Shown here piece after piece: positions 1 through 64,000 of a DNA stretch of 64,000 nt. The translations under genes and the position numbers were made by a program. The DNA comes from Methylobacterium sp. CB376. Lineage in GTDB: Bacteria > Pseudomonadota > Alphaproteobacteria > Rhizobiales > Beijerinckiaceae. Location: contig NZ_CP121648.1 in assembly GCF_029714205.1 (NCBI RefSeq), positions 3,800,001-3,864,000 on the forward strand. The letters are read 5' to 3'. The notes under the pieces are model-generated. The model was not told the DNA's origin. It ran no database searches and saw nothing but the letters and a program-made list of their open reading frames with translations. Each line of letters begins with the position of its first letter. Positions within the stretch are counted from its first letter, which is position 1.

Positions 1-2191
<2,191 letters not shown>

Positions 2192-2316
2192 CGCGCGGCC
2201 GTTGCGGCGCGGTCCGCGCGCCTAATCCTCGCCTTGCGCGAGACGGTGAGACCAGGCCCGGTGGAGCGTGTGATCACGTTTTGCCGGGCCGATTGCTATG
2301 GTGTGAGACGAGCACG

Positions 2317-2793
2317 ATGGACAAGGTTCCGATCACGATCCGGGGGTACGCGGCGCTGGAGGAGGAGCTCAAGCACCGCCAGCAGGTGGAGCGCCCGCGG
2401 ATCATCCAGGCGATCGCCGAGGCCCGGGCGCTCGGCGATCTCTCGGAGAATGCCGAGTATCACGCCGCCAAGGAGGCGCAGTCCCTCAACGAGGGCCGCG
2501 TGCTCGAACTGGAGAGCCTGATCTCCCGGGCGGAGATCATCGACGTCTCGAAGCTCTCGGGCACGAAGGTGAAGTTCGGCGCCACGGTCCAGCTCATCGA
2601 CGAGGACACCGAGGAGGAGAAGACCTACCAGATCGTCGGCGAGCCGGAGGCGGACGTGCGCTCGGGCCGCGTCTCGATCACCTCGCCGGTGGCGCGCGCG
2701 CTGATCGGCAAGGGCGTCGGCGACACGGTCGAGGTGACGACCCCCGGCGGCGGCAAGTCCTACGAGATCGTCGGCATCCGGTACGTCGGCTGA
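2317..2793 (+). CDS. greA: transcription elongation factor GreA
   Basis: 158-residue GreA, which enters the RNA polymerase secondary channel and stimulates cleavage of backtracked transcripts. An N-terminal coiled coil (about 1-75) carries the tip motif [13 protein letters not shown] with the acidic D and E residues, and the C-terminal FKBP-like domain ends in [10 protein letters not shown]. The start at [11 protein letters not shown] gives the standard family length; an upstream in-frame TTG at 2281 would add 12 residues unlike GreA. It lies 125 bases after carB on the same strand. Confidence 0.97.
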
Positions 2794-2853
2794 GCGCGCC
2801 GCGCCCCGCCCGCGTCGGGCCGAGGGGTGCTGCGCGTCGGCGGGAGGCGGGGC

Positions 2854-3336
2854 ATGCGTCCATGGATCACGGCCCTGGCGGTCGCGCTCGCCGCCCCGGC
2901 GGCGGCGGCGCCCCTCGACGGGGGGACCCGGTTCTCGGCGGTGCGGGTCGATGTCGAGACGTTGCGGGCGCGCGGGCTCGGCGGCTTCGCCGACGCGGTG
3001 GCGCGCGACCTGCAGGGCGCGCTCGCCCGCAGCCTCGCGGACCGGCTCGGCGGTCCGGGGCCGGTCCTGGTCGTGCGGGTCTCGGGCGTGTCCCTGACCG
3101 CCTTCGCGGGCGGCGGCGGGCGCCGCGCCGGGCGCGCCACCGACACCGACTACCTCGACGGCGAGGCCCTGGTGGTGGGGCGCGGCGGCGAGGTGCTGGC
3201 GCGCCATCCCCAGCTCTCGGCGGTGCCGGCGAGTTCGGGCGGCGCGTGGTACGACCCGGATTCCGAGCGGCGCCGGGTCACGGCGCTCGCCGAGCACTAC
3301 GCGTGGTGGCTCAGGCGGGGGCTCGGGCTGGAGTGA
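2854..3336 (+). CDS. small exported protein of unknown function
   Basis: 160 residues. The N-terminus MRPWITALAVALAAPAAAAP is a plain Sec signal peptide with an A-x-A cleavage site, so the product is probably periplasmic. The remainder is a compact alpha/beta sequence (VLVVRVSGVSLTAF, then a YDPDSERR segment) with no enzyme motif I recognise. I chose the ATG at 2854 because a purine-rich AGGCGGGG sits just upstream and the signal peptide starts there; an upstream in-frame start at 2827 would bury it. It is convergent with the next gene. Confidence 0.7.
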   Translation: MRPWITALAVALAAPAAAAPLDGGTRFSAVRVDVETLRARGLGGFADAVARDLQGALARSLADRLGGPGPVLVVRVSGVSLTAFAGGGGRRAGRATDTDYLDGEALVVGRGGEVLARHPQLSAVPASSGGAWYDPDSERRRVTALAEHYAWWLRRGLGLE

Positions 3337-3376
3337 GGGCTGGGCCGGCCGGGAGGCGCCGCCCCGCCCGGGTCGC

Positions 3377-4303
3377 TCAGAGCGCGAGCAGCTCCCGCAC
3401 CTCGGCCGGCCAGCCCGCGAGGTCGAGCCCGTGCGTGGCGAACAGGGCCACCGCGAGCCGGTCGATGCCGAAGGCGACGCAGCCCGTGTGGGCCGGCTCG
3501 CCGGACGCGTCGCGCAGGTTCCAGGTCGTCCCGAAATGCTCGCGGTGGTAGTTGAAGCTCATGCAGGCCGTCGCCGGCCCGTCGCCGCGCAGCGGCACCA
3601 GCAGCTCGAATTTCAGCGCCTGTTCCAGCTGGTTGAGGGCCATCAGCTGGCCGACGCGGCCGAAGAACGGGTCGCTCGCCTGCGCCACCTCGTAGGTCAG
3701 GCCGAGCCGGTCGGCCAGGGCCGTCGCCTTGTCGAGCCAGCGCTGGCGGAAGGCCTGGATCTGCTCCGGCGTGCCCACGCAGACGTATTCCCGCATCCGG
3801 AAGGATTGCAGCCGGTCGAGGTCCTTGGACGGCTCGCGGCGGAAGCAGTCGCAGGCGACGTCGAAGCGGTAGCCCTCCGCCGGCACCGCCCCGCGGGCCG
3901 CCGCGATCGGGTAGACCGGGTAGCAGGCCGCCGGCGTCAGCACGAGGTCGGCGGAGTCGAGCGCCTCGGTCCAGTCGCCGCCGGCGTAGTGCCGGTCGAC
4001 GGCGCCGCGGATCTCCGCCTCGCTGCCTTCCAGGCAGGAGACGCAGCCGAGCAGGTTCGGGAAGCTCTTGAGGTAGCCGTGGGTCTCGATCTGGCGCCGG
4101 CTCATCACCGGCGGGAAGCGGAAGACCTCCGTCCCCTCCTCCCGCTGGCGCGAGACCAGGGCCTGCAGGGCCTCCGCCACCGCCTCGTAGCGGCCGGTGC
4201 GGGCATAGACCCCGTCCGCGCCCATCGGGCGGAACAGCCCGTCGAACAGCCGGTCGAGGGCATCCACCGCCGGCGGGGCCGGCTTCTTCCAACGCATGTT
4301 CAT
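3377..4303 (-). CDS. amino acid:[carrier protein] ligase (class II seryl-tRNA synthetase-like)
   Basis: 308 residues, a stand-alone homologue of the catalytic core of atypical seryl-tRNA synthetase lacking the tRNA-binding arm. Characterised relatives in Bradyrhizobium and Agrobacterium activate glycine or alanine and load it on the phosphopantetheine of a carrier protein instead of tRNA. Seen here: class II motif 2 (CFRREP, then SFRMREYV), motif 3 (GCVAFGIDRLAVALFA) and the three expected zinc ligands C127, E172 and C275, spaced as in the Bradyrhizobium enzyme. The carrier protein and a flavoprotein lie next door. The substrate amino acid cannot be read from sequence. Confidence 0.92.
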   Translation of the reverse strand: MNMRWKKPAPPAVDALDRLFDGLFRPMGADGVYARTGRYEAVAEALQALVSRQREEGTEVFRFPPVMSRRQIETHGYLKSFPNLLGCVSCLEGSEAEIRGAVDRHYAGGDWTEALDSADLVLTPAACYPVYPIAAARGAVPAEGYRFDVACDCFRREPSKDLDRLQSFRMREYVCVGTPEQIQAFRQRWLDKATALADRLGLTYEVAQASDPFFGRVGQLMALNQLEQALKFELLVPLRGDGPATACMSFNYHREHFGTTWNLRDASGEPAHTGCVAFGIDRLAVALFATHGLDLAGWPAEVRELLAL

Positions 4304-4343
4304 GGCGTCACCGCGCGTGTCGAATCGGGTCGGGGGGCGGGGG

Positions 4344-5579
4344 TCAGTCCCGGAGCGAGGCCGGAACCGTCGAGAGCAGGGCCGTCGCCGCGAGATTCGC
4401 GGTGATGCGGTCGTTGTGGATCATGATCGGCGCCGACAGGATGTCGCGCAGCGCCCGGCCGATGCTGAACGGCCCGTCCTGGCGGTAGCCCGCGAGGCCG
4501 CAGGCCCGCATGGCGCTCGACACCGCCGCGAGCGCGAGTTCCGAGGTGTCGACCTTCAGCATCGTGATGGCGGTCTGGAAATCGAGGCTGCCGAGGCTGC
4601 CGGCCTCGCCGGCGGCCGCGTAGCGGGCGATGCCCTCGGTGATCAGGGCGCGCAGGCTGCGCAGCGAGGCCGCCGCCCGGCCGTAATGCGCCGCCCCCGG
4701 CGGCATCTGCCCGCCGGCCCCGCGGGCCGCCTGGCGCGTGAAGGCCTGCGCCCGCTCCACCGCCCCGGCGGCGATGCCGGCCCAGGCGCTCGACCACAGG
4801 ATGTGCGAGACCGGCGTCATCGACTCGGCGTGGATGCGCGCGTAGGGCACCGCCAGGATCTGGTCCGCCCCCCCGCGCGCCCGCAGCCGGAAGCCGATGC
4901 TGCTGGTGCCGCGCATGCCGAGCGTCTCCCAGCCGCTCAGGCGCTCCAGGGTGTAATCCTCCTTCAGGAAGACCGCGAGCACCTGGTCGGAGGCGGCCGC
5001 GTCCGGGGCGCGCCGGGCCGTGGTCACGATCCCGTCCGCCTCGGCCCCGTAGGAGATCACGGTCGCGGCCCGGTCGAGGGTGACCGCGTCCCCGTCCCGC
5101 TCGATGGCGGCGGCGCTGGAGCGGACGTTGCCGCCGCCCTGCCCCTCGGTGGTCGAGGAGGCGAGGAGCAGCTGCTCGGCGCAGAGGCGGCGCAGCAGCC
5201 CCTCCTGCCAGGGCTGGCCGCGCCCGTGATCGACGATGCAGGCGACCTTGGTCAGGTGCATCGCGTAGATCATCGCCGTCGAGGCGCAGGCGCGGCCGAG
5301 CGCGTAGCAGACATCCGCGGCCGCCGCGAGGCTCGCGCCCTCGCCGCCCAGCTCCCGCGGCACGGTCAGGCCCAGCAGCCGCTGCTGCTTGGCCGCCGCC
5401 ATCGCCTCGGCCGGGTAGCGGGCGTCGCGGTCCACCGCCTCCGCGTGGGCGGCGGCGATGCCCGCCACCACGAGGGCGCGCAGGCCCGGCTCGACCGAGG
5501 CGGCCGCCTCCGCGGCGGAGGCGGCCGCCTCCGCGGCGAGCGCGCCGCCGGCCGGGATGCTCTGGATGGTCATGCACAA
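4344..5579 (-). CDS. acyl-CoA dehydrogenase-like flavoprotein of the carrier-protein cluster
   Basis: 411 residues with the acyl-CoA dehydrogenase fold: helical N-domain (LTVPRELGGEGASLAAAADVCYALGR cut into the usual blocks), beta domain (ASSTTEGQGGGNVRSS) and C-terminal helices. It ends 40 bases upstream of the ligase and probably shares its transcript. In the known ligase loci such a flavoprotein accompanies the carrier protein, which suggests it oxidises an aminoacyl or acyl group held on the carrier; that role is inference. The usual catalytic glutamate region is divergent. The N-terminus holds an AAEAAAS duplication coded by a 21-bp tandem repeat. An ATG two codons downstream of the chosen one is an equally good start. 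Confidence 0.82.
   Translation of the reverse strand: MCMTIQSIPAGGALAAEAAASAAEAAASVEPGLRALVVAGIAAAHAEAVDRDARYPAEAMAAAKQQRLLGLTVPRELGGEGASLAAAADVCYALGRACASTAMIYAMHLTKVACIVDHGRGQPWQEGLLRRLCAEQLLLASSTTEGQGGGNVRSSAAAIERDGDAVTLDRAATVISYGAEADGIVTTARRAPDAAASDQVLAVFLKEDYTLERLSGWETLGMRGTSSIGFRLRARGGADQILAVPYARIHAESMTPVSHILWSSAWAGIAAGAVERAQAFTRQAARGAGGQMPPGAAHYGRAAASLRSLRALITEGIARYAAAGEAGSLGSLDFQTAITMLKVDTSELALAAVSSAMRACGLAGYRQDGPFSIGRALRDILSAPIMIHNDRITANLAATALLSTVPASLRD
5497..5538. repeat. 21-bp tandem duplication in the acyl-CoA dehydrogenase-like gene
   Basis: Two perfect adjacent copies of a 21-bp unit starting gaggcggccgcctccgcggc. The length is a multiple of three, so it duplicates AAEAAAS residues near the N-terminus without breaking the frame. 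Looks like recent slippage. Confidence 0.85.
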
Positions 5580-5860
5580 CCCCTCTGGTTCGATGCTGCG
5601 GGCGCCGCGTCCGCTCTCCCGGCGGATCGCCGCGCCTCTCCTCTGCGGCAGGACAAGTACCGACGAAAACCTAAGACATCCTGAGCGCCGAGCACGAGAT
5701 CACGCCGCCCACTTGGCTTGCGAACGGAAACGCAAGGATCATTAAGTCTAATTTTGCGGAAATCCTTGGGCCGCCATCCGACGGGAATGCGTGCACCAAG
5801 TCGTAAGGCGGGTGCCGCATCCTGGCGCCCGATACCGCTCAGCGCACCGGAGGATCGTCG

Positions 5861-6136
5861 ATGACCGCATTCCCGCCGACCGACATCGCGGCCCGCACGG
5901 CCGGCCTCGTCCAGGGCATCCTGGCCCAGAAGGGGATCGAGAGCCGGCCCGCGCCCGACACCTTCCTGACCGAGGCGGGTCTCACCTCCCTCGACCTCGT
6001 CAACCTGATGCTGGCGATCGAGGCCGAATTCGACATCACGATCCCGGCGAGCCATCTCAACCCGGCGAGCTTCCGCACCCTCGCCTCGATCAGCGAGATG
6101 GTGCGCGCCGTCGGGGCCGGGTCGGTGGCGGCCTGA
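5861..6136 (+). CDS. stand-alone acyl/peptidyl carrier protein
   Basis: 91 residues. The phosphopantetheine attachment motif is GLTSLDLVNLML with Ser43, in the place of the usual DSL. The four-helix carrier-protein pattern is otherwise intact (FLTEAGL, IEAEFDITIPASHLNP, FRTLASISEMV). The SLD form of the motif and proximity to the ligase match the small carrier proteins that aminoacyl-carrier-protein ligases charge. It is divergent from the flavoprotein across a 281-base gap and is preceded by GGAGG. It needs a phosphopantetheinyl transferase encoded elsewhere. Confidence 0.9.
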   Translation: MTAFPPTDIAARTAGLVQGILAQKGIESRPAPDTFLTEAGLTSLDLVNLMLAIEAEFDITIPASHLNPASFRTLASISEMVRAVGAGSVAA

Positions 6137-6697
6137 GGCGAAGCGGGTCGGCGCGCCGCTCGGGCCGGCCTCCGGGACCCGCCCCCACCCGCCCACTCGC
6201 CGCACCTGGCTCATTCCGACCCCTCCGCGCAGGGTGCCCCGGGAACCCGTCCCGCTCCGGTCCGGCCGGCCGCGCCGGCTGTCCCGCGATGGCGCGAAAC
6301 GGCTGCCGCGGCAGCGCCTGTCGCCGCTACCCTGCAAGTGTGGGCCCACCCGCAAGGGCGGGCCCCCCGGACCGGCCCGTTGCGCCGCGGCGGCGCCCGC
6401 GGCGCCGCGCGGCCGGACCCGGAGCGTGGGCGGTCCCGAAATGGACCAGTTTCCTTTCCGGCGGGACGGCCGGCGACCGGTTTTCGTTCCTAACCCTACG
6501 GAATGAGTGCCGGAACACGACATTTTCCGGCATCCCGACTTGGTTTCCAATTTGCTGCGATCGGGGCACGGGGAGCCGGCGAGGCTCCCGGAAGGGTCGC
6601 CCCGATGCCCGCTTCCTCGATGCCCAGTCCGTTTTCCGCGCCGCTCGGAGCCGCTCCGCGGCGGCCCGGCGGCGGTCGCCGAGCGCGGGGAACCGGG
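6137..6697. other. 561-base intergenic stretch with an 8-bp inverted repeat
   Basis: No convincing gene. The left part (to about 6430) is very GC-rich and low in complexity. The right part (about 6435-6560) is less GC-rich, with T-rich runs, and holds a TGCCGGAA / TTCCGGCA inverted repeat at 6508-6532. It probably carries the promoter of the following two genes. Open frames across it in all phases are a product of high GC. Confidence 0.5.
6508..6532. promoter_or_regulatory. inverted repeat upstream of the WecG-like gene
   Basis: Perfect 8-bp arms (TGCCGGAA and TTCCGGCA) with a 9-base spacer, in the AT-richer part of the intergenic region 165 bases before the next start. It could be an operator for the nearby TetR-type regulator or a small hairpin. 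No T-run follows it, so it is not an obvious terminator. Confidence 0.4.
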
Positions 6698-7474
6698 ATG
6701 CGCGTCGACCTCCTCGGCCTCCCCGTGGACCTCCTCGGGCGCGACGAGACCCTGGCGCGGGCCCTCGCCGCCATGGCGGGCGAGGCGCCGCCGCTGCGCC
6801 ACGCGGCCCTCGACGTCGCGACCCTGGTGGCGGCGCGCCGCGACGCGGCGCTCGCCCGCGACCTGCGGGAGAGCGACCTCGTGAGCGTGGCCGGGAGCGG
6901 GATCGCCCTCGCGCTCTGGCTCGCCGGCCGCGGCGCGCGCCCGCGCGTGGCGGGGATCGACCTGTTCGACGGGGTCCTGGAGGGCTGCGAGCGGCGCGGC
7001 CTGCGGCCCTTCCTGCTGGGGGAGGCGCCGGACGTCGTCGCGGACGCGGCCCGCGCCCTGCGGCGGCGCCACCCGCGCCTGCGCCTCGCGGGCCGCCACC
7101 ACGGCCATTTCCGCCCCGACCAGGAACCGGAGATCTGCCGCCGGATCGCGGCGAGCGGCGCGGACGGACTCGTCCTGTCGCTGCCCGCCGGCCTGCGCCA
7201 CGGCTTCCTGCGCCGCAACCGGGAGCGCCTCGCCGTGCCGCTCGTGCTGAGCGCGGAGGGGGCCTTCGCGCTCACCGCCGGGCGGATGCACCGGGCGCCC
7301 CCCCTCGTCCGGCGCGTCGGGGCCGAATGGGCCTACCGGGCGGCCCAGGATCCGCGCCGGCTCGCCGGGCGGGCGCTGCGCAGCAACGCCGCCTTCGCCG
7401 GGCTCCTGCTCGCGGCGCTCCTGCGCCGCCTCGCCGATCCCCGCCTCCCGGCGGGATCGGGCCTGCGGGCCTGA
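6698..7474 (+). CDS. degenerate WecG/TagA/CpsF-family glycosyltransferase-like protein
   Basis: 258 residues. The fold signature of the WecG/TagA/CpsF family is clear: RVAGIDLFDGVLEGCERRGLRPFLLGEAPDVV spread over residues 85-120, and the C-terminal tail VGAEWAYRAAQDPRRLAGRA. The catalytic motifs are altered. The PDG block that supplies the general-base Asp reads VAGSG (Asp replaced by Ala), the TPN motif is lost (LDVAT), and the PKQE block reads SLPAGLRHG. It is probably not a normal N-acetylmannosaminyl transferase. Start chosen at the ATG after CGGGGAACCGGG; in-frame upstream codons give an Ala/Pro/Arg-rich tail unlike the family. Confidence 0.72.
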   Translation: MRVDLLGLPVDLLGRDETLARALAAMAGEAPPLRHAALDVATLVAARRDAALARDLRESDLVSVAGSGIALALWLAGRGARPRVAGIDLFDGVLEGCERRGLRPFLLGEAPDVVADAARALRRRHPRLRLAGRHHGHFRPDQEPEICRRIAASGADGLVLSLPAGLRHGFLRRNRERLAVPLVLSAEGAFALTAGRMHRAPPLVRRVGAEWAYRAAQDPRRLAGRALRSNAAFAGLLLAALLRRLADPRLPAGSGLRA

Positions 7475-7519
7475 GGCCCGCCCCCGCCCCTTCCCGTGAC
7501 CCGCCGACAGGAGACCACC

Positions 7520-8956
7520 GTGATCGCCCTCGACGTCGCCACCGGCGCCCTCGAACGCCTGCCCCACGGCGCCCGGGACCGGTTCGCCCGCGCGTGGCGC
7601 AGCCTGCCGGCCGGCCTGCGCTACGGGCGGGCCTACGGGCGCTGGCGCGCCCGCATCCGGCGCGCCGCGGCGGATCCGGCCTTCGCGTGCGCGGCGCAGG
7701 ACGAAGCCCTCGCGGCCCTGGTCGCGCGGGCGCGCGCCGACAGCCCGGCCCATCGCGAGCGCCTCGACCCCGTCCTGGGCGCCGGCGCCCTCGACGGCGC
7801 GGCGCTGCGCGCCGTCTGGCCGCGGATCCCGATCCTCACCCGCGAGGAACTCGCTCGGGACGCGACCCGCTTCTGCACCACGGATCCCGGGCGGCTGCGC
7901 GACTGCATCCTGGTCGACCGCAGCGGGCAGAGCGCGCGGATCTTCCTCGATCGCGGCCTCGACCCGGTGGCGCTGGCCTTCCGGCACGAGGCATGGGCGC
8001 GGGCCGGCTTCACGCCGCAGGCGATGCGGGCGGTGTTCCGGGGGCTCGATCTCGGCGCGCCGAGCTACATGCAGGAGGCGCCCGGCGAGGGCGAGCTGCG
8101 CTGCTCGGTCCTGCATCTCTCGGACGCGGTCATGGCGGGCTACCTGGAGGCGATCCGGCGCTGGGGCATCGCCTTCCTGCAGGGGCTGCCCTCGGCGCTC
8201 TGCGTCTTCGCCGCCCACGTGCTGCGCGAGGAGGGGCCGCTCCCGCAGGTCACCGGGGTGCTGCCGACCTCCGAACCGCTCTCGGGCCCGGCGCGGGCGA
8301 CCCTGGAACGGGCCTTTCCCCGGGCCCGCCTCGTCCCGGTCTACGGGCTGCGCGAGCAGGTCGCCTTCGCGGCCGAACGGCCCGGGGCGCCGGATTGCTA
8401 CGTCTTCGACCCGCTCCACGGCCTCGCCGAGATCGTCGACGGCTCCGGTCGGCCCCTGACCCGGCCCGGCGCGCGCGGGCGGCTGGTCGCGACGGGGCTC
8501 CTCGGCGCGGGGATGCCGCTGATCCGCTACGAGACCGGGGACGAGGCCGAACTCGTCGAGGCGCCGGACGACCGCAACGGGCGGCGCCTCACCGTCCGGC
8601 GGATCCGCCCCCGCAGCGCGCCCGAGACGCTGCTCGGCCGCTCCGGGCTCAAGGTGCCGCTCGCGGACATGATCCAGCTCGATCCGGCGCTCCTCGGCGT
8701 CGGGGCCTTCCAGTTCGTGCAGGAGGAGCCCGGCCAAGTGACCCTGCGCGTCGTCCCGAGCACCGGGCCGCTGCCCGACTTCACCGGCTTCCTGCTGCGG
8801 ATGGGGCGCCGGCTCGCGGGGGAGCTCGACCTCACCCTGGAGATCGTCGACCGGCTCCCCACCTCCCTGGCCGGCAAGCGCCCGATCGTCGCGCGATGCC
8901 TGCGGGCCGGTCCCGCCGGGCCGCGCGCCGCGGCGCAGGCGCGGCTCCCGGCCTGA
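7520..8956 (+). CDS. CapK/PaaK-like adenylate-forming enzyme with divergent P-loop
   Basis: 478 residues of the phenylacetate-CoA ligase/CapK superfamily. Recognisable motifs are TGVLPTSEPLS, VPVYGLREQVAFAAE (the YGxxE adenine/Mg motif) and LIRYETGDEAELVE (the Y-x-TGD ribose-binding Asp). The normally Ser/Thr/Gly-rich P-loop is replaced by LVDRSGQSARIFLDR, so ATP chemistry may be changed or lost. The GTG at 7520 follows AGGAG by six bases and is preferred over an in-frame GTG at 7496. It lies 45 bases after the WecG-like gene on the same strand, so the two are probably cotranscribed. Substrate unknown. Confidence 0.72.
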   Translation: MIALDVATGALERLPHGARDRFARAWRSLPAGLRYGRAYGRWRARIRRAAADPAFACAAQDEALAALVARARADSPAHRERLDPVLGAGALDGAALRAVWPRIPILTREELARDATRFCTTDPGRLRDCILVDRSGQSARIFLDRGLDPVALAFRHEAWARAGFTPQAMRAVFRGLDLGAPSYMQEAPGEGELRCSVLHLSDAVMAGYLEAIRRWGIAFLQGLPSALCVFAAHVLREEGPLPQVTGVLPTSEPLSGPARATLERAFPRARLVPVYGLREQVAFAAERPGAPDCYVFDPLHGLAEIVDGSGRPLTRPGARGRLVATGLLGAGMPLIRYETGDEAELVEAPDDRNGRRLTVRRIRPRSAPETLLGRSGLKVPLADMIQLDPALLGVGAFQFVQEEPGQVTLRVVPSTGPLPDFTGFLLRMGRRLAGELDLTLEIVDRLPTSLAGKRPIVARCLRAGPAGPRAAAQARLPA

Positions 8957-9009
8957 GGCGCGCCCGGGCGCGGCTTGTCACCCGCGCGTCGCGCGTGCTC
9001 AATCTCCCG

Positions 9010-10263
9010 ATGTCCCCGCCCCTCGACATGGTCGACCCGCCCGCCGCGCCGGAGGCGCCCCCGCGCCAGACCAGGCGCTACGCCCAGAAGCGGGACGCGA
9101 TCCTGCAGGCCGCCGTCGCGCTCTTCAACGAGGCGGGGGTCAAGGGCGCGACCCTCTCGGAGGTCGCCCGGCGGGTCGGCCTGATGACGAACAGCGTCAC
9201 CTACTATTTCCGCCGCAAGGAGGATCTGGCGGCCGCCTGCTTCCTGCACACGATCGCGGTCCTCGACGCGCTGGTGGCCGAGGCCGAGGCGGCGCCCGAC
9301 CCGGCGGCGCGGCTGCGCCGCCTCCTCGACCTCACCCTCGCCAAGCGCGCCGCGGTCGCCACCGGCGCCGAGCCGGACACCGCGGTCCTCAACGACGTGC
9401 GCGCCCTGCCCGAGCCGCAGGCCGAGGCGGTGTTCTCGGCCTACGCCGACCTGTTCCGGCGCCTGCGCGGGCTGTTCGACGAGGCCGGGCTCGACCGCGC
9501 CGAGCGCAACGCGCGCACCCACCTGCTCCTCTGCGTGATCCACTCGACCCGCCTGTGGATCGACCGCTACGAGCCGCGCGACTACGGCCGGGTCGCCGCC
9601 CTGGTGAGCGACCTGCTGCTGGGCGGCCTCGCCGGCCCGGCCGCCGCCTGGTCCCCGGCGATCCTGCCCGAGCCGGCGCGCCCGCCCGAGAGCGAGGTCT
9701 CCCCCGAGGCGTTCCTGCGCGCCGCCACCATCCTGATCAACCAGCAGGGCTACCGGGGCGCCTCGGTGGAGAAGATCTCGGGGCTGCTCAAGGTCACCAA
9801 GGGCTCGTTCTACCACCACAACGACAACAAGGACGACCTCGTCGCCCATTGCTTCTCGCGCAGCTTCGCGCAGATCCGCGCCGTGCAGGACGCCGCCGAC
9901 GCGGCGGGCGGCAGCGGCTGGGCGCGGCTCTGCACCGTCTCGGCGACGCTGGTGCGGCGCCAGCTCGGCCCGGCCGGGCCGCTCCTGCGCGTCACCGCCT
10001 TCAGCGCCCTGCCGGAGGCCCTGCGCACGCAGACCCGCCTGACCATGAACCGCCTCGCCGAGCGCTTCACCTTCTGCCTCGTCGAGGGCATGGCGGACGG
10101 GTCGGTGCGGGCCCACGACCCCGGCATCGCCGCGCAGCTCGTCAGCAGCATGATCAACGGGGCCGCCGAACTGCCCGCCTGGGTGCCCGGCGTGACGCCC
10201 GAGACCGCCGCCGACCTCTACGCCAGGCCGCTCTTCCTCGGCCTCTTCGCGCCGCCCGCGTAG
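9010..10263 (+). CDS. transcriptional regulator with two tandem TetR units
   Basis: 417 residues containing two complete TetR modules in one chain. HTH 1 is at about 22-75 ([19 protein letters not shown], then RRKEDL) and HTH 2 at about 228-282 ([18 protein letters not shown], then NKDDL). Each is followed by a helical ligand-binding region. Such double-TetR proteins behave like a covalent dimer and often control acyl-CoA metabolism genes, which fits the acyl-CoA dehydrogenase 157 bases downstream. The frame is open far upstream because of GC content; the start is set by the TetR N-terminal arm. Confidence 0.88.
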
Positions 10264-10420
10264 AAAGAGCGGTACGCCGCCCCCGCCCGGGGTCTGCCCC
10301 CGACGGGCCGCGCTTTCGAAAACCGGGTTCTGCGCGCAGGGTTTTCCCGCCGCGGGACTCGGCGCTAGGGTGTGGGACGATGCCGGGGCGCTCCGACCCC
10401 GGCCCGGGAGGAGCACGCCG

Positions 10421-11671
10421 ATGGACTTCACCCTCTCCGAGCGGCAGCGGCACTGGCGCGACCGGGTCGTCGCCTTCATGGACGAGCACGTCCGGCCGAA
10501 CGTCCCGACCTACAAGGCCGAGATGGAGGGGTTCGGCAGCGACCGCTGGCAGCCGGTGCCGGTGATCGAGCGCCTGAAGCCCCTCGCCCGCGCGGCCGGC
10601 CTCTGGAACCTGTTCCTGCCGCCCTCCCCGGCGCACGACACGCCCGAGTATCGCGGCGCGGGCCTCACCAACCTCGACTACGCGCTCTGCGCCGAGGAGA
10701 TGGGCCGCGTGCCCTGGGCCTCCGAGGTGTTCAACTGCTCGGCGCCCGACACCGGCAACATGGAGGTGCTGCACCGCTACGGCTCCCCGGCCCAGAAGGC
10801 GCGCTGGCTCGCGCCCCTGATGGCGGGCGAGATCCGCTCGGCCTTCCTGATGACCGAGCCCGACGTCGCCTCCTCGGACGCCACCAACATCGAGACCCGG
10901 ATCCGCCGCGACGGCGACCATTACGTGCTCAGCGGGCGCAAATGGTGGTCCTCGGGCGTGGGCGACCCGCGCTGCGCCGTCGCCATCGTGATGGGCAAGA
11001 CCGACACCGACGCCCCCCTGCACCAGCAGCAATCGCAGATCCTCGTGCCCCTCGACGCGCCCGGAATCAGGGTGGTGCGGATGCTGCCGGTCTTCGGCTA
11101 CGACGACGCGCCGCACGGCCACGCCGAGGTGATCCTCGAGGAGGTGCGGGTGCCGGCCGAGAACCTGATCCTCGGCGAGGGCCGCGGCTTCGAGATCGCG
11201 CAGGGCCGGCTCGGGCCGGGGCGGATCCACCATTGCATGCGCACGATCGGCGTCGCCGAGGAGGCGCTCGCGGCGATGTGCCGGCGGCTCCTCTCGCGCG
11301 TCGCCTTCGGCAAGCGCATCGCCGACCACTCGGTCTGGGAGCAGCGCATCGCCGAGGCCCGCATCGACATCGAGATGACGCGGCTGCTCTGCCTGAAGGC
11401 CGCCGACATGATGGACAAGGTCGGCAACAAGGGCGCCAAGCTCGAGATCGCCATGATCAAGGTCGCGGCGCCCCGCATCGCCCTCAAGGTCATCGACGAC
11501 GCCATCCAGGCCTTCGGCGGCGCGGGCGTCAGCAGCGACGCGGGCCTCGCCTACGCCTACGCGCGGATCCGCACGCTGCGCCTCGCGGACGGGCCGGACG
11601 AGGTCCACAACCGCTCGATCGCCCGGCTGGAGCTGGCGCAGTACGGCAACCGCGAGCGGGCCAAGGCCTGA
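10421..11671 (+). CDS. acyl-CoA dehydrogenase family protein (ACAD10/11-like)
   Basis: 416 residues. It contains the FAD/substrate blocks [15 protein letters not shown] and [16 protein letters not shown], and a C-terminal helical domain with [15 protein letters not shown], typical of the bacterial relatives of ACAD10/11. The family oxidises acyl-CoA esters, passing electrons to electron-transfer flavoprotein; hydroxylated acyl groups are known substrates for the subgroup. The start MDFTLSERQ follows GGGAGGAG. It probably responds to the double-TetR regulator upstream. Confidence 0.9.
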
Positions 11672-11684
11672 GAGAAGGGCCCGA

Positions 11685-12371
11685 TCAGCCGGCGAAGCCG
11701 CAGGCGGCGAGGCCGGCCCGCATGTGCGGCGGGACCGGGGCCTCGGCGGTGACGGGCGGCTTCCTCGGGTAGAGCGGCAGGCTCAGGCTGCGGGCGTGCA
11801 GCTGCAGGCCGGGCCCGCCGCGGCGGGGCGCCGCCCCGTAGACGGCGTCGCCCCGGATCGGCCAGCCCATGGCGGCGCAGTGGACCCGCAGCTGGTGGGT
11901 GCGGCCCGTGACCGGCTCCAGTTCGAGCCACGCGCCGCCCTCCGGGGAGCGCCCGCGCAGGCGCCAGCGGGTCAGGGCCGGGTCGCCGGCCGGGTCCGCC
12001 CGCATCCACCAGCTGCGCGGATCCTCCGAGCGGCGCGCGAGGGCGAGGTCGATCTCCCCCTCCTCGGCGGCGGGCGCGCCGTCGACGAGCGCCCAGTAGG
12101 TCTTGCGGGCATGCCCCTGCGCGAAGAGCTGACCGAGCCGGGCCAGCGCCTTGGCGTGGCGGCCGAGGGCGAGGCAGCCCGAGGTGTCGCGGTCGAGGCG
12201 GTGGGCCGCCTCCGGCCGGCGCGGCAGGCCGAAGCGCAGCGCGTCGAGGTGCTGGACCAGGGTCTCGCCCCCCTTCGGCCCCGGATGCACCGGCAGACCC
12301 GCCGGCTTGTCGATGACGAGCACCAGGGCATCGCGGTAGAGCACCCGCGAGACTATGTCTTCGACGATCAT
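11685..12371 (-). CDS. RluA-family pseudouridine synthase
   Basis: 228 residues. The catalytic motif HRLDRDTSG with Asp60 and the downstream blocks LEPVTGRTHQLRVHCAAMGWPIRGD define an RluA-type rRNA/tRNA pseudouridine synthase. No S4 domain is present, so it resembles RluA or TruC rather than RluC/D. The ATG at 12371 gives a family-length protein; the longer in-frame extension across ftsY is a GC artefact. It converges with the acyl-CoA dehydrogenase and diverges from ftsY. Confidence 0.9.
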   Translation of the reverse strand: MIVEDIVSRVLYRDALVLVIDKPAGLPVHPGPKGGETLVQHLDALRFGLPRRPEAAHRLDRDTSGCLALGRHAKALARLGQLFAQGHARKTYWALVDGAPAAEEGEIDLALARRSEDPRSWWMRADPAGDPALTRWRLRGRSPEGGAWLELEPVTGRTHQLRVHCAAMGWPIRGDAVYGAAPRRGGPGLQLHARSLSLPLYPRKPPVTAEAPVPPHMRAGLAACGFAG

Positions 12372-12443
12372 GGCAGCGCGTTCGCCGTGGTTGGGGTTCA
12401 GGAGGTCCGGTCGCATCGTCCGGACGGTGTGGAGCAGGCGCGG

Positions 12444-13865
12444 ATGAGCGACAACACCAAGCCGGGCTGGTTCGGGCGCCTGTTCGGACGCCGGGGCGAG
12501 GCCAGGGAGGCGCCGGAGGCGCCGCCGACCGTCACGCCGTCCGAGGGCGAACCCGATTATGCCGGGGCGGCGCAGAGCCCGCCCGCGGCCCCGCCGACCA
12601 TCACCGAGGCCTCCCCCGACACGGAGCCGGAGCGCGACCTCGCGCCGGAGCTCGCGGGCGCCGACCTGCAGCCGATCGACGGCGCCCCCGAGGCGCCCCC
12701 GGCCGGCACCGCCGGGCAGGAGCCGGCGACGCCGGAGGAGCCCGACGGCGGCGTCGAGCCCGAGGCGTCCGGTCCGCGCGGCTGGGAGACGAGCGCCCTC
12801 GCCCATCCCGGGGCCGACCTCGCCGGGGCCGACCTCGCCGGGGCCGACCTCGCCGAGCCAGACCTCGCCGAGCCCGATCTCGCCGAGCCCGATCTCGCCG
12901 AGCCCGAGACCGCGCCGCCTCCGGAGGCGCCGGGCGAGAGGCGCGGCTGGTGGAGCCGGCTCACCGGCGGCCTGCGCCGCACCTCCTCGGCCCTGTCCGA
13001 GCGGGTCACCGGGCTCTTCACCAAGCGCAAGCTCGACGCGACGACCCTGGAGGAGCTGGAGGACGCGCTGATCCAGGCGGATTTCGGCGTCGAGACGGCG
13101 ACGCGGATCGCCGAGGCGGTGGGCAAGGGCCGCTACGAGAAGGGGATCTCGCCCGACGAGGTGCGGGCGATCCTGGCCGCCGAGGTCGAGCGGGCGCTGG
13201 AGCCGGTGGCGCGGCCGCTCACGCTCGAGGGCGCTGCCAAGCCCTTCGTGCTGCTGATGGTGGGCGTGAACGGGGCCGGCAAGACGACGACGATCGGCAA
13301 GCTCGCCCAGAAGTTCCGGGCGCAGGGGCGCAGCGTGATGCTCGCCGCCGGCGACACGTTCCGGGCCGCGGCGATCGAGCAGCTCAAGGTCTGGGGCGAG
13401 CGCACCGGCGCGCCGGTCCTCAGCCGCCCGCAGGGGGCGGACGCGGCCGGCCTCGCCTTCGACGCCCTCCAGGCCGCCCGCGAGGCCGGCACCGACGTGC
13501 TGATGATCGACACGGCCGGCCGGCTCCAGAACAAGGCCGGGCTGATGGCCGAGCTGGAGAAGATCGTCCGGGTGATCCGCAAGCTCGACGAGACGGCGCC
13601 GCACGCGGTGCTGCTCGTCCTCGACGCCACGGTCGGCCAGAACGCGATCAGCCAGGTCGAGCTGTTCCAGAAGACCGCGGGCGTGAGCGGGCTGGTGATG
13701 ACGAAACTCGACGGCACCGCCCGCGGTGGTATCCTGGTGGCGCTCGCGGCGAAGTTCGGCCTGCCGGTCCACTTCATCGGCGTCGGCGAGGGGGTGGACG
13801 ACCTCGAACCCTTCACGGCCCGGGACTTCGCCCGCGCCATCGCCGGCCTGGACAAGGACGGCTGA
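12444..13865 (+). CDS. ftsY: signal recognition particle receptor FtsY
   Basis: 473 residues. The GTPase motifs are intact: G1 GVNGAGKTTTIGKLA near 274, DTFRAAAIEQL, DTAGRLQNK near 355 and TKLDGTARGG near 419. FtsY docks SRP-ribosome complexes at the inner membrane. The first ~170 residues form the acidic A domain, beginning with a basic/hydrophobic start (KPGWFGRLFGRR) and containing six 5-residue repeats (GADLA x3, EPDLA x3). Confidence 0.96.
   Translation: MSDNTKPGWFGRLFGRRGEAREAPEAPPTVTPSEGEPDYAGAAQSPPAAPPTITEASPDTEPERDLAPELAGADLQPIDGAPEAPPAGTAGQEPATPEEPDGGVEPEASGPRGWETSALAHPGADLAGADLAGADLAEPDLAEPDLAEPDLAEPETAPPPEAPGERRGWWSRLTGGLRRTSSALSERVTGLFTKRKLDATTLEELEDALIQADFGVETATRIAEAVGKGRYEKGISPDEVRAILAAEVERALEPVARPLTLEGAAKPFVLLMVGVNGAGKTTTIGKLAQKFRAQGRSVMLAAGDTFRAAAIEQLKVWGERTGAPVLSRPQGADAAGLAFDALQAAREAGTDVLMIDTAGRLQNKAGLMAELEKIVRVIRKLDETAPHAVLLVLDATVGQNAISQVELFQKTAGVSGLVMTKLDGTARGGILVALAAKFGLPVHFIGVGEGVDDLEPFTARDFARAIAGLDKDG
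12811..12900. repeat. six tandem 15-bp units in the FtsY A domain
   Basis: Three copies of gggccgacctcgccg followed by three copies of variants of agcccgatctcgccg. They encode GADLA x3 then EPDLA x3. The first block is perfect at the DNA level, so copy number is likely to vary between strains. Confidence 0.85.
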
Positions 13866-14001
13866 GCCCCGGGGGAGCGCGGGGGCCTCGGCCCCTCGCG
13901 GCAGGGATGCGGCGGCGGCGCGGACGGTCTAATGCTCGGGCGGCGCGAGCGCGACGTTCCGCGCGCTCCGCGGCCGCAAGGCTCTGGACTAGACCCCGCC
14001 C

Positions 14002-14613
14002 ATGATCACCGAACCCGTCCCGCCCAAGGCCCACCTGCCGCCGCTCGTCAAGCTCGCCCTGGAACTCGGCCCGCTCGGCCTGTTCTTCCTCGGCAACGCC
14101 TACGCGGATCGCTTCGGCGTCGCCGCCGACAAGAAGCTCTTCGCGGCGACCGGCCTGTTCATCGCCGCGACCCTGGTGGCGCTCGCCGTGCACTACCTGC
14201 TGGTGCGGCGCCTGCCGATCATGCCGCTCGTCTCCGGCGTCGTGGTGGTGGTGTTCGGCGGGCTGACCCTGGTGCTCCAGGACGAACTCTTCATCAAGCT
14301 GAAGCCCACCATCGTGAACAGCCTGTTCGGGGCCGTCCTGCTCGGCGGGCTCGCCGTCGGCAAGCCGCTGCTCTCCCTCGTCCTCGACAGCGTCTTCGAC
14401 CTCGACGACGAGGGCTGGCGCAAGCTGACCTTCCGGTGGGGCCTGTTCTTCTTCGTGCTGGCGGCGCTGAACGAGGTGGTCTGGCGCACCCAGAGCACCG
14501 ATTTCTGGGTGAGCTTCAAGGTCTTCGGGATCATGCCGCTCACCATCGCCTTCGCGCTGGCCCAGACCCCGCTCCTCCTGCGCCACGAGCGCAAGACCGC
14601 CGACGAGACCTGA
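14002..14613 (+). CDS. ispZ: inner membrane-spanning protein YciB / septation protein A
   Basis: 203 residues with about five or six transmembrane helices. The family signatures are present: [35 protein letters not shown], then [22 protein letters not shown]. YciB/IspZ proteins are linked to cell-envelope and septum integrity; their biochemical activity is not settled. Downstream of ftsY, the common alphaproteobacterial arrangement. Confidence 0.93.
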
Positions 14614-14654
14614 CCGGCGGGAACCGGCGGGCGGGACAGCGGATTCCCGCCCTC

Positions 14655-15374
14655 ATGAGCCAGACCCTGCCCGAGACAGCGCTCGTCATCCATCGCCGGC
14701 TCTGCGCGGCCTATGGCTGCCCGATCGCGTATTTCCACGACCTCGACCCCTTGAGCGAACTCGTCTCCTCGCTCCTCTCCCACCGCACCCGCAACGCGGA
14801 ATCCGGCCGCGCCTTCAAGGCGCTGCGCGCCCGCTACCCGGATTGGGCGGAGCTGATCGCGGCGCCGGTCGCGGAGGTCGAGGCGGTGATCACGGGCGTG
14901 ACCTGGCCCGAGCAGAAGGCGCCCCGCCTGCAGGCGGTGCTGCGGGCGGTGCGCGAGCGGCACGGGAGCCTGAGCCTCGACTTCCTGCGCGACCTCGACG
15001 TCGCTTCCGCCCGCGCCTGGCTTGAGGCCATCCCGGGGATCGGGCCGAAGACGAGCGCGGCGGTGCTCAGCTTCTCGACCCTGCGCAGGCCGGCCCTGCC
15101 GGTCGACAGCCACCACCACCGGGTCGCGCAGCGCCTGGGGCTGATCGGGCCGAAGGTCGATGTCGGACCCGCCCACGCCATCCTGCGCGCCCAGCTGCCG
15201 GAAGCGTGGAGCGCGCAGGACCTCTACGACAATCACGAGGTCATGATGCTGCACGGGCAGCGCTGCTGCTTCCACCGCGCCCCGGCCTGCGGGACCTGCG
15301 TGCTCCTCGACCTCTGCCCGACCGGCCAGGGCCGGCGGGCCGCGTCCCCCGCCCGCGCGACCGAGCCGGCCTGA
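14655..15374 (+). CDS. endonuclease III-like HhH-GPD DNA glycosylase
   Basis: 239 residues. The helix-hairpin-helix reads IPGIGPKTSAAVL with the Lys of the glycosylase/lyase active site, followed by PVDSHHHRVAQRLGL with the catalytic Asp. The C-terminus has a 4Fe-4S cluster motif with the classical spacing C-x6-C-x2-C-x5-C (CFHRAPACGTCVLLDLC). It resembles Nth but is divergent enough (SHRTRNAESGRAFKAL) that it may be one of the secondary endonuclease III paralogues with unknown lesion preference. It starts 41 bases after yciB. Confidence 0.85.
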   Translation: MSQTLPETALVIHRRLCAAYGCPIAYFHDLDPLSELVSSLLSHRTRNAESGRAFKALRARYPDWAELIAAPVAEVEAVITGVTWPEQKAPRLQAVLRAVRERHGSLSLDFLRDLDVASARAWLEAIPGIGPKTSAAVLSFSTLRRPALPVDSHHHRVAQRLGLIGPKVDVGPAHAILRAQLPEAWSAQDLYDNHEVMMLHGQRCCFHRAPACGTCVLLDLCPTGQGRRAASPARATEPA

Positions 15375-15495
15375 CCGCCGCCGCGATGCCGCGGCCCCGA
15401 CGCCTTGACCCGCCCGAAGCCTTGGGTCAGAACGCCGCGCCCGTCGGGCCGCCCGCCCTTCCGGATTCCGTCCCCCGGCCCGCCACGAGACGCTG

Positions 15496-16539
15496 ATGCC
15501 CGCGTTCCAGGAACTCGTCTTCTCCGGCGTCCAGCCGACCGGAAACCTGCACCTCGGCAATTACCTCGGCGCGATCAAGCGCTTCGTCGCCCTGCAGCCG
15601 ACCTACGCGACCTGCCTCTACTGCGTGGTCGACCTCCACGCGATCACCGTGTGGCAGAACCCGACCGAGCTGACGAACCAGATCCGCGAGGTCACGGCGG
15701 CCTTCCTGGCCGCCGGCATCGACCCGGCGCGCTCCGTCGTCTTCAACCAGAGCCAAGTGCCCCAGCACGCGGAGCTGGCCTGGATCTTCAACTGCGTGGC
15801 CCGGCTCGGCTGGCTCAACCGGATGACGCAGTTCAAGGAGAAGGCCGGCAAGGACCGCGAGAACGCGAGCATCGGCCTCTACGATTACCCGGTCCTGATG
15901 GCGGCCGACATCCTGGCCTACCGGGCGACCCACGTCCCGGTCGGCGAGGACCAGAAGCAGCACCTCGAACTCACCCGCGACATCGCCCAGAAGTTCAACA
16001 CCGACTTCGCGGCCTCGATCGCGGCGCGGGGGCACGGCGAGGCCTTCTTCCCGCTCACCGAGCCGCTGATCGGCGGGCCGGCGGCCCGGGTCATGTCGCT
16101 GCGCGACGGCACCAAGAAGATGTCGAAGTCGGACCCCTCCGACTATTCGCGCATCAACCTCACGGACGATGCCGACGCCATCGCCCAGAAGGTGCGCAAG
16201 GCCAAGACCGACGCCGAGCCCCTCCCCTCCGAGGTCGCGGGCCTGGCCGGCCGGCCCGAGGCGGACAACCTCGTGGGCATTTTCGCGGCCCTGCGCGACG
16301 TCAGCCGCGAGGACGTGCTGCGCGATTTCGGCGGCGCCCAGTTCTCGGCCTTCAAGGGCGCGCTGGTCGACCTCGCGGTCGAGACGCTCGGGCCGATCGG
16401 CGGCGAGATGAAGCGCCTCGTCGCCGACCCGGCCCATATCGACCGCGTGCTCGCGGAGGGCGCCGCCCGGGCCGAGGCCATCGCCGCGCCGAACCTCGCG
16501 GCCGTCAAGGACATCGTGGGCTTCGTGCGGACGCGGTGA
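15496..16539 (+). CDS. trpS: tryptophan--tRNA ligase
   Basis: 347 residues. The class I HIGH-type motif is within [16 protein letters not shown] (residues 11-26) and the KMSKS loop is [10 protein letters not shown] near 207. Other TrpRS blocks such as [19 protein letters not shown] and [17 protein letters not shown] are intact. Full length. Charges tRNA(Trp) in the cytoplasm. Confidence 0.97.
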
Positions 16540-16570
16540 GGCCCCGGAGAGGCCGGCGGGAGGGAGCGGG

Positions 16571-17272
16571 ATGGCCGTCCAGGCGCTGATCTTCGACGTG
16601 TTCGGCACCCTGCTCGACTGGCACGGCGGGGTCGCCCGCGAGGCCGAGCGCCTGCTGAGGCCGCTCCGCCCGGACCTCGACGGGAGTGCCTTCGCGCGGG
16701 CGTGGCGGGCGCGCTACCAGCCCGGCATGGAGCCGATCCGGCAGGGAACGCGCCCCTTCGCGGATCTCGACGCGCTCCACGCCGAGAGCCTGGAGGATCT
16801 GCTCGCCGCCGAGGGCCTCGCCGGCATCCCGTCCGAGACCAAGCGCGACCTCGTCCTCGCCTGGCACCGCCTCGACGCCTGGCCCGACGTGGCCGAGGGG
16901 CTCGCCCGCCTGCGGCCGCACTTCCTGCTCGCTCCCTGCTCGAACGCCCATATCCGGCTCGCCATCGCGCATGCGCGCCGCAACCGCCTGCCCTGGGACG
17001 CCGTGCTCGGGGCCGAACTCGCGCGCGACTACAAGCCGAAGCCGGCCGTGTACCTCGCCGCCGCGCAGGCGCTGCGCCTCGCGCCGGAGGAGGTCGTGAT
17101 GGTGGCGGCCCATTCCTCGGACCTCGCCGCCGCGGCCGCCTGCGGGCTCGGGACCGCGCACATCGCCCGTCCCGACGAGACGGGACCGGGCGGCGGCGAG
17201 GCCGGGCCGAGCGTGCCGGTGGACGTCTCCGCGGCGGATCTCGGCGACCTCGCCCGGCAGCTCGGCTGCTGA
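16571..17272 (+). CDS. haloacid dehalogenase type II-like HAD hydrolase
   Basis: 233 residues. Motif I is LIFDVFGTLLDW with nucleophile Asp9, motif II is around PCSNAH, the Lys is in RDYKPKPAVY, and motif III is VMVAAHSSDLAAAAACG. This layout is that of L-2-haloacid dehalogenases and related phosphatases. The second Asp of the phosphatase DxD signature is replaced (DVFGT), which is normal for the dehalogenase branch. It lies 31 bases after trpS. The substrate is not determined. Confidence 0.85.
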   Translation: MAVQALIFDVFGTLLDWHGGVAREAERLLRPLRPDLDGSAFARAWRARYQPGMEPIRQGTRPFADLDALHAESLEDLLAAEGLAGIPSETKRDLVLAWHRLDAWPDVAEGLARLRPHFLLAPCSNAHIRLAIAHARRNRLPWDAVLGAELARDYKPKPAVYLAAAQALRLAPEEVVMVAAHSSDLAAAAACGLGTAHIARPDETGPGGGEAGPSVPVDVSAADLGDLARQLGC

Positions 17273-17293
17273 GGCGGGGGCACCGGCCAGCCC

Positions 17294-17701
17294 TCAGCCC
17301 TCGCCGCGCAGGACCCGGGCGGTGTAATCGGCCACGTCGATCGCGCCCTCGGCCCTGGCCCGGGCGGCGTCCTCCGGCAGCACGTCCTGCACCATGTCGC
17401 GGCGCTTCCACGGCGCGAGCGGCGTCTCGCGGCCCGCCTCCGGCACGGAGCGGGAATCCCGGACCTCGCGGCAGGCGTGGACGTAGCGCGGGCAATTCAC
17501 CCGGACCTTCGCCACCTCGACGCGCACGAGGGCCTTGGCCTCCGGGTACGCGGCCGGCAGCGGACCCTCCCGCTAAAGCCGCGCGAGGCCCTGGAGGCGC
17601 AGGCGATGCGGCGTCTCGAAGGCGATGAACAGCAGGCCCACCCGGCCCTGCGCGGCGATGTTGCCCAGCGAGTAGAACATCCCGTTCCCGTCATACGCCA
17701 T
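17294..17701 (-). pseudogene. remnant of a pyridoxamine 5'-phosphate oxidase-like flavin-binding protein
   Basis: In one frame the minus strand reads GNGMFYSLGNIAAQGRVGLL, then IAFETPHRLRLQGLARL, a TAG stop (17573-17575), then REGPLPAAYPEAKALVRVEV and KVRVNCPRYVHACREVRD, ending at 17294. This is the C-terminal half of a split-barrel FMN-binding protein of the PNPOx-like superfamily. The N-terminal half is missing; in its place is a copy of the dispersed palindromic element (17691-17812). The internal stop and lost 5' end make it a pseudogene. A GTG at 17527 could only express a 77-residue tail. Confidence 0.8.
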
Positions 17702-17812
17702 CCGGTTGATGGCTTCGCCATCTCCCGTTTCGGCAATGCGGATGTCGGCGTCGCTCAGGCGCCGCGCGGGCTCGTGATCCGGGACCCGCTTCGATCAAGG
17801 GGAGCCCGGATC
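17691..17812 (+). repeat. dispersed palindromic element, copy 1 (type A), at the 5' end of the PNPOx remnant
   Basis: Three parts. The left end has alternating CCATC / GATGG / CCATC arms. The conserved core runs gcggatgtcggcgtcgctca then ggcgccgcgcgggct. The right-hand hairpin (17776-17812) has 14-bp arms with three mismatches around loop TTCGATCAA. The element replaces the N-terminal coding part of the neighbouring pseudogene, and its frame (ADIRIAETGDGEAINRMA) joins that gene in phase. Confidence 0.85.
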
Positions 17813-17901
17813 AGCAGGGCGCGGTGCGCCTGCGCGGAGAGCGAGCCCATGGGATCCTCCGTGTTCCGATCGGGCCGCGTCGCGGCGGGCCTGCGGGCAT
17901 G

Positions 17902-17929
17902 AAAAAGGCCGGCCCCGCGGGGGCCGGCC
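17902..17929 (-). terminator. intrinsic terminator of ilvC
   Basis: A perfect 10-bp stem (GGCCGGCCCC with GGGGCCGGCC, loop of three) is followed on the minus strand by five T residues, 24 bases after the ilvC stop codon. Classical Rho-independent structure. Confidence 0.88.
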
Positions 17930-17953
17930 GGTGCGAGGCGCGCGGGGCGCGGC

Positions 17954-19691
<1,738 letters not shown>

Positions 19692-19803
19692 GGCCGGCGG
19701 CCCGGGATGCCGAGGCGCCGCGCCGATCCCGGGCAGGCCCGCGCCCCGGCCCTGAGGCGTGGCCGCCACGGACGCGCGCATCCGAAGGCCTTACACGGCC
19801 CCC

Positions 19804-21456
19804 ATGCTGCAACTGCGCGACTATCAGCGGGCGAGCCTCGACGCGCTCCGGGCCGCCTGGGAGGGGGCGAGGGGGCCGGCCCTGCGCGACGGCCTGATCG
19901 TGCTGCCGACCGGGTCCGGCAAGGCCCTGGTGATCGCGGCCCTCGCCCGGGAGAGTCTGGGCCGCGACCCCGCCGCCCGCATCGCCATCGTCACCCACAG
20001 CCGCGAACTGATCGCCCAGAACCACCGCGAACTCACCGGATACTGGCCCGAGGCCCCGGCCGGGATCTTCTCCGCCGGGCTCGCGCGCCGCGAGGCCGCG
20101 GCGCCGGTGCTGGTCTGCGGGATCCAGTCGGTCTGGGACAAGCTCGACCTGATCGGCCCCCGCGACCTCGTGATCGTCGACGAGGCGCACCTGATCCCCC
20201 GCGCCGCCGAGACGCGCTACGGCCGCTTCCTCGCGGGCTTGCGCGCGGTGCGGCCGGGGATGCGCGTCGTCGGCTTCACGGCGACGCCCTACCGGCTCGA
20301 CAGCGGGCGCCTCGACGAGGGCGAGGGCCGCCTGTTCGAGCGCATCGTGCACGAGGTCACGGTCGGCGACCTGATCCAGCGCGGCACCCTGGCGCCCCTG
20401 GTGTCCAAGGCGACGCTCACCGCCCTCGACGTGAGCGGCGTCGGCCGGCGCGGCGGCGACTACATCCCGAGCCAGCTCGAGGCGGCGGTCAACCAGGACT
20501 GGATCACCCGCGCGGCCGTGGAGGAGATGGTGGAGTACGGCCGCGCCCGCCGGGCCTGGCTCGCCTTCTGCGCCGGGATCGCGCATGCGCGGGCGGTGCG
20601 CGACGCGGTGCGGGCGGCCGGCTTCTCCTGCGAGGCGGTCTCCGGCGACACGCCGCGGCGCGAGCGCGAGCGCATCGTGCGGGATTTCCGGGAGGGGCGC
20701 GTCCGCTGCCTGACCTCGGTCGGGGTGCTGACGACGGGCTTCAACGTGCCCGAGGTCGACCTCGTCGCGCTGCTGCGCCCGACCCAGAGCACCGGGCTCT
20801 ACGTGCAGCAGGTCGGGCGGGCCCTGCGCCGCGCGCCGGGCAAGGAGGACGCGCTGATCCTCGATTACGCGGGGCTCGTGCGCCTGCACGGGCCGGTCGA
20901 CAGCGTCACCTCCCGCACCGCCGCCGTGCGCGGCCGGGAGACGGAGGTGCGGGCGAAGGCCTGCCCGGGCTGCGGGGCGCTGATCGCGCTCAACGCCTCG
21001 ACTTGCGAGGCCTGCTGGGTCGAGCCCGCGGCGGAGCCGGGCGAGGAGGCGAGGCACGAGGCGCGCGCCGAGGACACCCTGCCGATCCTGTCCGAGCGGG
21101 TGATGGCGGCCCTGCGGGCCGAGGGGGCGTGGCGGGAGGTGCGGGGCTGGCAGGTCGCGCCGGCCCCGGGCGGCCTCGACGTGGTGCTGGACGCCGCGGA
21201 CGGCCCCCACCGGATCCGGCTCGCGCTCGAAGGGCGCGGCTACGCGCGGGAGAAGGCGGTGGCGTGGTGGCGCGGGCTCGGCGGCGGGCGCGAGGCCCCG
21301 CTCTGCGCCGAGGAGGCGCTCGCGCGCCGGGACGAGCTCGCCCGGCCGGCGATGCTGCGGGTGCGCGCGAGCGGCCGCCTCAGCGCGGAGGTCAGCCTGC
21401 GCTTCCCCGACGGGCGCCTGTTCACCGACAGGCGCCGCGAGGACGGGGCCGGCTGA
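19804..21456 (+). CDS. superfamily 2 DEAD/DEAH-type helicase with zinc ribbon
   Basis: 550 residues. Motif I is LPTGSGKAL (about 34-42), motif II is VDEAH, motif III lies around FTATP, and motifs V/VI are TTGFNVPEVD and QQVGRALR. The layout is that of the Rad3/SSL2/RecQ-like type III restriction helicase group. After the helicase core comes a CxxC-x11-CxxC zinc ribbon (ACPGCGAL, then STCEACW) and a C-terminal region of about 120 residues with no recognised domain. No restriction or methylase partner is adjacent, so it is probably a DNA repair helicase. Confidence 0.88.
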   Translation: MLQLRDYQRASLDALRAAWEGARGPALRDGLIVLPTGSGKALVIAALARESLGRDPAARIAIVTHSRELIAQNHRELTGYWPEAPAGIFSAGLARREAAAPVLVCGIQSVWDKLDLIGPRDLVIVDEAHLIPRAAETRYGRFLAGLRAVRPGMRVVGFTATPYRLDSGRLDEGEGRLFERIVHEVTVGDLIQRGTLAPLVSKATLTALDVSGVGRRGGDYIPSQLEAAVNQDWITRAAVEEMVEYGRARRAWLAFCAGIAHARAVRDAVRAAGFSCEAVSGDTPRRERERIVRDFREGRVRCLTSVGVLTTGFNVPEVDLVALLRPTQSTGLYVQQVGRALRRAPGKEDALILDYAGLVRLHGPVDSVTSRTAAVRGRETEVRAKACPGCGALIALNASTCEACWVEPAAEPGEEARHEARAEDTLPILSERVMAALRAEGAWREVRGWQVAPAPGGLDVVLDAADGPHRIRLALEGRGYAREKAVAWWRGLGGGREAPLCAEEALARRDELARPAMLRVRASGRLSAEVSLRFPDGRLFTDRRREDGAG

Positions 21457-21489
21457 GCCCGGGCCCGGACGGGGCCGCCCCGCCGGCTC

Positions 21490-21888
21490 TCAGGCGCCGC
21501 CTCGCCCCGCCGCCTCGCCGGGGCGGAAGAACAGGCCGGCCTTCAGGCTGTCGCCGATCCGGTGCGCCCGCTCGACCAGGACGGAGGCGATCTCGGGCGC
21601 GAAATGCGCCGCCGCACTCTCCTCGAACAGGGCGAGCCAGCGGGCGAAGTGGTCCGGGCCGAGCCCGGCGAGCGCGAGGTGCTTGCCGAAGGGATTGCCC
21701 TTGTAGCGCCCCGTCCGGAACAGCACCGAGGACCAGAAGGCCCGGATCGTCTCCATGTGGCGGGGCCAGCCGGGATCGGGAATCGCCGCCGCGAAGACCG
21801 GGCCGACGAGCGGGTCCGCGCGCAGGCGGGCGTAGAAGGCGTCGAGGAAGCGGCCGAGGCTGACCTCGTCGAGGATCTGCGCGGGCAT
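21490..21888 (-). CDS. group III truncated hemoglobin
   Basis: 132 residues. It has the group III (P-type) signatures FYARLRADPLVGPVF, HMETIRAFWSSVLFRTGRYK, GNPFGKH and HFARWLALFEESA. These 2-on-2 globins bind heme and oxygen; the cellular role of group III members is not settled. It lies convergent with the helicase and directly downstream of the GH5 gene. Confidence 0.92.
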   Translation of the reverse strand: MPAQILDEVSLGRFLDAFYARLRADPLVGPVFAAAIPDPGWPRHMETIRAFWSSVLFRTGRYKGNPFGKHLALAGLGPDHFARWLALFEESAAAHFAPEIASVLVERAHRIGDSLKAGLFFRPGEAAGRGGA

Positions 21889-21952
21889 CGCCCCTCAGAT
21901 GACGACGACCGGCCGCCGCATCAAGGGGCGCCGCCCCGCGCCCGGGCCGCGC

Positions 21953-23860
21953 TCAGATGTACTTGTCGAGCACCGTCATCTGGGGCTTGTCGGTGACGCT
22001 GGAGGTCCCGAGCCCGGTCGGCTCGGCCGAGAACATGTAGTCGCCCCACCACGGGCCGCCCGCCCAGTAGGTGGCGCCCTGCCAGGCGCCGGTGTGCTGG
22101 CTCATGTAGCCCAGCATGGCGTCCATCGCCGCCAGGCTCGTCTGATCCTGGGCCACCCCGAACTCGCCGAGGAACAGCCGGTTGTGGGTGCTCTCGGCCC
22201 ATTGCGTGGCCGCCTGGAGGCGCTCGACGCCGATGCTCGTCGAGGCGACGCCCGCGTGCGTGCCGGACCCGTCGCCGTCGAGGTACTGATGCACCTCGAA
22301 GGCGTAGTTGTTCGACGGGTCGACCACGCCGCCGCCCAGCACGGCCGCGTTGTCCGAGGTCGTCCAGGTCCAGGCCCCGTCCCAGTAGGTCCCCGGGACC
22401 AGGATCTCCTGCGCGGTGGCGCCGGCCCCGCGGATGGCCTGGATCGCCGCGTTGACGTCGCCGAGCCACTCGGTGGCGGTGGATTGCTGCGGCTCGTTCA
22501 TCAGGCCGAACAGCACGTTCGGGTTGGACGCGAAGTGCCCCGCCATCCTGCCCCAGAAATCCGCGAAGGCGCCGACCGGGGTGGCCGCGCTGCCGACGGG
22601 GGAGCCGTAACCGGAGCCGTAATTGTGCATGTCGAGAACGACCTTCATGCCCTTGGCGTTCGCGTAGCTCACGACGTCGTCGATGTAGGCGAGATCGCTG
22701 CTGCTCAGGGCGCCGCCCTGGACGGGCTGCAGGCGCTCCCACAGGAAGGGCAGGCGGATGACGTTCAGGCCCTTGCCGGCGTAGTAGTCGATCTCCGCGT
22801 GGTTGGGGTAGATGTAGTCGGTCCCGTACCGGCCGGGCACCGCGCTGCCGAACTCGCCGCCCGCGAGGTTGATGCCGAGCAGGGAGAGCTGGCCCGCCGG
22901 GGGAACCGGCGCGCCGCCGAGGGTGAAGCTCTGCGTGGTGGTCTGGCCCGCATTGCCGGCGGCGTCCTGCACCCGCGCCGAGGCGGATCCGCTCGCCCAG
23001 CCGGCGGCCGGCTTGGCCACCTGCAGCGAGAAGCTGGTGCCCGAGAGGCTGGCCTGCGGCACCGTGTAGGTCGCCCCGGCCACGGTCAGCAGCAGGCTCT
23101 CCGCCGGGGCGAGCGCGGCCGAGAGCGTGCCCGAGACCGTGACGGTGCCGGCCGCCTGCTCGCCGGCGTCGATCACGTTGTCGCCCGCGACGAGCAGCTG
23201 GGTGATGGTCTCGGTGGGCGCGACGGTGTCGATGATGACGGACTTCGCGGAGGAGCGCACCGAGGTGTTCCCGGCCGCGTCCGTGGCCGTGGCCACGAAG
23301 CTGTGGGTGCCGTCGATCAGCCTGCTCGCCTCCGTGTAGGACCACGCACCCGTCGCGTCGGCCGTCACGATGGCCTGGGCGGTCGCGGCACCATCCATGT
23401 AGATGGCGACCTTGGCGCCCTTCTCGGCCGTCCCGGCCAGGGTCGGCGTCGCGTTGTTCGTGGAGGCGGCCGGGAAATCCCTGAGGATCGGCGCCGGCGG
23501 GGGCGTCGTGTCGATGGTGACGGTGAGGGCGGGCGAGGGCGCGCTCGTGCTCCTGGGCCCGCTCTGCGCGACGGCCGTGAAGGCGTACACGCCGTCGGAC
23601 AGGCTGGTCGTGGCGACGCTCCAGGCCCCCGAGGCGTCCACGGTCACGGCCGGCATGGTGCCGGAGACGCGCTTACCGGCCGCCGTCGTTCCGGTGTAGC
23701 TCACCAGGATCGCCGTACCGGGCGCGCCCGTTCCGTCCAGCTTCAGGCTCCGGAAGCTGGTCAGGTTGTCGCCGAGCGCACCGCTGTCCGTCGATGCGTC
23801 CAGCCATGGCGCCGGGGGGGCCGCGATCTGCGTGGCTGGGTTGCTGCTCTTGAGGGCCAT
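21953..23860 (-). CDS. GH5-family glycoside hydrolase with N-terminal Ig-like modules
   Basis: 635 residues. Residues ~35-310 are three bacterial Ig-like modules (each near DTTPPPAPIL, DTVAPTETI or DASGAWSVATTSL). Residues ~320-635 form a cellulase-type (beta/alpha)8 domain starting LLGINLAGGEFGSAVPGRYG. The acid/base is E456 in GLMNEPQ and the nucleophile is E566 in LFLGEFGV, both intact. The substrate is probably a beta-1,4-glucan. No Sec signal peptide is visible, yet Ig modules imply export; export by a type I system is a guess. Monocistronic. Confidence 0.9.
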   Translation of the reverse strand: MALKSSNPATQIAAPPAPWLDASTDSGALGDNLTSFRSLKLDGTGAPGTAILVSYTGTTAAGKRVSGTMPAVTVDASGAWSVATTSLSDGVYAFTAVAQSGPRSTSAPSPALTVTIDTTPPPAPILRDFPAASTNNATPTLAGTAEKGAKVAIYMDGAATAQAIVTADATGAWSYTEASRLIDGTHSFVATATDAAGNTSVRSSAKSVIIDTVAPTETITQLLVAGDNVIDAGEQAAGTVTVSGTLSAALAPAESLLLTVAGATYTVPQASLSGTSFSLQVAKPAAGWASGSASARVQDAAGNAGQTTTQSFTLGGAPVPPAGQLSLLGINLAGGEFGSAVPGRYGTDYIYPNHAEIDYYAGKGLNVIRLPFLWERLQPVQGGALSSSDLAYIDDVVSYANAKGMKVVLDMHNYGSGYGSPVGSAATPVGAFADFWGRMAGHFASNPNVLFGLMNEPQQSTATEWLGDVNAAIQAIRGAGATAQEILVPGTYWDGAWTWTTSDNAAVLGGGVVDPSNNYAFEVHQYLDGDGSGTHAGVASTSIGVERLQAATQWAESTHNRLFLGEFGVAQDQTSLAAMDAMLGYMSQHTGAWQGATYWAGGPWWGDYMFSAEPTGLGTSSVTDKPQMTVLDKYI

Positions 23861-24402
23861 CGGACACCCGGAAACAATTGAATCAAGGCTGCCGCAGGAA
23901 TAGCTCGCCTGCCTTGTGCGAAGCTGGACTCGTGCGATGGTGTCGTTGCAGCGCGTTTCGATTGGTCAAACGCGAATTGTGGTCAGCCGATCTGCTTCCG
24001 GTCCGTCATTCACGCGGCGTGAGCGGCCGGTTCAGGGAAGCTCCCGCGCCCGGGATGCCGGCATCGGCCGGCCCGCCTCCTGGCCCCCTCAGGAGACCGC
24101 CCCATGACCACGCGCATCGCGTCCCTCGCCCGCCTCGCGCTCGCCGCCGTCGCGGCGCCGGGGCACGCGCAGCAGGAGGGCGCCCAGCGAAGCGTCCAGG
24201 CCCTGGGGCCACGCGTTCCAGGCGCCGGGCGGGGCCGTCCCGGCGGTCGCCCCGCGCCGCCCCGCCCCCTCGCGGCGGCCGCCCCCGCGACCCCGTCAGC
24301 GGAGGGCGGACACCACGTGCGCCCGCATCCGCGCGCCGCAGACCGGATCGCCGAACCGGGAAGTGATCGCCGCGGCGGCGGCCCGGGTCGCCTCGTCGAG
24401 GC
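23861..24402. other. upstream region of the GH5 gene and a possible small gene remnant
   Basis: The first 200 bases, where the less GC-rich DNA lies, hold the GH5 promoter region. At 24104 an ATG follows AGGAG and begins a signal-peptide-like stretch (MTTRIASLARLALAAVAAPG then HAQQ). After it the translation becomes Arg/Pro/Gly-rich with no protein character in any frame, so it looks like a decayed small secreted protein rather than a working gene. The last 100 bases are the displaced 3' end of the methyltransferase on the minus strand. Confidence 0.4.
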
Positions 24403-25101
24403 TCACGCGCCGCGCGCCTCGATCTCGCCGCGCAGCGGCGTGCCCTGGCACATTCCTGCCGCCGCCCGCGCCGGGACGCCGTCGCTGACCTGCGGCACGG
24501 TCTCGACCGTGACCGAGGAAAAGCCGGCAGCGAGCAGGTCCCCCCGCACCGCCTCCGGATCGTGCAACCCGTAGGGGGTGCGGGCCAGGAAGGCCGGCGG
24601 GTCGGCCGGGAACAGGGCGGCGAGGGCCTGCGTGACCGTGGCGGCGAGGTCGTTCTCGGCGAGGCGGTCCCAGACGGTCAGGACGAAGCGTCCCCCCGGC
24701 CGCAGCACGCGGCGGGCCTGCGCGAAGGCGGCCCGCCGATCGGGGAAGAACATCGCGCCGAACTGGCAGACCACCGCGTCGAAAGCCGCGTCCGGCACGG
24801 GCAGGGCCTGCGCGTCGGCCTGGCGCCAGGTCACGCCGGCCGCGCCGGGCTGCGCCGCCGCGTGGTCCAGCATGGCTTGGTTGAGGTCGGTGGCCAGGAC
24901 CGGCGTGCCGGGGGGCAGGGCCGCCACGAGGGCGCGGGTGACGATGCCGGTGCCGGCCGCGGTCTCCAGCACCGACGCGGGCGCGAAGGCGGCGACCCGG
25001 GCCGCGACGTCGCGCGCGTAGGGGGCGAACAGCACCGGGCCGAGACCGCCGTCGTAGAGGGCCGGGATCGACCCGGTGAAGACGGCGTCCGCGTCCCGCA
25101 T
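24296..25101 (-). pseudogene. class I SAM-dependent methyltransferase, C-terminus displaced by a one-base shift
   Basis: The main frame (24403-25101) encodes 232 residues with SAM motif I VLETAAGTGIVTRALV (about 44-59), LATDLNQAMLDHA, and the LPVPDAAFDAVVCQFGAMFF post-motifs of the UbiE/BioC-like group. It stops at ARGA. The following bases in the adjacent frame (24296-24406) read VSLDEATRAAAAAITSRFGD, PVCGARMRAHVVSALR, stop, which is the usual C-terminal helix of these proteins. Adding one base near 24405 joins them into 268 residues. The start at 25101 has GGAGGG upstream. Substrate unknown. The gene may be intact if the missing base is a sequencing error. Confidence 0.8.
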
Positions 25102-25157
25102 GATCGCCCTCCCGCGCTCGCGGCCGGGGCGGAAGCTTACGGGGACGCGCGCGAGGT

Positions 25158-26081
25158 TCAATCCGCCGGCGAGGCGGCGGGCGCGGGGGCCGGGCGGCGC
25201 TCCGCGAGGGCGAGGGCCGTGGCGGCGAGCAGGACCGCCATGCCGAGGGCCTCGGGCCGGCCGATCACCTCGCCCCCCGCCGCCACGCCGACCGCCACCG
25301 CCACCGCCGGGCTCACGAAGGCGTAGAGCCCGGCCCGGAAGGCGCCCCAGGCCCGCACCAGCCAGAGATAGATCGTGAAGGCGGCGAGCGACCCGCCCAG
25401 GACCATGAGGCCGAGCCCGAAGGCGACGCGCGGGTCGGCGAGGCCCGCGAGCCGGCCCGGATCGTAGCCCTCGGCCAGGAGCGCCACCGGCACGAGGCCG
25501 AGGGCCCCGAGGCTCGTCTCCCAGAAGGCGAGCGCGACCGGATGCATGCGCCGCATCAGCGGGCGGCTCGCCACCGCGCCCCAGGCGTAGCTGAGCGTGC
25601 CGGCCGCGACCGCCGCGAGGCCGAGCCCCGCCTCGTCGGACCCGCCGCCGCGCCGCCCCTGATAGAGGAGGAGGAGGCCCGCGAGGCCGAGCCCGATCGC
25701 CCCGAGCCGCCGCCCGGTGATCCGCTCCTCCCCGTAGAGCGCCCCGACGAGCACGATGAAGATCGGCATCAGCCCGAGATTCACCACCGCCGAGAGCCCG
25801 GTCGGTGCCCGGGCGACGCCCCAGAACAGGAGGCCGTAGGAGCCGGTGGTGATGAGGAGCGAGGCGAGCAGGATCCGGCCCGGCTGCTCCATCCGCAGCG
25901 GCAGGCGCAGGGCGAGGACGAGGGCGAGGTAGCCGAGCCCCGCGAGGGTGAAGCGGAAGAGCGCCAGGGTGACGGGCGGCACCACCTCCGCGGCGAGCTT
26001 CGTCGGCAGCCACGTGAGGCCCCAGATCAGCGCCATCAGCAGGAAGGCCGCGACGCGGCCCCCCTCCCCGCCCGTCCTCAC
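25158..26081 (-). CDS. EamA-family (DMT superfamily) transporter
   Basis: 307 residues with ten predicted transmembrane helices in two EamA repeats. The first opens ALIWGLTWLPTKLAAEVVPP and the second is around LAAVAAGTLSYAWGAVASRP. The family exports amino acids, purines or other metabolites; the substrate cannot be read. The start is a GTG 13 bases after the stop of the upstream CDF-like gene, so the two are probably cotranscribed. Confidence 0.87.
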   Translation of the reverse strand: MRTGGEGGRVAAFLLMALIWGLTWLPTKLAAEVVPPVTLALFRFTLAGLGYLALVLALRLPLRMEQPGRILLASLLITTGSYGLLFWGVARAPTGLSAVVNLGLMPIFIVLVGALYGEERITGRRLGAIGLGLAGLLLLYQGRRGGGSDEAGLGLAAVAAGTLSYAWGAVASRPLMRRMHPVALAFWETSLGALGLVPVALLAEGYDPGRLAGLADPRVAFGLGLMVLGGSLAAFTIYLWLVRAWGAFRAGLYAFVSPAVAVAVGVAAGGEVIGRPEALGMAVLLAATALALAERRPAPAPAASPAD

Positions 26082-26094
26082 CGCGCCGCCCGGG

Positions 26095-26736
26095 TCACGG
26101 CAGGGTCGGGGCGCAGGCCGGCCCCGCCGGCGCGTGCCGGCGCAGGCTCGCCAGCAGGATGGCGCCCGCCGCCTGGAAGGACAGGAACGCCGCCATCAGG
26201 TCGAGGCCGCAATCGACCCAGCTCGCCGAGGCCAGGAACGAGCCGAAGCTCACCGCGCCGATCAGGGCGTTCGAGACGGCGTCGTTGCGGGCGTTGAGCC
26301 AGGTCGCCTCGATCAGCGGGTTCGGGTCGTCGCGGAACCGCGACAGGGCGGCCGCCGCGAGGGCGGAGACCGACAGGCTGCTGGCGAGCGAGAGGGCGAC
26401 GAGCCCGGTGCTGGTCTTGTCGGGCGAGGTCAGGTCCCGCCAGCCGTCGAGCAGGGATTGCGCCCCCGACGCGGCCATGATCGCCGCGACGAGGAGGGCC
26501 GAGAGCCGCTCCACCCGCTCGCCCCGGCCGAAGACCAGGGCGGCGACCGCGTTGAGCACGATGTCGAAGCCGAAGCCGCGGGACTCGTCCAGCAGGCTGT
26601 CCGAGCCGATCGCCAGCGCGTAGGCGCCCTGCGCGACCGCGACCGCGAGGGTGCCGATCACGATGACCCACACCGTGCGCGTGTAGGCGCGGCGCGAGCC
26701 GGGCCGGTGACTCTCGACGGGGCCGGATCTCACCAT
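26095..26736 (-). CDS. CDF-like cation transporter membrane domain protein
   Basis: 213 residues with about six transmembrane segments. The motifs SDSLLDESRGFGFDIVLNAV and EATWLNARNDAVSNALIGAV correspond to TM2 and TM5 of cation diffusion facilitators, which place the metal-site Asp/Asn residues. The C-terminal cytoplasmic metal-binding domain is absent, so it may be a short CDF variant or a divergent family member. Ion specificity is unknown. Confidence 0.75.
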   Translation of the reverse strand: MVRSGPVESHRPGSRRAYTRTVWVIVIGTLAVAVAQGAYALAIGSDSLLDESRGFGFDIVLNAVAALVFGRGERVERLSALLVAAIMAASGAQSLLDGWRDLTSPDKTSTGLVALSLASSLSVSALAAAALSRFRDDPNPLIEATWLNARNDAVSNALIGAVSFGSFLASASWVDCGLDLMAAFLSFQAAGAILLASLRRHAPAGPACAPTLP

Positions 26737-26966
26737 GGACGATGCTCCGCGCGGGGCCGGAAGGCCCCTGGTTTCTCCACTGCTTCCGAATCTGGACTGT
26801 AAAGACCGATCTTGACCTGAGTAAGGCTCGCCTGAGCTTCACCGAACCGCAGATCTCTCCAACAAACCCCGCGGGCGGGGCCGACGGGCTACTCCTCGTA
26901 GGCGGTCTCGGGCCGCTCGTCCCCGCTCTCCGGGGCGGGTCCCGGCTTGGCACGGTGGCGCCCGCG

Positions 26967-27137
26967 CTAGAGCGGCGCGGCGGGATCGGCCCGCGCGACG
27001 GCCTGGAGCCGGCTCATCTCGTAATGGTCGTGGTAGCTCGCGTTCAGGTAGTACATCCCTCCCGCGACGATCGACAGGACCGCCGCGAGGCATGCGAGGG
27101 AGCCGAGGACCGGGTTGCCTTGGGGGAGCGTCGTCAT
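26967..27137 (-). CDS. small single-pass membrane protein, unknown function
   Basis: 56 residues with one transmembrane helix (LGSLACLAAVLSIVAGGMYY) followed by a short polar tail (NASYHDHYEMSRLQAVARAD). No family recognised. After its TAG stop the same frame stays open for 25 more codons of protein-like character (RGRHRAKPGPAPESGDERPE, TAYEE) to a second TAG at 26889-26891, so the stop may be a recent nonsense mutation. The ribosome binding site is weak. Confidence 0.5.
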   Translation of the reverse strand: MTTLPQGNPVLGSLACLAAVLSIVAGGMYYLNASYHDHYEMSRLQAVARADPAAPL

Positions 27138-27706
27138 ACGGGACCTGGGAGCGGCGGAGGGCCGGGCGGGGGCGGAGGGACCGGCGCGAAACAACTCCGA
27201 AACGTAGCGCGCGAGGCGGACAACCGCCTATGCCCGCCGCGCCACAGGCCGGAACTTCCGGCCTGCCCGGGGCCGGGCGGCGCGCGGCGCAGCGGGGGGC
27301 GGCCCGGCCCCGGGCAAGATCGGGGGCAAGATCGGGTGCAAGATCAGGGACAGGTCGTCCGGCCCGCCCGGACTCGGATCGACTTTCCGCCCTCTCGGGA
27401 AAGTCTTCGCCGGCAGAGACCGCCGTCTTGGCGGCCGACGCAGCGTTCGCCGCACCATGATCGCCGGTTCCGCGCGGGCCGAAGACTATCCTCCGGCCCC
27501 GCTCGTCCGATGCGGGATCGGTGGACCGGGCCGGAATCGGTCTCGGGACCGGATTGCCAGCGGCGGCGGATCAGATAATGTATTCAAAATTCGTAATGCC
27601 GTTCGGCCCAGCCCGGACGGCGGAGCCCGCCGCACCAAGACGGCGGCCCGAAACCTGGACGCGCCGGGTCTCCCGCCCGCCGCCTCCATCGCGGAGTGAG
27701 ACGCCC
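27138..27706. other. 569-base intergenic region upstream of the MFS/CoA-transferase pair
   Basis: No gene seen on either strand. It contains three tandem 12-bp units (27314-27349). An AT-rich stretch about 120 bases before the MFS start (GATAATGTATTCAAAATTCG, from 27573) is the likely promoter and regulator-binding site of the following operon. Confidence 0.5.
27314..27349. repeat. three tandem 12-bp units (gcaagatcgggg and variants)
   Basis: Direct repeat in the non-coding stretch before the MFS gene: gcaagatcgggg, gcaagatcgggt, gcaagatcaggg. Even spacing of slightly more than one helical turn would suit a regulator-binding array, but simple slippage explains it equally well. Confidence 0.7.
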
Positions 27707-28996
27707 ATGCCGGCAAGGGTCAAGGCGACGACCAGTGTCCTCCTGATGCTGTGCCTGATGTACTTCATCACCTACATCGACCGGGTGAACATCGGCACGG
27801 CGGCGAGCCACATCAAACAGGATCTCGGGCTGACGAACACGCAGCTCGGGCTGATTTTCTCGGCCTTCGCGTATCCCTACGCGGTGTTCCAGGTGATCGG
27901 CGGCTCGGTCGGCGACCGGTTCGGGGCGCGGCGCACGCTGCTGATCTGCGGCGTGATCTGGGCCGCCGCGACCGTGCTGACGGGCTTCGCCGGGAGCATG
28001 GCGTCGCTCTTCCTGGCCCGCGTGATGCTGGGCTTCGGGGAGGGCGCCACCTTCCCGACCGCGACGCGCGCCATGCAGAACTGGACGGTGCCCGGCCGGC
28101 GCGGCTTCGCGCAAGGCATCACCCACGCCTTCGCGCGGCTCGGCAACGCGGTCGCCCCGCCGATCGTCGCCCTGCTGATCGCGCTGGTCGGCTGGCGCTA
28201 CGGCTTCGTGGTGCTGGGAGTGGCGAGCTTCGTCTGGGTGGTGGCGTGGTACGTCACGTTCCGCGACGATCCCCGCGACCACGCCCGCATCACGCCCGAG
28301 GAACTCGCCGCCCTGCCGCCCGCCCGGGTCCCGGGCCAGCGCAGCGCGGTGCCGTGGGGCCGCCTCACCCGCCGGATGCTGCCGGTGACGCTGACCTATT
28401 TCTGCTACGGCTGGACGCTGTGGCTCTTCCTCAACTGGCTGCCGTCCTTCTTCAAGGAGGGGTACGGGCTCGACCTCAAGAACTCGGCCCTGTTCGCGTC
28501 CGGCGTGTTCTTCGCGGGCGTGGTCGGCGACACGCTCGGCGGCGTCCTGTCGGACCACATCCTGCAGCGGACCGGCAACCTCAAGCTCGCGCGGCTCAGC
28601 ATCATCCTGCTCGGGATGCTGGGGGCGGCCGCCAGCCTGGTCGGGGTGTTCTTCACCCGCGACCTCACGGCGATCGCGGTGCTGCTCTCGGCCGGCTTCT
28701 TCTTCCTCGAACTCGTCATCGGGCCGATCTGGTCGGTGCCGATGGACATCGCCCCGCAATATTCCGGCACCGCGAGCGGGCTGATGAATACCGGGTCGGC
28801 GGTGGCCGCGATCGTCTCGCCGCTCGCCTTCGGCTGGATCGTCGACCTGACCGGCAACTGGATCCTGCCCTTCGCGGGCTCGATCGGCCTGCTGCTCGCC
28901 GGGGCGGCGCTCGCCTTCACGATGCATCCCGAGCGGCGCTTCGCGGAGGCGCCGGGGGCGGAGGGCGCCGCGCTCGCTCCGGCCGCGGCGGAGTAA
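27707..28996 (+). CDS. MFS transporter, anion:cation symporter (ACS) type
   Basis: 429 residues, 12 transmembrane helices. The N-terminus MYFITYIDRVNIGTAASHIK and the motif GDRFGARRTLLICGVIW are typical of the ACS family, which imports organic acids such as glucarate, phthalate, tartrate or hexuronates. The start MPARVKATTS follows the promoter region. The stop is eight bases before the CoA-transferase start, so the pair forms an operon: uptake of an organic acid and its activation to a CoA ester. Confidence 0.9.
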   Translation: MPARVKATTSVLLMLCLMYFITYIDRVNIGTAASHIKQDLGLTNTQLGLIFSAFAYPYAVFQVIGGSVGDRFGARRTLLICGVIWAAATVLTGFAGSMASLFLARVMLGFGEGATFPTATRAMQNWTVPGRRGFAQGITHAFARLGNAVAPPIVALLIALVGWRYGFVVLGVASFVWVVAWYVTFRDDPRDHARITPEELAALPPARVPGQRSAVPWGRLTRRMLPVTLTYFCYGWTLWLFLNWLPSFFKEGYGLDLKNSALFASGVFFAGVVGDTLGGVLSDHILQRTGNLKLARLSIILLGMLGAAASLVGVFFTRDLTAIAVLLSAGFFFLELVIGPIWSVPMDIAPQYSGTASGLMNTGSAVAAIVSPLAFGWIVDLTGNWILPFAGSIGLLLAGAALAFTMHPERRFAEAPGAEGAALAPAAAE

Positions 28997-29003
28997 GGGC
29001 GCC

Positions 29004-30215
29004 ATGACCCGGCAGGGCCCGCTCACGGGCGTGAAGGTGGTCGAGCTCGCCCACATCATGGCGGGCCCGGTCTGCGGCCTGATGCTCGCCGACATGGGGG
29101 CGGAGGTCATCAAGGTCGAGAAGAGCGAGGGCGGGGACGACACGCGGCGCATGGTGCCCCCGACCGTGGCGGGCGAGAGCGCCGCCTACATGATGATGAA
29201 CCGCGGCAAGCGCGGCCTCGCCCTCGACCTGAAGCACCCGGACGGGAAGGCGGTGCTGCGCCGCCTGCTGCGGGACGCCGACGTGCTGATCGAGAACTAC
29301 CGGGCAGGGACGATGGAGCGGCTCGGCTTCGGCTACGCCGCCCTGCGCCGGGACAATCCGGGGCTGATCTACTGCTCGCTCTCCGGCTTCGGCCGCACCG
29401 GGCCCTACGCGGACCGGGCGGGGTTCGACCTCGTGGCCCAGGGCATGAGCGGCCTGATGAGCATCACCGGCGAGGGGCCGGGCCGGCCGCCGGTGAAGAG
29501 CGGGGCGCCGGTCACCGACATCACGGCGGGGATCGTGGCGGCGATGGGCGTGCTCGCGGCCTACGTGCACCGGCTGAAGACCGGCGAGGGTCAGGAGGTC
29601 GACACCTCCCTGTTCGAGGCGGGCATCGTCCAGACCTACTGGCAATCGGCGATCGCGCTCGCGACCGGGATCGCGCCGGGCCCAATGGGCTCGGCCCACC
29701 CGCTCAACGCGCCCTACGAGGCCTTCCCGACCGCCGACGGCTGGATCACCGTCGGGGCCGCCAACCAGACGAACTGGCTGCGGCTCCTCGCGGTGCTGGG
29801 GGCCGAAGCCCTGGCGGAGGATCCGCGCTTCCGCGAGAATCGCGGCCGGATGGAGCACCGCGCCGCCCTCGCGGCCGCGCTCTCGGCCTATTTCCGCGAG
29901 GCGAGTTCCGCCGAGTGGCTGGATCGGCTGGAAGCCGGGGGCGTGCCGGCGGGCCCGGTCCTCGACGTAGCGGCGATGCACCGCGACCCGCAGACGCTGG
30001 CGCGCGAGATGGTCGTGGAGGTGGCGCATCCCCGCGCCGGGCCGATGCGCACGCTCGGCCTGCCGGTGAAGTTCTCGGCGACGCCCGGACGCGTGCACGG
30101 CCCGGCCCCGCTGCTGGGCGAGCACAGCCGCGCGATCCTGGCGGCCCACGGCTACGATGCGGCGGCGATCGACGACCTGATCCGGCGCGGCGTGGTGCGC
30201 GAGAGCGCGGCCTGA
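29004..30215 (+). CDS. class III CoA-transferase (CaiB/BaiF family)
   Basis: 403 residues. It starts LTGVKVVELAHIMAGPVCG with the usual domain order (KVEKSEGGDDTR, NRGKRGLALDLKHPDGK, DVLIENYRAGTMERLG, YCSLSGFGRTGPY). The catalytic aspartate that forms the mixed anhydride is D172 in GAPVTDITAGIVAAMG. Such enzymes move CoA between carboxylic acids (formyl/oxalate, succinyl/mesaconate, carnitine). Coupling to the MFS importer suggests the imported acid is the acceptor. Confidence 0.92.
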   Translation: MTRQGPLTGVKVVELAHIMAGPVCGLMLADMGAEVIKVEKSEGGDDTRRMVPPTVAGESAAYMMMNRGKRGLALDLKHPDGKAVLRRLLRDADVLIENYRAGTMERLGFGYAALRRDNPGLIYCSLSGFGRTGPYADRAGFDLVAQGMSGLMSITGEGPGRPPVKSGAPVTDITAGIVAAMGVLAAYVHRLKTGEGQEVDTSLFEAGIVQTYWQSAIALATGIAPGPMGSAHPLNAPYEAFPTADGWITVGAANQTNWLRLLAVLGAEALAEDPRFRENRGRMEHRAALAAALSAYFREASSAEWLDRLEAGGVPAGPVLDVAAMHRDPQTLAREMVVEVAHPRAGPMRTLGLPVKFSATPGRVHGPAPLLGEHSRAILAAHGYDAAAIDDLIRRGVVRESAA

Positions 30216-30391
30216 GCGCCGCCCTGCCGCGCCGCGCCCGCACCCGGCCTAGTCTGGACGACCGGGCCTAGGCGAGATGACCGGGCCCAGTCGCTTCGTC
30301 GCGGGGCGGCTCCTGCTTCACCTTCCGCTAAGGAATGGAGAATAGATTGCGCTGAAACTATGCCCCGCTTGAACATTGGGATGATGCGGAA

Positions 30392-32098
30392 ATGGGCCGT
30401 TCCTCTGAAGCATCCGGTCTGCTCGACCGTGTCCCGATCCGGCTGCAACTCGCCTTCGGCTTTGCGCCGATCCTGATCCTGATGCTGCTGGTCGCGGTGA
30501 GCGGCCTGTGGGGGGTCAACCGGGTGGCACAAGCCGTAGGCCAGCAGGAGGCCATGGTCCGGGAGCGCGACACCGCGCTCGCGGTCTCGAACGCGATCGG
30601 CGCGCTCGGCATCGCCGTGACCAGCTTCGCTCAGACGAACGACTTCGAGCATGTCCGGCGCGGCATGAACCTGGTCGTGGTCATCCGGAAGGAGGCCGAG
30701 CGCATCAAGGATGAGGGCAAGAAGCAAGCCATCCTCGACCTCACCGCGAGCTACTCGAAGAATTTCGGCCGGATGGCGGATCTGAGCATCGCCCGGCAGA
30801 CGGCGACGGCCGAGGCGACGCGGCAGGGCCTCCAGCGCGAGATCGACGCGATCCTGAACAACGAACTCTCCATCGGCTCGCGCCAGATCGCGACGGCCAC
30901 CAAGCAGATCCAGGCCGACGCGCAGGTCCAGCTCGCCGGCAGCATCGATACGACGCGGCGCACCCTGACGTCCTCGACCTGGCTCGCCGGCGGGCTGTCC
31001 CTCGCCGCGCTGCTGCTCGGCGCGGGGCTGGCGCTCGTCATCGGCCAGGGCATCGCGACGCCGATCCGCGGGCTGACGCAGGTGGTCGGGAGCCTCGCGG
31101 AGCGCCGCTGGGAGGTCCAGATCCCGTTCTCGCAGCGGGGCGACGAGATCGGGGCGATGTCGCGCGCCGTGGCGGTGCTGCGCGATGCGGGGCGGGAGAA
31201 CGAGCGGCTCCAGGCCGAGGCGCTCGATGCGAGCCGGGCCCGCGACGCGCGCAACCGCCTGATCGAGCACCTGATCGCCGAGTTCGAGGCCGGTGCGGGC
31301 GGGCTCCTCGAAGCCGTGGGCCGCGCGGGCGCCACCCTGAAGGCGACGGCCGGGGAACTCCGGACGGTGGCGGAGCATACGCGCGGCCGGGCGGCCTCGG
31401 TGTCGCAGGCCACCGCCCGCTCGACCGAGAACGCCCAGACCGTGGCCTCCGCCTCCGAGGAGCTGACCGCCTCGATCGGCGAGATCGGCAGCCAGGTCGT
31501 CCGCGCCGACGCCTTCGTCACCTCGACCGTCGCGCAGGCCACCTCCGCCGATCGCTGCATCCGCGACCTGACCGACATGACCCGGCAGATCGGCGAGATC
31601 GTCGGCATCATCAAGGCCATCGCCGACCAGACCAACCTGCTCGCCCTCAACGCCACGATCGAGGCGGCCCGGGCCGGGCCCGCCGGCAAGGGTTTCGCCG
31701 TCGTCGCGGCCGAGGTGAAGCAGCTCGCCGAGCAGACCTCGAAGGCGACCGATTCGATCACCGCCCAGATCAACTCCATCCAGCAGGCGACCGACCGCAG
31801 CGCCAGCGCGATCGGGGACGTCGCCACCGCGATCCGCAGCATGGGCGAACTCACGGCCAACATCGCCGCCGCGGTCGAGGAGCAGGGCGCCGCGACGGCC
31901 GAGATCACCTCCAACATCCAGCGGATCGCCGACAGTTCCTTCACGATCACGGCCGACGTCGACGGGCTGAACCAGGCCGTGGCGCGGACCGGATCGGTGT
32001 CCGAGGAGGTCCACGGCGCCTCGCTGTCGATGAACGAGACGGCGAACCAGCTGCGGTCCACGATCTCGGATTTCCTGCACAAGGTGGCGCGCGCCTGA
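30392..32098 (+). CDS. methyl-accepting chemotaxis protein
   Basis: 568 residues. Transmembrane helix 1 is at about 18-38 and transmembrane helix 2 at about 196-216, flanking a helical periplasmic sensor of about 155 residues without a named ligand-binding domain. HAMP follows at 217-270. The cytoplasmic signalling domain has the conserved tip [20 protein letters not shown], then [20 protein letters not shown]. The tip reads GPAGKGF where many receptors have GEAGRGF. Monocistronic; the ligand is unknown. Confidence 0.93.
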
Positions 32099-32156
32099 CC
32101 CGGCGCGCCCGCCCCCTCCCCCACCACCCGGACATCATCCGAGGAGCGCCTTGGCG

Positions 32157-33434
32157 ATGAAGCGGACCCTTTCCCTGGCCGCGATGGCGGCGGCGGCGAT
32201 GCTCGCCGCCAGCGCCGCGTCGGCGGCATCGTTGAAGATCCTGGACCACGGCAGCCGCGGCGCCGCCGAACTCGACGCCATCGCGGCCCAGGTCGCGGCC
32301 TGGAACCGATCGCACCCGGACATCCCGGCCGAACTCGTGACCCTGCCCAAGCCGATCGAGAACCAGACGGTTCAGGCGAAGGCCCTGGCCGGCACCTGGC
32401 CGGACATCCTCGACTTCGACGGGCCGAGCTTCGCGAACGCGGCCTGGGCCGGCCTGCTGGCGCCCCTCGACGACCTGCTCCCGCCCGACCTGATGCGCGC
32501 CCTGCTGCCGTCGATCCGCGCACAGGGCCTCTACGCCCCGGACGGCAAGATCTACGCCCTCGGCCAGTTCGATTCCGGGCTCGGACTCTGGGCCTCCCGC
32601 TCGGCCCTGCGCCAGGCCGGGATCCGGATCCCCAGCGGCCTCGACGATGCCTGGACCGGCGAGGAGTTCGAGGCCGCGCTCGCCGCCCTCAAGCGCGCCG
32701 GCTACCCGACGCCCCTCGACATGAAGCTGAATTACGGCGTCGGCGAGTGGTACACCTACGGCTTCGCGCCGATCCTGCAATCGTACGGCGGGGATCTGAT
32801 CAACCGCACGACCTGGCAGGCCGAAGGGACGATCAATTCCGAGGCGTCGATCGCGGCGTTGGGCCGGATCCAGTCCTGGATGAAGGCCGGGTACATCGTG
32901 CCCGCCTCGGAAGGCGACGACGCCTTCTACGGCAAGCGGAGCGCGGCCCTGGCTTTGGTCGGGCACTGGATGTGGCCGACCCACAGCGCCGCCCTCGGCT
33001 CCGACCTGGTGCTGCTGCCGATGCCGCGCTTCGGCGCGCGCCACGTCACCGGGATGGGGAGCTGGAACTGGGGGATCTGGTCGGGCTCCCCGAACAAGGA
33101 GGCGGCCGCCAAGTTCCTGGAATTCCTGATGTCCGAGCCGGCGATGGAGGCGGTGGCCGGGGCGGCGGGCGCGATCCCGTCGCGCCAGGCGGCGGCGGAG
33201 CGCAACCCGCTCTTCCGCCAGGGCGGGCCGATGGCGCTCTACCGCGAGCAGCTGACCCGCATCGCGGTGCCCCGCCCGCCGCATCCGGCCTACCCGGTGA
33301 TCTCGCGGGCCTTCGCCGCCGCGGTCAATTCGGTCATGAAGGGCGAGGATCCGAAGCGGGCGCTCGACCGGGCGGCGGCGGCGATCGACCAGGAGATCGA
33401 GCAGACCAACGGCTACAAGCCCTTCGGCGGCTGA
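32157..33434 (+). CDS. extracellular solute-binding protein (family 1, sugar type), orphan
   Basis: 425 residues. A signal peptide (MKRTLSLAAMAAAAMLAASA) is followed by a family 1 periplasmic binding protein fold (WNRSHPDIPAELVTLP, KALAGTWPDILDFDGP, GMGSWNWGIWSGSPNKEAAA). Such proteins bind mono- or oligosaccharides for ABC import, but no permease or ATPase gene is nearby. It lies between a chemoreceptor and the sucrose PTS genes, so a role in chemotaxis toward a sugar is possible but unproven. The ATG at 32157 is preferred to the TTG at 32151 for spacing from GAGGAG. Confidence 0.88.
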   Translation: MKRTLSLAAMAAAAMLAASAASAASLKILDHGSRGAAELDAIAAQVAAWNRSHPDIPAELVTLPKPIENQTVQAKALAGTWPDILDFDGPSFANAAWAGLLAPLDDLLPPDLMRALLPSIRAQGLYAPDGKIYALGQFDSGLGLWASRSALRQAGIRIPSGLDDAWTGEEFEAALAALKRAGYPTPLDMKLNYGVGEWYTYGFAPILQSYGGDLINRTTWQAEGTINSEASIAALGRIQSWMKAGYIVPASEGDDAFYGKRSAALALVGHWMWPTHSAALGSDLVLLPMPRFGARHVTGMGSWNWGIWSGSPNKEAAAKFLEFLMSEPAMEAVAGAAGAIPSRQAAAERNPLFRQGGPMALYREQLTRIAVPRPPHPAYPVISRAFAAAVNSVMKGEDPKRALDRAAAAIDQEIEQTNGYKPFGG

Positions 33435-33623
33435 GCGGCAGCGGGTGCCGACGAGCCGGGAGCGGAGGGGCGGCCTCCTCCGATCGGGGCGGCCGGATGC
33501 GGACGCATCCCGGGCCGTCGGGACCGGAGGCTGAGCCGGACTCGTTCGTTCCCGTCGTGCAGGACGTGCGATCCTGTTGTCTGGCCGTTCATTCCGCGCA
33601 GAAGCGGCAATCGATCGATTTCT

Positions 33624-33800
33624 CATGCGCGTTCCGGACGGTCACTTCCGGAACGCGCATGACCAGCCCGCGCGGCGCTTGAGCGAAGCCGATGTGCCAA
33701 GCCCGCGCGGCGCCTGAGCGAAGCCGACATGCCAAGCCCGCGCGGCGCCTGAGCGAAGCCGCCATCCGCATGGCGACGCAATCCGTCGGATGTCGGATCA
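33624..33800 (-). repeat. dispersed palindromic element, copy 2 (type B) with three tandem cores
   Basis: On the left is a perfect 15-bp inverted repeat (CATGCGCGTTCCGGA arms, 8-base loop, 33624-33661). Next come three consecutive 35-bp cores (33662-33696, 33697-33731, 33732-33766), each containing agcccgcgcggcgc and gagcgaagccg. The end has ATCCG / CGGAT arms. It sits between the convergent sugar-binding protein and scrK genes. Confidence 0.88.
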
Positions 33801-33805
33801 GCCTG

Positions 33806-34744
33806 TCAGGCGAGCAGCGCCTCGACCTCGTCCGCCCGCGGCAGGTCGGCGCCGGCGCGGGAGCAGGTCAGGGCCGCCGCGGCCGCCCCATAGGCGAGGA
33901 GGTCGGCCAGGGCCTCCTGCGTCAGGGCGCCCAGGGCCTGCCGCGTCAGCAGCCCGCCGCGGGACAGCCGGGCGAGGAGCGCGGCGTGGAACGTGTCGCC
34001 GGCCCCGACCGTGTCGCGGACCGCGACCGCGCGCCCGGGCACGCTCGCCGAGACGCGCTCCGAATAGGCGACGGCGCCGTCCTTGCCCCGGGTGATCACC
34101 ACCAGGGCCGCGCCCAGAGCCAGGAACATCCGCGCGGCCGCCTCGGGCGAGAGCCCGAAGGCCAGGGCGACGTCCTCGTCGCTCGCCTTCACGATGTCGG
34201 CGACCCGGAAGAAGCGCTCGGCGGCGGCCCGCCAGCCGGCGAGATCGCCCACCACGGCGGGGCGCAGGTTGGGATCGACGCTGATCAGCCGCCGGCCCGC
34301 CTCCCGCGCGGCGAGCGCCGCGTAGGTCGAGGCGACCGGCTCGACCGCCAGCGTGTAGGAGCCGAAGGCGAGGGCGCGCACGGCATCCGGCAGGGCGGGC
34401 GGCAGGGAGGCGGGCGCGACCATGCGGTCGGCGGCCTCGGCACCGTGGAACGTGTAGGCCGGCTGGCCGTCCGGCCCCCGCGCCACCACCGCCAGGGGCG
34501 TCGGGTGGTCGGAGCGCGGCGCGAAGCGCGCCTCCACCCCCTCGCGCGCCAGAACCCCGGCGAGGTGCTCGCCGAAGCGGTCCCGCGACAGGCCGCCGAA
34601 GAAGGCCACCGCCTCGCCGAGCCGGGCGAGGCCGACGGCGACGTTGAAGGGCGACCCGCCGGGAAGGGCCCGCGCCGGGATCGCGGCGCCGTCGGTCGGA
34701 TCGAGCAGGAGGTCGATGAGGGCTTCGCCGCAGACGAGGATCAT
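33806..34744 (-). CDS. scrK: fructokinase (PfkB/ribokinase family)
   Basis: 312 residues. The start MILVCGEALIDLLLD and the C-terminal signature DTVGAGDTFHAALLARL with the catalytic Asp define a PfkB-family sugar kinase; GGSPFNVAVGLARLG is the substrate-side motif of fructokinases. As last gene of the scrA-scrB-pts-scrK direction it would phosphorylate the fructose released by ScrB. The frame extends to 34888, but those residues (AEIGDGDAINRMADE) come from the repeat element; the true start is 34744. Confidence 0.88.
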   Translation of the reverse strand: MILVCGEALIDLLLDPTDGAAIPARALPGGSPFNVAVGLARLGEAVAFFGGLSRDRFGEHLAGVLAREGVEARFAPRSDHPTPLAVVARGPDGQPAYTFHGAEAADRMVAPASLPPALPDAVRALAFGSYTLAVEPVASTYAALAAREAGRRLISVDPNLRPAVVGDLAGWRAAAERFFRVADIVKASDEDVALAFGLSPEAAARMFLALGAALVVITRGKDGAVAYSERVSASVPGRAVAVRDTVGAGDTFHAALLARLSRGGLLTRQALGALTQEALADLLAYGAAAAALTCSRAGADLPRADEVEALLA

Positions 34745-34841
34745 GGGAATCGGTCCGGACCGCGCGCCGGGGGCCGGCACGCCGGGAGGGGGCGCCCCGG
34801 GGCCGGGGCGCGACGGGGCGGCGCGAGCGGCGCCGGGGGCC

Positions 34842-34963
34842 TCATCCGCCATCCGGTTGATGGCGTCGCCATCTCCGATTTCGGCCATGCGGATGTCGGC
34901 GTCGCTCAGGCGCCGCGCGGGCTCGCGATCCGGGATCCGCTGCGATCACGCGGATCCCGGATC
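34842..34963 (+). repeat. dispersed palindromic element, copy 3 (type A), between the PTS fusion gene and scrK
   Basis: Contains left arms CCATC/GATGG/CCATC, the conserved core, and a perfect 14-bp hairpin (GATCCGGGATCCGC arms, loop TGCGATCAC) at 34927-34963. The hairpin overlaps the TGA of the upstream PTS gene by two bases, so on the minus strand it is the first structure after that stop and could act as a 3' stabiliser or attenuator before scrK. Confidence 0.9.
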
Positions 34964-37570
34964 AGGCGGCGCCGAGATCGGGGAAGCAGGAGGCGAGCAT
35001 CTGGCGCACCGCCTCCGCCGAGTCGAGGTTCAGCGCCGCCTCGGCCACCGCGCGGCACTGGTCGGCGTCGAGGTTGCGCACCACGGCCTTGATATCGGCG
35101 ATCGCGCCCGCCGAGGCCGAGAGTTCGGTCACGCCGAGGCCGATCAGGAGCGGCGCCGCGAGGGGCGAGGAGGCGAGGTTGCCGCACACGCCCACCCAGC
35201 GGCCATGCGCCCGCGCGCCCTCCGCGGCGAGCCCGACGAGGCGCAGCACCGCGGGATGGAACGGGTCGAGCTGCTGGGCGAGGCGCGCGTTGCAGCGGTC
35301 CATGGCCAGCGTGTACTGGGTGAGGTCGTTGGTCCCGACCGAGAAGAAATCCGCCTCCCGGGCGAATTGCCGGGCGATCAGGGCCACCGAGGGCACCTCC
35401 ACCATGATGCCGACCTCGATCGGGGCGTCGCGGCCGAGGGCCTGCGCCTCCGCGTCGATCACCGCCCGCACGGTGCGCAGATCCGCCACGGTGGCGATCA
35501 TCGGCAGCAGGATCCTGCACTGGCCGTAGGGCCTCACCCGCAGGATCGCCCGCACCTGCGTGCGCAGCAGGTCCGGCTTCCACAGGCCGAGCCGCACGCC
35601 GCGCAGGCCCAGGGCGGGGTTCTCCTCCTGCGGCAGCTGGGCGTAGGGCACGTCCTTGTCGGCGCCGGCATCGAGGGTGCGGATGATCAGCGGCCGCCCG
35701 TCGAGGGCGTCGGCGATCGCCTGGTACTCGGCGTGCTGCTCGTCCTCCCCGGGCGCGGTCTCGCGGTGGAGGAACAGGAACTCGCTGCGCAGCAGGCCGC
35801 ATCCCTCGGCCCCGGCCACCAGGGCCGGCGCGACCTCCGCGAGGGCGCCGAGATTGGCGACCACCTCGATCCGCGTCCCGTCCGCCATCCGGCAGGTCTC
35901 GGCGGCCGCGCGCCGCCGCGTCTCCTGGCGGGCGCCGCGCTCGGCGAGGCGCGCGCGCGTCTCGCTCACCTGCTCCTGCGGCGGATTGACGGAGACCTCG
36001 CCCCGGTCCGCGTCGAGAACGACCACCTGCCCGTCCGGCACGCGCAGGATGTCCGGCCCCGCCGCCACCACGGCCGCGATCCCGTGCGAGGCGGACAGGA
36101 TGGCGACGTGGGAGGTCGGGCCGCTCGCCGCGAGGCAGATCCCGGCGACCCGGTCGAGGTCGAGTTCGGCGAATTGCGAGGGCAGCAGGTCGTCGGCGAA
36201 CAGGATGGCGCGCTCGGGCAGGGCGACCGGGGCCTCGCTGCGGCCGCACAGGACGAGGAGCACCCGCCGCTGAATGTCGACGAGATCGGCCGCGCGCTCG
36301 GCCAGGACCTCGTTGCCGAGCTGGCGCAGGGCCGCGACCTGCGCGTCCACCGCCGATCTCCACGCGAAGGCGGCGCTCCTGCCCTCCGCGATCAGCGCGT
36401 CGGCGGCGGCCTGCAGCTGCGGGTCCTCCAGGAAGGACAGGTGCGCGCCCAGGATCTCGGCCTGCTGCGGCCCATGGCTGCCGTGCTCCGCCCCGGCGCC
36501 GAGGCCGTGGATCGCCCGCTCGAGGGCCGCGCGGGTGCGCGCCAGCGCGTCGGCCAGGGCGGCGCGCTGGCGCTCGGCGCCTTCCCCCTCCTCGCGGATG
36601 TCGAGATCCTCGCGCAGCAGCCGGTGCGAGCGGCCGAGGGCGAGGCCGGGCGCCGCCGGGACGCCCGCGAGGAGGCGGCGGACGTCCGGGCCGTCGAGGG
36701 GGACGGACGCCGCGGCGGTGGGGAGGCGCGGCGCCCCGCCCTCGGGCCGCGCCGCCCGGGGGGCGCCGGTGCCGGCCGCACCGACGAGGGCGGCGACGGC
36801 GCGCGCATCCTCCTCCGCGCCGGGCCCGACCGCCTCGACCGTCAGCACGGCGCCGGCCTGGGCGCCGAGGAGCATGATGGCGACGGAGCTGCGCGCGTCG
36901 GCGCGGCGCCCGCCGTGGAAGAGGGTCACCTGCGAGCGGGCCGTCTTGGCACGCGCCGCGATGGTGCCGGCCGGCCGGGCGTGGAGGCCGAAGGGGTCGC
37001 GGACCTCGGCGGTGCAGCGGAACTCGGTCCGGTCGGCGGGCGCCTCGGGCGCGACGGAGGCGGGCGCGGAGGCCGAGGCGATCTCGCAGCAGGGGGCGCC
37101 GCGCGGGCGCGCAGCCCGAAGGCGTCGCCGTTCGTGAGCACGACCGGGATCATCAGCGAGGGCACGGCGGGGCCGATGCGGGCGGCGTCGAAGGAGATCA
37201 AGCGGTCGCCCGCCGCGACCTCCTGGCCCTCGCGCACGTGCGCAACGAAGCCGTTCCCGGCGAGCCCCACCGTCTCGATGCCGATATGCATCAGCACTTC
37301 GGCCCCGTTGCGGGCCCGCAGCGTCACCGCGTGGCGCGTCGGCGGCAGGCTCACGACCTCGCCCGCGAAGGGCGCGCGCAGCACCTCGCCGTCGGGGTCG
37401 ATGGCGAAGCCGTCGCCGAGCACGCGCCCCGAGAAGACCGGGTCGGGCACGGCGTCGAGGGGCACGAGCAGCCCGTCGACCGGCGCGAGCACCGCCACGG
37501 CCGCGTCGGCCGGCGGGACCTCCACCCGCGCGCTCGCCCCGGCCCGGTACAGACGGCTGAGAAAACCCAT
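34962..37570 (-). pseudogene. PTS fusion protein EIIA(Glc)-HPr-EI, with a one-base frameshift between EIIA and HPr
   Basis: The first frame (from 37570, strong GGAGGTGACC site) encodes a glucose-type EIIA with His80 and phospho-His95 (EVLMHIGIETVG). The second frame encodes HPr (FGLHARPAG, His197) and enzyme I (GPTSHVAIL, His488; DFFSVGTNDLTQYTLAMDR; GVCGNLA), ending at 34962. They join if one C is added to the five-C run at 37092-37096, giving 869 residues, a normal length for such fusions. The protein would take phosphate from PEP and pass it to ScrA. As sequenced, EIIA reads on into noise and stops at 36926. Real mutation or sequencing error are both possible. Confidence 0.88.
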
Positions 37571-37655
37571 GGTCACCTCCCCTCGCGGCGCTCCCCGGCC
37601 GCGGCCCGTGTCCACACCCGGGCGGGCCGCCAGGGGCCCGTCCCCGAGAAGCCCG

Positions 37656-39020
37656 TCACAGCGTCCAGCGATCCAGCCGGTCGAGGGTGAAGGCCCCCTC
37701 CGCCCGCACCCCGATCCCGTCCGCGCCGGGGCTCGGGAAGATGCGCGCGCTCAGCACCACGGCGCCGCCGCCGGCGAAGACCTCGACGGAGCTGCGATCG
37801 ACGAAGATGCGCAGGTCCTCGATCGTCCCGCCCTCCGGGAAGGGCGCGGCGCCGAGCGGCACCGCCACCCCGTCCGCCCGGACCGTGTCCAGGCGCAGGC
37901 GGCGTCCGGAGCAATCCACCGTGAGGGTGGTGCGCTCGACGCCCCGCACGCGCATGTCCACGGCGAAGCTCCCGCCGTCCCGCGCGCGCCACGCCAGGGC
38001 GAGCTCGAACGCGTCCGACCGGGCGGCGGTGAGGTCCTGCGCGGCCGAGAGGTCGAGGTCGAAGATGGCGAGGTGCGCCTTGCGCAGGGCCGCGAGCTCG
38101 CGGGCGGGCACCTGGCACAGGCGCCCGTCCCGGACGTGCAGCTCCCGCGGCAGGGTGAGGCAGTGCATCCAGCCGAAGGCGGTCGAGGGCGCGTCGCCCT
38201 GCTCGGGCAGGCCCATCCAGGCGAACATCAGCCGGCGCCCGTCGGGCGCCTCGAAGGTCTGCGGCGCGTAGAAGTCGCGCCCGTGGTCGAGGCGGCGGAA
38301 GGCCGCCGCGTCGGCGGTTCCCGAGAGGTCGCCCGGCACGTAGCCGGCGACGTCGCCCCCCTGCTCCGGGCCGTGCTGCGCGCACAGGATCAGGAACGCC
38401 TCCCCGCCGATGCGGAAGAAGTCCGGGCACTCGCACATGTGGCCGAAGGCGCTGGGGCGCAGCAATTCGCGCACCGGCGACCAGCAGCGCAGGTCCGGCG
38501 AGCGCAGGAGCAGCACCGTCCCCTCCCCGGCAGCGGTCTGGGCACCGAGCACCATCAGCCAGGCATCGCCCTCCCGCCACACCTTGGGATCGCGGAAATG
38601 CGCCGTGTAGCCCGGCAGCGGCCCCGACAGGACGGGGCCAAGCTTCTCGAAGCGGATCCCGTCCGTGGAGCGGGCGAGGCACTGGTAGGTCTGCCGCTCG
38701 CCCCCGGCGCTGCGGACGTTGCCGTTGTAGATGAGGAGGAGTTCCTCGCCGTTCGCGACCGCGGACCCGGAATAGCAGCCGTGGCTGTCGAAGACGTCGA
38801 CGGGTGCCAGGGCCACCGGCAGCTCCTCCCAGCGGACGAGATCGGGGCTGACGAGGTGGGCCCAGTTCTTGTTCGCATGGGAGCAGCCATGCGGGTTCCA
38901 CTGGTAGAACAGGTGGTACGCCCCGTCCCAGTAGACGAGGCCGTTCGGGTCGTTGAGGAGACCCGTCCGGGGCGCGATGTGGAAGGTCGGGCGCCAGGGA
39001 TCGACGGCGTGCTTGGTCAT
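37656..39020 (-). CDS. scrB: sucrose-6-phosphate hydrolase (GH32)
   Basis: 454 residues. The GH32 nucleophile motif is LLNDPNGLVY with D24; HFRDPKVW and ECPDFFRIGGEA provide the other two carboxylates. A C-terminal beta-sandwich follows, with DRSSVEVFAGGG. It cleaves sucrose-6-phosphate to glucose-6-phosphate and fructose. It starts 49 bases downstream of the scrA stop, in the same operon. Full length. Confidence 0.95.
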   Translation of the reverse strand: MTKHAVDPWRPTFHIAPRTGLLNDPNGLVYWDGAYHLFYQWNPHGCSHANKNWAHLVSPDLVRWEELPVALAPVDVFDSHGCYSGSAVANGEELLLIYNGNVRSAGGERQTYQCLARSTDGIRFEKLGPVLSGPLPGYTAHFRDPKVWREGDAWLMVLGAQTAAGEGTVLLLRSPDLRCWSPVRELLRPSAFGHMCECPDFFRIGGEAFLILCAQHGPEQGGDVAGYVPGDLSGTADAAAFRRLDHGRDFYAPQTFEAPDGRRLMFAWMGLPEQGDAPSTAFGWMHCLTLPRELHVRDGRLCQVPARELAALRKAHLAIFDLDLSAAQDLTAARSDAFELALAWRARDGGSFAVDMRVRGVERTTLTVDCSGRRLRLDTVRADGVAVPLGAAPFPEGGTIEDLRIFVDRSSVEVFAGGGAVVLSARIFPSPGADGIGVRAEGAFTLDRLDRWTL

Positions 39021-39069
39021 GGGAGGATCCGGTCCGCGCTCGGGAGGGCGGCCGCAGGCCGCGAGGTCG

Positions 39070-40458
39070 TCAGGCCCGCTCCGCCCGGAGGCCCGCGGCG
39101 AAGGCCGCCGCGAACGCCACTCCGAAGGCGAGGGCGAGCCCGATCAGGTAGTCGAGGATGCTGCCCGGCGCCGTGATGGCGATGCCGGGCAGGCCGGTGA
39201 CGCCCACCGCGGTCATGCTCACCTTCGCGGCCGCCACGTAGGCCCCGCCCACCGCGCCGCCGAGCGCGGCGGCCAGCAAGGGCCGCACGAAGCGCAGGTT
39301 GACGCCGAAGATGGCGGCCTCCGTGATGCCGAGCAGGCAGGACAGGGCCGCCGGCACGGCGACCTGCTTCACCTTGGCGTCGTCGCTGCGCAGGGCCACG
39401 GCGAGCGCCGCGCCGCCCTGGGCCACGTTGGCGGCCGCCCAGATCGGCAGCAGGAAATTCGCGGCGATCGCCGGGTTGGCGAGGAGCCCGGCCTCGATGG
39501 CGTGGAAGCTGTGGTGCACGCCGGTGATGACGATCGCCGAGTAGAGCCCGCCGAAGGCGAAGCCGGCGAGCGGACCGCCCTGCGCGTAGAGCTGCTGCAG
39601 GCCCATCGAGATGCCGTCGCCCAGGAGGCGGCCGGCCGGCCCGAGCACCGTGAGGGCGAAGAACGCCGAGACGAGGAGCGTGAGGAAGGGCGTCAGGACG
39701 ATGTCGAGCATGTCGGGCACGACCCGGCGCAGGCCGCGCTCCACGAGGGCCATCACCCAGACGGCGACGAGGACCGGCAGCACCGTGCCCTGGTAGCCGA
39801 GCTGCGCCACCGGCAGGCCGAACAGGTCCCAGTAGGCCTTGATGCCGGTTCCGGCCGTCCAGGCGTTCTGGAGGACCGGGTGGATCATGACGCCGCCCAG
39901 CGCCGCGCCCATGAACGGGCTCGATCCGAATTCCCGCGCGGCCGAGAACCCGACCAGGATCGGCAGGAAGATGAAGGCGGTGCTGGAGACGAGGTCGAGC
40001 AGCTGGATCGGCGCCGAGGTCGCGGGGAGCCAGCCCATCGTCCTGATCGTGCCGAGCGTGCCCATCAGCAGGCCGCAGGCGACGATGACCGGGATGATCG
40101 GCACGAAGATGTTGGAGAGGAGCCGGGCGAAGCGCTGGGGCGCCGAGAGCCGGACCGAGGCATCCTCCTTCGCCTGCGCGGCGGACACCGCCGTGAGGCC
40201 GCCCGCCCGCACCAGGGCCTCGTGGAGCCGCGCGACGCGCCCCTGCCCGATGATAATCTGGAACTGGCCGCCGTTGAGGAAGGTGCCCTTGATCGCCTCG
40301 ACCGCTTCCAGGCCGGCCTTGTCGACCTTCGCCACATCCGCCAGGACGAGGCGCAGGCGCGTGGCGCAGTGTGCGGCGCTGACGACGTTGCCCGCCCCGC
40401 CCACAAGGGCGAGGATCCGCTCGGCGGCGAGCTGGTCGGCATTCGGCGTGTAGGTCAT
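39070..40458 (-). CDS. scrA: sucrose-specific PTS permease EIIBC
   Basis: 462 residues. The N-terminal EIIB domain has the phosphorylated Cys31 in AAHCATRLRLVL and the loop KGTFLNGGQFQIIIGQG. The EIIC domain (about 105-460) has ten or so membrane segments with GVHHSFHAIEAGLL and AIFGVNLRFVRP of the glucose-sucrose family. It lacks an EIIA domain, which the fusion gene downstream supplies. The start follows a strong GGGAGGAGAC. Preceded by promoter and operator sequences. Confidence 0.95.
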   Translation of the reverse strand: MTYTPNADQLAAERILALVGGAGNVVSAAHCATRLRLVLADVAKVDKAGLEAVEAIKGTFLNGGQFQIIIGQGRVARLHEALVRAGGLTAVSAAQAKEDASVRLSAPQRFARLLSNIFVPIIPVIVACGLLMGTLGTIRTMGWLPATSAPIQLLDLVSSTAFIFLPILVGFSAAREFGSSPFMGAALGGVMIHPVLQNAWTAGTGIKAYWDLFGLPVAQLGYQGTVLPVLVAVWVMALVERGLRRVVPDMLDIVLTPFLTLLVSAFFALTVLGPAGRLLGDGISMGLQQLYAQGGPLAGFAFGGLYSAIVITGVHHSFHAIEAGLLANPAIAANFLLPIWAAANVAQGGAALAVALRSDDAKVKQVAVPAALSCLLGITEAAIFGVNLRFVRPLLAAALGGAVGGAYVAAAKVSMTAVGVTGLPGIAITAPGSILDYLIGLALAFGVAFAAAFAAGLRAERA

Positions 40459-40489
40459 GTCTCCTCCCGGACGACCACGACATCGATTG

Positions 40490-40503
40490 TGGTATCGATT
40501 TCA
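40490..40503. promoter_or_regulatory. putative ScrR operator in front of scrA
   Basis: TGGTATCGATTTCA, an imperfect dyad of LacI-family type centred on CG. It sits just downstream of the predicted -10 box, as expected for repression. It shares TGGTATCG with the site in front of scrY. Confidence 0.6.
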
Positions 40504-40507
40504 CACA

Positions 40508-40536
40508 CGAATAGCGCAGGAGTCCGGCTGACGCAA
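40508..40536 (-). promoter_or_regulatory. putative scrA promoter (-35 TTGCGT, -10 TATTCG)
   Basis: Minus strand boxes TTGCGT (40531-40536) and TATTCG (40508-40513) with 17-base spacing, the nearest match to the sigma70 consensus upstream of scrA. The -35 box is good and the -10 box weak. Confidence 0.45.
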
Positions 40537-40581
40537 CGGAAATGTGACGCGGCGCGGGGCGCCGGCCGGCGCGGCGACCGC

Positions 40582-41652
40582 TCAGGCGCGCGCCTTGCGG
40601 TCCGCCACGCTGTCCCGGACACGCAGTTCGAACGGCATGACCTGCGCGGCGGGCGCGATCCGCTCGCCGCGCAGCATCGCCACCAGGGTCCGCGCCGCGA
40701 CCGTCCCGGTGCCGAAATAGTCGAACCGCACGGTGGTGAGCTTGGGATTGTAGACGGCGGCGACGTCGATGTCGCCGATCCCGGCCACCGACACCTCACG
40801 CGGCACGTCGATGCGCAGATCGACGAGGCGGCTCACCGCGCCGATCGCCAGCCGGTCCGTGACCGCCAGGATCGCCGTCGGGCGCTCGGGCTCGGGAGCG
40901 GCGACGAGCCGGTCGGCTCCCGCGGCGCCGTCCCGCAGGTCGAAGCCGCCGAGGGCGATCCAGGAGGGCGGCGGCGCGATCCCGGCGGCGGCGAGCGCCT
41001 CGACGTAGCCGCCCTTGCGCTCGCACCCGACCTGGATGTCCCATTCCGCGACGCCGATCAGGCCGATGCGCCGGTGGCCGCTGCGGATCAGCAGGTCGGT
41101 GATCTGGCGGGTGGCGCGGCGCTCGTCCTGAATCACCGACGCGAAGCCGGAGGCGCTCGCGTCCTGCCCGATCACCACCACGGGCACGCCGATCTCGGTC
41201 AGGCTGGCCAGCAGCGGCCCGGTCAGCTGCGTCGCCAGGATGAGGACCCCGTCCACGCGCTGACGCCGGAACGTCTCGACATAGGCGAGCTCGTTCTCCG
41301 GGCGGTTGGCCGAACTCCCGAGGATCGGGATGTAGCCCGCCTCGGCCAGGGTCGCCGAGATCCCGGCGGTGATCTCGCTCGACGCGAAGGAGTTGATCCG
41401 CGGGATGACGACGCCGACCATGGTCGACGTGCTCCGCTTCAGGTTAGTCGCGATCCCGCTCGGAACGTAGCCGGTCTCGGCGATGACCCGCTCGATGCGG
41501 GCCCGCACCTCGGCCCTGACGTAACCGGAATCGTTCAGCACCCGCGACACGGTGGAGGCGGAGACGCCGGCGCGCGCCGCGACCTCCCGGATGGTGAGCG
41601 TGGCCCGCCGCGCCGCCCGCTCGGTGGCTGTCGTGCTCTCGTCCCGCGCCAT
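40582..41652 (-). CDS. scrR: LacI-family transcriptional repressor of the sucrose regulon
   Basis: 356 residues. The HTH is TIREVAARAGVSASTVSRVL followed by the hinge and a periplasmic-binding-protein-like effector domain (MVGVVIPRINSFASSEITAG to AAVYNPKLTTVRFDYF). It lies between scrA and the divergent scrY. The likely inducer is fructose or a fructose phosphate, as for other ScrR proteins (inference). It is separate from the scrA promoter by about 80 bases. Confidence 0.88.
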   Translation of the reverse strand: MARDESTTATERAARRATLTIREVAARAGVSASTVSRVLNDSGYVRAEVRARIERVIAETGYVPSGIATNLKRSTSTMVGVVIPRINSFASSEITAGISATLAEAGYIPILGSSANRPENELAYVETFRRQRVDGVLILATQLTGPLLASLTEIGVPVVVIGQDASASGFASVIQDERRATRQITDLLIRSGHRRIGLIGVAEWDIQVGCERKGGYVEALAAAGIAPPPSWIALGGFDLRDGAAGADRLVAAPEPERPTAILAVTDRLAIGAVSRLVDLRIDVPREVSVAGIGDIDVAAVYNPKLTTVRFDYFGTGTVAARTLVAMLRGERIAPAAQVMPFELRVRDSVADRKARA

Positions 41653-43770
<2,118 letters not shown>

Positions 43771-44407
43771 GGCGGGCGCCGCGCCGGATCCGCGCCCGAG
43801 GGGGCGCGAGAAGGAAGGGGGCCGCCCGGAGGGCGGCCCGAAGTCGAGGAGGAAACGCCCTTCGGGGCATGTCCGGCGGCGGCATCGCCGCGCCCGGCCC
43901 GGCAGGTCTCGCGCGTTGCGGCCGTGCTCGCGCTGATCTGAATCAACGCCCGCGCTCGTTCTCGGCGAAGGTCGGCGGTCGGCCCGCCCGCGAGGCGATC
44001 GGCCACCGCCGCCGGGTTCCTCGACCCCGAGCCGCTCGACGGCCTCTCGGGCGTGCTCGGTCCCGAACAGGGCGTCAGCATCATCCATCCCGGCCTCGTC
44101 CCCCGCGCCCTGCGCCCGCCCGGGCGGATCGAGGTCCACCTCGCGCGAACGACGCGCACCGGCGCCCTCGTGGACGCCGCCCGCGCGCATCTCCGGCGCC
44201 GCGTCGGCGAGGGTCCCGACCGCCTCGTCCGGCTGGTCCGGAGCCCGGCCCGGACGGCGGCGCCCCTGAACGGCTCCGGCAGAATCGGCCGACGGGACGT
44301 CCCGCACGAAACGCCATCGGCGCGCGGCGTCGGGGGACCTCGGTCCCCGGCCGCGGCCGCAGAGGAATGCCGTCCGCGGGGAACGAGGATCCCGCTTGGT
44401 TTCCACG
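43771..44407. other. intergenic region with an unidentified relic
   Basis: No intact gene. On the plus strand, around 44023-44260, a short open stretch (FLDPEPLDGLSGVLGPEQGV, RIEVHLARTTRTGALVDAAR) looks protein-like, reminiscent of the end of a LysR-type regulator, but it has no start or complete domain. It may be a relic of a gene lost at the junction of the scr and fec-like loci. Confidence 0.35.
43819..43839 (+). terminator. possible terminator hairpin after scrY
   Basis: Perfect 9-bp stem GGGCCGCCC / GGGCGGCCC with a 3-base loop, 49 bases after the scrY stop. No T-run follows, so termination would be weak or Rho-assisted. Confidence 0.4.
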
Positions 44408-44458
44408 TGGCACGGAACATGCTGGCACGGAACATGCTGGCTTGGCACGGAACATGCT
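44408..44458 (+). promoter_or_regulatory. three tandem sigma54-like -24/-12 motifs upstream of the ECF sigma gene
   Basis: TGGCACGGAACATGCT occurs three times, at 44408-44423, 44423-44438 and 44443-44458. Each has GG and GC separated by exactly ten bases, the hallmark of sigma54 promoters, and differs from the TGGCACG-N4-TTGCW consensus at one base. The sites lie 123 to 173 bases before the start codon. They may instead be a repeated regulator-binding site. Confidence 0.5.
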
Positions 44459-44580
44459 GGATGACCCCAAGGATGGCGATTCCATGACGCTTCTACACTT
44501 GCGCTGGCGCAGGGATGTCGTTGTTGAATTGTGCGGCAACGCGTGCCGGAGAGCGTCGGCACCCAGGTGAGGGCTGCAGA

Positions 44581-45099
44581 ATGGGAGCGTCACCGTCGCT
44601 TCGGAATGTCTCCGCGCTCGATGGGTTGTTCCGTGAGCACAGTCATTGGCTGCTGCGTTGGCTGAGCAAGCAGCGCTGGACCGTCACTTCGCCGGAGGAT
44701 CTCACCTCCGACGTGTTCCTGGCGCTGCTGCAGATCCCCGATCTCGGCGCGGTCCGTCAGCCGCGCGCGATGATGACCACGATCGCTCGGCGGCTGATCT
44801 GCGACGCACGTCGGCGCGACGATCTCCGCCGCGCCTACGAGAACGAGCTGGCGGCCCTGCCCGAGGCGTTCGAGATTTCCGCAGAGGAACGCCTCATCCT
44901 TGTGCAGGCGCTCCAGGCCATCGACGCGATGCTCGCGGGCCTCTCGCGGAAGGCGCGCGCGGCCTTCCTGATGAGCCAGATCGACGGCATGCCCTACGCG
45001 GAGATCGCGGCCGAACTGAACGTCTCGGTCAGCATGGTGCGCAAATACGTTGCGCAGGGTCTGCGCGCGGCCGTAAAAGCGCGGAACGTCGCGGGCTGA
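44581..45099 (+). CDS. ECF-family RNA polymerase sigma factor (FecI-type)
   Basis: 172 residues. Region 2 is about 12-75 (LFREHSHWLLRWLSKQRWTV, SPEDLTSDVFLALLQ), and region 4 is about 115-165 (LSRKARAAFLMSQIDGMPYA, EIAAELNVSVSMVRKYVAQG). The pattern is that of FecI iron-signalling sigma factors, paired with the FecR gene 17 bases downstream. It would transcribe the TonB receptor gene when released by FecR. Confidence 0.93.
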   Translation: MGASPSLRNVSALDGLFREHSHWLLRWLSKQRWTVTSPEDLTSDVFLALLQIPDLGAVRQPRAMMTTIARRLICDARRRDDLRRAYENELAALPEAFEISAEERLILVQALQAIDAMLAGLSRKARAAFLMSQIDGMPYAEIAAELNVSVSMVRKYVAQGLRAAVKARNVAG

Positions 45100-45116
45100 C
45101 GGGGCGGGGATCTGTC

Positions 45117-46100
45117 ATGGCTGGGTCTGCCGAGCGCGACGAGCAGCCGGTCGAGGCCGCGATCGGCTGGATGGTCGAACTCAGTTCCGGCGCGGTCACC
45201 GAGCGCCAGAGGCGCGCCTTCGAGGCCTGGCTCGCCGCCGATCCGGGCCACGAAGCGGCGTGGCTCGGGTTGCAGGAGAGCCTGATGCCCTGCGGCGTCG
45301 CCGCCCGCCAGAGATTGCCGCCGGGCCGGCTGACGCAGCGGCTCCTCGCGCGCCAGCCCAACCGGCGCGCCGTGCTGACGGGCGTCGCGGCCGCGCTCGG
45401 CCTCGGAGCGGCCGGCAGCCTGGTGGCGGACCGGTTCGTGCCGCTCGACGGCCTGCTCGCCGACCACGTGACGCGGACCGCCGAGCAGAACCGCCTGCGC
45501 CTCGACGACGGCAGCGAGGTCGTGCTCGCGCCCCGCACGGCCATCGACGTGGATTACGCCCTCGGCCGGCGGGCCATCCGCCTGATCGAGGGCGAGGTTC
45601 TCGTGCGCGTCGCGGCGCGGTCCGCCCCGTTCCGGCTCGATGCCGGCGTCCTGAACCTCACGGCGGAATCCGGCAGCTTCCTGGTCGAGAAGCGCGCCGA
45701 GGTGCTGGCGGCGACCGGCCTCCAGGGAACGGGACGGCTCGTGGTCGGGGCCGCCGCCGCGGCGATCGGGCGCGGCGAGCGGCTCGGCCTGGAGGACGGC
45801 CGCCTGCGTCGGCAGGCGGTCGACGAGGTCGAGGATGTCACGGCCTGGCTCGACGGAGTTCTGGTGGCGAAGAACCGCTCGGTCGCCTCGATCGTCCGCG
45901 CCCTGCGCCCCTACTTCCCCGGCGTCATCCGCGTGGATCCGGCCGTGGCGGAGATCCGGGCCACCGGCGTGTTCCCGCTGCGGCACCCGGGCGAGGCCCT
46001 CGACATTCTGGGCGCGTCGCTCGGCCTATCGATCACCCGCGTGGCGCATTACTGGGTGGCTATCGGGCCGGATGCGGCTGCGGCGACCCGGTCCGGGTGA
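45117..46100 (+). CDS. FecR-family anti-sigma/sigma regulator
   Basis: 327 residues. The N-terminal cytoplasmic domain has FEAWLAADPGHEAAWLGLQE, the signature of FecR. One transmembrane helix follows near 85-105 (RRAVLTGVAAALGLGAAGSL). The periplasmic FecR domain is LRLDDGSEVVLAPRTAIDVD, and the C-terminal region (ASIVRALRPYFPGVIRVDPA) resembles the STN fold that contacts the receptor. It relays receptor occupancy to the sigma factor. Confidence 0.93.
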   Translation: MAGSAERDEQPVEAAIGWMVELSSGAVTERQRRAFEAWLAADPGHEAAWLGLQESLMPCGVAARQRLPPGRLTQRLLARQPNRRAVLTGVAAALGLGAAGSLVADRFVPLDGLLADHVTRTAEQNRLRLDDGSEVVLAPRTAIDVDYALGRRAIRLIEGEVLVRVAARSAPFRLDAGVLNLTAESGSFLVEKRAEVLAATGLQGTGRLVVGAAAAAIGRGERLGLEDGRLRRQAVDEVEDVTAWLDGVLVAKNRSVASIVRALRPYFPGVIRVDPAVAEIRATGVFPLRHPGEALDILGASLGLSITRVAHYWVAIGPDAAAATRSG

Positions 46101-46295
46101 TCGCCACGCGGGGCCGGGGCGCCCCCGTCCAAGACGGCGTGGGCCCGGGTCTTCGACGTCCGGCCATCTCCGGATACCGCCGGTCTCCGCCACCCGCACC
46201 GCGACCGGACCCGCGTCCTCGTCGAGGACCGGGTCCATCCCCCCGGGCGGGGTTCGCACCGGGGCGCCCGGAGCCTCGGCGGCGCCGGTCCGGCC

Positions 46296-46341
46296 GAGGA
46301 TTTGGCCCGGCGAGGATTTGGCCCGGCGAGCACTCGGCCCC
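46296..46341. repeat. 16-bp tandem repeat (gaggatttggcccggc) between fecR and the ABC gene
   Basis: Two perfect copies and a degenerate third. Located between two convergent genes. No further role can be assigned. Confidence 0.6.
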
Positions 46342-46370
46342 GAAGACGGCCTCGGTCGCGGAGGGGATCG

Positions 46371-48137
46371 TCACGGGGCCTGCTCCCGCGCGTCGTTCGG
46401 CCCGCCGAGGACGAGCCGGTGGGTGTGGAATGCGTCGAGCACGTCGGAATGCGCGATGCTGATCAGGGTGAGGTCCGGCAGGGATTCGAGGAGCAGCGCG
46501 TACATGGCACGCGCGTTCGGCGGATCGAGCGCGCTCGTCGCCTCGTCGAGCAGGATCAGCGCCGGGCGCAGCAGCAGGGGACGCAGAAAGGCGAGGCGCT
46601 GCTGCTCCCCGGGCGAGAGGTGCTGGTCCCACTCGGCGGCCCGGTCGAGATCCGCTGCCCGCTCCGCGAGGCCGACGCGCCCGAGAAGGTCGCGCAGCAC
46701 CGCGTCCGGCACCGATTCCCGCGACGGGTAGGTGATGGCGTCCCGCAGCGGGCCGACCGGCAGGTAGGGCGTCTGCGGCATGAACAAGGTCGTCTCGCGG
46801 GCCGGCATCGTCAGCCGGCCAGCGACTTCCGGCCAGATCCCGGCCAGCGCGCGCAGCAGCGTGCTCTTGCCGATGCCCGAGGGGCCTCGGATGAGCCAGC
46901 GCTGCCCTCGCTCCACCCGCCAGGCCGGCAGGGTCAGGAGAGTCGCGCCGCCGGGACGGGCCACGGACAGGGTCTCGACCGCGACCATCGTCGCCGCGTC
47001 GCCGGGCTGCTCGGAAGCGGGCGGGACCGGGACGGCGTCGATCATCGCGTCGAAGGCGCGCAGGCGGCGGATCGTGCCGCGCAGGGTCTGGAGCGCGGTG
47101 GCGGATTGGGCAAAATACGCGATCGTGCCGTTGTACTGGCCCATCGATCGCTGCGCCTGAAACATCTCGCCGAGCGACGACCCACCCGCGAGGTAGCGCG
47201 GCATCACGAGCAGCAGCAGGAAGAGCTCCTCGACCGTCCCGACCGTGGCATTGGTGACGGCGATCCTCACCGCCTGGACGATCTGGGCGTAGACGTTGGT
47301 GCGGATGGCCGAGAAGCGATCGGTCAGGGCGGCAGCCTCGGCCGCCTCGCCGCGCAGGAGCGCGACCTGCTCGGCGGCGCGCCGGACCTGGATCAGCTTG
47401 AAGCGGAAATCCGCCCCGACCCGCTGCCCCGCCGCGACGAGGCGCGGCAGCTTGCGCCCGACCCAGATCACCAGGGCGGTGTGGAGGACCGCCCAGATCG
47501 TGGTGACCCAGAGCAGCAGGCCGGGAACCTGGAACGTCGCCGGGCCGATCGTGACCCTGCCGTCGCCGGAAGCGTCCCACAGGATGATCCCGAAGGTGAT
47601 GCCCATCGACGCAACCTGGAACATCGCGAAGGCATTGGTCACGGCGGCGTGGGTGAACGCATCGACATCCTCGGCGATGCGCTGGTCGGGATTGTCGAGG
47701 AGATCGCGGCGCTGGCCCTCGTAATAGGCGCGGCCGTGCAGCCAGCGCGCGACGTATCGGCCGGTGAGCCACTGGCGCCACTCCAACGCGATAGCGGTGG
47801 GCACCGAGAACGCGACCGCCGCCTGCACGATGCTGGCGCCCAGCACGACGGCGAGCAGGGCCATGACCGCGGGCAGCCGGTCGAGCGCCCGCTCGGCCAG
47901 CATGTCGTAGAGCGCCTTGGTGTAGCGGGTGCTCAGGACGCTCGTGTGGACGGCCGCGCTCAGGGAGGCGAGGTTGAGGGCCACCAGCGCCCAGGCGCGG
48001 CCGGCACTCCGCGTGATCCAGAACCCGCCGGCCAGCCGGATGAAGTGCCTCAGCTTCGCGTCGGTCGGCGCCGCGCTCCCGTCCGCGTCGTCGCGTGCCG
48101 GCGCGGGGGCGCGAGCCCCGTGGTGGCTGGGCGCCAT
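46371..48137 (-). CDS. ABC transporter, fused membrane and ATPase (YddA/SbmA-related)
   Basis: 588 residues. Six membrane segments (about 30-330, with the SbmA/YddA block TGRYVARWLHGRAYYEGQRR, LLDNPDQRIAEDVDAFT) are followed by an ATPase domain with Walker A GPSGIGKSTLL, signature LSPGEQQRLAF and Walker B ALILLDEATSALD. The family includes the bacterial ABCD-like transporters; in iron-signalling loci it often handles siderophores. The ATG at 48137 is preceded by GAGG; a GTG at 48161 would add eight residues. Confidence 0.88.
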   Translation of the reverse strand: MAPSHHGARAPAPARDDADGSAAPTDAKLRHFIRLAGGFWITRSAGRAWALVALNLASLSAAVHTSVLSTRYTKALYDMLAERALDRLPAVMALLAVVLGASIVQAAVAFSVPTAIALEWRQWLTGRYVARWLHGRAYYEGQRRDLLDNPDQRIAEDVDAFTHAAVTNAFAMFQVASMGITFGIILWDASGDGRVTIGPATFQVPGLLLWVTTIWAVLHTALVIWVGRKLPRLVAAGQRVGADFRFKLIQVRRAAEQVALLRGEAAEAAALTDRFSAIRTNVYAQIVQAVRIAVTNATVGTVEELFLLLLVMPRYLAGGSSLGEMFQAQRSMGQYNGTIAYFAQSATALQTLRGTIRRLRAFDAMIDAVPVPPASEQPGDAATMVAVETLSVARPGGATLLTLPAWRVERGQRWLIRGPSGIGKSTLLRALAGIWPEVAGRLTMPARETTLFMPQTPYLPVGPLRDAITYPSRESVPDAVLRDLLGRVGLAERAADLDRAAEWDQHLSPGEQQRLAFLRPLLLRPALILLDEATSALDPPNARAMYALLLESLPDLTLISIAHSDVLDAFHTHRLVLGGPNDAREQAP

Positions 48138-48161
48138 GGCAGCCTCGTCCCTCGTGATCAC

Positions 48162-48510
48162 GCGTCAGGCCGGAGAGGAACCAGGCGGCGTCGCCGCCTC
48201 GATCGGGGCCGGGCAGATCCGCGCGGCCTCCGCGGCCGCGCCGGAATGGGCCTCGGCGAAGGCGGCACGGCCGGCGGGGGCTGCTGCGACCGGCCCCGCT
48301 CGCCCCGGCTTGGTCGATCGTGCCGGCGGCGCGCTGCGCCTTGAAGCCTGCGTGGCGGATGGCGCGGCGCCGCGGAGCGCCGCCGAAGGCGAGTCGCAGC
48401 GCCGGGTGGGGAACGGGCATGAGAGGCCTCGAATCTCTGGGCGGGCGCGGGACGGGACTTGCCGCGGTGACCCTCGCCGGGCGCACGGCGCGGAACCGCC
48501 CTGCCCGAAT
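48162..48510. other. intergenic region before the ABC gene
   Basis: No convincing gene. On the minus strand a short frame near 48190-48310 reads as an Ala-rich, protein-like tail (AAFAEAHSGAAAEAARICPA, then PIEAATPPGSSPA, stop). It has no clear start and no recognised domain. Confidence 0.35.
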
Positions 48511-48614
48511 CATCCGAAATCCGTCGGATTGCGTCGCCATGCGAATGTCGGCTTCGCTCAAGCGCCGCGCGGGCTTGTCAGACGCTGTCCGGACGTGATC
48601 GTCCGGACAGCGTC
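48511..48614 (+). repeat. dispersed palindromic element, copy 4 (type B), directly after the TonB receptor stop codon
   Basis: Left end ATCCG..ATCCG.CGGAT, then the conserved core (gcgaatgtcggcttcgctca, agcgccgcgcgggct). A perfect 14-bp hairpin (GACGCTGTCCGGAC arms, loop GTGATC, 48581-48614) abuts the TGA of the receptor gene. On the minus strand it is therefore the 3' end structure of the receptor transcript. Confidence 0.9.
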
Positions 48615-51098
48615 TCAGAAGGTGACCCGGGCCTGCGCCAGGATCCGACGTCCTTCCCCGATCGGGACGAACATCGGAGTCTGGGTCGGTTGATAATAAT
48701 ACTGATTGAGCAGATTCTTCACGTTCAACGAAATCATCATGTTGTCTTTCGTATACGATAACATCGCGTCGAGAGTGACGTGGCCTGGAAGTTTGTAGTT
48801 GTCGTTCTTCGAGCCAAAGGACGTGTAGGTGCTCGGGATGCCCTCGGCGCCGCCGCCGATCTGCAGACCTTTCAGCGGGCCGTCGGTGAAGCTGTACACC
48901 GCGTAGAGCTTGCCGGTGTAGGATGGGATTCCGGGATAGACATCGCCCGGCTGACGGCGGGGGTACTGAATGATGGTCCGCCCGACGCTGCCGATCAGGC
49001 TCAGGTTCTCCGTCACCTGTCCCTGGAAGTCCAATTCGAAACCTTTGCTCGTAGTGCCCGGTCCAAGAACGCTTGCGCGCAAATCGGGTCGATATATAAG
49101 TGTATTACTGTAAGAAATTTCGAAATGCGAAGCCGTGATCATGAAGCTGTCATTGAGCAGATTAAACTTCAGACCATATTCGTTCGAGTCGTTATATTGA
49201 GGAGGAGAAGTTTTGCCATCGGCAAGAACGCCCCGGTTCGGAATAAATCCGGTGCCGATCGTGCCATAGATGCTCATCCATTTCGTAATATCATAGACCC
49301 CGCCGGCGCTATATGTCAGCGCGCCATAATCGGTCAGACTATGGCTGCTCTTGCCATTATCCTCGGAATTTCTGTCCGAGCTGTAAAAATCCTGCCTGAC
49401 CGATCCCAGAATATGAAGACGATCAAATAGATCAATTTTGTCTTGAAATGCCAATCCGATGTCTTCCGATCCGAGATGAACTCGCGTCTTGAAATTCCGC
49501 CCAAGAGATCCCTGCCGATTCGGCAAAGGCAGCGTGAGCGGCGGATTTCTGGGATCGATCAAGCCGGCAGGATATCCCACGAGGTTATAATTGACAAGAT
49601 AATCATTCGTGTAGTCAATTCCGAATCTGGCCGTCTGCTTGTAATCCTGGAACGTGTGAACTGCGATCAGGTCGGATTGCGTGACGAACTGCCGCTCGGT
49701 CGCCGAGGTGAAGCCTCCGCCGAGCGGGACGGCCGCCGCACTCCGACCGGGCACGAATATATAACCAGAGGACACGTAATTATTCGCGAAATATCCGGTC
49801 CTGTTCCGAAACGTGAAGTCGAACGAACCGAAATTTGCTGTATCGATGGCATCGAATCTGTGCTCGACGTCCACATAGAGGTTGAAGGCTCGGAACGACG
49901 CCCCGGCCTCGGGGGTGCCGATCGGCTTCTCGCGATCGACCCGGAGCGGGCGGAAGTGGAGGGAGGGAATCCCGATCGTCATCGGCGGCAGCCCGCTGAG
50001 CTGGTCGAAGTAACGAACCCCGGCGGTCACGATCGTGGCGCCGTCGTCCCAGCGGATCTTCGGGGAGATCAGCCCTTCGTGGGGAGATCTGTCGCCGCCG
50101 AACGACGTGTCGGCCGTATTGCCCGAGAGGTTCAGCCGGTAGGTGAGGCCCTCGGCCCCCTCCACCGGCCCGCCGAGGTCGAAGGCGAGCGTGCGGTAGA
50201 ATCGGCTGCCGAGGGTGAACTGCGCCTCCCGGATCGGATCGGCACTCGGCGCCTTGGGGATGATGTTGATCCCGCCGCCTTCGAGGCTCACCCCGGTCAG
50301 GTCGGTGGTCGGGCCCTTGATCACGTCGACGCGCTCGACGTCCTGCACGGGCAGGTTCATGCCCCGCGGACCGACGCGCCCGCCCACCATCACGTTCTGC
50401 ACGCTGAAGCCGCGGATGGTGTAGCTCGGGATGCCGCTGCCCTGGCCGGCGCCGTAATTGACGGTGACGTTGCTGGCGTTGGTGGCCGCTTCGAGGATCG
50501 AGGTGGAGGCCTGCGCCTTGATCACCTCGCGGGTCACGCCGACGACGGAACGCGGATTCTCCTTCTGTGGGAAATTGAGCCGGTCGGAGGTGACGGTGGA
50601 GCCGGAGAGGAAGCCGCGATCCCCGGTGCTCCCCGCGAGGTCGGCCACGTCGATGGCGGCGATCATCCCGTCGCGGCTCGGGACGACCGCGCTGCTGCCC
50701 TGGCCGCGGCGGATGGTCAGCGAGCCCTGCGCGCTCGGCGTGGCCACGAGGCCCGAGCCGGCGAGCGCGCGGTCGACCGCGTCGCGGACGGTCATGCGGC
50801 CGATGATCGGCCCAGCCGCGCGGCCCTGCGTCACGTCTGCCGGGAAGGCGATCGTGCGGCCGCCGGCGCGCCCGATCTGGGCCAGGACGCCGCCGAGATC
50901 GCCGGCCGGTATGGCGAAGTCGACGAGATCCTGAGCGGAGGCCGGCAAGACCAGCGGCGGCAGCACGCTCGCCGCCGAGGCCGTGGACAGAAGGAGGGCG
51001 ACCAGCCTCCAGCGGCGGCTGCGACCGCCCCTGACCGGCCCTGGCCCGCGCGACCGGTCCGCCTCGGATCCGGCCGTCATCCTCTGCGCCATCGTCAT
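48615..51098 (-). CDS. TonB-dependent siderophore receptor with N-terminal STN signalling domain
   Basis: 827 residues. A signal peptide (to PASAQD) is followed by an STN domain (about 58-128, VDFAIPAGDLGGVLAQIGRA), a plug (NVTVNYGAGQGSGIPSYTIR, DVERVDVIKGPTTDL) and a 22-strand barrel ending in Phe (ILAQARVTF). The STN domain links it to the FecR/sigma pair at 44.6-46.1 kb. The ligand is an unidentified ferric siderophore. The barrel half (about 48.7-49.9 kb) is markedly less GC-rich than the N-terminal half, a sign of mosaic origin. Confidence 0.93.
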   Translation of the reverse strand: MTMAQRMTAGSEADRSRGPGPVRGGRSRRWRLVALLLSTASAASVLPPLVLPASAQDLVDFAIPAGDLGGVLAQIGRAGGRTIAFPADVTQGRAAGPIIGRMTVRDAVDRALAGSGLVATPSAQGSLTIRRGQGSSAVVPSRDGMIAAIDVADLAGSTGDRGFLSGSTVTSDRLNFPQKENPRSVVGVTREVIKAQASTSILEAATNASNVTVNYGAGQGSGIPSYTIRGFSVQNVMVGGRVGPRGMNLPVQDVERVDVIKGPTTDLTGVSLEGGGINIIPKAPSADPIREAQFTLGSRFYRTLAFDLGGPVEGAEGLTYRLNLSGNTADTSFGGDRSPHEGLISPKIRWDDGATIVTAGVRYFDQLSGLPPMTIGIPSLHFRPLRVDREKPIGTPEAGASFRAFNLYVDVEHRFDAIDTANFGSFDFTFRNRTGYFANNYVSSGYIFVPGRSAAAVPLGGGFTSATERQFVTQSDLIAVHTFQDYKQTARFGIDYTNDYLVNYNLVGYPAGLIDPRNPPLTLPLPNRQGSLGRNFKTRVHLGSEDIGLAFQDKIDLFDRLHILGSVRQDFYSSDRNSEDNGKSSHSLTDYGALTYSAGGVYDITKWMSIYGTIGTGFIPNRGVLADGKTSPPQYNDSNEYGLKFNLLNDSFMITASHFEISYSNTLIYRPDLRASVLGPGTTSKGFELDFQGQVTENLSLIGSVGRTIIQYPRRQPGDVYPGIPSYTGKLYAVYSFTDGPLKGLQIGGGAEGIPSTYTSFGSKNDNYKLPGHVTLDAMLSYTKDNMMISLNVKNLLNQYYYQPTQTPMFVPIGEGRRILAQARVTF

Positions 51099-51347
51099 CG
51101 CGACCCCCTGTGCGTCTGCGGTTCGGTCCGCTTTCACCTTCTGTGACGCTCGGGCCGCCGAAAGCGTCAGTCCGGGCGCGAGGTTTTTTGAAGAATTCGC
51201 GATCCCGGAGCATTCGCTGACTTGGAGTCGGATTCCGCGATCATGCCTCACTCTAGGTCAGGCGGACCGGCGACCGGAGCACGGCGCGTCGGCTCGGCGC
51301 GAGCGGGGCGGGCCGAGCCGCGGAACGACGGCCCGGCCGGCGCGCGT

Positions 51348-53428
51348 TCAGACCAGGAGCATGTCCGGCGTCAGCAGGAAGGCGGGCACGCCGACCAGTT
51401 GCACCTGGCCGCCCCCCGACAGCGTCAGCAGCCCATCCCCGTTCTCGGCCGCGCCGATGCTGAGGGACTGCCCGTCGAGGAGATGGATGCGGTCTCCGCT
51501 CGCGGCGGAGACGCCGAGGATCAGGTCCGACCCCGATCCGGCGCCGAACACGAAGGTGTCGGCCCCCTCGCCACCCTCGAGCATGTCGTCCCCCGCGCCC
51601 CCGTCGAGGGTGTCGCTCCCCTCGCCGCCGATCAGGAGGTCGTCGCCCCGATCTCCGTGCAGGACGTCGTTCCCGCCCGCCCCCGTCAGCGTGTCGGCCC
51701 CGCGTCCGCCGAACGCGATGTTGTCGCCCTCGTTTCCGATGATCAGGTCGTTGCCGTCGCCGGTGATCGCGTTCTCGATCCCGACCTGGCCGAGTCGGAT
51801 GAGTTCGGTATTGCGGACACGCGAGATCGCCCCCGGATTGAGGTCGAGGACCACGTCGCCGGTCATGGAGGCGGCCTCGATCCAGTCGCTGCCGCCGTCG
51901 CGGTCGTCGAGGACCCGGCGCGACGGATCGAGGGCCGCCATGTCCAGGAACTCGTCGGTGTAGTGATAGACCTCGTCGGAAGAGGGCGCGGACCCGTAGG
52001 CCGTCAGGCTGATGCGGCCGAGGGTGCCGCGGTCCCAGGGCATCTCGTTCTTGATGCGAACCGTCCATGTGCCGGCGCTGCGCTCGCCGCGGAGCCCATC
52101 CACCCCGAACGTCCAGGTGAGCCCCGCAGCGGCGTCCGGAGGGTGCCCGCTGCCGTCGTAGAGCTGCACGGCCGTGCCGGCAGGCGAGATCAGCGTGATG
52201 CGCAGATCCCGATAATCGCCGACCGCGATGCCGCCTTCAGGTCGACATGGTCGAGCACGACATCGTCCGTGAGATCGAACGTGGAGGCGAGGGTTCCCGA
52301 GTCCGGGATCGCCTCGCCGACGAAGAGTTCGCCGGAGCGCACCGTGATCTCGTTCGCGGAGGTCTGCGCGGGGGCGCCGATGGCGTGCCACGCCTCCGCC
52401 ATGCGGACCGCACCGAAGACGTTGACCTTCCCGTAGCCGAAATCCGTGTGGACGTGCATGCCGCCACCGTTCCAGGTCGTGGCGCGGTTGATCTGCCAGA
52501 CCCCGTGCTCCCAGCCGTTCGGCCAGGCCTGTCCGATCGCGCTGCCCAGATGGGTCGCGGAGGCGGCCAGGATGGTCTGGACGTCGCGCCAGCCGAGCCC
52601 GGGATTGGCCTGGAGCATCAGGGCGACCACGCCGGAGACGACCGGCGCCGGTGCCGAGGTCCCGGTGAACGCCATGTAGGAGCCAGGAGAATCCCCCTTC
52701 GAGCCCGGCATGTCGGTCGTGATCAGGCCGGTGCCCGGGGCCGTGACGAGGACGGAGGACCCGTAGTTCGAGAACTCGGCCCGCCTGTTCGAGAAATCGG
52801 TCGCCGCGACCGTCACCGTGTAGCGGGAGGCGTTCCCCCCGCTGCCGTTCGCGTTGATGCCGTCGTCGTTGCCGGCGGATTGGATGATCGGGGTTCCGAG
52901 GCCGCCGCGGCCGGTGCGCGAGACGACGTCGAAGGCTTGATCGAACCGCGCCGTGTCGCTGGTCGGATCGTTGAGGTTCGCGTTCGGGTTCAGCCAGAGC
53001 GGCGAAGGCTGCCCGCTGAAATTGATCACGTCGTACTGGGCGCAGGCCCGCATCGCCGCGATGTCGCCGTCGACGTCGTGGGGCACGCCGATCGGCGGTC
53101 CCCACCGATTGAGGTCGATCTGCGTCAGGGCGGCGCCGTAGGCCACGCCGACGCCGCCCTCGCCGTTGTTGCCAGAGGCGGCGATCACGCCCGCGACTTC
53201 CGTGCCGTGCCATCCGGAATACGTGGTGACGCCGTCATACGGCCCGGGGACCAGGATCGGCCGGCTCCGGTCCTCGCGCTCCTTCAGGTCGGGATGCGTG
53301 AAGTCGATGCCGTCGTCGAACACGCCGACATGGATGTCGGTCCCGTCGTAATCGTCCCAGATCGCTTCGATGTTGCCGATCGCTCTCAGGTACCATTGCT
53401 GAGCGTAGTAGGGGTCGTTCGGGTGCAT
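51348..53428 (-). pseudogene. subtilase-family protease with P-domain and RTX repeats, split by a one-base shift
   Basis: The first frame (from 53428) has the S8 triad: Asp in GVFDDGIDFTHPDL, His in GWHGTEVAGVIAASGNN, Ser in AFTGTSAPAPVVSGVVALML. It continues into the start of a P-domain (LTDDVVLDHVDLKA). The second frame completes the P-domain (GDYRDLRITLISPAGTAVQL, AGTWTVRIKNEMPWDRG) and the RTX calcium repeats (GNDVLHGDRGDDLLIGGEGS). They join near 52229-52240 with one added base, giving 693 residues. No signal peptide; RTX repeats suggest type I secretion. As sequenced the protease lacks its C-terminal half. Confidence 0.88.
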
Positions 53429-53777
53429 GACGTCGCCGATCCTTCGCGTGGGCAGGGCCGAGCGAACCTGTCCGGACGGTCGCGCGGCGTCCGTGCGGAG
53501 GGAATGCGGCAGCCCCCACCGGCCTTGTCGGACGGGCGGGCGCAAGCGACAGAGACCCGGCCGGGATTCGGCGCGGTCCGGCCCGGGCGGCCCCCGGCCC
53601 CGGGCCGGGGAGATTGACCGACACCGCAGCACCGATTGATCGACATCAACGCGGGCGCGGCGCGCGGCGGTCAGGATCCGCTCTCGGGGTCCCCGGCTCG
53701 GGCGAGGCCGTGGCGGCGCCCCCGCCCGGCCCGCCCCTCGGGCCGAGCGGCCCGGCCGCCCCATCGAGGAGAACGCA
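53429..53777. other. divergent intergenic region between the protease gene and hemA
   Basis: 349 bases, very GC-rich, with no gene recognised. It must hold the promoters of both genes. I see no convincing regulator site. Confidence 0.4.
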
Positions 53778-55079
53778 ATGCCCTACGCGTCCGTGCACGC
53801 GACGAGTGCCCGCCCGGCAAGCCCGCCGCGTGCCGGGAGCGGCCCGGACTACCAGGCCATCTTCCGCTCCGCCGTGGACCGCCTGCACGACGAGCGCCGC
53901 TACCGCGTCTTCGCCGACATCGAGCGCGTCGCCGGCCGCTTCCCGGTCGCCCGCCGGCGCCTGCCCGACGGCAGCTGCCGCGACATCACCGTCTGGTGCT
54001 CCAACGACTACCTCGGCATGGGCCAGCACCCCGACGTCGTCCAGGCCCTCACCCGGACCGCCGCCCGCTGCGGCGTCGGCGCCGGCGGCACCCGCAACAT
54101 CGCCGGCACCTCCTCCCCGCTGGTCGACCTCGAGCGCGAACTCGCCGACCTCCACGGCAAGGAGGCCGCCCTGGTCTTCACCTCCGGCTACGTCTCCAAC
54201 CAGACCGGCATCGCCACCCTGGCCCGGCTGATCCCCGACTGCCTGATCCTGTCCGACGCCTACAACCACAATTCGATGATCGAGGGCGTGCGCCAGTCCG
54301 GCTGCGACAAGCGCGTGTTCCGCCACAACGACCTCGCCCATCTCGAGGCGCTGCTGGCCGAGGCCGGCGCCCGGCCCAAGCTGATCGCCTTCGAGAGCGT
54401 CTACTCCATGGACGGCGACGTCGCCCCGATCGCGGCGATCTGCGACCTCGCCGCGCGCTACGGGGCGATGACCTACATCGACGAGGTGCACGCGGTCGGG
54501 CTCTACGGGCCGCGCGGGGCGGGGATCGCCGAGCGCGACGGGGTGATGCACCGGCTCGACGTGATCGAGGGCACCCTGGCCAAGGGCTTCGGGGTGGTGG
54601 GCGGCTACATCGCCGGGAGCGCGGTGCTGTGCGACGCGGTGCGCAGCCACGCGCCGGGCTTCATCTTCACCACGGCGCTGCCGCCGGCGATCGCGGCGGC
54701 GGCGACGGCCTCGATCCGTCACCTGAAGCGCTCGGGGGCGGAGCGGGCGGCGCATCAGCGCCAGGCGGCGCGCACGAAGGCGGCGCTGGCGGGGGCGGGT
54801 CTTCCGGTTCTGGCGACGCCGACGCACATCGTGCCGGTGATGGTGGGGGATGCGGAGCGCTGCAGGGCGGCGGCGGACCGGCTGCTGGAGCGGCACGGGA
54901 TCTACATCCAGCCGATCAACTACCCGACGGTGCCGCGGGGGACGGAGCGCCTGCGGATCACGCCGTCGCCGTTCCACGACGAGGCTGACATCGCGCGGCT
55001 GACGGCGGCGCTGGTGGAGGTCTGGGACGCGCTCGGCCTGCCCCGGGCCGGCACGGCCTTCGCCGAGGCGGCCGAGTAG
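53778..55079 (+). CDS. hemA: 5-aminolevulinate synthase
   Basis: 433 residues. The ALAS core is complete: [62 protein letters not shown] and the PLP lysine in [14 protein letters not shown]. It condenses glycine and succinyl-CoA to 5-aminolevulinate, the C4 heme pathway of alphaproteobacteria. The start follows GAGGAG. The N-terminal ~25 residues are variable. Confidence 0.96.
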
Positions 55080-55146
55080 CGGAGCCGCCGATGCGCGCCG
55101 CGCGACCGGAATCCGCCGCGGCCCCCGGCGGAGGAGCTGTGCCGTG

Positions 55147-55836
55147 ATGGAATTCGCCGCCGCCCTCGCGACCTTCCTGGTGGCCCACTCGGTCCCGGCC
55201 GTCCCGCGCCTGCGCGGCCGGCTCGTGGCGCGCCTCGGCCGCCGCGCGTACCTCGTCGCCTATTCGGCGCTGTCGCTCGCCCTGCTCGCGTGGCTGATCG
55301 TCGCCGCGCGGCGCGCCGGGACGGTGGCGCTGTGGGAGCCGGCGCGCTGGCAATGGGCCGTGCCGCTCGCCCTGATGCCCGTCGCGCTCTTCCTCATCGC
55401 GGCCGGGCTCTTCGCCGCCAACCCGCTCTCCGTCTCCCTGCGCGCCGGGGCGGAGCCGGGCCCGGTGACGGCGGTGACCCGCCACCCGCTGATGTGGGGC
55501 TTCCTGATCTGGGCCCTGGCCCACATCCCGCCCAACGGCGACCTCGTCTCGGTGGTCCTGTTCGGCGGGATGGCGGCGTTCTCGCTCGCGGGCTTCGCCC
55601 TCCTCGACGCGAAGGCGCGGCGCCGGCTCGGGGCGGAGCGGTGGCGGGCGCTGAGCCGGGGCACCTCGGTCGTCCCCTTCGCGGCCATCCTGGCCGGCCG
55701 CGCGCGCCTCGGACCGGTCCGCCCGCTGCTGCCCGCGGCCGCCGCGGCCCTCGCGGCCTATGCGTGGTTCCTGGCGCAGGGGCACGCCCTGCTGATCGGG
55801 CCCGACCCGCTGGCCTCCTTCCGGGCCCTCGGCTGA
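55147..55836 (+). CDS. NnrU family membrane protein
   Basis: 229 residues with about five transmembrane helices. The family signatures are FLVAHSVPAVPRLRGRLVAR, VTRHPLMWGFLIWALAHIPP and a C-terminal membrane segment. NnrU is tied to nitric oxide/nitrite reduction in some rhizobia and is related to the isoprenylcysteine methyltransferase fold of the MddA/ICMT group. Next to hemA and moeA, so cofactor-linked respiration is a reasonable context. A GTG three bases upstream is an alternative start. Confidence 0.88.
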   Translation: MEFAAALATFLVAHSVPAVPRLRGRLVARLGRRAYLVAYSALSLALLAWLIVAARRAGTVALWEPARWQWAVPLALMPVALFLIAAGLFAANPLSVSLRAGAEPGPVTAVTRHPLMWGFLIWALAHIPPNGDLVSVVLFGGMAAFSLAGFALLDAKARRRLGAERWRALSRGTSVVPFAAILAGRARLGPVRPLLPAAAAALAAYAWFLAQGHALLIGPDPLASFRALG

Positions 55837-55917
55837 CCGGGCGCGACGCCCCCCGCGGACGCGGCGTCGAGCCCCCGCGTCCCGGCCATGGATCCTGCGC
55901 GACGAGGAGACCGCACG

Positions 55918-57291
55918 ATGATCGAACCAGCCCGCGCCGAACCCGCCCCGTACCGGGGCCCCGCGGACGAGCGCGCCGGCCGCGTCGCGCCGGCGGGCGC
56001 CCGGCCCGCCCGCCCGGCGGCGCGCGCCGAGGCCGCGCGGCCCCGCGCGGGCGCGGACGGCGCAGCCGCGCCGGCGGCGCTGCTGCCGCTGGAGGAAGCC
56101 TGCGCGCGGGCCGCCGCCGCCTGCCGCCCGGTGACCGAGGCCGAGACCGTGGCGCTGGCGCTGGCCTCGGGCCGGGTCCTGGCCGAGCCCGTCCGGGCCG
56201 CCCGCGCCTGCCCGCCCTCCGACCGCTCGGCCATGGACGGCTACGCGGTGGCGGCCGGCCAGGGCCTCGCGGCCGGCACGGTCCTGCGGGTGCGCGGACG
56301 CATCGCCGCGGGCGAGGCCGGCGAGGCGCTCGCGCCCGGGATCGCCGCGCGCATCTTCACGGGCGCCCCCCTCCCGCCCGGAGCCGACGCCGTCGTGATG
56401 CAGGAGCATGCGACGGTCTCGGGGGACGCCCTCCGGCTCGGCGGGACCGTGGCGCCCGGCGATCACGTGCGCCGCCGGGGCGAGGACGTGATGCCCGGCG
56501 ACGGGCTCGCGGCGGCGGGAACCCGGCTCGACCCGCGCCGCATCGCGCTCCTGGCGGCGCAGGGCATCGGGACGGTGCGCGTGCGGCGCCGGCTCCGCGT
56601 CGCGGTGCTCTCGACCGGCAACGAGCTGCGCGGGCCCGGCGAGGACGGGCGCGAGGACAGCGGCACCTTCGACACGAACCGGCCGATGCTGATCGCGCTC
56701 CTCGGCGGCATGGGCCTGGAGGTCGTGGACGGGGGCCGGGTGCGGGACGAGCCCGCCGCGCTGGCGCGGGCGCTGCGCGACCTGGCGGCGCGGGCCGACC
56801 TCGTCGTGACGACGGGCGGGGCCTCCGTCGGCGAGGAGGACCACGCGGCGGGGTCGCTCCGGCTGGCCGGCGGGACGGGGGAGACGCTGGCGCTCGACCT
56901 GAAACCGGGCAAGCCCGCCGTGGTCGGCCGGATCGGCGCGGCGGCCTGTCTCGGCCTGCCCGGCAACCCGGTCTCGGCCCTGGTGTCCTTCTCGCTCCTC
57001 GGACGCGCGATGCTGGCGCGGCTCGAGGGCCGCGACTTCGCGAGGCCGCAGGGCCTCCCGCTGCCGCTCGCGCACGCGTTCCGGCGCAAGCCGGGCCGCA
57101 CCGAGTTCATGCCGGCGCGCCTCGTGCCCGGCCCGCAGGGTCCGGCGCTCGCCCTGCTCGGGAGTACCTCGGCCCGCCTCGCGCCGCTCGTGGAGGCCGA
57201 CGGCTTCGTCGAGGTGCCGGCCAGCCTCGCTTCGGGCGCCCCGGGCGAGCCCGTCGCCTTCCACCCCTTCGGCGGCCTCCTCGGCGCCTGA
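55918..57291 (+). CDS. moeA: molybdopterin molybdenumtransferase MoeA
   Basis: 457 residues. It has CPPSDRSAMDGYAV, RIFTGAPLPPGADAVVMQEH, RVAVLSTGNEL and DLVVTTGGASVGEEDH, all MoeA motifs, plus the C-terminal domain IV. It inserts molybdate into adenylylated molybdopterin. An Ala/Pro/Arg-rich N-terminal extension of about 50 residues is unusual. The start at 55918 follows GAGGAG; the ATG at 55888 would add ten more residues. Confidence 0.94.
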   Translation: MIEPARAEPAPYRGPADERAGRVAPAGARPARPAARAEAARPRAGADGAAAPAALLPLEEACARAAAACRPVTEAETVALALASGRVLAEPVRAARACPPSDRSAMDGYAVAAGQGLAAGTVLRVRGRIAAGEAGEALAPGIAARIFTGAPLPPGADAVVMQEHATVSGDALRLGGTVAPGDHVRRRGEDVMPGDGLAAAGTRLDPRRIALLAAQGIGTVRVRRRLRVAVLSTGNELRGPGEDGREDSGTFDTNRPMLIALLGGMGLEVVDGGRVRDEPAALARALRDLAARADLVVTTGGASVGEEDHAAGSLRLAGGTGETLALDLKPGKPAVVGRIGAAACLGLPGNPVSALVSFSLLGRAMLARLEGRDFARPQGLPLPLAHAFRRKPGRTEFMPARLVPGPQGPALALLGSTSARLAPLVEADGFVEVPASLASGAPGEPVAFHPFGGLLGA

Positions 57292-57408
57292 GCGTCGGCC
57301 GCGGCGGGCCGGGCGGCGGCGCCCGGCTCCGGGCGGGCGCACTCCCCTCCCCCGCCGGCGGCGCGCCTGCGACCGCCCGGGCGCCGTCGTCCCCGCCGCG
57401 CCGGGCCG

Positions 57409-57735
57409 TCACGCGGCCGGGCCGCGGGCGGCCGGATCGGCGAGGGTCCGGACGACCTCGACGCCCTCGAATTCGGGATGGAAGAGGGTCAGCGGCTGCG
57501 CCCCGGCCTCCCGGGCATGGGCGAGGCGGAACGGCTCGGAGCGCGTCCAATCCTCGAACGCGGCGCGCGACGCCGAGGCGGTGTGGGACGCGGAGAGGAT
57601 GTGGTCCTCGCGCACGGGGCCGCGCAGCATGTGGAGGGCGACGAAGCCCGGACGCTCGCGGAGCCTGCTCTCCCGCGTCGGCCACACCTGCTCGAAGGCC
57701 TCCGCCCGATCCTTCGGCACCTGGAACCGGTTCAT
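57409..57735 (-). CDS. antibiotic biosynthesis monooxygenase domain protein (heme-degrading HmoA-like)
   Basis: 108 residues, the ABM ferredoxin-like fold: MNRFQVPKDRAEAFEQVWPT, RESRLRERPGFVALHMLRGP, HPEFEGVEVVRTLADP. This is the IsdG/HmoA type that opens heme with release of iron. It is divergent from a TonB heme receptor, supporting a heme-iron role. Homologues usually begin a few residues earlier (TIIAMNRF); here only ATC codons lie in that position, so I use the ATG at 57735. Confidence 0.8.
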   Translation of the reverse strand: MNRFQVPKDRAEAFEQVWPTRESRLRERPGFVALHMLRGPVREDHILSASHTASASRAAFEDWTRSEPFRLAHAREAGAQPLTLFHPEFEGVEVVRTLADPAARGPAA

Positions 57736-58225
57736 GGCGATGATTGTCGAGGAGCTCCGTCCGATCCGCGGCGCCGCATCGGCCGCACGCGCGGCCTAGC
57801 TCAACTTGCCCGGCGAGGAAAGATCTCGCCGGAACAGGCAAGATCGCCATCCTATTTTTGAAGTAGATCCATTCTCAACTGCGAATCTTCTCGACGATGT
57901 CTCGCTGCCGGAACGCGGCAAGGGCCCGGCGGGACGAGGAGGACGGGTCGGGCACCGACGGCACCCCAGGGGATGAGCCGGCCACGCGGATGCGGACGCG
58001 GCGGCATCACGCCTTGCACTAGCGCAACGGCGCGACGATGCCGATTTTTATCCTGGAAAGATTCCAGTCTTGCTCAGAAGATGTTTCGAATTGCATCAAG
58101 TCGATGCACGCGGACACCGATTGACTTTAGGGCACAGGAGTCCGCATGTCGGCGCCGGCCTGCCGGCGCGCCTTCCCGCAGCGGGCCGGCCCCATGCCTC
58201 TGCGTCATGCTTCGCGGAACCCGAG
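57736..58225. promoter_or_regulatory. divergent control region of the heme-oxygenase-like gene and the heme receptor
   Basis: 490 bases with lower GC than the surroundings (57840-58130). It holds a perfect 6-bp-arm palindrome CTGGAAAGATTCCAG at 58053-58067, 159 bases before the receptor start. Iron control by Irr or RirA would be expected here, but the palindrome does not match a consensus I can name with certainty. Confidence 0.5.
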
Positions 58226-60379
58226 ATGATCGTCCGCTGCCTTCCGTCCCGCCGTTCCGGTCTCGCGGCCGGCCTCTCCCTCCTCGCCGTCGCGTCCGCT
58301 CAGGCGCGGGATGCGGCGGCGCCCGCCCCGGCGGCCCGGACCGATGCCCCGATCGCCCTCGACACGATCTCGGTGACCTCCACGAGGACCGAGGCGCCGG
58401 CCATCGCCGCCCTGTCGGGGACGAGCGTGGTCACCCGCGCGCAGATCGACCGGATCCAGCCGAGCCGCCTGTCCGACCTGCTGCGCGACGTGCCCGGCGT
58501 GACGACGCAGGAGAACCAGAACGATCCGGCCCAGGCGGTCAACATCCGCGGGCTGCAGGATTTCGGGCGGGTCAACGTGCTGGTGGACGGCGCCCGCCAG
58601 GATTTCCAGACCTCCGGGCACAGCGCCAACGGCGTGTTCTACCTCGATCCGGAACTCGTCGGCGGGGTCGACGTCACGCGCGGGCCCGCCTCCACCCTCT
58701 ACGGCTCCGGCGCGATCGGCGGCGTGGTCGCGTTCCGCACGCGCGCGATCGACGACATCCTGACGCCTGACGAGACGATGGGCGCGGTGCAGAGATGGGG
58801 GTTCGGCGGCAACGGGCAGCGATTCGTGAGCACGACGGCGCTCGGCGCCCGCATCGGCCCGGCCGCGGACCTGTTCGGCCAGTTCGTCTCGCGCCACGCC
58901 GATCCCTACCGCGACGGTTCCGGCACCCTGGTGCGCGACACCGGCAGCGCGCTGACCGCGGGCCTCCTCAAGGCCAATCTGCGGCCCGCCGAGGGCCACG
59001 AGATCAGCGGCACCGCCCTGATCCAGGATTTCGACTTCGCCAATGCCGGCACCGGCCAGGCGGGGGCCCGCTTCGCCAACAGGGTGCAGGCCGACACCTA
59101 CACCCTCGGCTACCGGTTCGCCCGACCTGACGTGCCGCTGATCGACCTCGACGCCAAGGTCTACCGGACCTCGACGCACGACCTCCTGACCTTCCTCTCC
59201 GACGCGCCGAGCGGCCTCTACGGCGGTCTCGGCGCGCGTCCGGGCAATCGCATCGACTACGACATCGCGACCTCGGGCCTCGACATCCACAACTCGGCCC
59301 GATTCGACACCTGGGCGCTGAGCCACCGGCTGACGCTCGGAGGGGATTCCGTGCTCGACCGCGTCGAGACGGACGACCGGGCGGGCAGCTTCGGGGCCGC
59401 CTTCACCCCGTCCGGCACCCGCAGGCTCGCGGGAGCGTTCGTCCAGGATGAGGTGGGCTATTCCTCGTGGCTGCGCGTGGTCGGGGCGCTCCGCTACGAC
59501 CGCTACGCATTGTCCGGCGGCGCCGTGCACGCCCGCGGTGAGCGCCTCTCTCCGAGGATCACCGTCGGCGTCACGCCCCTCACCGGAATCACGGTCTTCG
59601 GGACCTACGCGGAGGGCTATCGCGCCCCCTCGATCACCGAGGCCCTGGTGCAGGGCATCCACCCCTTCCCGGCCTTCACCCTCCTGCCCAATCCGGCGCT
59701 CCGGCCGGAGGTGGCGCGCACCATCGAGGGCGGCGTCAACCTCGCCTCCGGCGATCTGCTTCGGCCCGGCGACACGTTCAGGGCCAAGCTCAGCGTGTTC
59801 TCGACCGGCATCGCCGATTTCATCGCCGTCGGGCCGGTTGGCCCGACCTATCTCGTGCCGGCGCTTCCCGGCCTGCCGGCCTCGGCCTGCGCGCGCGGCG
59901 CGGGGCGGTTTCCGTGCGTGATCCCGGTTCGGTCGCTGCAGTACCGCAACGTCGCCCGCGCGGACCTCTCCGGCGTCGAGCTGGAGGGCGCCTACGATTG
60001 GGGCGGGGGCTTCGTCTCGCTCGCGGCGACCCACACCGACGGGCGCGACGCGGCGACCCGCGAGACGCTCCTGACGGTGCCGCCGGACCGGATCAGCGCG
60101 ACCCTGGGACTGCGCTTCCTCGGCGAGCGCCTCACGCTCGGGGGCCGCCTCACCGTCGTGGAGGCGCGCCGGGCCGTGCCGGCCGGCGCGACCATCCTGG
60201 CGACGAAGGGCTGCGGCGTCGTCGACCTCTTCGCCTGCTACCGCTTCGACGATCGCGTCCGGGCCGACGTCATCGTCCAGAACGCGCTCGACAGGCGCTA
60301 CACGCAATACCTCAACCTGCTGCAGAGCCCGGGCCTGACCGCCAAAGCCGCGCTCACCATCGCGTTCGCCACGTGCTGA
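58226..60379 (+). CDS. TonB-dependent heme/hemoglobin receptor
   Basis: 717 residues. A signal peptide (LAAGLSLLAVASAQA) precedes the TonB box region (ISVTSTRTEA) and plug (DLLRDVPGVTTQENQNDPAQ, NIRGLQDFGRVNVLVDGARQ, RGPASTLYGSGAIGGVVAFR). A barrel with the hemoglobin-receptor signature FGTYAEGYRAPSITEALVQG and LPNPALRPEVARTIEGG completes it. The QDFGRVNVLVDGARQ block is characteristic of the HpuB/HmuR/ShuA group. The frame is open upstream, but the start at 58226 gives the signal peptide. Confidence 0.92.
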   Translation: MIVRCLPSRRSGLAAGLSLLAVASAQARDAAAPAPAARTDAPIALDTISVTSTRTEAPAIAALSGTSVVTRAQIDRIQPSRLSDLLRDVPGVTTQENQNDPAQAVNIRGLQDFGRVNVLVDGARQDFQTSGHSANGVFYLDPELVGGVDVTRGPASTLYGSGAIGGVVAFRTRAIDDILTPDETMGAVQRWGFGGNGQRFVSTTALGARIGPAADLFGQFVSRHADPYRDGSGTLVRDTGSALTAGLLKANLRPAEGHEISGTALIQDFDFANAGTGQAGARFANRVQADTYTLGYRFARPDVPLIDLDAKVYRTSTHDLLTFLSDAPSGLYGGLGARPGNRIDYDIATSGLDIHNSARFDTWALSHRLTLGGDSVLDRVETDDRAGSFGAAFTPSGTRRLAGAFVQDEVGYSSWLRVVGALRYDRYALSGGAVHARGERLSPRITVGVTPLTGITVFGTYAEGYRAPSITEALVQGIHPFPAFTLLPNPALRPEVARTIEGGVNLASGDLLRPGDTFRAKLSVFSTGIADFIAVGPVGPTYLVPALPGLPASACARGAGRFPCVIPVRSLQYRNVARADLSGVELEGAYDWGGGFVSLAATHTDGRDAATRETLLTVPPDRISATLGLRFLGERLTLGGRLTVVEARRAVPAGATILATKGCGVVDLFACYRFDDRVRADVIVQNALDRRYTQYLNLLQSPGLTAKAALTIAFATC

Positions 60380-60395
60380 TGCCGACGGTCACGTC

Positions 60396-60517
60396 TCATC
60401 CGCCATCCGGTTGATGGCTTCGCCATCTCCCATTTCGGCCATGCGGATGTCGGCGTCGCTCAGGCGCCGCGCAGGCGCGTGAGCCGGGATCCGCTGCGAT
60501 CAAGCGGAGCCCGGACC
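60396..60517 (+). repeat. dispersed palindromic element, copy 5 (type A), after the heme receptor
   Basis: Same order as copies 1 and 3: CCATC/GATGG/CCATC arms, conserved core, then a 14-bp-arm hairpin (60481-60517, three mismatches, loop TGCGATCAA). It starts 17 bases after the receptor stop codon. Confidence 0.88.
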
Positions 60518-60659
60518 ATGCCCGTTCGCATCGATCGCGAATCTCATCAATCGGCAGTTGCAACACGGGCCGCGCCCGCCGGGCGCCCGGTCCCGCGCGG
60601 GCACGGCGCGCGGGAACAGCCACGCTGCCCATGCATGGCTGACCTACACCAACGTCTGA

Positions 60660-60694
60660 TTGATTTTGTGCGCCGCAACGTGGCATACCAAGAC
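60660..60694 (+). promoter_or_regulatory. promoter of the MmgR-like sRNA
   Basis: -35 box TTGATT (60660-60665) and -10 box CATACC or GCATAC (60683-60689) with 17-18-base spacing. The predicted start falls about 60695, right at the first hairpin of the RNA. Confidence 0.6.
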
Positions 60695-60788
60695 TCGCAC
60701 GGCCGCGATGGCGTCGCGGCCGTGCTGCCCTCCTTGGGCGTTTCCTCCCTAGACTTCGGGCCGCTCGCGAGGGCGGCCTTTCTTTTGT
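60695..60788 (+). ncRNA. MmgR/alpha-r8-like trans-acting small RNA
   Basis: A stand-alone structured transcript of about 95 bases. Hairpin 1 is a perfect 12-bp stem (60697-60725). A single-stranded core follows with UCCUU in a small GCCC/GGGC loop and the decamer UUUCCUCCCU, which is the conserved anti-Shine-Dalgarno motif I recall for the alphaproteobacterial MmgR family. It ends in a GC-rich hairpin with UUUCUUUU, a Rho-independent terminator. It probably acts with Hfq on ribosome binding sites. The AbcR family (alpha-r15) carries a similar motif and is the main alternative. Confidence 0.75.
60764..60788 (+). terminator. Rho-independent terminator of the sRNA
   Basis: Stem around GGCCGC...GCGGCC with an inner CTCGCGAG, followed by TTTCTTTT. 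Confidence 0.75.
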
Positions 60789-61012
60789 CCAGGTGAGCGG
60801 AGCCTAGCGGCCTTTCCCCCCGCCTCCAAGCCGGCTTGGTAGAAAATTGTGCAGGTAGCCTCGTTCGGGAGCATTTTGCCCCCGAGCTACCGCTTCGGCC
60901 GGTGCGATGGCCGGGTCCGGGCGTCCGGGAGATCCCGACCGCGCGCCCCTCCGGCGGGACGGCGAATCGCTATCATCGGCACGGCATCGCGCGCCACGGA
61001 CCGGACCAGCTC

Positions 61013-61288
61013 ATGATCGACCCTGTGATCGCCCTCGGCGTCGTCGCGGCGACCGCCGTCACGGACGCGGCCTACGTGTTCTTCAACGCGGCCGTGGTGG
61101 CGAGGCGGCGCGTCCAGGCGGCCAATTGGAGTGCGGCCTGGTACCTGCTCTCGGCCTTCGCGGTCATCAGCTACACGGAGAACCCGGTCTACGTGGCGTT
61201 CGCGGCCCTCGGCTCCTGGCTCGGGGCCTACGCCTCGGTCACCTGGCTGGTGCGGCCGGAGCGGCCGGAGCGGCACCCGCCCGCCTGA
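61013..61288 (+). CDS. small multi-pass membrane protein, unknown function
   Basis: 91 residues with three predicted transmembrane helices (VIALGVVAATAVTDAAYVFF, WSAAWYLLSAFAVISYTENP, VAFAALGSWLGAYASVTWLV). No family recognised, though similar short proteins are common in Methylobacterium-type genomes (inference). The ATG at 61013 is chosen because the membrane segments begin there; the frame is open further upstream across non-coding DNA. Confidence 0.6.
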   Translation: MIDPVIALGVVAATAVTDAAYVFFNAAVVARRRVQAANWSAAWYLLSAFAVISYTENPVYVAFAALGSWLGAYASVTWLVRPERPERHPPA

Positions 61289-61319
61289 GCGGCGGGCCGG
61301 GCGCGCCGCGGCCCGCCGC

Positions 61320-62174
61320 TCAGAGCGCCTCCACGAAGGCCCGGACCAGGCTGCCGTCGGGCTCGCGCAGGCTGAGCGCGATGTCGAAATGGTGGTAGCC
61401 CGGCATCGCGACCTCGCGCAGGCGGTGGCCCGCCGCGCGCCACGCCCCGGCATAGGCGGCGGTCTGCTCCTTGAAGGCGTCGCTCTCCAGGCCGCCCACG
61501 GCGGGCAGGAGCAGCGCCCGGGTGCGGCGCGGGATCAGGTGCAGGGGGCTGTTGCGCCGGGCGGAGGCGGCGTCGAGCCCCATCCAGGCATTGATGTGGG
61601 TGTGGCGCAGCGGCTCCAGGTCCATCAGGCCGGAGAGCAGCAGGGCCGAGGCGACGACGTCCGGCGGCAGCCCGAACCGGTCCTGCCAGCCCTCCGCCAG
61701 CAGCATGCCGCCGAGATGCCCCCCGGCCGAGGAGCCCCCGACATGGATGCGCCGGCCGTCGAGGCCGAACCGGGCGGCCTGGCCGTGCAGCCACGCGACG
61801 GCGGCGCGGGTCTGGCGCACGATCTCGTCGAGGCTGACCGCGGGTGCCAGCGCGTAGTTCAGCACCGCCACCGAGACGCCGCGCGGGACGAGGCCCGAGG
61901 CCGCGAAGGCGTTGTCGTCCTTCGACAGGGCGCGCCAGTAGCCGCCGTGGATCCACAGGAAGACCGGCGTGCCGGGCCCGGCCGGGTAGAGGTCGAGCCG
62001 CTCCCCGGAGACCGGGTCGTAGGTCAGGTCGGGGATCCGCTCCAGGGTGGAGACCGCCTCCTCGCTGGCCGCGACGTAGCGGGCGTACTCGGCCTCGAAG
62101 CTCGGGACGCTGGCGCGGGCATTGTACTCCCGGTCGAGCCGCGCGCGCGTCGCCTCGGTGATCGCAAGGGTCAT
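61320..62174 (-). CDS. alpha/beta hydrolase fold esterase (kynurenine formamidase-like)
   Basis: 284 residues. The oxyanion motif is HGGYWRALSKDDNAF and the nucleophile elbow is HVGGSSAGGHLGGMLL. The catalytic His is likely in MPGYHHFDI near the C-terminus. The HGGYW motif and length fit the esterase group that includes bacterial arylformamidase-like enzymes; the substrate is unknown. Convergent with the small membrane protein and upstream of the truncated monooxygenase. Confidence 0.88.
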   Translation of the reverse strand: MTLAITEATRARLDREYNARASVPSFEAEYARYVAASEEAVSTLERIPDLTYDPVSGERLDLYPAGPGTPVFLWIHGGYWRALSKDDNAFAASGLVPRGVSVAVLNYALAPAVSLDEIVRQTRAAVAWLHGQAARFGLDGRRIHVGGSSAGGHLGGMLLAEGWQDRFGLPPDVVASALLLSGLMDLEPLRHTHINAWMGLDAASARRNSPLHLIPRRTRALLLPAVGGLESDAFKEQTAAYAGAWRAAGHRLREVAMPGYHHFDIALSLREPDGSLVRAFVEAL

Positions 62175-62277
62175 GTCCGGTCCTTCCCGCGGCCGCGCCG
62201 GCAGGTCCGGGCGCGTCGCCGACGCGGCCCCGACCTGAACCCGTTCGCCGCCCGGGACAAGCCCGCGGGGCCCGCCC

Positions 62278-62590
62278 TCAGGCGCTGCGGCGCCGGGCGA
62301 GGGCGTAGCCGCTCTCGGGCCGCGGCAGCCCGTAATGGTCGCGCAGGGTCGCCCCCGCGTACTCCTCGCGGAAGAGGCCGCGCCGGCGCAGGATCGGCAC
62401 CACCTCGGCGGCGAAGACCTCGAAGCCGCCGGTGAGCCAGGGCGGCATGATGTTGAACCCGTCCGCCGCGCCGGATTCGGACCAGGTCTGGATCGCGTCC
62501 GCGACGCGCTCGGACGTGCCGGCGCGCACCCAGTGCCCGCGCGCCCCGGCGAGGCGCCGGATCAGCATGGCGGGGGCCTCGCGGCAGGGT
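62278..62590 (-). pseudogene. C-terminal fragment of a LLM flavin-dependent monooxygenase (NtaA/SnaA/DszA type)
   Basis: Only about 100 residues remain (RRLAGARGHWVRAGTSERVA, DGFNIMPPWLTGGFEVFAAE, VVPILRRRGLFREEYAG), the tail of an enzyme normally near 430 residues. Reading back from 62568, the frame meets a stop within about eight codons, and the DNA changes character at 62595. The ABC transporter genes next door are the usual partners of such monooxygenases, so a working operon was probably cut by rearrangement. Confidence 0.82.
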
Positions 62591-62830
62591 CAAGGGAAGC
62601 GTTTTTTAAAACGCACGCGTGCCAGGAAGGAAAACCACCACGCATCGATCATCCGGGCGATGAGATGATGACGTCGTCGGCATGCGGCCGGAAAATTCTC
62701 TCCAAATTGCCGGAGAGAGAGCATTCATCTCACCGATCGTGTTCTTTAAAAAGAACGTTCTCGTTGACCTTGAGGGACCGGGGAGCCAGAGTCCGCGTCA
62801 CCGAGCGGCCGCCGGGCGCTCTCCGGAGAC
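62591..62830. other. AT-richer junction with palindromes between the truncated monooxygenase and the ABC operon
   Basis: Unlike the surroundings this stretch is not GC-rich. It contains two perfect palindromes of like design, GCGTTTTTTAAAACGC near 62599 and GTTCTTTAAAAAGAAC near 62740-62755, and a CTCTCC / GGAGAG hairpin between them. No gene. It may be a scar of a mobile element or an operator region for the downstream operon. Confidence 0.5.
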
Positions 62831-62836
62831 GTGACG

Positions 62837-63868
62837 ATGATCAGACGCACCCTGCTCTCGCGGCGGCGGGCGGCCGCCCTGCTCGGCGGCGCCCTCCTGG
62901 CCGGTGCGGCCGCGCCCGGCCCCGCCGCCGCGGCCGAGGGCCGGCTGCGCATCGCCAAGCAGTTCGGCGTCGTCTACCTGCTCCTCGACGTGGCCCTGGA
63001 GCAGCGGCTGATCGAGAAGCACGGCCGGGCCGCCGGGCTCGACATCGCGGTCGAGCCGGTGCAGCTCTCGGGCGGCGCGGCGGTCAACGACGCGCTGCTG
63101 TCCGGCAGCATCGACATCGCCGGGGCCGGGGTCGGCCCGCTCTTCACCCTGTGGGACCGCACCCGGGGCCGGCAGAACGTCAAGGGCGTCGCCTCGCTCG
63201 GCAACTTCCCCTACCTGCTCGTCAGCAACCGGCCGCAGGTGCGGTCGATCGCCGACCTGACCGAGGCGGACCGGATCGCGCTGCCCGCGGTCGGCGTGTC
63301 GGTGCAGGCGCGGATCCTGCAATGGGCCGCCGCCAAGCAATGGGGCGAGGCGGATTTCGCCCGGCTCGACCGGATCAGCGTCGCGGTCCCGCATCCCGAG
63401 GCGGCGGCGGCGATCATCAAGGGCGGCACCGAGATCAGCGCCCATTTCGGCAACCCGCCCTTCCAGGAGCAGGAACTGGCCGAGGCCCCGGACGCCCGGG
63501 TGATCCTCAATTCCTACGAGGTCCAGGGCGGCCCCGCCTCCTCGACGGTGCTGTACGCGACGGAGACGTTCTACCGCGACAGCCCCAGGACCTACCGGGC
63601 CTTCCTCGACGCCCTCGACGAGGCGGCGACCTTCGTGGCCGCCAACCCGGACCAGGCCGCCGAGATCTACCTGAAGGCCAACGGCAGCCGGATCAGCCGC
63701 GATCTCCTGCTCAAGGTGATCAGGAACCCGGACGTGACCTTCAAGATCGCGCCGCAGAACACGCTCGGCCTCGGCCGGTTCATGCACCGCGTGGGCGCGA
63801 TCCGCAACGAGCCGAAGGCGCTCGCGGATTACTTCTTCGCCGATCCGCGCGTGGCCGCGGGCAGCTGA
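62837..63868 (+). CDS. ABC transporter substrate-binding protein (sulfonate/nitrate/taurine type)
   Basis: 343 residues. The signal sequence has a twin-arginine look (LLSRRRAAALLGGALLAGAA). It has an NMT1/SsuA-like fold: LRIAKQFGVVYLLLDVALEQ, VNDALLSGSIDIAGAGVGPL, SYEVQGGPASSTVLYATETF. First gene of an ABC import operon that continues off the window. The cargo is probably an aliphatic sulfonate or similar anion. A GTG at 62831 is an alternative start. Confidence 0.88.
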   Translation: MIRRTLLSRRRAAALLGGALLAGAAAPGPAAAAEGRLRIAKQFGVVYLLLDVALEQRLIEKHGRAAGLDIAVEPVQLSGGAAVNDALLSGSIDIAGAGVGPLFTLWDRTRGRQNVKGVASLGNFPYLLVSNRPQVRSIADLTEADRIALPAVGVSVQARILQWAAAKQWGEADFARLDRISVAVPHPEAAAAIIKGGTEISAHFGNPPFQEQELAEAPDARVILNSYEVQGGPASSTVLYATETFYRDSPRTYRAFLDALDEAATFVAANPDQAAEIYLKANGSRISRDLLLKVIRNPDVTFKIAPQNTLGLGRFMHRVGAIRNEPKALADYFFADPRVAAGS

Positions 63869-63881
63869 GCGGGGGACGCGC

Positions 63882-64000
63882 ATGACGCTCGTGGCCGACC
63901 GCACCGCCCCGCCGGAAGCCGCGCTCCCGGAGCCCCAAAGCGGCGAGGCGCCCGCCGCCCTGCCGGCGCCGCTCCTGCGGATCGCGGGCGTCTCCCTGGA
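63882..64000 (+). CDS. ABC transporter ATP-binding protein, N-terminal fragment (cut by window end)
   Basis: The start follows GGGGGACGC, 14 bases after the substrate-binding protein. The readable part is a variable tail followed by LLRIAGVSL, the usual opening of a SsuB/TauB/NrtD-type ATPase. Identification rests on context and this short block. Confidence 0.6.
   Translation, partial: MTLVADRTAPPEAALPEPQSGEAPAALPAPLLRIAGVSL

Follow-up and report, generated by a model that had tools for sequence, protein, structure and literature searches.

Among the closest described systems to the locus reported here are the amino acid:[carrier protein] (aa:CP) ligase system of Bradyrhizobium, represented by Bll0957 (3mey, 4h2s; family NF005479), and the hydrazinoacetyl pathway of azaserine and triacsin, with AzsF/Tri22, AzsP/Tri29, AzsQ/Tri30 and AzsS/Tri31 (PMC10445470). 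In a phaR mutant, bll0957 and bll0958 both displayed a fold change of 3.0 (PMC10888616), a hint of joint regulation only. The purpose of aa:CP ligases was still called unknown in a 2022 review (PMC9437257), in agreement with the original prediction for this locus, which held the physiological product of such systems to be unknown. Earlier, Iyer and colleagues (2010; PMC2922099) had predicted, in a note added in proof, the placement of an aminoacyl group on an amino sugar. Here, we present a comparative analysis of the region 3377..8956 of a 64,000-nucleotide stretch of Methylobacterium sp. CB376 (hereafter the window), which we regard, with moderate confidence, as two unrelated things joined together: a functional trio of ligase, flavoprotein and carrier, and the relics of a polysaccharide cluster.

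All five open reading frames predicted in this region were located, and profile and PDB matches bore out the identities proposed for the ligase, the carrier and the acyl-CoA-dehydrogenase-like flavoprotein. The SerRS-like ligase (3377..4303, minus strand, 308 aa), hereafter 'a-type', scored 470 bits against NF005479 (cut-off 357), which places it in this family, and matched Bll0957 (3mey) over residues 8-308 (E = 2e-141). Its CYPVYP, FRMRE and HTGC motifs align with those of Bll0957, and the Cys, Glu and Cys residues that we take to be the zinc ligands of NF005479-type ligases are present. By analogy with Bll0957, whose substrate is glycine, the window ligase would most likely use a small amino acid, glycine being favoured. 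Divergently oriented from the adjoining ligase and flavoprotein genes, the carrier protein CP1 (5861..6136, plus strand, 91 aa) matched the PP-binding profile with 34 bits and found its best PDB match in the carrier of Bll0957, whose structure is known as aminoacyl carrier protein 1 (4h2s_C, E = 1e-16); a GLTS motif in CP1 holds the serine attachment site. Against NF005480, taken as the partner carrier family of NF005479 ligases, it reached 51 bits, under the cut-off of 72.

The flavoprotein (4344..5579, minus strand, 411 aa from a TTG start, with an in-frame ATG at 5573) was assigned by profile searches to the acyl-CoA dehydrogenase superfamily (PF02771/PF00441), with Met replacing the canonical catalytic Glu of acyl-CoA dehydrogenases near the C terminus. 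A neighbour at 10391-11668 keeps Glu at this position. Since Met occupies it in 94/95 aligned rows of the flavoprotein family (some of them near-duplicates), the loss of the canonical base represents the conserved state of the family and not decay. Submitted to Foldseek, the predicted structure (model m997044bee28c, weakest close to the Glu-position motif) returned as its top 12 chains three flavin monooxygenases (DszC, TdsC and KijD3), the first dehydrogenase in the list having an E-value equal to that of rank 12 of these class D chains. The best PDB matches from sequence searches were dehydrogenases. One of them, 7p98, which heads the profile search, itself carries Thr at the Glu position, and dehydrogenation is therefore compatible with the missing Glu. 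Among the genes of the conserved locus, none was recognised as a flavin reductase.

The grouping of a tRNA-independent amino acid ligase with a carrier and a flavoprotein, as originally predicted, extends well beyond the window, the three being found together in 80/80 ligase loci examined. Their comparison separates two genomic types of aa:CP ligases, each with partners of its own, counted by tblastn at 55 a-type and 43 b-type loci, gene calls having missed some genes (ligase in 46/55 a-type loci). The b-type, equated with the Atu2573 type following PMC2922099 and not by alignment, carries DUF1839 in 41/43 loci and a GH2 glycosidase in 39/43, neither of which was found in any of the 55 a-type loci. 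Conversely, a nearby A-domain (38/55), second carrier (CP2, 39/55) and GNAT (35/55) characterize a-type loci and were found in none of the 43 b-type loci.

These partner sets bear on whether the trio produces an aminoacyl group that decorates an amino sugar, in either a polysaccharide or a lipid of the cell surface, which we consider rather unlikely, although a sizeable minority of our confidence goes to it. The DUF1839 and GH2 genes of b-type loci resemble the description in PMC2922099, the trio of M. crusticola and M. oryzihabitans has polysaccharide genes next to it, and the neighbour called GNAT, whose predicted structure is a tandem GNAT fold, has fold matches that include glucosamine N-acetyltransferases. 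A Wzz relative (tblastn E <= 1e-5) was also detected on 13/80 loci and on 9/32 b-type family loci, but this nearness was counted at ligase loci only and is therefore without control. Against an amino-sugar product stand the lack of DUF1839 and GH2 at a-type loci and the disappearance of the polysaccharide cluster from the window lineage, where the ligase and flavoprotein are nevertheless under strong constraint (dN/dS 0.15 and 0.21, respectively).

Our preferred reading of the trio, as functional and served by other partners, draws on the a-type neighbourhoods. In Methylobacterium/Methylorubrum, up to 14 adjacent genes encode a PRK08279 synthetase, MetA, MetY, a cupin, an aminotransferase, a ThDP enzyme, CP1, the flavoprotein, the ligase, a LipP1 hydrolase, CP2, the A-domain, an SDR and the tandem GNAT, among which the ThDP enzyme, MetA, MetY, PRK08279, LipP1 and the cupin were counted as neighbours only. 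The SDR was left out as evidence because its count (40/55 a-type loci) is inflated by unrelated SDRs (in L001 and probably L196). Among 149 family genomes, the A-domain was present in 26/26 with an a-type ligase and in 6/123 others (Fisher p 1e-23, ignoring the relatedness of genomes), these six comprising four with a b-type ligase and two with no ligase. Seven of the 149 belong to the window's genus, four with both the A-domain and the a-type ligase and three with neither. The aminotransferase PRK13356 is enriched but common (85/149 genomes; 24/26 a-type, 61/123 others, p 4e-5), and weak as specific evidence. Within the DNA stretches examined, no A-domain was found in 17/55 a-type loci; at L022, L034 and L048, all from Bradyrhizobium, the GNAT is accompanied by neither A-domain nor SDR, and the CP2 match of L022 is doubtful. 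In the window's own genome, the A-domain (73% identical) lies at C1:7151749-7153140 with intact LLTSGTTGVPK, YASTE and DTGD motifs, adjacent to a ThDP enzyme, GNAT, CP2 and SDR, in a module at C1 7.149-7.154 Mb, ~ 3.3 Mb from the trio. The real partners of the trio thus likely lie in a distant part of the chromosome, as a second module for loading and joining.

Taken as a whole, the explanation that we favour, at somewhat better than even chances, combines a functional trio and its distant second module with WecG and CapK as leftovers of a decayed cluster. From these comparisons, we infer that the SerRS-like ligase would adenylate a small amino acid, with glycine the likeliest, and pass the aminoacyl group to the phosphopantetheine of CP1. 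There, oxidation by the flavoprotein would affect either its C-alpha-N bond or its nitrogen, giving an imine or N-oxide, and would not proceed by alpha,beta-desaturation. CP2, charged by a dedicated A-domain and accompanied by a FabG-like reductase, would supply the partner acyl group, and the tandem-fold GNAT would join or offload the product; in the window strain, this second module would be the one at 7.149-7.154 Mb. WecG and CapK would have decayed once the other six cluster genes were lost and would take no part in the pathway. More generally, and tentatively, at slightly short of even chances, a-type ligases may define an undescribed two-carrier locus of Hyphomicrobiales, in which CP1 carries an amino acid that, after oxidation of its nitrogen or C-alpha-N bond, undergoes condensation with the acid on CP2. 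If true, this locus would make a new small-molecule family; our literature search found no paper on the a-type neighbourhood, prior publication being possible.

The two remaining genes, on the strand of the carrier and 21 bp apart, encode a degenerate WecG/TagA-like protein (6698..7474, plus strand; PF03808, 139 bits) and a degenerate CapK/PaaK-like protein (7496..8956, plus strand) with weak matches to AMP-binding (below the gathering score) and PaaK-type models. The longest WecG frame begins at 6503, and its relatives begin at an ATG equivalent to 6698. The TPN, DG and PxxQE-type motifs have catalytic roles in WecG/TagA, as the P-loop and YGxSE have functional roles in CapK/PaaK adenylating ligases. 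Alignment to TagA (7mpk) and relatives confirmed the claimed motif loss in both proteins. In the window WecG, D and A occupy the positions of Asn (TagA 'TPN') and Asp ('PDGSG'), and PAGLRH replaces the 'PKQE' motif; a related genome (G726), M. crusticola and M. oryzihabitans keep the Asn and Asp, with PAPQQE, PTPQKE and PTPAKE, respectively, and the T-P of TPN is A-L in all four. The CapK P-loop reads VDRSGQSA in the window, GDGASRP in G726 and TGGSSGRP in M. crusticola and M. oryzihabitans, and YGxSE is YGLRE in the window and G726 and YGLSE in the other two. Motif loss in WecG is thus confined to the window species, and in CapK it extends to G726 as well.

The original prediction had joined all five adjacent genes into one pathway, in which the WecG-like and CapK-like proteins would serve as non-standard transferases for the amino acid loaded on the carrier. 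Their shared strand and short gap speak for it, as do the uninterrupted WecG and CapK frames of both the window species and G726, which carries the same compact set (trio, WecG and CapK). However, CapK relatives (E <= 1e-20) occur in only 5/111 genus genomes, two of them of the window's species. Within the DNA stretches examined, CapK was found in 1/80 trio loci (L001, window species) and WecG in 2/80 (L001, and L002 at ~ 7 kb from the carrier); among the 79 loci without a CapK match, two have one farther away (L002, just beyond the stretch) or on a separate contig (L003). Absence of both genes from all other ligase loci, proposed as the refutation of the pathway, thus holds for most loci and fails for a few. 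Moreover, in the two relatives that have the whole neighbourhood, the pair is grouped with wzz, wecB, wecC and wzx, and most of its motifs are intact. We consider the single pathway very improbable, and rejected it, the WecG/CapK linkage being seen in five genus genomes only.

Those two relatives, M. crusticola and M. oryzihabitans, carry beside the trio a cluster of wzz, heparinase, wecB, wecC, wecG, wzx, GT and capK, complete in L002/L260 and, in L193/L150, continuing from one contig end to another within the heparinase gene. Gene order in these loci indicates that the junction between CP1 and WecG (6137..6697) is the place of wzz, heparinase, wecB and wecC in M. crusticola, and probably also, across the contig break, in M. 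oryzihabitans. A tblastn comparison between this junction and the four proteins gave no remnant better than E 0.1, and no close wecB or wecC was found in the window's own genome (best 42% and 40%). The compact remnant of G726 is identical in kind. No match to ligase, flavoprotein or carrier was found in 12 stretches around WecG/CapK relatives from 11 other family genomes; in one of these (G108), the trio probably adjoins across a contig break. Six of the eight cluster genes thus appear to have been lost from the window lineage, together with the motifs of the remaining two, the direction and order of loss being presumed, and WecG and CapK are probably relics outside the trio pathway.

A non-catalytic role of WecG and CapK as retained pseudoenzymes, in binding or regulation, separate from or aiding the trio, appears improbable to us. 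Frames have stayed open over the divergence of the window and G726 (dN/dS 0.27 for WecG, 0.55 for CapK), and next to the pair a tandem TetR gene of 90% identity occupies the same place. As 0.27 is no higher than the WecG value between the two full-cluster species (0.34), either WecG began to decay recently or it still has a role. Yet the CapK value exceeds the 0.36 of M. crusticola versus M. oryzihabitans, and WecG dN/dS to both outgroups is higher for the window (0.51, 0.54) than for G726 (0.34, 0.44). G726 WecG also retains Asn, Asp and PxxQE, so much of the WecG constraint may predate decay.

Treating WecG and CapK as relics removes degenerate enzymes as a false lead, and the type of the window ligase gains testable partners (second carrier, A-domain, reductase and acyltransferase) in cultivable methylotrophs. 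Compared with the Bll0957 system, the ligase is similar over nearly its whole length and the carrier is of the same kind, and Bradyrhizobium loci share the divergent carrier and adjacent flavoprotein of the window. Unlike that system, most Methylobacterium/Methylorubrum and Rhodopseudomonas loci examined add the A-domain, CP2 and SDR, which the window genome holds apart from the trio. Ligase, flavoprotein and carrier are common to b-type loci and the window, whereas the b-type has a same-strand carrier plus DUF1839 and GH2, without the A-domain module. By sequence, the window WecG and CapK copies belong with WecG/TagA/CpsF glycosyltransferases and CapK/PaaK ligases, but have lost their catalytic motifs. 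The azaserine/triacsin pathway (PMC10445470) offers a parallel in how the parts work: it includes a stand-alone AMP ligase, a carrier, an N-acetyltransferase and an acyl-CoA-dehydrogenase homologue whose substrate is a carrier-bound N-substituted acetyl group, whereas a fused class I MetRS-like domain, and not a SerRS-like loader, forms its tRNA-synthetase-like component.

The genome holding the window (G000:C1:3800001-3864000, where G000 denotes the genome and C1 the contig) comprises 7.69 Mb in two contigs. Five genes were considered here: the ligase (3377-4303, minus strand), the flavoprotein (4344-5579, minus), the divergent carrier protein CP1 (5861-6136, plus), the WecG-like gene (6698-7474, plus) and the CapK-like gene (7496-8956, plus). 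They are flanked on the ligase side by greA and a 169-aa ORF, and on the other side, directly 3' of CapK, by a tandem TetR gene (9010-10260, plus), whose 417-aa product carries two TetR_N matches and is conserved in an unchanged position, at 90% identity, in the relative G726. Its profile match places the ligase clearly in NF005479, and its alignment with Bll0957 covers residues 8-308; Methylobacterium sp. WSM2598 carries an identical ligase. Because at least 580 stretches were confirmed and only the best 80 of these retained, the sampled loci are close relatives of the window ligase, mostly from Bradyrhizobium and with short flanks in some cases. Flavoprotein and carrier matches were present in 80/80 of these best loci, bearing out the original prediction that the three genes belong together. 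The proposed five-gene set was supported for this trio but not for the remaining two genes, as among the same best 80 of at least 580 a CapK relative was detected at just one locus, L001, from the window's own species, and a WecG relative at two, L001 and L002. G726 shares the compact gene order of the window.

The origin of these two genes is suggested by Methylobacterium crusticola (L002, L260), where the genes after CP1 are, in sequence, wzz, heparinase, wecB, wecC, wecG, wzx, a glycosyltransferase gene and capK. An equivalent arrangement can be deduced for M. oryzihabitans from a single heparinase gene that is split, its halves terminating two contigs; this assembly fragmentation caused the linkage of trio and WecG/CapK relatives to be missed in G108, a genome of this species. 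No ligase, flavoprotein or carrier match was found in 12 stretches around WecG/CapK relatives from 11 family genomes, some with fragmented assemblies in which linkage may escape detection, and a CapK relative outside the genus (G002, 42% identity) lies on a contig without ligase. No close wecB or wecC was found in the window genome, the best matches reaching 42% and 40%. The motif loss noted earlier was confirmed in the window: the WecG Asn, Asp and PxxQE-type motifs, retained in G726 and both full loci, are gone, and the CapK motifs, retained in both full loci, are changed in both compact genomes. Nei-Gojobori dN/dS values, calculated without codon-bias correction, were 0.15 (ligase), 0.21 (flavoprotein), 0.24 (CP1), 0.27 (WecG) and 0.55 (CapK) between the window and G726, and 0.34 (WecG) and 0.36 (CapK) between the two full-cluster species; against the latter, WecG gave 0.51 and 0.54 for the window and 0.34 and 0.44 for G726. 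Between the window and WSM2598, WecG shows 3 nonsynonymous differences and 1 synonymous one, and CapK 2 and 3, respectively. Judged from these values and site differences, constraint on WecG and CapK looks relaxed in the window lineage, yet present. The likely, inferred sequence of events is loss of the cluster, then decay of CapK, then decay of WecG.

Neighbour clustering covered 109 ligase loci, namely 30 of the best-80 set (Bradyrhizobium thinned), 59 of 62 family matches (the window's genome itself was set aside, as were two matches that were weak or partial) and 20 selected others. By identity to the window ligase, these comprised 59 a-type (at least 58%; 55 after removal of 4 duplicates), 43 b-type (40-57%) and 7 distant loci. 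Using tblastn, the A-domain was detected in 38/55 a-type loci, CP2 in 39 (the match at L022 being doubtful) and the GNAT-like protein in 35, along with MetY (31), LipP1 (28), MetA (26), an aminotransferase (25), PRK08279 (24), a ThDP enzyme (23) and a cupin (19); each was found in 0/43 b-type loci. All 14 a-type genes are contiguous over ~15.5 kb at L011 and L005, and Rhodopseudomonas and others retain much of the gene membership in an altered order. At L211, L214, L215 and L217 the ligase is directly followed by MetY and MetA, which may make methionine or may provide the pathway with a gamma-substituted amino acid. The b-type loci are a second, separate conserved type, with DUF1839 in 41/43 and GH2 in 39/43 (both 0/55 in a-type loci, tblastn); at L162-L191 and further b-type loci, carrier, flavoprotein, ligase, DUF1839 and GH2 are all co-directional. 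The distant relatives L219, L220, L239 and L242 (30-35% identity) share a neighbour of ~332 aa (cluster C50), and none of the counted a- or b-type genes adjoins their ligase.

Searching 149 family genomes with the L002 A-domain (E <= 1e-40; weakest match 6e-120) identified it in 32, including 26/26 genomes with an a-type ligase, counted without regard to kinship. The other six of these 32 comprised two without ligase and four (G007, G016, G048, G113) with a b-type ligase only, which could reflect module exchange. Within the window's genus (seven of the 149), four genomes have both a-type ligase and A-domain and three (G008, G049, G147) have neither. The control family PRK13356 (85/149 genomes, 24/26 a-type) is enriched in a-type genomes, yet far less specific than the A-domain. 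In the window's genome, the A-domain orthologue (C1:7151749-7153140, 73% identity, motifs intact; next-best match 27%, E 1e-15) is surrounded by a ThDP enzyme, GNAT, CP2 (carrying LVETGLDSL) and SDR. Since these genes form a second site, the pathway of this strain appears divided between two loci. Neither 30 kb at this A-domain locus nor 13.5 kb beside and overlapping the window contained a match to MetA, MetY, PRK08279, LipP1, the cupin or the aminotransferase; a PRK13356-family aminotransferase lies at C1:5995967. At the thresholds applied, neither Pfam nor NCBIfam matched the GNAT-like protein, and no sequence in PDB did; its model (mean pLDDT 88) matches GNAT structures, Eis-like at the top, with TM-scores of ~0.5-0.6 over the query.

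In the alignment with the acyl-CoA dehydrogenase encoded nearby (10391-11668, plus), the canonical position is Glu in that enzyme, but the family of the trio's flavoprotein carries Met in this column in 94/95 rows. Sequence searches with the flavoprotein put dehydrogenases first, and the best profile match, 7p98, has Thr at the Glu position. With the structure model (mean pLDDT 82, lower near the Met/Glu motif), the 12 best Foldseek chains were DszC, TdsC and KijD3, the first dehydrogenase sharing the E-value of rank 12. Glycine lacks a beta carbon, and classical desaturation of glycyl-CP1 is therefore impossible; on our reading, the flavoprotein would oxidise it at C-alpha-N or N.

Near these ligases, Iyer and colleagues describe ACP, redox enzyme, conserved ORF (Atu2574), glycosidase and liposaccharide genes, and predict aminoacylation of a surface sugar (PMC2922099), which fits the b-type loci. 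No mention of the A-domain module at these ligases was found in the literature searched. In azaserine biosynthesis, the proteins converting carrier-linked hydrazinoacetyl to its hydrazone include AzsF, a homologue of acyl-CoA dehydrogenases, and the dehydrogenation is ascribed to Tri22, the triacsin homologue of AzsF (PMC10445470).
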